Positions 1-64,000 of a DNA stretch of 64,000 nt are shown piece by piece. The stretch comes from Piscicola geometra (Eukaryota; Annelida; Clitellata; Hirudinida; Piscicolidae): the NCBI GenBank assembly GCA_943735955.1, contig OX030966.1, positions 1,295,018 to 1,359,017 on the forward strand, read 5' to 3'. Position 1 is the stretch's first letter; each line of letters begins with the position of its first letter. The translations under genes were made by a program, and so were the position numbers. The notes beneath the pieces were generated by a model that was given only the letters and a program-made list of their open reading frames with translations, searched no databases and was not told the DNA's origin.

Positions 1-393
1 CAAGACAAATTAAACAGCTTTATGGATTGGTAAACACACATTTTGTAAACAATACACACTGTTTAAACAAAATCTTTAAAGCATCCAAGTAGAAGAAAAC
101 TAAAACATATTTTTAAAGCGAAATTATTTATATCTTTTGTGCCAAAGTTTGTTTTGAAGCCACAATTTCTAACCGAAACCTTTTAAATTAAACGTCTAAA
201 ACACCAAATATAAAATCGCCAGTAACGGCCAACAACAGCATCTATTCATGTCTTTTAATCAAAAAACGATTACGCAAGACCAACAAAAATAACCCTACAC
301 CAACAAAAAAACTCACTAAATAACTCAAAAAATCCTACAAAAACAACCACCCAAAAAGCCTACAACAACAACAACTAAAACATCGAAAACAAC

Positions 394-3300
394 CAGCGTA
401 TGCGAGGTGTGACGCGTTGATCTTGTTAGGGGTGAAGAAGACGATGGTGACGTCAAACGGAAGTGACGACAAAAGATCCAAAATAAACCACGTCCTGAGG
501 TAGTGCCGGGAAATCTGGTCAGGGTTCATTAGCACTGTGTTCGAGTAGCTGTCCATGATGATGCCTGTGGTGGTTCGGAGGTTGAAGTGGTTACGTTAAA
601 GATTTTGTTGTAGAAGATGGATGTGGTTGGGAAAGAAGTATTGGTGGAAGATATTCTAGGTTTTGTGAGTTTAGATGGCGTGGGGAGATGGTTTAGATGC
701 TAATGACATTAGTAGTGGAGTGAGGAAAAGAATAGAGAAAAAAAACGATGTTTGGCTGATTAAAAGAAGAAAAGGCTTTCGCTAGAGCAAGATTCACTAA
801 TTCTGTTTTTTAGTTCAATGATTGTTGTAGTTATTTCAGCATGTTTTTCTAATTGAAAACGCCTACAAAAAAACTGATAACCCTTTTAACTAGCCTATTA
901 ACTTTCAATTCGGAGAAAAAAACACATTTTTATAAATCGTGGTTTCAAATGATTTTCCCCGTATTTGTTTCTACTATAGGCTGCAAGAAAAAAGTCATTT
1001 TCAAATATGTTTGAATGCTTATTTTAGTGACGATTACTGCGTGGCTAAATTAATTATTCATTAAAACGTTTTTAATTCAACATTATTTTCGTGAATCTAT
1101 TCAAATTGTTTTCATTTCTTCATGAAAATAAATTATTCACTCCAAAAGTGTTTCTTTTTTTCAAAATTATCAAGATTCTTTCCTTCCATGCAATTGAACC
1201 TAACAAATCTAATTTAAATAATAAAATGTAAATTGTATATATTATAGAAAAATAAATGAATTCACATAAGCATACAAACACACATACACATAAATAAATA
1301 AACATAAAAGGAAAACACATAAAAGAAAAAAACATAAAATAAAAACACATAAAATAAAAACACACAAAATAAAAACACATAAAATAAAAACACACAAAAT
1401 AAAAACACAAAAAATAAAAACACATAAAATAAAAACACATAAAATAAAAACACACAAAATAAAAACACATAAAATAAAAACACACAAAATAAAAACACAT
1501 AAAATAAAAACACATAAAATAAAAACACATAAAATAAAAACACATAAAATAAAAACACACAAAATAAAAACACATCAAACACATAAAAACATTCATACAA
1601 ACACATCAAATACATACACATCAAGAACAAAGACATTTTCCATTCATCTTCTTCCTTCTTGCTCGATCAATAGTGCCTACTTAATACAAGAAGCCATTAA
1701 GCGACTGCAAGAACACGTGCCATTATCCACCCACCCCATTCCTGGACATACATTTCAGTAAAATGTATTTATTTCAGTCTTGGCAACGACCTTTCTTTGC
1801 ACCTCTGAGCAGACCCTCAGCAACAACGCCAAACGGATTCAGAAAGATCATGATAGTGTTCTTATAATTTAATTCAATAATTACACTATTTTTATTTTGT
1901 TTTCATGATGGCTTAGCGGATGAGTCTGTGAGCCTATTTGCAGACACACGACCTTGGTTAATTCTGAGCCCTATTCTTACAATCACATTCGCCTATTAGG
2001 TTAACAGTTAATTAATTAAAATGTAATTGAACTATCAATTTTAATGAACCTATTTTGATAAAAGTAAAAACTATTTGAATAATTATTTGAATAATTAATT
2101 GAATAATTGGCCTCACCCGTACGAAAGTTGAGCAAGATGTCCGTCAAGAAAATGACGTCACAAATGCAATTCAACAATATCCACTTGACCCCTGGAAGAT
2201 GGACGGATGGATGGATTGATGGATGGATGGATGAATGGATGGATGGATGGATGGATGGATGGATGGATAGATGGATGGATGGATGGATGGATGGATGGAT
2301 GGATGGATGGATGGATGGATGGATGGATGGATGGATGGATGGATGGATGGATGGATGGATGGATGGATGGATGGATGGATGGATGGATGGATGGATGGAT
2401 GGATGGATGGATGGATGGATGGATGGATGGATGGATGGATGGATGGATGGATGGATGGATGGATGGATGGATGGATGGATGGATGGATGGATGGATGGAT
2501 GGATGGATGGATGGATGGATGGATGGATGGATGGATGGATGGATGGATGGATGGATGGATGGATGGATGGATGGATGGATGGATGGATGGATGGATGGAT
2601 GGATGGATGGATGGATGGATGGATGGATTAAGGGATAGATAAATGAAGCATAAAACAGATTGTTTAAATGGGAAATAGCTGAATGAATTGATAACTGGAT
2701 AATTGGAAAGATAAATAGATCATTTGATAGTTGAATAGAAAATCATTATTTTTTTTTAGATAAATGGATTGACAGACGTAACCTAGAAGGATGGCCTCGG
2801 TGAAGAAGGAGATAGCGAGAGGGAGGACGATGATGTTGATGAGGAGCATGCAGAACATCAGCAAGTCCCAGTAGAGTCTGATAGGGGTGGTGTGGCTTGG
2901 TGTGGCTTGGTGTGGTGTGGTGTGTGTCGGGTTGTGTGGTTTGGTTAAGTGTGTTTAGGTTAAGGTTGGGTGGAGATTGATAAGAGGTCTAGAGAATTCT
3001 TTTTTCCGCGGGATGACGGTGTGATATGGTGTGGCTCAGTATGGTGTAGCGTGGTTCCGTATGGTGTAGCGTGGTGAAGTGTGGTGTAGCGTGGTTCCGT
3101 GTGGTGTAGCGTGGTGAAGTGTGGTGTGGTGTGGTATGATGTGGCGTGGTGTGGTGTAGTGTGGTGTGGTATGATGTAGCGTGGTGAAGTGTAGTGTGGT
3201 GTGGTATGATGTAGCGTGGTGAAGTGTAGTGTGGTGTGGTATGATGTGGCGTGGTGTGGTATGGTGTTGTGTGCGTAAAGTAGGTTAGCGTAGTGAAGTA

Positions 3301-6300
3301 TTTAAATTACATTGTGTAGTGTTTTAATATGTGGTAGTAGGTTTGATTAAAAAGAAGATGATGATGATAAAAATGATGAAAATAAAGATAACGATTTTGA
3401 TGGTTTCGTCAAGCTAGTTTTTTTTGGTAGCTTAGTTTCAATATGATTTTTTAAACGAAAAAAGCACAGAAAGTTATAAGTTTCATAATAATAAAAATAA
3501 CCATAATAATGATTTAATAATGTATTATCATTAAAATTAAAATGAAATTCCACTATTCAAAGATATTTATATATATAATTTTTGGTTCAGGTTATTTATT
3601 AACGATTAAGGATTGTTTTTAGTGCGTCAAATTTTTTTTATAAAAACAAAGAATTGAAAAAAACTTTTTCGAATTTTTTTCCTCCTAATTTCAATTCTTT
3701 GTCAGTTTTAAAAGTTTGCGTGCAAAATTTTAATTGGAAAAAACTTAATGTTTTCAAGTAACATAATAAAGACATTTCCTTTCTCGACCCATTGAAAATA
3801 TTGACAATACAACTTTTTCAACGAAATATTTTTAATTTAAATATTTAAGTGGAATGATTATTTTGCATGTATATAAAAGCTCAATACTATATTAAAAGTG
3901 TATTAATAAGCAGAAATATCATATCAAGAAAGAATCGATTTTTTATATAATTTTCCTATAAAGAGGAGCTCAAATACTTTCTTACAACATCAATACATAC
4001 ATATTTCATCTGTATAGATTATTTTGTAAATATTTAGTGTTTTACTTAAAAAAAAATATTATATAAAGTTTTATTCAATAAAAAACTTATTTACTGGAAG
4101 AATTCTTATGATTGATCGCCCTTTAGAAAGGTAACAGGTCCTTTGTTAGCCAATGCATTTGTTAAAAAAACATACTTCACGCAAGTTTTCTATTTTTTAA
4201 GCATAAAAATGATTGAATTAAATTTTTTTAAAATAAAGAATTTATTCTATGTGCATAAACTTTTTTTGGAATTTAATAATCCCTTTCCACATCGGTATCT
4301 TTTCTATTTATTTATATATTTATAGAAATTAATTTAATTCTAACAAATTATATTAATCATAATTAAATAGATAATCAACTAGATTTTTATTTGAAATTAT
4401 TTGTAGTTTAACAAAATTTCATGGTTCAATATTTTTGGTGCCATCTAAATTAAATTTTTCTCAATAATCAATAAAACCATTTAAAAATACAATTGAAAAA
4501 AAAAACTTTCTATATATTTTTCCACAACTTTTTCTGCTTCCACGGTTTTCTCACATAAACTGCGATCAGGTGTGTGTACTTGACACGTTTCAATATCTGT
4601 TATTTCATAGTCTTTTTAATTTACTCTAATGCCAAATACATAAACGCTATTTTCATCTCTAATTAATCTTGGTCGACCTCCACTCTTCTTTTTTTTGACT
4701 TTCTACTCTTATTTTTTCCCCATTATATAATTTTCTCCCCCGCTCTCTTTTCTTCCTACCCACTTTTTTTCAAGATTTTACACCTATCTTTTTTTATTTT
4801 TCAATAACACTCTTTCTTCGCCACCATCTCTACCCATCATTCCCTGCCCACTCACCTCACAGTGCTTCTTGGGTGGATGAGCCACGACATATTTTTAGAC
4901 TTCTTATGTCTCTCTCTCAAACCTCCTTTGTTCCCAAAAAACTTCGTTGCTAGTTTGCGATCTGTTGGCTTCAAAACCGAGCCGATTTGCTCTTTGAAGA
5001 GGTTATTGTTGTTGTTGTCGTAGCTGTTGTTACCGTGAGTTTTTCTGATAGTTGTTTTCATAGGAACTTGCAGTTCCATATCCTGCGAAATAGTCTCGTT
5101 CGAGACATACTTACTGCTGCTGCTGCTGCAACTCTCGCTGTTTCGCAGACTTGCTTCTGCTTCATTCAAACCATCACTCGCGTTGATGATCGGATAGTTG
5201 TTGTCATAGATGTTGTTGTTGTTGTCGTTGTGGTTGGTATCGAATGTGTTGTAGTTGTTGTTGTGGTTATGACTGGAATCAAATGTGTTGTAGTTTACTT
5301 TGTTGTGGGAGTCGCTTAGGATACGAACGGTAGAGTTTGAGTGCGTGAGCAAGTGAGGTCGTTTGATGCCTTTTTTCCGCTTAGAAGACTGTCTGGAGAA
5401 TAGATTCTGCGTGGACTGGGGGGTGGCGTTAGCTGGCTTGTGTTCCAGCGATGTTAAGCGACTGACAAGCCTGCCAGTGCCGCTCAACTCGACAGCGTCG
5501 ATGCAGTCTACAGAGAAGTATCTGGTCGCTGCATGGATGGGGGAGGTGAGTTTGACTGTTTGATTATATTCCAATTCAATAACAGTGTTTTCAATATTTT
5601 TAATTTTTGTTTTATTTAATTTTCGAGCTAGAAATAATAATAATATATTTTGAGATAAAAATAATTAAAAATTATTATTTTGTTTTTATTTATTTATAAT
5701 AATAATAGGGGGAGGTTGCACAAGTCGGGACGATTTTTAAACGTAGCCTCATAGCTCAATTGCATAAAAAATAATTTTAATTTATCCAGCCATTATATTG
5801 ATACCTTGTCTAGGTAGGTGAGCTCAAACATAAGACTAGATAAAAAAAGAAACACAAGTTTTTTTACTTCAAACATGAACACCAAAAATTCCATGTTGAG
5901 CAACTGGGTTTCCGAGATGGAATACTCTATTCCTTAAGATGAATTTATATTGTATTTAATAAAAAATGTCATTCAAAAGTTGTATTTATCGTCAAAATTA
6001 TTTAGTTACCTAAAAAATACACAAGTTTGTATTTGAATGTGAATTGTCATTTAATTGACTAAATCAAATTAAATTTAGCTTTTAGGTTAATTTTTCAAAT
6101 GTAATTTTTTTTTGCTCTTGGCTTTCTAGTTTTCATTTCGACCTTTACTGGTTCAACTTCTTTAAAAATTGCTTCACTTTTTATAGTTTTTTTCAACTCG
6201 TTAACAATTAGTTGGTCTTTGTAAGGTGTGCTTGTCAGAATTGTGACAGCCATTTTCCACGATCACTTTTACGTTTGTAGGAACTCATGGCAGCTGCAAA

Positions 6301-9300
6301 TAAATACATTTTATAAAAAATAGTATGAATTATCATAGAATATGAGGTGCTATAAAGCCGATGTAAAAGCTAATGAATACTAATGGTTTTTTAATAAAAA
6401 AAGTAAATAATTGGTTTATATTATTTTTCAATTGTGTATATAAAGTATATACACTCTATAGTCTAAATAAAAATATACTCTATATAGTCTATGTAAAATA
6501 TATACTCTATATAGACTTATCAACTTCTACAGTCTCATTCTAAAATTCATTTTATTCGTGGTCCATGTTAGGAAACTATGACCATGCACATAATCATGCA
6601 CATAAAAGGCCAATCAATCAATTTTTAATTTTACAACTTGCACACAATAAAACTGTATTGCATCATCTTATTTCTAACAAAAATTGAAATTATTTACCTA
6701 CGGAAGTTGAAAACAAGGCAAAATGTTATCTCACAATGTTTTAACAATTCTTCTAGAAATCAGGTTTTCAAGTATTCTGATTGAATGAGACAACTTTCCG
6801 AAACGAAACCAACGTAAAAATGTGCATCTAAGATGGATGCATAAATATGAAATAAATAAAAAAATAATTTTTAAAACCCATAACTGTTCTATCTTTGGAA
6901 CCGGTTCATCTTTAGCAACCTCCCCCTATATTTTAGAGAGAAAAAGAATTGAAGTTTCTTTTTATGAAAACTGATTTTGTGTTACCAATATAAACAAAAA
7001 ATAAAAATAATCAGCGTTCTTTTAGCCCTGAAGTGTCCTTAAAGCGTCCATCATCAAAGGGGTTATGAAAGGCCATTTATGTGCGCTCAACTTTTATAAG
7101 TGCCGTATTTATAGCCAGAATTTCAAAGATTGTTTTAAATGCATATTGCAGTGTGGATAATAAAAAGTAGGCTAATCAAATTTTATGATATCTATGAGTT
7201 GGTGCAAAATAATCCATAACCACTTACCAGGAGTTCGCTTGCTCTGGTAGTAAGCCGCGTTTTTGTGAATATGATCGTGATGGTGATGCTGGGAGTGGTG
7301 GTGGGAGTGGTGATGAGAAGAATGGCTGGAATAGTGGTGTAGTTTCTGGTCTATGGACGAGCTTCTCTGAACGGAGTAGAGGTGCTGGCTAGCGTGGTGG
7401 CGTTCAACCACAGTGCCATGTCTGGTTCTCTTGGCACCGCCTATACTCTCCAACTTCGATCTGTACCTGATACTTCTTGCCTTTTGTAAGACTCTTTCGG
7501 CATGGGAAGGAGGAGGAGGTGGAGTTGCTTTCGTAGTCTGAGAAGTGCTCGGAAGGACATAAGAACTTTTTTGTGGAACTGGTTGAGTGCTCCGCTCTGT
7601 TAGTGGAAAAATGAGACCACCCGTGAGTTGACCAAGTCTCAAGTATGAGTGGTAGAGTCCGTAACTCATGATTTTCGGACTTTCCTTGCCACCTAGCTTG
7701 CTCAGAAGAGGGATTTGGTACTTTTTCGTGCCGCTGTGACTGCGTTTGAAAGTAGGCTTGACAGCTGATATGACCTTTTGGGATAACTTACTCGTCGCGA
7801 AACATCCGAAAAACTTCTTCTGGGGAAGAGTGGCAAACGAGGAAGATGGACCAGACGCTTCCTTAGATGTTTTTCGGCCTTGTCTAAAAACTCTGAATGG
7901 AAAACAACCTGGAGGAGTGGTGGAAGCTGGAGTAGCAAAAGTTACTGTTGGTTTGGGTTCTGTGTTGATGGGCTGGTTCATGGGAGAGAGGGGAGTCGTT
8001 GGATGTACGCGAATGGTGGGTGAAAATTTGTGGAAAGAAGGGTGGTTTTCATCCTCTTTGATGCAAGAAGTCTCTTCTGATTTCAAGTCAGTTTTAATGT
8101 TATTGCTTTTGTCTCCTGATCGTTTAAACGAGTTTGTACAAAAGTTTTCGTTCTTGTTGCTATGAAATTTTTGTGTTTGAACCGGAGATTGCATAGACGG
8201 AATAGATTGAAAGTCGTTTGTGAATTTAGAATTGGAAACGGCTTGGTTATCTCTGGAAACGTTTTCAGATATATTTAAGCTTTTGTTGTCACTTTTGTGC
8301 TTTCTGCAAAGATCATTTTGTTGCTTTCGTTGTTGCTGTCTTTGTTGCTGTTCGTATTGTAGTTGCTCTTGTTGTAGTTGTTCTTGTTGGAAATTATTTG
8401 CCAGTCGTAAATCTAAACTTAGTTGTGGTTTTTGTTGCTGATAATTTTGTGTCTGTGAAAAAGAGTGCTGAGTTAACTGGACGGATTTGAGTTGAGAAGG
8501 GCTGGAAGGTGGAGAAAGAATTGAATTAAAATGGTGACCCTGGATGCTTTTGGTCATTTTGAAGTTTTTTCTTTTAGCCTTTATAGCTTCCGTGGATGGG
8601 AGGGCTGGAAGAGGGTCTTCCATTTTGTTTTCTTCGGATAGTTGAGTCATCAAAGTGGTGGTGGAAGAAGTTGTTTCTAGTTTCAGAGCGAGTGAAAGAG
8701 CCTTTTTGTTCAAAATAGATTTTGAAAGCGTGCAATGATGCGGTGAAATTGGTTCAAAAAATAAAGAGCTTTTGGTCACTTCAATGCTGTTTTGTGGGAT
8801 TTCGGAAAAATTTGTATGATCGATTTGAATAATTACAGTCTGCTCACTGGGTTCATGGATGGTACACCCTGCTTGTTTGTCGGCAAGTGCGTCAATGTCT
8901 GAAGTTTCGTCACTCGTAGCAGAGGGACTGAAACAACTGCTAGACGAGGTCTTTTTCTTCCTTCTCGGTGTTCTTTTCACTTGGTTTTCCACGTCAATCA
9001 ATCTCGCCTTCTCGCTGTCTTCTTCATTATAATTAACCAGACAATCAACCAAAACGGTTTCGGCCGATTTGTTATCCCGTTTGCTTTTCACTTTGGTTTC
9101 GTGGACTCTTCTTGATCGTTTTTTCGCCTTGGAACAAGAGGTGAGTCGGTCGATCTCATTGAGAACAGGCACCAAAACCGACTTAACGCTACTCAGCGAG
9201 TTAGTCAGTGATTTTGTCTGCCAGGATTCGGACTTTACTTGAAACTTGGGAGCGGTGTGTGGCTTGTGATAGTCGTGGTAGTCATGATGGTAGGAATCTT

Positions 9301-11954
9301 TGTGTTTTTCAGTGGAATTAACAGTGTTTTTTTGTTCTTCTGGACAGCTGGGGGTGGTTTTGTGATAGTTGTTTGACCGGTCATTCCTCGGGTGTGACTC
9401 GTTGGATCGAGTTCTTTCAAGTCTTTTAAGGAGTAATTCTGAATGATATTTGTGCTGTCTGCCGTAGTGGGTGACGTACTCAAAGTGTTTTTGGCCATGG
9501 AGGTGGGAAGAGGTGGATTTGGAGAATTTGTTTATAAATTTGATGATTTTGCTTCCGTTGATTTGAGGCTGTTGGTTGTTGTTGTTGCTGTTAGTGTTGT
9601 TGTTGGTATTATTGTTGTTGTGTGAGTCTCTTTTAGTGATTTCCTCTTTATTGAAGAGTAAACCAAGAGACTCATTGTTGGAAAAGGAGGTTTGGTGGTT
9701 GTGGTCACTGTGGTTGTGGTCACTGTGGTTGTTGTGACTATAGGAGTCAGAGCTTTCAAAAGACTCGTTTGAAAATGTTTCCGTCTTGCCTGGATAACTG
9801 AAAAAATGAAAATATATAAAATTGGAGTTGAATCATTTGTTTATTTCTAGAAGTTTTAAATAAGTCTTTCTAATTATAGTTTTAGTGTTTCTTAATTAGC
9901 TTGCTTTATCTTATTTATTTTATTCTTTTGAGGTTTAATTTTTGAATACAGTTTTTTCCGATTTTACAGAACAAAAGTTATTTAGTTTTTTAACAAAATT
10001 TTTTATTTAATATTTTTTACATTTATTGTTTAAATAATTTTTTTTCGAAATATAAAAAAAAACATTTTAAAATGTGAATTTTTGTTGGTTTAAAAAATAT
10101 TTTTATAATCTCAAAGCTTTCAAATAAATCAATAAAAACATTTTTTTATTTTTTTCAATAAAAAATATGAAAGAGTGAAAAACTTTAGTCAAGTTTTGCG
10201 AACCAAAGAACGATAGAAAAAATTAATGCATAAAATGTTTAAAATATGTAAATAATAATTTATAAAAGTCGTAAATTAATATGGTATAGAAGATATGTGG
10301 TCATGTGTGCGCAGATTCTATTTATAGGCAGAATAAATTGTCGTTAAGTCACAGTGGAAGACATGCTTGTGTGGATGTGTGTGTCTTTGACAGTGTAGTT
10401 ATTCCTTTTTATGTTTTTAACAAAAAGTTTTATTTGTTTTTTGGGTTTTAATATATTCTGTATGTAGATTTTTTGGGTAAATGTATTAGTGTTTCTGGAT
10501 ATTTATCCAAAAAAAATTTTCGTGTAAGATTATGAAATGTGCATTTTATGTGTCGGTATGTCTTTGAATGTGTCGATATGTGTTTGTGTGTTTGGAGATG
10601 CTTGTTTATGCTTGTGCCTGCATTTGCATTGCAAGAGGTATCTGGCTAGAAGGTTGTAATCTTTATGACCATGTTGGGAATTACTTATGAGTGTTTTAGC
10701 TTCCAAGAAATTTCAACTTTAAAAAATAAACTTTTCATTTTTAAGAAATCTTTTTGCTTTGATGAATTCATACTTTTTGAAAGCTTTTAAAATGTCATCA
10801 GGGTTGTACGCCTGCCTGTATGTGTGCTTGGATGCGTATGTGGACTGTACAAGCTTCAGTACTTTTGTATACACACTGTGCACACAAACATATGAAAAAT
10901 TAGTTTAAATTTATGAATAAATATATTTACGAAATTTTATTTATTAAATATTTTTTTGCGACTAATTCAAAAATAAACTGAAATAGAAAAGACGTCAAAA
11001 AAGTTGACAGAATTTTAATTTGGTCCACTCCATCTTCTTTATCCACCATCTGCTTTAGGAATCCAGATTAGCAAATTCATAGACTTTTTAGGATTTTATA
11101 GGCGGTTTGATGGCATTTAAAAGAGAGTCATATAGCTTCTGAAAGGCTTCTCGACTGGTAAATACGGGGTTTATGAGTTTTTGTACCGACAAAAGTAAAC
11201 AAAATAGAAAAATTATTACACCGTAATACTATTATAATATAGAAATAAAATAATCAATAGTTAAAAATCAATGGAAAAAAGAAAACTTCGTCTAAACTAT
11301 CATAAAAACGTCAAATATTTTTGACAACTTGAAGAGCCGATCCATCTTTGAACGTCAAAAGAACCGACCAAGCAAAACAAAGCAATTTTTTAAAGAAAAA
11401 TTCTTTGACGAAAAAGATACTTCTTTTTCGATTGACTGGTTGTCTTTCCAAAAAACGAAAATAATAGCAATATGACGCAGTCGCTAAAACTTTTATTTTA
11501 TTGAAAACTACTATCGATTGCATATTATAAATCGAAAAGTCGATTAGTTAACTGCGATTGGAAGTTTGGTGCGAAAATTATTTTAAAAACACTTCTATAT
11601 TGATGATTATGTTTCAGAGACGCCGTTTGAAGAACAAACGCCAAAAAATTTATTCTACAAAACTTTGTTCCAGCAATCACACCACCATATGCGGTATGGC
11701 ACATTGTGTCAATGATACATATGTGAATACAACGCGACAAGCACTTACTATTCACTCCCCAGCAGCCCCTGTTGTTGGAGGTCGTAGGGAAGGTCGTGGA
11801 GGGAGTTTTTGGTGGAAGCTTGCACTGGCTCCGAGATGGCTCTTTTGAGAGGGGAAGAGGAGGGGGAAGCGAAGGTGAAGGTGAAAGTTGGAGGTCCTTC
11901 ACCGGGTCTTTGCCGCTTCTCGAGGGTGTCTGTCGAGGTGGAAACGAGGTTCAT
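394..11954 (-). CDS. HCN-like: HCN-type (hyperpolarisation-activated, cyclic-nucleotide-gated) cation channel, 3' part beyond left edge
   Basis: Exons in transcript order: about 11954-11749, 9797-7228, 5528-4856, 2877-2783, 2191-2117, 564-394; all junction phases agree (2/1, 1/2, 2/1, 1/2, 1/2). Conserved part: pre-S1 [15 protein letters not shown]1 [14 protein letters not shown]2 [13 protein letters not shown], then the HCN-diagnostic LLNFRTGI, and S3 [15 protein letters not shown]. Known HCN channels are tetrameric plasma-membrane Na/K pacemaker channels opened by hyperpolarisation and cAMP. S4, pore and cyclic-nucleotide domain would lie left of base 1; bases 1-393 show no S4-like exon. 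The last donor (gttgtt at 393) is weak. Three upstream exons encode about 1,100 low-complexity residues, far longer than usual HCN N termini; their membership rests on splice phase, not homology. The 5' end is not fixed: the frame stays open above 11954 and further exons are possible. KCNH channels are a less good match because FRTG and LPLAISFF are HCN-like. Confidence 0.82.
1320..1576. repeat. 15-bp A-rich minisatellite, about 17 copies
   Basis: Unit close to cacataaaataaaaa, with a recurring T/C change giving cacac in some copies. It sits in an intron of the HCN-like gene (565-2116). The Phe/Cys/Val-rich open frames on the minus strand are produced by the repeat. Confidence 0.9.
2204..2630. 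repeat. (GGAT)n tetranucleotide microsatellite, about 105 units
   Basis: Essentially perfect GGAT from about 2271 to 2628 with a few changed units at the left. On the transcribed strand of the HCN-like gene this is (CATC)n, and it ends about 15 nt before the acceptor of the exon 2191-2117, so it forms the pyrimidine-rich 3' end of that intron. The repetitive plus-strand open frames here are artefacts. Confidence 0.97.
2884..3270. repeat. Degenerate GTGTGGT minisatellite
   Basis: Variants of gtggtgtggt, gtagcgtggtgaagt and tatgatgt recur for almost 400 bp. On the sense strand of the HCN-like gene this reads CCACACCA-type repeats, running up to the acceptor ctatcag at 2878-2884, directly before the exon that carries S1. 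Confidence 0.9.
5529..7227. other. HCN-like gene intron, no further feature
   Basis: AT-rich intron between the pre-S1 exon and the giant exon. Apart from short TATATAC-type runs near 6430-6520 I see no repeat, ORF or RNA gene. Confidence 0.5.
7228..9797 (-). CDS. Giant low-complexity exon of the HCN-like gene (856 codons)
   Basis: A single 2,570-nt exon, open throughout on the minus strand. It starts after a T-rich acceptor ending ttttttcag at 9798 and ends at a strong gtaagt donor at 7227. Composition in order: Ser/His/Asn-rich N-terminal part with an NH-S-D-H-NH repeat near 9690-9725; Asn run near 9570-9620; Lys/Arg-rich block near 9060-9130; Gln-rich segment at about 8290-8400; Pro/Ser/Thr-rich middle; His-rich tract at about 7265-7330 just before the donor. 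No catalytic or known domain was recognised. One nucleotide is left at each end, matching the exon at 11749 (ends with two) and the exon at 5528 (starts with two). It could be the disordered cytoplasmic N terminus of the channel or part of an unrelated gene whose last exons I mis-joined. Confidence 0.6.
9798..11748. other. HCN-like gene intron, no further feature
   Basis: AT-rich, with a TG-rich patch at about 10350-10620. No coding signal was found on either strand. Confidence 0.5.
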
Positions 11955-12029
11955 CGTGGGAAGATGCCTGCTTGCTTGCTTGCTTGCCGGAGATGGGATG
12001 GATGCAAACTTGAAAAGCCGTTTTAAGAA

Positions 12030-15000
12030 TTTGATGAGGGTGGAGAAGGGGTTGTGGGTTTTGGTTTTTGGGATGAATTATTTTGAAGATTTATTGGTTG
12101 AATGGGGACGGTTGTATGCAGGATTGTTTGGTTGTAAGCCAATGTGCATTGCTAAACTAAAATTCCATTAGAGCCTGATGAAGTTTGAGATCATAGAAGA
12201 ATCTTTGTGCCGTTAATGTCATCTTTAATTCCACATTTTCTATGAAATTCAACCATCTACTCCTTGCGAATCGAGTTTAGTCCGTTATTGTGCATTTCCC
12301 TCATTTTCTGATTTCTAAGGCCATATTTGCTTTCATGATGTTTTTATAGTTTTAATTTAACGAAATTAGAACTATTTTCTATGTTTTTTACGTGTTAATT
12401 TATTTATTTCGCACCGCCGTCCAATAAAACACACTACTTGATAAGCTTTTTTTACTGTCTTTTTTTGCATTATTTTTGTCCTTTTATTAGCTAAATGTTG
12501 AAAATAGTTTTTTCAAGTTTTTTTTTCAAGTTAATTTAAAATTGTATACAACTAGTTGTTCTAATTGATTTAATAAATTTTTCATTTTTTTTTATTTTCT
12601 TAGATTTCTGTAAAGATTAATTTTTATCTTGAAGATGCTGTTGAATATATTAAGAGAAGCATTATTTTTATCAAGCGGTATGCTTTCGCAAACATTAAAA
12701 TAGATTTTTATGCAAATAAAAAAAAATCATAAATCTTTTTTTCTGGACATTATTAATATTATTTTTGAATATATATTATTTAAATATATTTTATAAAGAT
12801 TATTTCTTTACGTATAAAAGTCTTCACATTAAATAATGTCCACAAACTCCTTCACGGTGGGTCGGAAAAAAAAACCAATCAATAATTTTCCATTTTTTAA
12901 ACATATCTAATATTATTTTTTTAACCTTGAACCTTTTCATTTTTTTTATGCTTCCACTGAAGTTCCATTTTCTTAACTTGTTTCAATGTTATGGTTTTTC
13001 CTTTTTATCAATTAACTTTTTAAAAATTCAACGATAAACTAATCCTATATAAATACATTTTTAATCTTTTCCATTCTATTTTTTCTCCTCTCTTGATGAA
13101 AATGAAGGCAAGGTCAAATTATGTAACCTCAAGACAGTCCAAAAACTTCTTTCAACAACACAAAACATTATATCTTGTTTCAAATCCTACTTTCAAAATC
13201 CAAAATATCAAATCCTTAATTAAATTTCTTTTTCAAGTTTGACTCAAAATCTTTTAAATATCATAAAATGTATTAAGCTCTAGAAAACTTTAATTATTAT
13301 CACCCATCAAATCCCATCCCATAAGTTCGTTAATCACGACGCCATGGTTACCTCATATTATTGATTCTTTGTTCATAAACTAGTATCTCCTTGTCGCCTC
13401 CTATCTTTAGCCTCTATTTATTCTTTGCACATATGTATGCACACACATACCGACATATACACACCCACACACACTCTCACACAACACACAGAAACAAACA
13501 TCCCCACAACACCCACATCCACACAGTCAGACATACACACACATGGTTCTATAAATATAAAAATAATATTCAGTCTCAAGCCACACATATTGATTAGAGA
13601 TTTGATTTTTTAAAAGAATTATTTGAATGCAGACATATAAACATTTGGAGAATTCCAACGATGGATGGATGCATGGATGTATGGATGGATGGATGGATGG
13701 ATGCATGGATGGATGCATGGATGCATGGATGCATGGATGGATGCATGGATGGATGCATGGATGGATGGATGGATGCATGGATGGATGGATGCATGGATGC
13801 ATGCATGGATGGATGGATGGAGGGATGGATAAACTAAAAATAACCATTATTTGCTTTGGAGTGGGCTTTCTCCTTTATGTGTAGGTGTGTGCTTGCCTTT
13901 ATGCATGTGTGGGTCCGTCAACATGCTTCCTCACTCACACTCCCATCGCAAGCATTGACAAACTGTTTGCCTTTTCATCATCGAAAGCCTCACGGTGTAC
14001 TCGATGGAACCTCATTAAAGCATATTAATGAGTATTAGCGAACTTCTGCGTACACTCTATCATACCGTGGTAAAAGGATAGGAGGGTACGCAATTAAGCT
14101 TGCGTACAATGCTACTTCCCTTCACCAAAACAATAGTTATTAAAAAGGTTTTTTTATGTAACGCAAATTAATGCTATTTTGGAAGTTTTTGTTTTTTTTC
14201 ATGTTTTTTCTTTTTTTAAATAATTATAATCCATAATAGTTTTGAAAAACAGTTGATAAGTTGTGAAAAGTTTATTTTTAGGTTATCGTTTTTCTTTAAT
14301 TCGTGGTAATAAGCGATGTTTTTCTTTTTTTATCGGGCATAACAAACTTTGTTTCACGACATAAAGTTGTGTTAGGTTCCCTTTTCTATTGTAACTGTAA
14401 TGGAAAAAAATGAAAAATCAAAAAACTTATTTTAAATTCTTTTTAGTTTTTCAAACAATTTGTGTTATTTTTATTTTTATTTTTCTTTACTAATTAGTTT
14501 TCACACGTTCTCTTTCAAGTGGCATGGTTGAACACTATAAAAACTCAAGATTAAATAGGATTAGTTTTCTTCAATAGAAATCCTTGGGTCAAAAACTGTT
14601 TTTGCTTTGTCGAATAATCTGAAGTTTTCATTCAAGTTTTTTTAAACTTATGCATTAGATCTTTTAAACAAAATAATCTTCAAATTTTCACAAATTATAG
14701 TAATATCTCAAAAACGTTTGTTCAAGTGAAATTATCAAATTTTTAAAGGGAAAAAATAATTAATAACTCAACGTTAAATATTTGTGAATAAAGTTTATAG
14801 AATGGGAGAGAAAGTTTAAAAGGCACGAAAATGACTGATGAATAGGTCAGAAAAGTTAATCAAAACGTGTATAAGACTTCATTTTAACTATTTTTCGTAA
14901 ATTTAAAAGTCCTATAATGAATAATTCATTTTTTTAATAATTTTGCTTAGGCTATTTGTAAATAGGAAATAAAGGAATATGAATTTGCCTTTGTTTCACT

Positions 15001-15650
15001 CTCATATGAAATCTGAAATGGCATATTTTGTCCAAAAAAATAAAATCAACAGTTTCTGTTGAAAACTTTTTTTGAACCAACTTAAAACTTTTTGTCTCTT
15101 GTCTCCCTTGGGATTAGTATATGTCAATAAATCTTTAAAATAAACATATATACTGTTTATATTATAAATATTTTTGAAAAACATTAAAAAAATATTTTCA
15201 AAATATTTATATTTTTATTTAGAATTATTCAACATTAATTGTAAAAACTTATAAATTTCACAAAATATTTACAAATTATCTTAAGAAAAATAAAAAGAAA
15301 TATTTTAAAATACATTTTTATTTCTTAGACTCATTTCAAAGTCTCATCCCACTCACCTTACCTTCACCACGCCTTCATCCCACTCACACAACCCTCACTC
15401 CACTTTCATTTATTCTCATTTTATTCAACTTTTCCCTCATTACATCCACGACTTACTGCTTTCATTTTGGAGACATTCTCCCTTTCCAATGAGTCCTTGA
15501 TACATTCATCAAATATTTTACTACTTCAATCTTTTAATAACACATTTTGTTAAAAAATAATATTAAATAGATATTTTACTTTAAAAAGCTAAAAATTTGT
15601 TTTCAAATAACTAAGTAAGCGCCTGAAATTTGGAATAACATAGTTTTGAA
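12030..15650. other. AT-rich intergenic or 5' intron region
   Basis: No convincing coding exon. It holds CA-rich DNA (about 13430-13550), a GGAT/GCAT microsatellite (13660-13830) and long homopolymer A/T runs. A short minus-strand open stretch at about 13930-14010 precedes a good gtgagt donor and could be a further 5' exon of the HCN-like gene, but nothing else supports it. Confidence 0.4.
13660..13830. repeat. (GGAT/GCAT)n microsatellite
   Basis: Alternating ggatggat and gcatggat units over about 170 bp. Open frames on both strands (Trp-Met-Asp-Gly or His-Pro-Ser-Met) are repeat artefacts. Confidence 0.95.
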
Positions 15651-15654
15651 AATT

Positions 15655-15980
15655 TCCATCCAATCACAGACTTGAGAATTCTCAACAGCCAATCAGAAGA
15701 GCCGTTTTTAAAAATAGGTTACAGCTCACGATTTTATAAAACTTCTTTAACAAATAACGGTAAGCAAAGAGTTTTAAAACAACTAAATTCATTTTTTCTT
15801 TTTTGTTTTCAAGTTTTTATGACCTATATTAAATCGTTAGCGTTTTATTATTTAAAAAATGATGAATTATAACTTTTCATTGGCTGGTGAATGTGGCAAG
15901 ACAACCCATCAACCAATCACGATAGAGATGTAATACCATCAGTGAATAATTAATTAGTTGGCACAATGGCGGCATTAAAA
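15655..15980 (+). promoter_or_regulatory. Candidate CCAAT-rich promoter with a YY1-like site
   Basis: Four CCAAT boxes: CCAAT at 15660 and 15689, ATTGG (reverse CCAAT) at 15879, CCAAT at 15913. An ATGGCGGC core resembling a YY1 element lies at 15966-15973. The first coding ATG of the N/Q-rich gene is about 250 bp downstream, after an acceptor ending ttttcag at 16208, so a short 5'-UTR exon is likely. Confidence 0.45.
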
Positions 15981-16225
15981 ATTACGAAGGATTTTTAGGT
16001 TGCATATTTCAAAGAATTTTTATATATTTGAAATACTTGCATTAATTTTACAAATACTTCAGATGGTAGGTATTTATTTTTTATTAAAACACACAACAGC
16101 ACTTACAAATATTTTATTATGACTTGAAAGTAACTTGAAATCATAATGAATTAATTAAATCATTCTTTAAAATACTTGCCAATTATTGAAATGCCTATAC
16201 TTTTTCAGGTTATAGGCAAGAATAT

Positions 16226-18436
16226 ATGATGGCTGAAAATTGCGAAAGAAGGGTCTTCATTAATGAGAATGGAGTGATAAAGGAGATCATTCTTCCAGCT
16301 GGCAGCTGTTATTGTCCTAATGAAGGCGAGAAAGATGAAGGTGGAAGAGAGGGAAAAGAGGGTGAGAAAAATCAAGATGATGGTGGATGTGAATTTAATG
16401 GAGAAGGAAAAATAAAAGCTAGTAAACAGAGAAGTATGCCAAGAAGAATAAATGCTGTAAGAAAAAAAATTGATGTAAGAAAGATAAATGAAGATGAAAA
16501 ACAGAATGGTGAAAGAGAAGAAGGGAAAATGGGTGATGGGACAATAAATTATGGAAGAGAACAGAAGGAGGAGGAAATAAAATATTGGAGTGAAGCAAAA
16601 AAAAATGAAGTAGATAAAAAAAAGAAGAATGAAGATGCGACACAAGAGAAAAAAATTATAATAGTTTTACCATCATCTTCATTATCATCATCATCTTCAG
16701 GTTCTGCAACTATAACTACTCATACAAATATTTTTTCAAATCTAAATAAACTCAGTAATCTCCGAGAAATTCAATCAAAAGACAAAAATCAGATTACAAA
16801 AGTTTTGGTGATTAACAAAGCTGCAACTATTCCATCCATCACCACTCCATCTATTATCAATCCATCCATCATTAATCCATCCATCGTTAATTCATCCATC
16901 ATCAATCCGTCCATCTCTATTCCATCTGTTACCCCTTCATCTTTGGAATCAAATTGCTTCAAGATTGTGACCTCAATAAATAATCTTCCCACTTTAAACA
17001 ACAATACTTTTTGCAACTTGAATACTGCAAACAATATGGCTTCTTCTATCCCAACTCAAAATGGCAACACTTTTTTCTTGAACAACAATTTATTGAGCAA
17101 TGGGCAAACAGTCATTCAACTATGCAACAACCAACCTGCATTCTGGCTCAATCAGACAGTTAACAACCAACCACTCAACCAAGATAATTTCCAACAAAAT
17201 CAAAAGTTTCAACAAAATTTATATTATCCTTCCAACCAACTGCAAAACCCACAATCCTTTTTGCAACTCCCCTCACAACAACCTTCCGCTCCACAACAAT
17301 TTTTCCAACTTGTTCTACCACAATCTTTGCAGTACCGATTAGCCACAACACCACAGCAAAATTTTACACCAATGTCCCAACAAAATATACTACTGCAACA
17401 ACCAAAAAATACAATACAACAACCAAAACAAAATTTAATACAACAACAAAATATACTACAACAGCAACCCCAAAATATAATACAACAACAACATATTTTG
17501 CAACAAAACCAACCAAGTATAATACAACAACAACATATACTGCAACAACACCAACCAAGTGTAATACAACAACAAAACATACTGCAACATCAACAAAATA
17601 TAATAAAACAACAAAACATTCAAATCTCTAATGCATCCAACATTACATTGACTCTTTCGAAAGCACTACAAGTTCCCTTCAGAATCTTTCCAGCCACTGT
17701 AGATCAAAATAATGGAAAAGAAATAATAAACAAAGGAACTGAAAGTAATAAAAAGGATAGAACAACTAGAGCAGAACTTAATCGAGACAATAAGCCAAGA
17801 AAATGTGTAAAAATCTATACGAAAAAATCTATTCAAACTAACACGAAAAGTAATATTTTTAAAGAAATCATTGATATATATTCATCTTCAGAAGATCGCA
17901 AATATGATTATATTGACAATTTAAAAGTTTTGGAAAATGCACCCGAGAACCAGAATGTTATTCAAATAACTCCAGAGCAGCCTTTGAATGCTGATCACAC
18001 TGATATTTCGAAATACGTTAAAGAAAAATTGAGAAGGGAGATTATAATTTCATCTGCGAAAAAATCTTCAAATAAAAAGGAAGCGATAAAAATAATTGGA
18101 AGTAAAGAGGAAGAGGATGGAATCCGAAAGTGTCTTTCATCCTTCCGGAAGATCCAGCCGATGGTAGATTTGATGGAAGAACCAAGAGTGGTTCTAAAAA
18201 AAATTGATTCACAAAAAGATATCCTAGAAAGCAACGGAAAAACAGATGGTGGTGATGAGAAAGGAGAAGAGGAAAAGAAGGAGAAATTCACTATGCTGCC
18301 CACGAGAAGTTCGCTGAGAAGGGCCAAGAAACGATGTTCGATGATCGTGTACTCGAGTGGTAGTGAGGAGGAGGGTGACTTTTGTGGAAACAAATCTAAA
18401 AGAAAGGCGCGAAATAGGAGTCCGAAAAAATATTGA
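16226..18436 (+). CDS. N/Q-rich low-complexity protein of unknown function, 736 aa
   Basis: Single long open frame, ATG-ATG at 16226-16231, stop TGA at 18434. N terminus RRVFINENGVIKEIILP, then a charged Glu/Lys/Gly region, a Ser cluster, a repeated P-S-I-I-N block at about 16825-16930 (residues 200-235), a Gln/Asn-rich prion-like segment at about 17150-17620 with recurring I-L-Q-Q and I-I-Q-Q-Q, and a basic C terminus with RRAKKRCSMIVYSSGSEEE. No domain was recognised. The acceptor just upstream suggests a non-coding first exon and a start as given. The last 100 or so codons (from 18125) are duplicated at 19266. Nuclear localisation is possible from the basic clusters but is not shown. Confidence 0.75.
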   Translation: MMAENCERRVFINENGVIKEIILPAGSCYCPNEGEKDEGGREGKEGEKNQDDGGCEFNGEGKIKASKQRSMPRRINAVRKKIDVRKINEDEKQNGEREEGKMGDGTINYGREQKEEEIKYWSEAKKNEVDKKKKNEDATQEKKIIIVLPSSSLSSSSSGSATITTHTNIFSNLNKLSNLREIQSKDKNQITKVLVINKAATIPSITTPSIINPSIINPSIVNSSIINPSISIPSVTPSSLESNCFKIVTSINNLPTLNNNTFCNLNTANNMASSIPTQNGNTFFLNNNLLSNGQTVIQLCNNQPAFWLNQTVNNQPLNQDNFQQNQKFQQNLYYPSNQLQNPQSFLQLPSQQPSAPQQFFQLVLPQSLQYRLATTPQQNFTPMSQQNILLQQPKNTIQQPKQNLIQQQNILQQQPQNIIQQQHILQQNQPSIIQQQHILQQHQPSVIQQQNILQHQQNIIKQQNIQISNASNITLTLSKALQVPFRIFPATVDQNNGKEIINKGTESNKKDRTTRAELNRDNKPRKCVKIYTKKSIQTNTKSNIFKEIIDIYSSSEDRKYDYIDNLKVLENAPENQNVIQITPEQPLNADHTDISKYVKEKLRREIIISSAKKSSNKKEAIKIIGSKEEEDGIRKCLSSFRKIQPMVDLMEEPRVVLKKIDSQKDILESNGKTDGGDEKGEEEKKEKFTMLPTRSSLRRAKKRCSMIVYSSGSEEEGDFCGNKSKRKARNRSPKKY

Positions 18437-18665
18437 ACAGTGTATGCCACTTTCACTTCTCATCGATTTCTGTTATAGTCTTTTAGGTTTTTTGATTATT
18501 CTATCGAATTTTGTTTCTTATCAAATTCATAATCAGGTTACATGTTAGCGTCATCAATACAAGGTGCACTGGCGCAGGGTTTTTATTTATATATATATAG
18601 AAGCTGAATCCATGCGTTTAAGAAATTGTTAACCAGTTTTAGAAATCGAGAAAGATCGTTTTGAA

Positions 18666-19122
18666 ATGGCAGCAGTTTACCCTAAAATTTCCATCGTCAC
18701 TGGTGAAATTACTTTTTTCAAAACGTTTATTATTTACCATCATAGCTGCTTAGAAAAACAATGAAACCTTCACCAAATACTTTTAAAAATATTTTAATTA
18801 TATAAAAAAACTTCAAGTACAATTTAAAACATTGAATATAAATATTTAATTTAAGACTAATTTTTTTACGTGATAACAAAATTAACAGAATAACTCATTT
18901 TTCTTGCGGGATGAAAAATTAATAGAAACATTATTCATCTTACTATTAAACAAATCCATTTTTTTCAAACTTTTATCTCAAGATTCGAATCCATTATAAA
19001 TTTAAAGGCTCTTCTATTCCAAGGTGGTGCGAGTGGCATTGGCAAGGCTGTGTGCGAGGCGTTGGTTGAGGTGGGAGGCAAGGTAGCTGCTGTCGACGTG
19101 ACGAAAATGGAGTCCACTTCAA
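18666..19122 (+). CDS. Duplicate first two coding exons of HSD17B8 (unit 1)
   Basis: Exon 1 18666-18702 (MAAVYPKISIVTG) and exon 2 19024-19122 (GASGIGKAVCEALVEVGGKV) match the unit-2 copies at 19805-19841 and 20163-20261. No exon 3 follows within the unit, but splice sites and phase are intact, so these exons could splice to exon 3 at 20404 and yield the same protein. They act either as an alternative promoter and first exons or as a dead copy. Confidence 0.75.
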
Positions 19123-19268
19123 GTTGGGATACTCATTAATTATTATTTATAAATTAATTATCTCATTAATTAAATCAGTAATAATTTTAGTATTTAAAGT
19201 TGGTAATTATATTAATTATAAATGTTTAATTTTTCCAATTTTCAAACCAATTTGTCACCCACAGACGA

Positions 19269-19577
19269 AAGTGTCTTTCATCCTTCCGGAAGATCCAGCC
19301 GATGGTAGATTTGATGGAAGAACCAAGAGTGGTTCTAAAAAAAATTGATTCACAAAAAGATATCCTAGAAAGCAACGGAAAAACAGATGGTGGTGATGAG
19401 AAAGGAGAAGAAGAAAAAAAGGAGAAATTCACTATGCTGCCCACGAGAAGTTCGCTGAGAAGGGCCAAGAAACGATGTTCGATGATCGTGTACTCGAGTG
19501 GTAGTGAGGAGGAGGGTGACTTTTGTGGAAACAAATCTAAAAGAAAGGCGCGAAATAGGAGTCCGAAAAAATATTGA
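19269..19577 (+). pseudogene. Duplicated 3' fragment of the N/Q-rich gene
   Basis: Copies the last ~100 codons of the 736-aa gene, with the same stop (TGA at 19575). It lacks the 5' part and lies inside an HSD17B8 intron if transcription starts in unit 1. The fragment retains MVDLMEEPRVVLKKIDSQK and the basic tail, so decay has hardly begun. Confidence 0.85.
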
Positions 19578-19804
19578 ACAGTGTATGCCACTTTCACTTC
19601 TCATCGATTTCTGTTATAGTCTTTTAGGTTTTTTGATTATTCTATCGAACTTTGTTTCTTATCAAATTCATAATCAGGTTTCATGTTAGCGTCATCAATA
19701 CAAGGTGCACTGGCGCAGGGTTTTTATTTATATATATAGAAGCAGAATCCATGCGTTTAAGAAATTGTTAACCAGTTTTAGAAATCGAGAAAGATCGTTT
19801 TGAA

Positions 19805-22343
19805 ATGGCAGCAGTTTACCCTAAAATTTCCATCGTCACTGGTGAAATTACTTTTTTCAAAACGTTTATTATTTACCATCTTAGCTGCTTAGAAAAACAA
19901 TGAAACCTTCACCAAATACTTTAAAAAATATTTTAATTATATAAAAAAACTTCAAGTACAATTTAAAACATTGAATATAAATATTTAATTTAAGACTAAT
20001 TTTTTTACGTGATAACAAAATTAACAGAATAACTCATTTTTCTTGCGGGATGAAAAATTAATAGAAACATTATTCATCTTACTATTAAACAAATTCATTT
20101 TTTTCAAACTTTTATCTCAAGATTCGAATCCATTATTAATTTAAAGGCTCTTCTATTCCAAGGTGGTGCGAGTGGCATTGGCAAGGCTGTGTGCGAGGCG
20201 TTGGTTGAGGTGGGAGGCAAGGTAGCTGCTGTCGACGTGACGAAAATGGAGTCCACTTCAAGTTGGGATACTCATTAATTATTATTTATAAATTAATTAT
20301 CTCATTAATTAAATCAGTAATAATTTTAGTATTTGAAGTTGGTAATTATATCAATTATAAATGTTTAATTTTTCCAACTTTCAAACCAATTTGTCACCCA
20401 CAGACGACCTGAAATACTTCACTGCTGACATTTCAATTCCTTCCGAGGTTGCTTCGTTGTTTGATGCGATTAAGAAAGAATTCGGACAGGTGCCTACTGG
20501 CCTTGTGAACTGCGCAGGAATCATCAAAGATGGATGGCTGGTTGACATGACTGAACAGATGTGGGATGACGTTCTCAGGGTTAATCTAAAGGTCTGACAG
20601 TTAATAAATATATTTTTTTCATGTTTTTTTAATACTATTTATATTTTATCAAAAATAAGAATAAAATGAAAAGTTATATTTCTCAAACGCTTCCACATCC
20701 AATCCACCACCACTAATACCTTCCTCCACCACAGGGAACCCACTTAATGTGCCAAACGTTCACAAGTCTGCTGGTCGGCAATCCATCTGAGGTGCAACAA
20801 AACGACGCATCGATCGTCAACATCGCCAGCATCCTCGGAAAAGTTGGGAACCAGTTTCAATGCAACTATGCAGCCTCCAAGGCAGGCGTCATTGGCTACT
20901 CCAAGAGTCTCGCCAAGGAGCTTGCTAAGCACCACATCAGGTTTTCAATCGTTTTTTTTAGATCTTTTTATAGTTGGAAAAATGTTTCTTTTGGTTATTA
21001 TTTTTATTTTTGAAATTTTTTTGTCGTTATCAAATTTCTAAAAAAAATCGAATCATTCACATGAACCTTAGCTTCCACCTTTACGGCACTCATCATAAAG
21101 CTTCCTCACCCCACCCCATGAACCCACCTCATCATTATCATCACCAACCCAGGGTCAACGCCATCTTACCCGGCTTCATCGACACCCCGATGACGATTCC
21201 CTTCCCTGACAACTACAGACAGCGTCTCGTCAGCACCATTCCCTTTGGCCGCTTCGGTAGAACTGATGGTAAACTATTTATTTTTCTTATTTTAAAATAA
21301 ATATATGTGAAACATTCAAATAAGTACAAATGAAAAGAATCAATGTTAATCATATAATAACATTCGTCAGTTTTGGTAGCTAATAAAATAAATAAATGAT
21401 TTTTTACTGAAATGAAAAAGATTCAACTTAACTCTATTGCATTATATATTTGATAAATGTGTAGATTGAAAAAAACTCTCCGGATTTATATATTATTTAA
21501 CCTTTAAATATTTCTCTTAATTTAGACTAACTGTTTCACCTGTTAAAAATCAATTCAAGCATTCTCTAGCTTAAACCATTACCACCATCATCATGTGATT
21601 AATAATACCACAGCCATCATTATCATCCTCATCATCATTATCATCGCTAGGGGCCTGAACTATATCTGAATAATTATTCAATTAATTCATTATCCTATTA
21701 CACCGCCATTTCTTTGTAAAATATATCTTATATCAAATATTCAAGCGTCACCAAAAGGTCAAAGTATGGCATTCTTAATGCCTCGACTTTAACAAAAAAT
21801 TCCATAAAAGAGAATTATAATTAGTTTTCACTATCACCATTAACAAAACCATATCTTCCCCATTAAAAGCACATCGTCAATACTAACATCATCACCACCA
21901 CCAGCATAATTACTATCAACATCATCATCACTACTAACATCATCACCACTACTAACATCCCCACCACGAAAGAAATCGCAGACGCATGTGTGTATCTTCT
22001 GTCAAGCAGAGCCTCTTATGTAACTGGATCAGCCATGGAAGTCTCTGGTATGTCATATTTTTCATAACACTAATTTATTTCAAATTAGAGTTATTAATTG
22101 AATAACAATATTTTATTATTGTTACGATTATACTTTATGATATATCATCCACCAATATTAGATATTGAAGAATCTAGATTACTTGAAACTATTTTAAATC
22201 CAATGAATAGATTGTTTTCATCATTCTTATTTTGATTCAATTGACTTAATAATGAATCATTACCCTTTTTATTAGTATTGAAAGTATCAAGTCCATTGTT
22301 TTTAAAATGTATTTTTCAATCCAAAGGTGGCGTCTTTACATAG
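19805..22343 (+). CDS. HSD17B8: 17-beta-hydroxysteroid dehydrogenase 8 / mitochondrial 3-oxoacyl-ACP reductase subunit, 245 aa
   Basis: Seven exons: 19805-19841, 20163-20261, 20404-20591, 20735-20940, 21153-21268, 21973-22047, 22327-22343; total 738 nt, all phases consistent. Short-chain dehydrogenase/reductase: cofactor motif TGGASGIGK, NCAGI, catalytic Ser in IVNIASILGKVGN, YAASK active site, and PGFIDTPMT after it. The segment SILGKVGN and the C-terminal GGVFT resemble HSD17B8 more than CBR4. In vertebrates HSD17B8 pairs with CBR4 as the NADH-dependent 3-ketoacyl-ACP reductase of mitochondrial fatty-acid synthesis and also oxidises estradiol. Length is near the usual 260 residues. Exons 1-2 are duplicated upstream. 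Introns 5' of exons 4-6 end in C-rich CCACC/CATC stretches. Confidence 0.93.
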
Positions 22344-22505
22344 AGATCCTACTTTCCAATCCTTCCCAACCTCGATCAAACATTCCTGGATACATTTGTA
22401 ATGATTATTCAAGTTTTTTTACGATTGTTTTTACCAAGATTTACTTGAACTTGAAGAAATAGCGCTATAGAAATCTATTTGATTGATTGATTACTTGTAT
22501 TTTTA
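22344..22505 (+). mobile_element. SINE/LINE 3'-tail fragment
   Basis: The segment ends tagcgctatagaaat followed by tttgattgattgatt (22462-22495), the same terminal sequence as at 63909-63950. It starts at or just after the HSD17B8 stop and would be in its 3' UTR. Only the tail is recognised; the 5' limit is not defined. Confidence 0.5.
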
Positions 22506-22999
22506 TTGATTTGTGCTTTTGATATGTTTATAAATGTCTGAACTTACCAATAAGCTATGTCATCACTACAATTTTTCTCAATTTTGTCACTGTTTCTTAT
22601 ATAATTTTTAAATAAATTCAACATTTTATTAAACTTATTTTATTTTTTATTAATGTTAATATTTTTGGTTTTTCATTTAAAATGTTTTTCTTATATTCAC
22701 TGATATAAAGAATCCTTTATAATTCAGGGAACTTCACTCATTTTCAATAGTTACATTTCAGATTTTTCTCTATCATATGAAAATGTTCCCATATTTATAT
22801 AAAAAGTATTTTGCAATGTTTTCATGTTTTTTTCAAATGAATTTGTTTCCCATTTTTAAAAGTAATTATTCTTTAGTAAATATGATTTTCTTGTGAACAT
22901 TAAAACTCAAATATTCAAATTATGAGCATCATTAAGTATTTAAAAATATTAACTAGCAAAAGTCAAGTTGAAAACCAAATTATTCAGACAAACTTGAAA

Positions 23000-23371
23000 C
23001 TACAAGCTTATGTGAACACACTTTTTGCAAGTTTTTGGAAGATCAACCCATTCAGTACTATTGACATCTTCATTCTTCCTAAGTTCTTTAATACCAGTGA
23101 AATCCTTTCAAATCATTAGAAATAAGTTTAAGCTATAAATATTATTTGATATTTTCCTTCAAAATTTTACCTTAGCTATGGTTTCTAAACTAGGAAGAGG
23201 AGGGAAATATACTTCTGAAAGATTTTCCAATCTTATTTTTTTGATGACTGGTTCTTCTGATTCGGTAGATATCGGAATATTATTTGTGATTTCTGGTATG
23301 GAAATTTCTGGTATTTTGAATGAGCTCTTAGATTTTAAACTTAACATATTTTTCCTTATTTTCCCTTCCAT
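23000..23371 (-). CDS. Small two-exon gene, unknown function, about 101 aa
   Basis: Exon 1 23371-23171 starts at ATG (MEGKIRKNML) and ends at a gtaaaa donor in phase 0. Exon 2 23104-23000, after an acceptor ending gaaag, reads DFTGIKELRKNEDVNSTEW and stops at TAG. The middle has Pro/Ile pairs (KIPEISIPEI), a KKIRLENL patch and YFPPLP; two Cys lie near the C terminus. Not recognised. It is divergent from the first lengsin-like gene (749 bp between ATGs), so the two may share a promoter region. More exons further left are possible if the TAG is intronic. Confidence 0.5.
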
Positions 23372-24119
23372 AGTGAAACGCGCGTAGACTTTTTAAAAAA
23401 GGATATAAGTTTAAACAAAATGTATGAATTTATTTTATTTATAATAATTGTCTAAATTATTTAACATTTTAGTTAAGTTTATAAAAGTATAAACTTCAAA
23501 TTCTAGTTTCTAAGACTTTGAATTTGCCAAGAAAAATAAATACTTTTTATAATGTCAAACTTCGCTTCAAAACTTACAATTGTCACCCGTATAAAGGCTA
23601 TTCACAAATATAGTTAATAGTAAACAGTGGCCGTGTGCACAACACGTTTTTTAATTCATTTGTTTTTTAATCCTTTGATTAAAAAAAATAATGTAATGAC
23701 CTAAAAAAAGTGTGAATTTAAAAACACCATTTTTTGAATAAAGTTTTTTCTGTTGACTACAATATCCGGTTTCAATGTTTAACTCAAGATGTTTCACAGG
23801 CGTATTTATAAAATTAAACTTCAAATTCATTCTTTCAAAAAAATTAGATAAAAATAAAATTTAATCTATAACCATTTATGCTATAACCTTGACACATTAA
23901 AGATCGAACACTTTTTTTAATCAATATAAACTACTGAATCATTAAGTCGTCTAATTATTTTACTGACATTAAATTATATTCACTTCTATTTTAACTGTTT
24001 AGAAACTTCCTACATATAAGTATACGTATACACCAAGATACCTTAATTTTTATATTATATCTAAGCATTTTTTTAAAGTTTCGAACACATTTTTCTCGAG
24101 CAAGTTATTTAGATATAAC

Positions 24120-25946
24120 ATGGAAGATATAACATTCGACGTGAAAGAGTTGTACGTGCTGGAAGCGAGGAATGGAAGAAAGTTCGACTTTGTGCGCTTC
24201 TCGATTGCCGACATTAATGGCATTTCCCGGACTGTTGAAGTTTCTAGAAAGCACCTGGAGAGCTTTCTGGTAGAAGGAATTCCAAATTTTGCAGGTGAAC
24301 GATCTGAAATACTTAATGTACCCTTCGTATCAACTAAATAATCTTTATTATTAGGAAAAATACTCTTCTAATAACACTTTAATTCAATTAAAAGTTTAAA
24401 ACACCCTAATCTATCAGGTGAAGTAGCGACTGCACCCAACGGCAGTGTCCTGGTGTCGCAGGAGTTGAAGGAACTCAAGTATGGAAATGCCCTGCATGTC
24501 GCCTGCAGAGGCACCCTCCACAAATGCTCCTGGGTGGCACTCACACAGAAGAACAAAAATGGGAAAAAAAGTTTGGAAATATATTTGTCAATTTTAATTT
24601 AAGATATACTGAATATTCGTCTCTGTGCCGACCCTTTGGTTCAATATGGCTGATTACTTGCGGTCAGACCAAAAACGGAGTGTCATCCGTCTATACCTAG
24701 ATTTTTAAGCCTTCATATATTTTCTCAAGTTGTACTCATTTAAATTATTGATTTTTTTAAACATAATTTTAAAGTAAGGTTTGGAGTAAATTTGAACGTT
24801 TTTAGATCGATTTAATACACTTTTAAACTAAATCGGTACTACAATATCTTTTATAAGAAGTAATATCAACATGTTCTGCAGAAATAAAATTTTAATTTAA
24901 AACTACAATCGCATCAACTTCTCAAAACATTCATAGAGAAGTGGCTGGTGGGAGAAGTGCTTTGCGAGGTGAAGTGGCCTCTGCACTACAAGGGAGGCTC
25001 CTTCATGCAGGCGTGTCCCAGGCACGCTCTTAGGAGGCAACTGCACTCGCTCCAGAAGCTCGGATACCAGCTGCTGTCTGCCTACGAGATCGAGTTCACC
25101 GTCTTCGAGGCATCAAAAGAAGTCGAGGTGTTTAGTTGCCGCTTTGGAGCCCTGACGCAGACTCACGCCAAGTTTGAAAACTTTCTGTACAGCATCGACG
25201 TCTCTTTGGCGGAGGCAGACATTGATATCCAAGATATTAGAATTGAAGCTGGTCCGGGCAAGTTTGAGTTGGTGATGGCTCCAAAATATGGGATTGACTC
25301 GTGCGATAATGCCTTCACGATCAAGCAATGCGTCAAGGACGTCTGCAGACAGATGGGGTACGACTCGAGCTTCATGTGCTGTCCCTTGATCCTCTCCACT
25401 CCGCAAGCCGCCCACTTGAACCTCTCTCTCTGGACCGAGTCTCCCGATGGAACGCGCACAAACGCCTTCCTCGACGCCAGCCGTCCTGACCGCATGTCGA
25501 GCCTTCTGCGCCACTTCCTCGCAGGCCTCGTTCAGCACAGCAAAGCTCTTTGCGCCTTCTGGTGTCCCACTGTTAACTGCTACACAAGATTGAAAAGATT
25601 CATGTATGCACCTAGGTCTGACTGGGGCATTGACAATCGAAAGTCGACGTTTCGCGTGAAGAACGAAGGAAGCATGCCTCCCTACCTGGAGTGTCGCAAG
25701 CCATCGTCAGCGTGCAACCACTACCTGGTGAGCGCAGCCACTCTGGTCGCTGGCATCGACGGCATCCGCAAGCAGACGCCTTTGTTAGCGGCGAGAGAGA
25801 AGCTTTTGGAAGCAGACGAGAAGGAAGAAGAGGAAGAGGGAGGAGGAGGGGATGACTTGCTGCCCACGTCGCTGGAGGAGGCTCTTGAGGAGCTGGAGAA
25901 GGACGAGGTGTTGAAAGAGGGCTTGGGAGAAGTGCTCGTCAGGTAG
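24120..25946 (+). CDS. LGSN-like: Lengsin-like glutamine-synthetase-fold protein, copy a, truncated (445 aa)
   Basis: Exons 24120-24294, 24418-24570, 24937-25946; phases consistent. N terminus MEDITFDVKELYVLEARNG with ADINGISR; catalytic-domain landmarks YEIEF, IEAGPGKFELVMAPKYG, AAHLNLSLW, KALCAFWCPTVNCY, SDWGIDNRKSTFRV, YLECRKPSSACNHYLVSAA, AGIDGI. The pattern follows vertebrate lengsin, a class-I glutamine-synthetase relative with no demonstrated ligase activity. GS-type Glu residues in YEIEF and IEAGPGKFE are kept, but the second His of the GS M-H-x-H segment is Asn. A TAG at 25944-25946 replaces a Trp codon of copy b; 33 more homologous codons follow to TGA at 26046-26048. An acidic E/G-rich insert lies near residue 395. 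It may still work without its C-terminal helix, or be an early pseudogene. Confidence 0.85.
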
Positions 25947-26048
25947 TTCGTGCAGCTGAAGCGACAAGAAGTCGAAGCGTTCAAGTCGATGCAAGACAAA
26001 GAAGAAAAGATCAAGAAAGAAAGAGACTTGTACTTCGAGCTTATCTGA

Positions 26049-26832
26049 AATGCCTTCAAGTGAACTTTACATTTAGTTCACTTCCCGTTGAACATTAAAT
26101 CAGATTAGGCAAGATATTTGAGGTTTTAGTGTTATTGTCCCTTATAGAATACAGTGATTTTTTTAAATGTGTTATTTAATCATTTTGAACTATTCTTGTC
26201 AATGGAAATGTGAATTTTTCAACTATGTTAGTTTTTTCAATAAATTTTCCCTTGCGTCTATGAAAAAGTCTTAATGCCTCAGAACTACAAGTGATGAAAG
26301 ACCTCGAATACGACTTTTGAGAAAATTTAATAAAAACTGTAAAAAATATTTAAACAGAGATACTAAATCTATTTAATGATCAAATCAGGGTGTTCTTAAA
26401 AGTATTTATAAACTTTGTTTACGTTTAACATCCATAATTTTTTAATTGTATTATTATTTGAAAAGTAGTTATCTTTTCATTTATTGACTTTTAAGTTTGT
26501 TTCATTGAATTAACATATTGATTGGTTTGACAGCTTGGACAGTTTCAATAAAATAAAATTAAAGAATGAGTATTTTTGTAATGATCTTAAAGTCTAAAGG
26601 TCAGTCATCAGTAACAGTTGAGAAAATGGAAAATCGAAAAAAAATGTTTATAGAATTATTGATAGCAGATTGTAAAAAATAGATTAAAAACAAGTTGAAG
26701 TTTTGGCAAATAAACATTGATGGCTTCTGCTGTATAGGTTATACATCCCATTTTTTTAAAAAGAGTGGTTTGAATATTTCAAAATAGATCTTCAAAACTA
26801 AGTTAAAAGTAATTAAAATAATAAACCAGTCT
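26049..26832. other. Intergenic spacer between the lengsin-like copies
   Basis: AT-rich; AATAAA-type signals near 26238 could serve copy a. Not detectably similar to the region upstream of copy a, so the duplication did not leave a long repeat outside the genes. Confidence 0.5.
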
Positions 26833-28444
26833 ATGAACTGCCAGATAGACATGGATGACATTAAATTCGACTTGAAGGAATTGTACGCGCTGGAAGCGAG
26901 GAATGGAAGGGAGTTCGACTACGTGCGCTTGTCGATGGCTGACATTAACGGCATTTCTCGCACGAATGCCGTTTCGAGAAAGCATCTGGAGGGTTATCTG
27001 GAGGAAGAATTCGCTAACTTCGTCGGTGAGTCAGTTATGCATTTTCTCGTCATCGGATAAGATTATGTATTGGACGGATGATGTTAGAGGTCAAACTGAA
27101 TGTTCCGTTCTCAGGCCGAGTAGCGACTGCACCCAACGGCAGTGTCCTGGTGTCGCAGGAGTTGAAGGAACTCAAGTATGGAAATGCCCTGCATGTCGCC
27201 TGCAGAGGCACCCTCCACAACTGCTCCTGGGTGGCACTCACACAGAAGGACAATAGCCACGAAAAAGGTTTAAAGTTATTAATATTCACGTTTTAATGTC
27301 CACACCAGCAATATTGCAAACAAACACCTCAGCGAAGTGGCTGGTGGGAGAAGTGCTTTGCGAGGTGAAGTGGCCTCTGCACTACAAGGGAGGCTCCTTC
27401 ATGCAGGCGTGTCCCAGGCACGCTCTTAGGAGGCAACTGCACTCGCTCCAGAAGCTCGGATACCAGCTGCTGTCCGCCTACGAGATCGAGTTCAGTCTCC
27501 TCGACAGCACCACTCTAGAACCAGTTTGTCAACGCGAATACACGTCATTGACTAGAACAATGGCTGAGTTCAATGACTTTCTGTATACGCTGAACGAAAG
27601 CGCTGCAAATGCCAATGTGGATGTTCCGATGATGCGAGTGGGAGGCGGCAAAAGCAGCTTCGAGCTGACGATGGCTCCCAAACACGGCATGGAAACCTCC
27701 GATGGCGCCTTCATTCTCAGAGAAATCGTCAAAGAAGTGGCCAGCTCTTCCGACCTCCACGCCACCTTCATGAGCTGCCCTTCTCGGCAAATGAAGCCTC
27801 AAGCCGCCCATCTGAACCTCTCTCTCTGGACCGAGTCTCCCGATGGAACGCGCACAAACGCCTTCCTCGACGCCAGCCGTCCTGACCGCATGTCGAGCCT
27901 TCTGCGCCACTTCCTCGCAGGCCTCGTTCAGCACAGCAAAGCTCTTTGCGCCTTCTGGTGTCCCACTGTTAACTGCTATAGAAGATTCAAAAAATCGAAA
28001 TATCTTTCTACGTCGGACTGGGACATTGACAATCGAAAGTCGACGTTTCGCGCGAAGAACGAAGGAAGCATGCCTCCCTACCTGGAGTGTCGCAAGCCAT
28101 CGTCAGCGTGCAACCACTACCTGGTGAGCGCAGCCACTCTGGTCGCTGGCATCGACGGCATCCGCAAGCAGACGCCTTTGCCAGCGGCGAGAGAGAAGCT
28201 CTTGGAAGCAGACGAGAAGGAAGAAGAGGAAGAGGGAGGAGGAGGGGATGACTTGCTGCCCACGTCGCTGGAGGAGGCTCTTGAGGAGCTGGAGAAGGAC
28301 GAGGTGTTGAAAGAGGGCTTGGGAGAAGTGCTCGTCAGGTGGTTCGTGCAGCTGAAACGAGAGAAAGAGATCGATTTCTTGAGGGAGTTTGAAGGAGAAG
28401 AGCTCTTCCAAAACGAAAGAGATCTCTATGTGCATTTCCTATAG
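26833..28444 (+). CDS. LGSN-like: Lengsin-like glutamine-synthetase-fold protein, copy b (485 aa)
   Basis: Exons 26833-27025, 27115-27267, 27333-28444, the same architecture as copy a; exon 2 is 153 nt in both. ATG 26833 (MNCQIDMDDI) is first in frame; an internal ATG at 26851 aligns with the copy a start, so either may be used. Landmarks: ADINGISR, YEIEF, SSFELTMAPKHG, AAHLNLSLW, DIDNRKSTFRAKNEG, YLECRKPSSACNHYL, and C terminus ERDLYVHFL, as in full-length lengsins. The GS-conserved Glu before the GPG loop (IEA in copy a) is replaced (MRVGGGKSS), so ligase activity is unlikely. Large parts of exons 2 and 3 are almost identical to copy a while the centre of exon 3 differs strongly. It lies 0.8 kb downstream of copy a's tail. 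Confidence 0.9.
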
Positions 28445-30603
28445 AAACTTTACAATTAAACGCTCTCTAGAAAATTTTTAAGCTGTTAATGGTGTTTTAT
28501 TTTGCCTTATAATTTATAAATTAAGTTTTTGGTAATTAATTTTTTTATCAATCAATAATTTTGCCTTTCATAAGATCAAAAAGCACTCGCTTTCACAATT
28601 TATAAAGATCTCTATAGGAATTAAGAATTTTCTCATTCGAATTCATACTATTCGCAAAGAATTGAAAAATTTTAATAATAATAAAATACATTTTTTAGAT
28701 TGACTCTTGCAGTTTGTCACGATTCATATTAAACCAGGAATTTAAATACATAATATTAATGATATTTGCCGTAAATATCATCATTTAAAAAAATTTATAA
28801 ATGACATTGCTTTTTATTAATACATTTTAAAAATTATTATCGATAATGACTCAGAAAGTAAACTCGCAAGATTGAATGTTCAAATAGGCTCGTATAAAAG
28901 ATAATCAAATGAGTTTTCATATACCAAATAGTGAATGAATAAGTTCCAAATCGAATTTCGAAAATATAAATTAGTAACAATTTATAAGTACTACTAGTAG
29001 TAGTATTAGTACTCACATTTAGTAGATAATAATGAAATTACAGACACTTGACAAAAGACTACAAATAAAACAAGATTTAAAATATTTCCTATTTCGACAT
29101 AAATCATTTAAAAATTCAAATTCAAAATGTACAATTTATAGTAATAGGACTTTAACGATGGACCTGCAAGCAACATAACTACAAGTGCATTAACGTCTAA
29201 GTGACCCAGAAAGTATACATGCCAGGTAAGGGAAAACATTACTGTTCATCCACAAATAAATTGTTTGGTGTGTGTATGTTTATGGTTGGATAAATTTAAA
29301 AGTGGATGAGTAGATGGACCAGTATGGATGAGTGGATGGATCCGTGATGGATGCATGGATGAACGAATTTTTTATTTTGTATTGCTTGTACATACAACTT
29401 AAACATTTGAGCATAAAGATATGATATCTGTCTGTGTGTGTGTGTGTATGTGTGTGTGTGTGGAAAGAGGTTTCAGAAGGGAAATCTGATATGCCTTGGT
29501 GAAGGGTGCATTGAAACTTCAGAATTAAACTTTATTTCTGCATTCAAAACCACTGATTAGTCATAAAAATGAATATTACACAAAATTTAATTTAAATATT
29601 AAATTATGATGAAATATTTATATATATAATATTTGTTTAATTAATAATAGTTTAATTAAAATATATTTAATTAATATCTAAATTGGCATGAGATGTGGCG
29701 TTGTGATAATGTGTTAGAAGGCATTGAGGCAACAAGGACATGAGACAAAAGGGACCTTAATCGCTACGAACCCATTTCAGGGCATATGAAACAAATACGA
29801 TTTGAAATACTCTTTAAATTGATAAAAATCTCCTTTAAATGAGTTAACCATCTACATGTGTTTCTAATGAGAACCTTCAAAAAGGCATAAAAATGCATTA
29901 AAATGTACAGCATGCATCATAGCGAATCAGGATTGATGCTACAAAGACCTGCTTGAGCCCTATGATAATAATAAGCAAAGGCGTTGTATGAAGATAAGGC
30001 CCAAGACTCGAATATGATATTAGCCCATTTGTCATATTCTTTATCGCTTATAAAACATTGAAATAATAAATTTTAAAATATTATGTTAAGGGTTTTGTTA
30101 TACTTGTGTTATCTTAAAGATATTTTTTCCTTCATTTCCTTATTTATAACCATGATAGAGCCTTCATTTATTGAAGTTTTGCACTCACAAATACTAAACG
30201 TTTAATAAATCGTAATTTAATTGGAAATTACCATTAGTAGTATATTATTTTTTTAAATTGTAGAAAAAAATTTCTATTAGTAAATACTTGTTTAAAAATA
30301 ATAGAAGCGAAATAATTTAATGGAAATAAAATCATTGTTAACCTGATAAACTATGAAAAAGTGAACTCAAAAATACGAACAATTAAATAAAATTGCAAAT
30401 GATTATAAATCAATATGAATCTCTTGATATAACATTGAAACAGTTTTAAAGGAAAAAATTATGAAACAGTGAATCTTTTAAAAAACATAAAAAACATATA
30501 AAAATATTCATTTCAAAAACAATAAAAACGGCACATTAAATAATTGTATGATTATGGATGATCAAAGCGTTGAACAAATTATTATGTATGCATGTTTTCG
30601 TTG

Positions 30604-30647
30604 TAGAAGAAGGAGTAGTAGTAGTACTTGTTGTTGTAGTGGTAGTG

Positions 30648-30726
<79 letters not shown>

Positions 30727-30738
30727 GAGTAGTAGTAG

Positions 30739-30792
<54 letters not shown>

Positions 30793-30835
30793 GAGTAGTA
30801 GTAATAGTAGTAGTAGTAGAAGTAGTAGTATTAGT
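30604..30835. repeat. (TAG)n / (CTA)n trinucleotide microsatellite
   Basis: Mostly pure tag units with interruptions (ggag, taatag). Poly-Thr, poly-Ser and poly-Val open frames here are artefacts; unlike the similar tract at 33985-34113 there is no coding context. Confidence 0.93.
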
Positions 30836-31068
30836 TGTATTAGAAATAGTTATACTGCTATGAAGATAAATACAATACAATTTATCGAATATTTTGTATG
30901 TTTTAATACTTAAACGACCCTAAAAAGTCATAAACTGATTTGTATGCGTAAGACCACTTTCTTAGACATGCTGTTGCTTACTTTAAAATGGTTTATTGAG
31001 GCGTCACCCATGGCCACAAACACTCCACTCCTCTTGACACACCTACAAACCTACATAACACACAAACC

Positions 31069-31330
31069 CACAAATTTTCACACACACATATACATAGACA
31101 AACCTCCCAACACACACACACATATACATAGACAAACCTCCCAACACACACACACACATATACATAGACAGACCTCCCAACACACACACACATATACATA
31201 GACAAACCTCCCAACACACACACACATATACATAGACAAACCTCCCAACACACACACACATATACATAGACAAACCTCCCAACACACACACACATATACA
31301 TAGACAAACCTCCCAACACACACACACACA
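31069..31330. repeat. 34-bp minisatellite, about 7 copies
   Basis: Unit: cctcccaa, then (CA)n, then tatacatagacaaa; spacing between successive cctccc is 34-36 bp because the CA run varies. It is followed directly by an almost pure C/T tract. Confidence 0.92.
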
Positions 31331-31339
31331 ACCATCTTC

Positions 31340-31555
31340 CCAACCCGCCCTCATAACTCCCCCCCTCTCCCCCCTCCCCTGACCACCTCCCTTGCCTCCT
31401 TCCCCCCCTCTCCCCCCTCCCCTGACCACCTCCCTTGCCTCCTTCTCCCACTCCCCCCTTCCCCTGACCACCTCCCTTGCCTCCTTCTCCCACTCTCCCC
31501 TCCTTTCTCACTCCCCCCTTCCCCTTCTCTCCCCCCCTCTCCCCCCTCCCCAGAC
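31340..31555. repeat. Pyrimidine-rich (CCCCTCC/CCCTTGCCTCC) tract
   Basis: About 200 bp of nearly uninterrupted C and T on the plus strand, with a repeat of about 45 bp (cctgaccacctcccttgcct recurs three times). It lies immediately 3' of the CAS gene stop. Confidence 0.9.
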
Positions 31556-31563
31556 CATCATCA

Positions 31564-42747
<11,184 letters not shown>

Positions 42748-43157
42748 TTTAGTTATTATAAAAGCTAAATTGGTTAAATTATTCTTTTCATTCAATATTT
42801 TGAAAGCTGCCGTAGAGAGCACAAAATAATGGACTCGCAGGGTAACCCTAGTATTTGGCTTAAATAATCCAGATGTATATAAGAATTTAATAATTTACTA
42901 TTAATTTTAATTTTTAATTTTTAAAAAATAATTAGGCTAATACATTAAAAAAAATATATAATAAAAAAAAGAAAACTATTTTTACAAAGTGAATTCACAT
43001 TTAGATTCTATCAATTTAAATAAAAAAGTGAACTTTGTTCCAATTTATGTAATCAAAACTAGTTTGAAAACCTTGAAATTAAAGGCTTAAACTAAAAAAC
43101 TCTAATTTTAATTTTCTCATTTTTATAAAATATATATTCATATTTACATCAGTTTAA
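42748..43157. promoter_or_regulatory. Divergent CAS-NDOR1 intergenic region
   Basis: About 410 bp lie between the CAS ATG candidate and the NDOR1 ATG, on opposite strands. The AT-rich sequence includes TATAAAAT-like runs near 43125. A shared bidirectional promoter is plausible but no defined element was identified. Confidence 0.35.
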
Positions 43158-47727
<4,570 letters not shown>

Positions 47728-48169
47728 ATTTGCGGGAGATGAGAAGGATGGAGGGGAGAGGAGATCTGAAAGGTGGAATTAATTTTTGGAGAGGGAGGGT
47801 AGAGGGTGAATTAAAAAGTAGAATAAGTTCGGAAGAGAGATGAATTTACTTGAGAGAAGGAAAGGGTGACATTTTTTTGAAAGTTGACTTTTAATTGCTG
47901 TACTATGAATACATATATAAAAGTGGTTGTATAACGAATATAGATTTTGACTTAGAAAGCTGTGTGGTTTTTCAAAAAGTTCTTTCTATGATAAAATTAT
48001 TTTAAACTTTCCATTAATTCGTCATTCAAAAATGAAAACATCAATAAAAACAATGAAAAATTCAAAAAATAAAATGATTTAATAAAAATAAAAAACAGAA
48101 AGTCTTTAAATAACTACTTAGAATTTGGTAAAAATATTAAAAACAGCTCTTTAATTATTATTTTTTCAA

Positions 48170-49489
48170 ATGGAAAAACTTCAAACAAGCGAAACCTATG
48201 ATGGCGAAGATGGAAAAGATTATTTGTCGACTAATGTTGCTAACAAACCATCACCTAGAGTAGTGGAAAGTTACAAGAAAAATGAAACTGAAGTGGGTGA
48301 TGGGAAAGTGTTTGTTAGTTGTTTTGGCAGTTTTTCTGAAGAAGAATTGTGCGTTGGAAAGATGGGGATTGTGGAAGAGGTGTGGAGTGTTTCGGATATA
48401 AGTGGAGAAAATAATATTTTTGGTAGGAAACTTAAAAAGAGAGATGATGAAGATGATGAAGATGTTGAGGAATGGGTGGATGAGGTGATGGAAAATTATG
48501 GTGAATATGATGGGAAAGAATATATTTTGAAAAAATATGAAAATTCAAGGCGAATTCTGGAATTATCTCAAAGTATTACAATTGTTCGAAACCAACTTTA
48601 CAGCGATGAAATCGATCGAAAAAGAAAAAGATTCCAACCGAGAAATCTACAAAAAAGTATCTTCAATAAAAAAAGACAAAATGATGTTCCAACAAGCGTC
48701 TTTCATGAAGTATCTATTTCAAGTTTCAAAGATTTTGATGAAAAATATAAGTACTCAAAAGATGGAGCTGTAAGGGAAAGTTGGATCAGTAGTCTGGAAA
48801 AAGTGTGCGATTCAGCTTTGAGCATCGATAATTCTTCAGAAATTATAAACCGCAGCGAGTATTCAGGTTGTTTAACTAAAAATGTTGGAAAAGAGTTCGA
48901 TGGTTTAAACTCTACATTAAGAATGGTGTACGGTTCAATGAAGGTTTGTGAGGGGTATGGCAACTGTAAAGACCCTCCTATGGAAACGATTGACTTGGAT
49001 GAAGGAACGAGCGATTGTGAGGTTGCTGAAACTGCAGCGAAAAATAATTGTTGGTTGAGGGGAGATTTGGATGAGTTTGAAGTGGATTTGCTGGAAAAGG
49101 AAAGTGTTCTTCGCAAGGAAAAAGAGAATTTTATTAAAGAGAGGGATGGAGAAAATAGAGGGAGTTGTAAGATTGGAATTAAGCATGCAATATCGTCTAT
49201 TGGAAGTTTAGAAAATATTGACTTGACTGTAAATCATGAAAAAGCTTCACTAGAAGACCAGCCTCCCACAGAAGAAAAACTTAACACCAAAGCAGAAAGT
49301 GAGAACGAAAAAATATTTTTTCAAAGAAAAGTAAATTTTTGTTTAGTTTCGAAAATACTGGCGTTGTATCTGAGAATAAAGGTTCTCCTGGGAGAGGTGC
49401 TGATGGAAAGTGTGTCTGGAAAGAAAAGTCGGGAAGATGAGCGAAGAAAAGCCCTACAGTTTCTGAAGCAGTTGCTTAAACGTTGGTGA
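48170..49489 (+). CDS. Unrecognised single-exon gene, 439 aa
   Basis: ATG 48170, TGA ends at 49489; AATAAA at 49524 could be its poly(A) signal. Acidic, Ser/Lys/Glu-rich, with an E/D block (KKRDDEDDEDVEEW), a basic stretch RKRKRFQPRNLQKS (a possible nuclear signal), and a hydrophobic then basic C terminus (LYLRIKVLLGEVLMES, ALQFLKQLLKRW). Codon structure and the lack of simple repeats argue that it is real. No known domain was recognised. It starts 443 bp after the NDOR1 stop, on the same strand, as a separate gene. Confidence 0.7.
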   Translation: MEKLQTSETYDGEDGKDYLSTNVANKPSPRVVESYKKNETEVGDGKVFVSCFGSFSEEELCVGKMGIVEEVWSVSDISGENNIFGRKLKKRDDEDDEDVEEWVDEVMENYGEYDGKEYILKKYENSRRILELSQSITIVRNQLYSDEIDRKRKRFQPRNLQKSIFNKKRQNDVPTSVFHEVSISSFKDFDEKYKYSKDGAVRESWISSLEKVCDSALSIDNSSEIINRSEYSGCLTKNVGKEFDGLNSTLRMVYGSMKVCEGYGNCKDPPMETIDLDEGTSDCEVAETAAKNNCWLRGDLDEFEVDLLEKESVLRKEKENFIKERDGENRGSCKIGIKHAISSIGSLENIDLTVNHEKASLEDQPPTEEKLNTKAESENEKIFFQRKVNFCLVSKILALYLRIKVLLGEVLMESVSGKKSREDERRKALQFLKQLLKRW

Positions 49490-50065
49490 AATCTTAAATA
49501 TTTGTTTAAAAAAATTATTTGGGAATAAAGATAGTTTTTAACTTTAAATAGTATGAAAATCATTTGAATTAATGAATTTTTATTTTATTCAAATGAAAAT
49601 TAAAAACGAAAAAATTCTACAGAAACGTTGAGGGAGAAAGTGGGACAATAATCTGCCTAATTATAATTATTTTTATCGACTATAAATTCTTTATTAAATT
49701 ATCGTTTATTTAATGACGTGAACTGTAATAAAAAATAATAACAAATTTTTAAACATTAAAAAATAAAACAATATAAATTGAGATTATTTATTATTTAAAA
49801 AATGTCTAAAACCCCGAATAGAGGACAGGCTTTCAGAGCAGGAAATGACAATCGTAATTACAATCAATTACTTCAAATAACTTAATAGAATTTTCTATGC
49901 CACATGCATGCACTTCTAAAAATTATTTTAATTGTTTTTAACTCGACCAATCTTTCTTATAGAAATTTAAAAGATATATAAACATTTAGAAAACTAAGCT
50001 GATATGATACGACAATCCAATACACTTCAACCCTTTCCCAAACAGCAAATTTAGCACTAGCCAAA

Positions 50066-53000
50066 ATGAACGCCATGTCCAAAACAAAACATAAAAAAAA
50101 GAAAGGAAAACCGCAGTATATGAAAGCATCCTTCGACCTGGGAGACACAAAACAAGTGAAACTGCTCAAGAACAAAGCCTACACGATAAACTTCTTAACG
50201 ACGAACAAGGACGGTGCTAACAAGCTAAACTCACCTCAAAAAAATGATAACATCACGAATCTTCTTGAAATGCTTGAAATCTTTGTAAATCAGGAGGAGG
50301 ATGAAGCTAAATATTTAGAAGAGGAAAAGGAAGAAGAGTTGCAAAAACTATTAGACGAACAAGAAGCGAAAGAGAGGAAGCGATTGGAGGAGGAAGAGAA
50401 GGCACGACAAGAAGAAGAGAAGGAGAGGTTGGAAGAGGAGCGACAAGAAAAAGAAAGACTGGAGCAAGAAGAACGGGAAACCCAGCAGTTTTTGAAGGAC
50501 TTGGAAGACGATGAAGAAGAAGAAGGAGAAGAAGAAGAGGAAGGAGAAAGAGGAGATGGAGATGAAGATGATTTAGGCAGGGAATATGACAGTGATAATA
50601 GACCTCGATGGGAGGATATTTTGTCTTCGTTGACTGACGACAGCAGTGACTGGACTTTCACCGATGGATCTGCCCAATCCGTCGGTAAAGTGAAGTGGGA
50701 TTCAAAATATGCCAAAGAAACCGACAGTCTCGACTCGAGCACGACTTTGAAGCGAAAGCGGAGATTCCAAAGATTATACCGGCCTACGTCTCATACCTCG
50801 TCTGCTTCTTCTGACTCTTACTCGACAGACTCTTTAGCGGAACCTTCTCGACGCCGTGGTCGTCGGGGTCGTCGTCGTGGTGGTGGTGGTGGTGGCCGTG
50901 GTGGTGGCCGTGGTCGTCTGAGTCGTCGCCCTCCTTTCAAGCCGAAAAAACAGCAAATGGCGATTTGGCGCTCCAAGCCAGGACCGCAACTTTGGCAATA
51001 CAAATCCAGGCCACATGGCCCAACTAAACAACCGTATGCCCACGAACTAGAGGCCGATCACATCAAGGCTAAAGTGCAGAGCAAGACCATTCCTAACCTC
51101 TTGACCAAGGCTATGTACATTTATCGGTGGAAGCTGAAACGTAAAAAACTTTCAATGAACTTCAAGAGAACTCTTCAAAAGGAAATGTACCAAGGAAACT
51201 TTCTGGACCCGCAGTACGAAGACAAGACGTATGAGGAAATGAAGAAGGAGAAGAGCCCTGAAGCACGAGCTAACATGCTGTTGCAAAAGGCGTGGGAAGA
51301 CTGGAGTGAAGTCATGCTGCAGGACAAGCCACCCAGACTCGACAAACCCAAATACGACGTTAAGAAGTTCGAAGCAATCATCAACGCAGAGGTCAAAAGG
51401 TACAGATCTCTGGGCACGTTAGGGAAAAAAGAGTCTGAACTTTTCCGTCCCGTCACCAAAGGTGGTCTCCCCTTCCGACAAATATCCGCAACCAAGTACT
51501 TTCTACCGATTGCATTGTCGCGAAGGAAGAGACGACGATATGAGAGGAAGTTTGATGAGACGCACAAGAGACGCCTCGAAAGTCAGTCGTACATCGATTT
51601 CAACGAGCTCTCCAAGCACCCTTCAGGACTCGCTTTCTCCGATTTTTGCATCAAATACAGGGTGGGTGTCTTGTGCAGCGTTCTTCTGGCGAATATTATA
51701 TTATTATAGATTTGTAAAAATGAAAAGAAGGCTGCATTCCATGGGGGGCGGAGCAGGGTGGGCCAGGTTGGCCACGGCCCACCCAATATTTAGAGTTAAT
51801 GGGTCACAATGTATTTGGCCAACCCAAAAATCAACTGATAATCATTTGGGAAACTGTTTAAAGTACAACACTATTCGAGGCTCTAACTTATAAAAAAATT
51901 CAAACTAATTCATTATAAACTAATTTTTTAACTAAACCATATATTTTTTACTTATCCTGTAACTAAAAAAAGTATATACCAAAATTTTGTTAACTATTTG
52001 CCCATCACTGATGCTGACGTAGAAAAATTGTTCTATGGGCGATGGGCGAAGAGTTAAATTTTAACAAGAAGCTAAATAAGCAAGGACTTGCAAACAATTT
52101 ATGTATTAAATTTTATCGGACTCTTGTGTTTGTGTCTTGTTTCGCGAAAGGTTTATTTTATAGTTGAAGGCTTAATTCATTAATAATTAATTAATTAATT
52201 AATGATTAATTGCTATATGAAACTTTGTTTAAACTATGAAGCGTTTCCTCACGCAATCCACTCAACCGAAAATACCAATTAAAATAGTTAAAAACGACCT
52301 CTCGTCTGATGTTATTATGGACGAAGTTGATACCAACGACCTCACTGATTGTCCAGATGATATGTTGTTGAGCGATGGACAAACATGATGTTAGCAGCCT
52401 AAGAAGATTTTTTAGGACTGTACAGTCTAAAAGGTTTTGGCCAGAAAGCGGAAATACTAGCGGCATGTCTGATTGACGTTATGACACGATGCCAACTGTC
52501 CTTCAGTGAACTACATGGTCAAGGTTACGACGAAGCCAGTGCAATGTCTGGAGCAATTTCTGGAATAGCTCAGCGGTTGAAGGAACGCTCACGAAATGCT
52601 CATTTAGTCCATTGTCTGGCTCACTGTCTCAATCTGGCGGCAGCAGAATCGAGAAAATCTGTTCCATTTTTGAGCGGCACACTGGAGTTTGATCAGCATA
52701 TCGTGACATTCATCCGCAATTCCGGTAAACGCACAGACCTGTTGAGAGACGTGCAAAGTCAGTTTGTATACAGTGAGAATGAGGAGCAGCACGTCTCGGC
52801 TCCAGTGACACAGGTGATGGTGAACAGTTTCAGTTTGATGATATAAAAGCATTCCAGCGTTCTCACTATTACGAGGCTGTAGATTCGCTATATAACACGA
52901 TCAGCTGGCGTCTTGACGACCAATCTTTAAAACCAGCCAGCACGCTAGAACAGTTGCTTCAATCAGCTTCGGTGGGTCCGCAGATAGACGAAAACCTGCT

Positions 53001-54235
53001 GAAAGAAGTCGTTTGTCTTCACCCACATCTCAACCGCATCAATCTCAAAAGTGAACTCGCTCTTCTGTCACATAACAACATCGCAGATAACATTCCGGCG
53101 ATTATTGCTTGGTTTAACGATGCCGATGTGAGACGTGACACTCACAAAACCATTTATTCAGTAGTGGCAACCCTGGTCATGCTTCCTAGCACCACTTCGT
53201 CATGTGAACGTTCGTTCTTCGGGCTGCGACGACTAAAAACGTATTTACAATCGACAATGGGACAGGAAAGACTGAATTCAATCATGATGTCAAATGTGCA
53301 TCTTGACTTGATGGACAGTATTAACATTGTGTCAGTGGCATATGAGTTTGCCAGTCTAAATGACTTACGTAAAAAATTCTATGGGCATGTTTCGTGATTT
53401 CTGATTTTTTAATGTAATGTTTGAGAGTGACTATTTAAAATTTTATGTAATATAAATCATAATATTTTCATTATTATATTTTTGACTTCTGACTTTATAA
53501 TTTTGAGTAAATTTTGAATGTTTTCAATTTTATAGAATATGAATCCACACGTCACACGCAATTTTGATTATCATTTTGTACAAATTAATTAAAATTTTCT
53601 CACTAAACGGTCGCCCATTGAGTTGAACATTGGAAAACTGAAAGGGGGAAGGGTATAGGGGAAAAACGAACACAGGGCTCTAGGTCCCATTAAAGGCAAG
53701 GCTATTAATTAACCAAATTTGTTTTAGCGACTTGCCATGTTGGCCCACCCAATATTTTGCTCGTGGCGTCCCCTATGCTGCATTCAGAGAGTTTTAGTTC
53801 TTAACATTGTGAGGCGGGTGATAAGGAGTTTATTGGATATTTATAAATTATATTTAACTTAAAGTATTTATTAATTTTTAAGCACTTAAATTTGACGAGC
53901 AAACTAGTGTGTTGCGAAGAAGGAATGTCATCCGTTTACGATCTAGATTTCAACTTACGATGGTCAGAACATATATATTGTTTCTAAATTTAGCTTAATA
54001 AATTATTTTAAAATGATAAAATAGTAAATAAATATTAATTTTCTATTTAACCAATTTATTTATTCGACCAAAATTCAGCTATGGAACCTTTTTTAAAATA
54101 AATTATGCATAAATTATTAATAAATTAATTAAACGAATCTGCAGTCGAGATCTACAGCAGTGCATTGACCAGACTGAAGAGCCAAATATCCATCCTTCAG
54201 GCCTCTCCTTTACACAATACAAAAATGTCATTTAA
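50066..54235 (+). CDS. HPSG-signature protein 1, Glu/Lys/Arg-rich, 557 aa
   Basis: Exon 1 50066-51661, donor gtgggt in phase 0; exon 2 54158-54235, after an acceptor ending ctacag, phase 0. N terminus basic (SKTKHKKKKGKP); residues about 75-170 a Glu/Lys/Arg coiled coil (LEEEEKARQEEEKERLEEE); an acidic run; about 258-292 an Arg/Gly block (RRRGRRGRRRGGGGGG); then a Trp/Lys/Arg-rich region (MYIYRWKLKRKKLSMNFKR). The tail carries the signature twice: HPSGLAFSDFCIKYR at the exon 1 end, then QCIDQTEEPNIHPSGLSFTQY in exon 2. No known domain recognised; a structural or nucleic-acid-binding role is only compositional inference. The 2.5-kb intron contains a complete hAT insertion (51740-53777). If exon 2 were skipped the frame would read on for 15 codons to a stop at 51709. 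Confidence 0.75.
51740..53777 (+). mobile_element. hAT (ZMYM1-like transposase) DNA transposon, 2,038 bp
   Basis: Flanked by the 8-bp target duplication CTGCATTC (51732-51739 and 53778-53785). Imperfect terminal inverted repeats begin CATGGGGGGCGGAGCA on the left and CATAGGGGACG on the right (reverse complement). Near both ends lie inverted copies of ggcccacccaatattt. Internal coding remnants at 52237-52389, 52481-52846 and 52954-53397 are frameshifted. It lies in the intron of HPSG protein 1, 78 bp past the donor. Confidence 0.93.
52481..53397 (+). pseudogene. Broken hAT/ZMYM1-like transposase
   Basis: First part (52481-52846) has GQGYDEASAMSGAISGI and HLVHCLAHCLNLAAAES, typical of the domain shared by ZMYM1-like and related hAT transposases. 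Second part (52954-53397) ends with the dimerisation motif LPSTTSSCERSFFGLRRLK. A stop at 52844 and the missing middle prevent a full protein. Confidence 0.85.
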
Positions 54236-54592
54236 GTCTTGCACCTGACAATCATGTTTTAAAACTTAATTCAATTATTCATGCAATTTAATTCTGTGTA
54301 TGCAGCAATATAAGTTGAAAATTCCATTTATTTATATTAAATATAATTCTATTAAGAAACGCTAGTTAATAGATAGAAATCAATCGTTCGCTAATTCCAG
54401 CAATAAATACTCTGCGCTTATGATAGACGATCAAATCAATGACGTTTGCACTACCTCAAAACAACAATAAAAAATTGAAACAAAGTATTGCAACAAACCA
54501 TGACCACCTTCAACTGAAAACATCCACACTTTAAACTTTTGAATTCTTAAAATAAAATTTAAAAGAGACTTTTGTTTTTCCTAACCCCTGAA

Positions 54593-57409
54593 ATGGACGC
54601 TTTTATCTCATCGTTGAGGAATTATCCAAAGAAAGAGAAGAATGAATTGGTGATGGGCTATGAAGAAGAAGTGGCAGACGAGAGTTCTACAGGAGCACAA
54701 GTGATGGATGACAACGATTACAAGGACCAAACTGAAGCAAATGCAGTGAAAACAGACACGCAGAAAGCAAATGCCATATCTTCATTTCGCTACAAGAAGA
54801 AAAAAATAGTTCATGAAGACGGCAATAGCTACATTGATACCCCCAAATTGTTTATTTCCAACTTTAACAGTAAAGATTCCCATGCATCTCTTTTTACAAG
54901 TGATGTCTCAGTCGAGCCAAAACTGAATCAAGTATTTAAGAAAAAAACTTTTGATTTCAAAAGTGGTCACACTTTTGAATCTAGTTCGACTTTTAAGCGC
55001 CATCAGCTTGCTACGCCTGAGACACATCTCCATGGAAAGACTGAAGCGACCACTGAACTCGATTTCAAAAAACCACTCGGAACGGTATATGACTATGAAG
55101 ATGCTTCGGAAATAGACCACAATGACAGTCTTGGAAAAAAAAGTTCAAAAGTAACTCAACAAGTGGAACATAAAGAAAGCAAAAAGGCTCCAGAAAAACT
55201 ATTACTGAAGCCGGTGCAGAACTGCAGAATGGAATTGCTGGAGACAGAAAAAGAAAGTATGATGGAGTTCGGAAAAGACATGGAAATCAATGTTTCAAGC
55301 AACAACAAGACTTCAAAACGTTCTCTCAATAACGAAAAAGAACCGAAAATGGGCACCAAGACCTTATTAGAGAGCAAGACTTTTGTTGCCAAAAGCAGCT
55401 TCAACCCCACTCCCAAATCCACCAAGATTTCTAAATTTTCACTGCCTGACGAGCCGGCGTCTGATTCGGAATTTCAGTTTGGCAAGCAGCTCATGGTCAA
55501 GAAGAGAGCCTCCACTGGAAATAAAGGGAAGCACAACACAGTTAATGATACAGATGTTGAAGATGCCGACTCCCCTGACATTCCGAGCGACGTGAACAAT
55601 GCAGGAAGTGATAAACCCCAAAAGGTAAAATCCGAAAAAAGTCCGAAAAAAACTGGATCACACTCCAAAAAGAAAGGGGATAAAAGCGACTATAAGGACG
55701 CGAAGAAATGTCCAAGTGACGAGAACTTGAATAAGTGTTGCGTGGAAATCCTGCACAAAATGTTTTGCCAGAAGAACAAGCCAGTAGAGAAGAAAAAAGA
55801 AAATCCGTGCAGGTTCATGTTGGCGGAACCAGAAGACCCATGCTGTCCCCCCAAGCCGAAGGAGCCCCAGGGTGGATGCGATGAGGTGTGCATGTCCTGC
55901 AGCGAAGCCATGTGCATGCTCCTCAACGCCATAAAGTGTGGCTCTTGCAAGATCCCCAGTTGCAGTGAGGGCAAGGCGGGTGAAAACGAGGAAGACAAGA
56001 CTGATAAGGTCGAAGTGATCTGCCAACAGCAAATGAATCTGGAGAAGGAAATGCACAAACTGAAGTCTTCCACCATCATGTACCTCAAGACAGCCATCGA
56101 TAAGAGCACGGAAGGAAAAGTTGAAATCTTGAAAAAAAATATGGCTGAGGTTGAGAAGAAAAAACAAAGTTTTCTCAAACTGGCAAGGACAAAAATTCAG
56201 AATCAAGACGCCGAGTTGTGTCAACTGAGACTGCAGCTGACGCAAAACCACGATTTCATGCAGGAGCAGCAAGAAATCATTAAAAATATGAAAGAGGAGT
56301 ACGAGGCAAAGGAAGAAGCCCTCAAGAAAAGCCTTGAAAAGCAGGCTGAAGAATTTAAGCAAACTCATGAAATGGAGTTGGAATTGGAAAGATCAAAAGC
56401 CAAAGAACAAATTTTGGATGCGCAATTGCAATTGCAATCGGGAAACGTAGGCAAGGAAAAGGAATTGATGGACAAGATACAAGAGCTGCAAGCGGAAAAC
56501 CTGGAGCTGGATAGAAACAGCAAGAACGCAGATGCAAACTGCCAGATGAAACTGCGTGAGCAAGAAGATGAGTTTAACAAAATCAAGATGCAAATGATGG
56601 CTGAGAACCAGGAGTGCATTATGCAGATTAAACTGTTTGAACAGAAGATGGAGTTGATGAATGAAACGAAAAACGATGACGCGGGAATGTCGTATTGTGA
56701 TTTCGAGAGATTCTGCAAAAACTTGTGTTGTGGTTCGGATTCTCCCAAAGGCAAAAAGTCAAAGAGAAATTGTGCAGCCAGTTCGAGTGCTTCATGTCTC
56801 AGTTGTGGTTACAGTGAATGCAGTGAAGGTGCAGCTTCCCAGAAGTGCTACAAAGCCCCCTGTGACGGCTCCTGGAACCCGAAAAAGTCCAAGAACAAGT
56901 CAGGTCTCAAGTGCGGAGTAGACGTTTCCACATTTGAGGTTCCTACTGGATCACCTTCGAAAAGATGTAAAACTTCAACTCCTCTCCCCTCAAAGCAAAC
57001 TCAACAAGTTTTTTCGAACAAAACCTCTCTCGCACCAGTGTCTCAGCACCTCGCAACCACACCAACCAACCAACGCTACCCCAGTATTGTAAGCCAGCGA
57101 TCAGCCCAGCTCCTCAACCAGTCTTCCAACCACCCTTTCGATCCTTCGGTAGACCGCTACACGACCGGCCCCACTTTTTCCATCAACCCCCTCTCCACCC
57201 TGTACCAAACTTGCGGCATCACAGACCCGCAGCAAGGATTCCAAATTTCCCAAATCGCACCTCATCAAATGGGTGTCTACCCTAGAAGTCCTGGTCAGAT
57301 GAACTTCTCGAACTGCTGCTCGAATGGTCTGGATGCTTGTCAGTATTACCAGCTCGGCAAGCAGAGCAACAACACCCTTCTCGATAATGTTCTCCCTAAA
57401 TACACGTGA
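54593..57409 (+). CDS. Coiled-coil protein with two Cys-rich regions, unknown, 938 aa
   Basis: Single exon from ATG 54593 (MDAFISSLRNYPKKEK) to TGA; an in-frame TTG upstream is not a likely start. Charged, Lys/Ser/Glu-rich first 380 residues; first Cys-rich block at about 382-461 (CCVEILHKMFC, CRFMLAEPEDPCCPPKPKEP, CDEVCMSCSEAMCMLLNAIKC); a long coiled coil at about 476-690 with heptad-like Lys/Glu/Leu pattern; second Cys-rich block at about 701-759 (FCKNLCCGSD, CLSCGYSECSEG, CYKAPCDG); Ser/Pro/Gln-rich C terminus. The Pro-Cys-rich and coiled-coil mix resembles flagellar or other structural proteins, but no specific family was identified. AATAAA at 57514 could end the transcript. Neighbours are the HPSG genes on the same strand. 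Confidence 0.8.
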   Translation: MDAFISSLRNYPKKEKNELVMGYEEEVADESSTGAQVMDDNDYKDQTEANAVKTDTQKANAISSFRYKKKKIVHEDGNSYIDTPKLFISNFNSKDSHASLFTSDVSVEPKLNQVFKKKTFDFKSGHTFESSSTFKRHQLATPETHLHGKTEATTELDFKKPLGTVYDYEDASEIDHNDSLGKKSSKVTQQVEHKESKKAPEKLLLKPVQNCRMELLETEKESMMEFGKDMEINVSSNNKTSKRSLNNEKEPKMGTKTLLESKTFVAKSSFNPTPKSTKISKFSLPDEPASDSEFQFGKQLMVKKRASTGNKGKHNTVNDTDVEDADSPDIPSDVNNAGSDKPQKVKSEKSPKKTGSHSKKKGDKSDYKDAKKCPSDENLNKCCVEILHKMFCQKNKPVEKKKENPCRFMLAEPEDPCCPPKPKEPQGGCDEVCMSCSEAMCMLLNAIKCGSCKIPSCSEGKAGENEEDKTDKVEVICQQQMNLEKEMHKLKSSTIMYLKTAIDKSTEGKVEILKKNMAEVEKKKQSFLKLARTKIQNQDAELCQLRLQLTQNHDFMQEQQEIIKNMKEEYEAKEEALKKSLEKQAEEFKQTHEMELELERSKAKEQILDAQLQLQSGNVGKEKELMDKIQELQAENLELDRNSKNADANCQMKLREQEDEFNKIKMQMMAENQECIMQIKLFEQKMELMNETKNDDAGMSYCDFERFCKNLCCGSDSPKGKKSKRNCAASSSASCLSCGYSECSEGAASQKCYKAPCDGSWNPKKSKNKSGLKCGVDVSTFEVPTGSPSKRCKTSTPLPSKQTQQVFSNKTSLAPVSQHLATTPTNQRYPSIVSQRSAQLLNQSSNHPFDPSVDRYTTGPTFSINPLSTLYQTCGITDPQQGFQISQIAPHQMGVYPRSPGQMNFSNCCSNGLDACQYYQLGKQSNNTLLDNVLPKYT

Positions 57410-57908
57410 AGATGATTTTTAATGGTATTTACGGTTTTCATTTTTTAGCTCTTATTTTCTATTTGATATTAAAACTATACAAAAACAGGGAAATCACAAA
57501 AACCAAAATACAAATAAACGCAATATTTTAACTTTCTGATTTTTAAACATTTACTTGAATGTTTAACTTCTATGAATTTTTAAAATAGTATTTGATTCAA
57601 ATCATATTCAAAAACACTGATCTGAATGACTCAAAATCAAAAGTGTAAAACAAGTTTTTGAAAATGAAAATAGAGTACTTTATTGTTTTTTTTAAATCAT
57701 AAAGAAACTTAGTCGAAAATTTTGAATCTAATAACGAATCGTTAATCCAGATTCATACAAATAAATTATTAACACAACAATTTTCAAAAAATGTTCAAAA
57801 AGTTTTATAAAATGAATACTTTTAAAAGCAAAGATTGGCCATTCTTTGCGTCATAACATAAACATCTTCAAAATTTACAAATGCATATAAGTTGTAAAGC
57901 ACAGAAAA
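57410..57908. other. Intergenic spacer
   Basis: AT-rich, with a poly(A) signal candidate near 57514; nothing else seen. Confidence 0.5.
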
Positions 57909-60568
57909 ATGGCAAAAATCGATGAAACAGTCAAAAGAAGATCACAAAAAAGAAGCTCTGCCAACGGTGAGTTATTTCCTTCATTAAAGTTCACTCGAAT
58001 CTTTCTGTTTGCCATTTCGTTTATGATTTCCTCCGTGCTACTGGGTAAACTGAAGAGTGGTTTCTAAATATCCTCATAACTGATGTGTCCTTGTGTTTAT
58101 TGGGTGTGTTGGAGGAATAAATAAACTTTCTATTTTGAGCCTTGTGAACGGTTTAGTTAAAAAGATTTAATGAATTATGAAGCAACTTATGAAAATAACT
58201 TGATGTTTTATACCACTCATTAATATATAAAGATTTTAAAAAAAAGTTTTTAGGGCTCTTTGACAAAGGATAAATGAGCATTGTTATATTGCATATTTCA
58301 TACTAGAGGTCGGACCGGGTACCCGATTTGACCGGGTACCCGCGGGTACCCGCGGGACTCCCGCGGGAACGGGAATGAAAATTAATTTCGGGACGGGAAA
58401 AGTCGGGAACCGGGAATAGGTTTTCGGGACGGGAACGGGAACGGGAATCAAAATTCAAATCGGGAACGGGAAAAGACGGGAACGGGAATCAACTTTTAAA
58501 TCGGGAACGGGAAAAACGGGAATAACAGTTATTGGGATTGGATTCTTTAACAATGATTTTTCAGCAAACTTTTAAGTATGGAAATCTTTATTTCATCGAT
58601 ACTCCATACTTAAAATAAGTATTAAATGCAATAGAAGTGTATAACGAAGCCACCATTGCCAATGTCGAAATCTCCAACACTACATTTGAATTTGTTATGA
58701 TGAGTCCAAAGATTAGGGAGATTAAAACAAATGGGTGATGATGAAAACTTTTCAGATGACATCAAAATGGTCAGTTATATTATTTTAATTTTATAAATTA
58801 ATACTTTGAATTTGAATGATTAATTTCCAAATGATTGCTCAGTTGATCATTTCGACAAAAGAAAAGATGCCATTGATCTTATTCATATGACAGCATGTCT
58901 GTTGCATCCTCAGTACGAAAGAATAATAGGAAAAAAGTTTGGGATAGAAAAGAAATAAATACCAAGACTTTCATTAGATTAAATTTAATTCTATTTTGTA
59001 CAGCCAGACCAAGCTGCAGTGCCGTTGAGAAAAAAAATAAATGATGGTTATTTAGACCTATTATGTTTGTTTTTATAACAAAATTATAATAAAATTATTA
59101 TACTATCAAATTATACGAATGATTTTATATTTGCAGTTGTGGAGAATAAAAATGTTGTCAAAAAACATATTTCTAACATTATTGAAGAATTAATAATAAT
59201 GAACGAAGAAAAAAATTCAGAAGAGGATGAATTGTACAAATATTCACAATTACGTCCCAAAAAATGGAAAATTATAAAGATGTTTTTTTTATTGGAATAA
59301 AATGAGCAATTTTAAAATACTACAAGAAGTAGCCAACATTTTGTTTAGTATATCTGCAAGTTATATTCGCTGTAAACGGAATTTTTCAATATGTGGTCGT
59401 TTAACTTCAGACCCAAAATCCTCTTATTTGAAAGCTGAAACTCTTAACGGTTTAACCCGTGTGAAAAGAAATAAAGACTTTATTGAATTACTCAAAAACA
59501 ATGACCAACTTCAATACTTTCATTTCAATAAATATTTGAAATTTAAATCGTGTTTTTTTTATATTTATTAAAAGAAATATTCTCTGACTTTCAAGTAACA
59601 AATTGTAAGAAATGTTAGAACTAGCAAGTTTGGGACCAGTGAAAACGGCAGCGAAAATGAATAAAAAAACAAAAAGCTTTCGGGAACGGCTCGGGATGGG
59701 AAAAAAAATTTCGGGACGGGACGGGACGGGAATCAAAATTCTGATGTCCCATCGGGAACGGGACGGGACGGGAAAAAACCTTTCGGGAACGGGACGGGAC
59801 GGGAATCAAAATTCTGATGTCCCATCGGGAACGGGACGGGACGGGAAAACAAATTTCGGGAACGGGACGGGACCGGGAATGAAAAATCGTCCATGTCCGA
59901 CCTCTATTTCATACCCTGTGTTACTGGGCGGTACATTTAATTGTCCTAAATTGCATTATGTGTGGATGGGTGTATTTTTCAACATTTAACTTGAAGTTGA
60001 ATCGTACTGTATGCTTCAGCACATTTATTAGTTCATGGTTTTGAAGTATGAATTAACATTATGAGATACTGAATTGCGGAACATGCTTGCAGAAAAAAGA
60101 GAAAACTCTTTCTTGAGCAGGCGTGTTGTAGTCCAAGACAAGAACAACAGTAGCAGAAAAACCCGATCCGATTCGGACAGTTCGGGAAGGTCAAAAAAAA
60201 CAAAACGAAAAAGATCGAATTCGTCCACTGCAAAAGATAAAAAGAAAAAAGAAGAGAAGAAAGACAAGAAGAATAAAAGCAGCTCGAATGACGACATAGA
60301 AAATAGAACTGCCAAGAAAGGTAACAAGAAAGAAAATGATAAGTCGAAAAAGAAAAGTAAAAAAAGTAGTGAGTCAAACCAGAAAGATTTCGATGATGAA
60401 GATAATGAAGGAAACAGCTGTGGCGAAGAAGTTTCTGATGACGACCGTGAACACCCATCTGGAATGACTTTCTCACAGTTCCGCTGCCAGTTCTTCTGCG
60501 CGTCTCGCTGTTGTTGCCAGCCCTGTTGCACTGGCTGTGACTGTTGCAGCTGTTGTGGCTGGTGCTAG
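57909..60568 (+). CDS. HPSG-signature protein 2, Lys-rich with Cys-rich tail, 177 aa
   Basis: Exon 1 57909-57966 (MAKIDETVKRRSQKRSSAN) with strong donor gtgagt; exon 2 60093-60568 after acceptor tgcttgcag; phases 1/2 agree. The body is Lys/Ser-rich (KDKKKKEEKKDKKNKSS), then an acidic stretch, then HPSGMTFSQFRC and a tail with 13 Cys in the last 29 residues (SRCCCQPCC, CDCCSCCGWC). If exon 1 is wrong, an ATG at 60083 would start a 161-aa form. The 2.1-kb intron contains hAT element copy 2, without which it would be about 0.5 kb. Poly-Cys tails of this kind can be disulphide-crosslinked or metal-binding; which applies here is unknown. Confidence 0.75.
58304..59906 (+). mobile_element. hAT-superfamily DNA transposon, degenerate copy 2 (1,603 bp)
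   Basis: Same family as 40453-41980: termini TAGAGGTCGGAC / GTCCGACCTCTA, with target duplication TTTCATAC (58296-58303 and 59907-59914). The right arm has more gggacgggacgggaatc units and repeats the block containing ctgatgtcccatcgggaacg twice, and the left arm has additional cgcgggtacc units, so arm length varies between copies. Transposase remnants are frameshifted near 59265. Confidence 0.95.
59302..59571 (+). pseudogene. hAT transposase C-terminal fragment
   Basis: 89 codons matching copy 1 (ILFSISASYIRCKRNFSICG). The conserved C-E-R of the dimerisation region has become C-K-R, and a frameshift precedes it. Confidence 0.82.
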
Positions 60569-60811
60569 GCGAATTGAGTAGATTTGAAAAAAGTATAAAA
60601 TATCGTTTATTTTAATGTGTTTTTTTAAAGAATATTTTTTATTATTACGAACTGAAACTTTTTTTTTAGGGGTTGACGTCAAAAATAAATTCTCAACGTT
60701 TTTAATAACAATAACAACAAGCAACATCAAGCAAAGATTTTATTTAAAAACCGTAAATGAGTAAAAGATTCATAAATGACTGGCATAAAAAGACTTTGAT
60801 CACTCTCAAAA

Positions 60812-61354
60812 ATGGAAAAACTCAATGAAAAAATGACGAAGGCCGTCCAAATAAAAATGATTCACGAACTCTTGAATGGCAACAACAATTACCATTTCGA
60901 CATTGAGAACTTGAACAACAACAAAAGAACCGACAGTGAGTCTCCGAGGAAGAAACGGAGTGGTTCTCCACGTTCCGACTCGCCCTCCAGGAAGACCGGA
61001 TCGAGCAAGAAGAAAGGAGGAAAGAAGAAGAAAGATGATGGCAAGAAGAAAAAGATTGACCACTGCGTGCGTGAAGACGACTCCGAAGAAGTTCAACTCG
61101 ACGATGACGCACCAACTCTCTCCTCGTACCAAAAAGTTCTGGAAAGAGTGTTTAACACACACAACGACAAGATGGCCAACAAGCTGACCTGCCTCTGCAC
61201 CATGAACTGCCTCGCCATGCTGGTTCCCAAGGCGACGGAGTTCATTGAGGCGGAAGATGAGTTGAAGAAACGCATCCAAGGAGGTGGTTGCGGAGGGGAA
61301 GACAGCAGCAGCAAGAAGACAAAGTCGAACCACGATGATGACGATTCGTCGTAG
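60812..61354 (+). CDS. Lys/Ser-rich small protein, unknown, 180 aa
   Basis: Single exon from ATG 60812 to TAG 61352-61354; poly(A) signal candidate AATAAA at about 61526. Order: helical N terminus MEKLNEKMTKAVQIKMIHEL, Asn-rich spacer, Ser/Pro/Lys-Arg block (SPRKKRSGSPRSDSPSRK), poly-Lys run, acidic patch, a likely folded segment (SSYQKVLERVFNTHNDKMAN, CLCTMNCLAML), and an Asp/Ser/Lys tail. It lacks the HPSG signature but shares composition, size and orientation with its neighbours. Confidence 0.7.
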   Translation: MEKLNEKMTKAVQIKMIHELLNGNNNYHFDIENLNNNKRTDSESPRKKRSGSPRSDSPSRKTGSSKKKGGKKKKDDGKKKKIDHCVREDDSEEVQLDDDAPTLSSYQKVLERVFNTHNDKMANKLTCLCTMNCLAMLVPKATEFIEAEDELKKRIQGGGCGGEDSSSKKTKSNHDDDDSS

Positions 61355-61866
61355 AAATTCTGCGTTTTTGTATGGGAGATTGCAATGGACCATTGCCAAT
61401 GGTGTAGGTTTTGTCCGGAAGATGGCAATGGTGTGGGTTACTTACTTCAAGTTTTCTTTGGACTCTCAATTTTGAATTGAATTATCTGTTTAGTTTCATT
61501 TTATTAGCAATAACCTATTTGAAAGAATAAAAATCTTGTGGAAAACTTTTTTGAAAATAAATTTTGTTCTTAAATAGTCCTTGTGTACTTTCACAAATTA
61601 GATTAAATGAAACAAACTCTTTTCGAGATGCTGAAATAATAACAAAATTATATTTTGAAACTTTCATTTTAATTTTAAAATGTAAAAAAAATTATCCGCC
61701 TTCGTTTATATTCCCAAAACGTCATCAATAAAAAACAAAAATTTGAAAACAAAATCTTCAAGAAAACAGATCACTAGAAAGATTTGGAAAAAACAAGCAA
61801 AATAAAAACAAGAAAAAAATAAGGAAAAATAAAATATAGATAAAATAGAATAAAACTAAACTAAAA

Positions 61867-62543
61867 ATGGACTCTGACTACGAAACGAATATGGGAGAAG
61901 TGAGAATTTCTTCAATAAAATTTTTTAAAGATTTTTTTTCTTGATGAATTTTTCTTATTTAATCTTCAGGAAAGATATTTTTATGATGAAATAGTTGTGA
62001 TTTTAAAAGATTGAAAAAAGCGACCTACCTTTAATTTTCATCAACCCGCACATCACGACACAGGGCATGGATGCAGACGAGGAAGATGGAGATATGGAGA
62101 TGTATGAGGAAGAGGAGGAAGATGAGAGACCACCACCAAGACGAGAAACCGAACACCGCCACCACAGAGACCACAAGAACAAGCACAAACACAAGAAGAA
62201 GCACAAGAAGGATTACAACTACAACGCCAGAGATTCTGACGCTTCATCGAGTTCCACCAAACAAGAAAAGTCGTCCACTAAAGAGTCCGATGAATCCTCG
62301 CGTCCGTGCAGGGTGAAGCAGGGTGGAGTGTGTCTCGACTGGCATCCTTCTGGCTTCACCTTCTCGGAGTTCAGAGGAAACTTCACGAACTGCGTCAAAG
62401 AGGTCAGTCTGTACACTGATGAGGAGGTAGCCATCCTGAGACAACGCAAGGGAATCCAGCCGCCGAAGAGGAAGAAGAGTATCACAGTTCTCATACCTGA
62501 TTTCCTCCTCAACAACCCAGGCGTCTTTTTCTACCAGCCATGA
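61867..62543 (+). CDS. HPSG-signature protein 3, 170 aa
   Basis: Exon 1 61867-61899 (MDSDYETNMGE), donor gtgaga, phase 0; exon 2 62064-62543 after acceptor gacacag, phase 0. Acidic N terminus, then His/Lys-rich region (EHRHHRDHKNKHKHKKKHKK), Ser-rich spacer, then CLDWHPSGFTFSEFRGNFTN and a 57-residue extension ending LIPDFLLNNPGVFFYQP that the other HPSG proteins lack. Poly(A) signal candidate AATAAA near 62678. Function unknown. Gene form (tiny first exon, large second exon) matches HPSG protein 2. Confidence 0.78.
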
Positions 62544-62764
62544 ATTTAATTTTGTTCACTGGTTTTTGGAAGAAAAAATAGGAAAAATTGTTTTTTTGTG
62601 CGACTTTTTGTTTTGTTTATTTGGCTTGAATGTCTCAGTGCGCATTCTTTGCCTTTACGCAAGCAGTAAACAAACAATAAAAACAACAGCGACTTCAAAT
62701 TGTCAAGTTCCTAAAAAGCCAAAAAAAACTGTAACTACTCAAAACGATTAAAAAGTTTAAAGGC

Positions 62765-63008
62765 ATGGCGACTTTTGTGGACAGAGTTGGTGGTATCTTG
62801 AACGCGCCTTGCAAGAACAGCTATGAAAGATCCATCGAAACGAAGCAAGTTCCCAACATCAACCTGAACGCAAGTTAGAACCAATTAATGAGAATTAATT
62901 AGATATTTTATTAATTTCAATTATTCAATTATTCGAAAAAAATTGTTTTAAATTAAATATTTCCAAAACTCAGATGATCCGTATCTTAAAAGAGAAACTG
63001 CTTGTTAG
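62765..63008 (+). CDS. Microprotein of two exons, 47 aa, unknown
   Basis: Exon 1 62765-62873 (MATFVDRVGGILNAPCKNSY...), donor gttaga; exon 2 62974-63008 after acceptor actcag, phases 1/2 agree; the end reads NDPYLKRETAC. Without splicing the frame also stops after 37 codons. Codon composition looks coding (GC-richer than its surroundings), and it follows the same spacing as the preceding small genes. Not recognised. Confidence 0.5.
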
Positions 63009-63430
63009 TGGAAAGGTTTTATCAATAAATTGAAGATTATCACTATCAATCCATCTTATTTTTAACTCTTTTTATATTGAGTCTTATTCTCCAAACCTTA
63101 AAATGTAACTTCTAGTAGAAGAGAAGGGTGGATAAACATCGATATAACATTTCAATGCGTCCACTTAAAACTTGATTTAATCAATCAAATAGATTTATGG
63201 ATTTCTTTTTGGTTAGCAGCTGCCATTTTGGCAGCCGCTTTAACCGTAATGATTTTGTTAAATAGTTTGTCTTCTTATCTAATAATTTAGTTTTTTTAAT
63301 TTCAAATAATTATAGTAATTATAATTTATATTTTTTCTTGTTTTCTGGTTTTAAATTTATCTTGCTCTCGGAATTAAAATCTTCAACAACCAATAACTGT
63401 CTAACGGACTACAATAAAAACTTATTTTAA
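63009..63430. other. AT-rich non-coding DNA
   Basis: No gene seen; cagctgccattttggcagccgct near 63219-63241 is a short imperfect inverted repeat. Confidence 0.4.
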
Positions 63431-63433
63431 AAG

Positions 63434-63712
63434 GAAGAAGTGCAAAGGCCTCAAATTGAGCACTAATGCACAGTTTGCAAGAACCCACTGGCTACCTACT
63501 TCACAAGGCAGATGAGCTCTGCAGATGAAGGACAGACTGTTAGAACAAATCTTCAATACATGACTGTGTTTATGAAGAAGTGCCAGGGCCTCAATTTGAA
63601 CACCAGTGCACAGCTTGCAAGCACCCACTGGCTACTTACTTCACAAGGCAAATGAGCTCTGCAGATGAAGGACAGACTGTCAGAACGAATCTTCTACACA
63701 TGACTGTTTATG
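63434..63712. repeat. 140-bp direct tandem repeat, two copies
   Basis: Unit begins gaagaagtgc at 63434 and 63574; the copies share cactggctac, cttcacaaggca, gatgagctctgcagatgaag and gacagactgt. The units look transposon-derived, but the family is unknown. Confidence 0.88.
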
Positions 63713-63837
63713 TCTATTATCTATTGAAAACTGACGTATTAGACAATTATTACCTTACTTAGATGACCCTTCTTTAAAGATGTCCATATATTTGAAACTC
63801 ATCACCTCCTTATTTAACTACTTCTATATCATTATTT

Positions 63838-63964
63838 ACTTTTCGTACGGATCTTAAGACATATCTGTTTAACAAATTCATTTACCAGCGCTCTTGAATT
63901 TGAGGAAAGAGCGCTATAGAAATTGATTTGATTGATTGATTGATTGATTGATTCTATAGCGCTC
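63838..63964. mobile_element. SINE/LINE tails in tail-to-tail arrangement
   Basis: Plus strand: tttcgtacggatcttaagac reads FRTDLK(T)YLF-like, as at the C terminus of many non-LTR retrotransposon proteins, followed by agagcgctatagaaat and (TTGA)n. Directly after comes the reverse complement, ttctatagcgctc (63952-63964), the end of a second copy on the other strand that continues past the window. Confidence 0.6.
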
Positions 63965-64000
63965 TTCAAATTCTTCAAATTTAAGAGCGCTTTAAAAGAA

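Follow-up and report, generated by a model that had tools for sequence, protein, structure and literature searches.

The HPSG motif and its distribution

Three plus-strand genes (A, C, and E) of the leech Piscicola geometra share the ten-residue motif HPSG[LMF][AST]F[ST][DQE][FY], which is not a chance product and which, within the readable genome, is specific to their locus. The genes lie in the window, the stretch of 64,000 nucleotides that was analysed (C12:1295018-1359017). There is about an even chance that they belong to a lineage-restricted tandem cluster of genes for intracellular, mostly disordered, Lys-rich proteins, in which A, C, and E share a docking motif for a common partner. 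A shared docking motif is the most likely reading, ahead of a passive remnant of duplication.

The motif occurs twice in gene A, once in gene C, and once in gene E. Copy 1 (HPSGLAFSDF, 51617..51646) is found in exon 1 of A and copy 2 (HPSGLSFTQY, 54191..54220) in exon 2 of A. Copy 3 (HPSGMTFSQF, 60452..60481) is found in C and copy 4 (HPSGFTFSEF, 62343..62372) in E. All four copies are in frame on the plus strand and lie within 10.8 kb, which confirms the sites and the three genes named in the initial annotation.

The strict motif was observed four times in the window and in none of 200 simulated 64-kb windows (first-order Markov). The bare HPSG string was observed six times, as against 0.475 per Markov window (200 simulated). 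Two of the six bare strings, at 18138 and 19279, lie inside a local 418-bp direct duplication (18122-18539 and 19263-19680, 98.8% identical). The duplicated DNA is the 3' part of a frame of 748 codons, and the two strings do not fit the signature.

The genome (171,024,195 bases in 66 contigs) was searched with three DNA patterns that together take in every codon choice for the seven-residue core HPSG-[FLIMV]-[AST]-F, the second and third patterns covering the other Ser codons. The three patterns gave 12, 0, and 0 matches and their reversed controls 1, 3, and 0, where the counts cover motifs uninterrupted by an intron, in readable sequence outside the simple repeats that are skipped. The 12 core matches consist of the four cluster sites, six sites in one minisatellite on contig C11, and two single sites. 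Only the cluster sites (4 of 12) carry the full ten-residue signature in the readable genome. Random recurrence in unrelated proteins of the same genome had been named beforehand as a refutation of the gene family, and no full signature was found outside the cluster in that readable sequence.

The C11 minisatellite (C11:8094357-8094593) has a 36-base unit in an open frame that repeats HPSGVAFSSACL. Its six matches read HPSGVAFSSA and fit the core, not the signature. The two single sites were set aside as family members since their readable residues break the signature (HPSGLAFSSN on C1; HPSGLSFQQ, the readable part, at C12:5973900).

Gene A and its relative

Exon 1 of gene A (50066..51661, plus strand, 532 codons) encodes a charged helical N-terminal half, a conserved C-terminal region, and motif copy 1. 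It is supported by its open reading frame, three-base periodicity, and one relative. A 2,496-bp intron (51662..54157) is proposed from its GT..AG ends and phase, followed by a predicted exon 2 (54158..54235) of 25 codons plus stop with an in-phase acceptor and the in-frame motif. The donor (ACAGG/GTGGGT) and the acceptor (CTACAG/CAG) are both in phase 0. The motifs begin at residues 518 and 544 of the 557 residues of spliced A. The reported double occurrence in one protein therefore holds if the two exons are joined across the putative intron, but the spacer is 16 residues and not 15. The 49-residue tail of A was compared with the genome (E up to 10), and only its own two exons were matched.

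Residues 305-557 of spliced A were searched against about 5.8 billion proteins (534 candidates, E up to 1). One relative was identified, the predicted protein P0001 of 444 aa (E 2.1e-39). P0001 keeps SKHPSGLGFSDFCIKHR and then diverges where the intron of A begins, after I-K-[YH]-R, which supports the exon boundary of A. The motif of P0001 reads HPSGLGFSDF and keeps nine of ten positions; the G at position 6 is outside [AST]. Both proteins are identical in 178 of 399 aligned columns. The best-conserved 25-residue window of A is 508-532 (21/25 identical), which includes the motif at 518-527. Several others, with starts at 494-507 and at 14-19, have 20/25 identical. In the same collection, no relatives were found for gene E (29 candidates, E up to 10) or for residues 370-520 of gene B (87 candidates, E up to 1).

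The proposed intron of A contains a hAT-type transposon remnant (52403..53397, plus strand). Its part 52783-53394 matches Dimer_Tnp_hAT above the Pfam cut-off (E 9.3e-05), and the transposase-like Pfam matches of 52403-52843 are all sub-threshold. Directly upstream of A lies an acidic and Lys-rich single-frame gene (48173-49489) with strong three-base periodicity and no Pfam match, with which the cluster may begin.

Genes B to E

Gene B (54593..57409, plus strand) encodes 938 aa with Lys-rich, coiled-coil-like, and Cys-rich segments. Gene C (60083..60568, plus strand, 5' end uncertain) encodes 161 aa in which a Lys/Ser-rich part is followed by the motif and a Cys-rich tail. Gene D (60812..61354, plus strand) encodes 180 Lys-rich residues. 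Exon 2 of gene E (62064..62543, plus strand) encodes a His/Lys-rich part, the motif, and a 56-residue tail. A short first exon of gene E, MDSDYETNMGE (61867..61899), is probable and is proposed from a phase 0 donor (GAA/GTGAGA). B, C, D, and exon 2 of E are supported by open reading frames and periodicity. The three-base periodicity of A exon 1, B, and D is above all 300 background draws, that of E above 299 of 300, and that of C above 297 of 300, the background being stretches of the window picked as non-genic by the analyst. A to E thus all look coding, C least surely.

Lys makes up 10.7-17.4% of the residues across A to E, and Cys 8.7% in gene C. B and D had been described as similar in composition to the motif genes, and both are indeed Lys-rich like the others and lack the motif. 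The description of the proteins outside the motif as low-complexity is only partly right, since about residues 435-532 of A are non-repetitive and conserved with P0001. The motif was also placed near the C terminus, which fits A but is less apt for C (residue 124 of 161) and E (residue 105 of 170 when the putative exon 1 is included), so that "C-terminal half" is the more exact wording. None of A to E begins with a hydrophobic signal-like stretch, as judged by eye, which argues against a cuticle or cocoon role and for an intracellular one.

There is no convincing second copy of C, D, or E in the genome. The search with these genes gave eight weak second matches in all (E 0.011 to 9.8), one of which (C, E 9.8) gave no locus. 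The candidate copies of C (L034, L035, L036) and E (L028) were rejected, their loci being simple repeats or low-complexity stretches; those of D (L030-L032) were judged by motif scan alone. No HPSGxxF was found in six frames of these seven loci.

Surroundings of the cluster

The cluster continues beyond the window (64001 onward, L015) with six more plus-strand frames that are Lys/Arg- or Cys-rich and lack the motif. Four of these frames and one downstream tail were compared with Pfam, and none gave a match above the cut-off. A 201-aa frame (64751-65356, L015:751-1356) has a Lys/Ser-rich first half, a seemingly less repetitive second half, and no Pfam match. Frames H, I, and J (68224-69917, L015:4224-5917) lie in tandem; each has LGxxNNN or LGCNNN close to its start, and all three contain an I[IV]VLP box. 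The fourth frame, K (to 70497), has neither the LG string nor the box. I and J are tandem copies that both begin with MLGLDxNNN (E 0.045, 33% identity). The tail of E (KKSITVLIPDF) loosely resembles the I[IV]VLP box.

Elsewhere in the window, two adjoining glutamine-synthetase-like frames (24888-25946 and 27257-28444) share stretches of identical DNA, 127 to 166 bases long, which points to a recent duplication or gene conversion. The first one matches Gln-synt_C (E 6.3e-65). Frames that look like IFT172 (intraflagellar transport) are present on the minus strand between about 15 and 27 kb beyond the end of the window (L016-L017).

Known families and structure models

No Pfam match at curated cut-offs was found for A exon 1, B, C, D, E, and P0001, or for the tails of A, C, and E. 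The initial annotation had recognised no described family with this signature and had named a Pfam match as a refutation; the negative result for A to E and P0001 agrees with it. Three queries were compared with PDB (the motif alignment, A plus P0001, and P0001 alone), and none gave a convincing match. The PDB profile matches listed for the motif are mostly antibody or nanobody strings like SGFTFS, and TATA-binding protein and spike protein are also among those listed (E above 0.9).

A plus P0001 exhibit a weak profile similarity to SIN1/MAPKAP1 of TOR complex 2 in two segments (total E 0.006). This likeness was rejected as chance because the segments are weak (E 7.6 and 11) and in reversed order, with no colinear match to RBD and PH, and no Pfam SIN1 model matched A or P0001. 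SIN1 was also not found with P0001 alone. No match to the annelid erythrocruorin linker family was obtained, but the control genomes gave none either, so that this negative carries no weight.

In the AlphaFold model of exon 1 of A, built from two sequences, the mean pLDDT is 47.8 and 337 of 532 residues fall below 50; the one part modelled with confidence is a long charged helix lying between residues 58 and 150. For E, modelled from a single sequence, the mean pLDDT is 49.2, no residue reaches 90, and 93 of 158 fall below 50. In either model a short helix of low confidence follows directly on HPSG (523-530 in A; 99-109 in the 158-aa piece of E, where HPSG is at 93). Around the motif, block means of pLDDT are 34-43 for A and 39-43 for E. 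The motif is read here as a putative N-capped aromatic docking helix.

Origin of the motif copies

The motif copies are 60-73% identical in DNA, and their 60-base flanks are 15-33% identical. In the five invariant residues, third codon positions vary in 5 of 5 cases and first and second positions in 0 of 10, a contrast that was taken on sites chosen for identical residues and does not prove selection. The low flank identity and the varying third positions indicate that no recent DNA duplication gave rise to the copies. Shared upstream DNA elements were also sought between the genes and rejected, as the commonest shared 8-mers are A/T-rich.

A lineage-specific cluster, as initially suggested, is supported by the local clustering, the lack of a Pfam family, and the lack of the full motif elsewhere in the readable genome. 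The term "gene family" is justified at the level of one motif. Homology of the proteins is not established since only about ten residues are common and the flanks are 15-33% identical.

Pure ancestry is possible, at clearly lower probability than docking. A motif-bearing gene would have been duplicated in tandem and the last exon duplicated in A, and the motif would be a slowly eroding domain remnant that has no shared partner today. The neighbouring genes on one strand, the intron between the two copies in A, and the recognisable tandem copies I and J downstream are all consistent with this. A passive remnant would not be expected to hold while its flanks have fallen to such identity, nor to lie in the best-conserved window of A against P0001.

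Independent gain of the motif by unrelated disordered proteins of a co-regulated cluster, all binding the same partner, is improbable. Short motifs arise easily in disordered proteins, which is a point for such convergence, as is the absence of flank similarity among the four sites. However, common descent is the simpler account of ten constrained positions in adjacent genes on one strand, and no further full signature was found in the readable genome.

Chance resemblance among low-complexity proteins is very improbable: the biased composition, and the lack of relatives found for E and for residues 370-520 of B, would allow it, but it is opposed by the empty Markov windows, the confinement of all four genome-wide signatures to 10.8 kb, and the nine positions kept in P0001. 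Least credible of all is descent of the motif from a WD40 blade. The turns of such blades often read (W/F)HPSG, as does DWHPSG in E, but positions 7-10 of the motif do not fit a blade, and no WD40 match was found in Pfam or among the PDB profile matches listed.

A shared docking motif is the reading that we carry forward, with docking, the common partner, and the helix being what we infer. HPSG would cap a short helix, the aromatic face of this helix (positions 5, 7, and 10) would dock into one groove of the common partner, and the charged and Cys-rich remainder of the proteins would pack or crosslink. Gene A with its two copies would encode a two-armed (bivalent) scaffold, and C and E would encode one-armed members of the same assembly. 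From composition, our guess is that the assembly sits in sperm or cilia. The structural or gametic role suggested initially is likewise a guess, one that suits both the composition and the missing signal-like starts. The fuller proposal is unlikely as a whole: that a new docking motif and a single partner hold together an intracellular assembly specific to leeches, located for instance in the sperm tail or the nucleus and encoded as one chromosomal module, with A bridging C and E and much of the rest free to diverge.

If the docking reading is true, the ten-residue motif, the only detected common feature of the three clustered proteins, offers a testable case of lineage-specific genes that stay functionally connected through a docking motif. 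HPSG-x-x-F would then serve as a sequence handle for partner finding and for the annotation of leech orphan genes.

Comparison with known systems

Literature searches for "HPSG motif" found no description in the library searched, and those for testis-specific clusters and annelid orphan or testis-specific genes found nothing. The motif resembles short linear motifs in its length of about ten residues, its aromatic core, its location in low-confidence and probably disordered regions, and the presence of at least one D or E within about six residues before each cluster copy. It differs from them in having no Pfam match and a partner that is only postulated.

The Cys-rich Mst proteins of Drosophila form tandem clusters of fast-evolving small testis proteins. 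The leech genes are known from sequence alone, and their common feature is a motif and not composition alone, in which they differ from the Mst clusters. They are similar to those clusters in being small, tandem, Cys- or Lys-rich, and apparently lineage-restricted.
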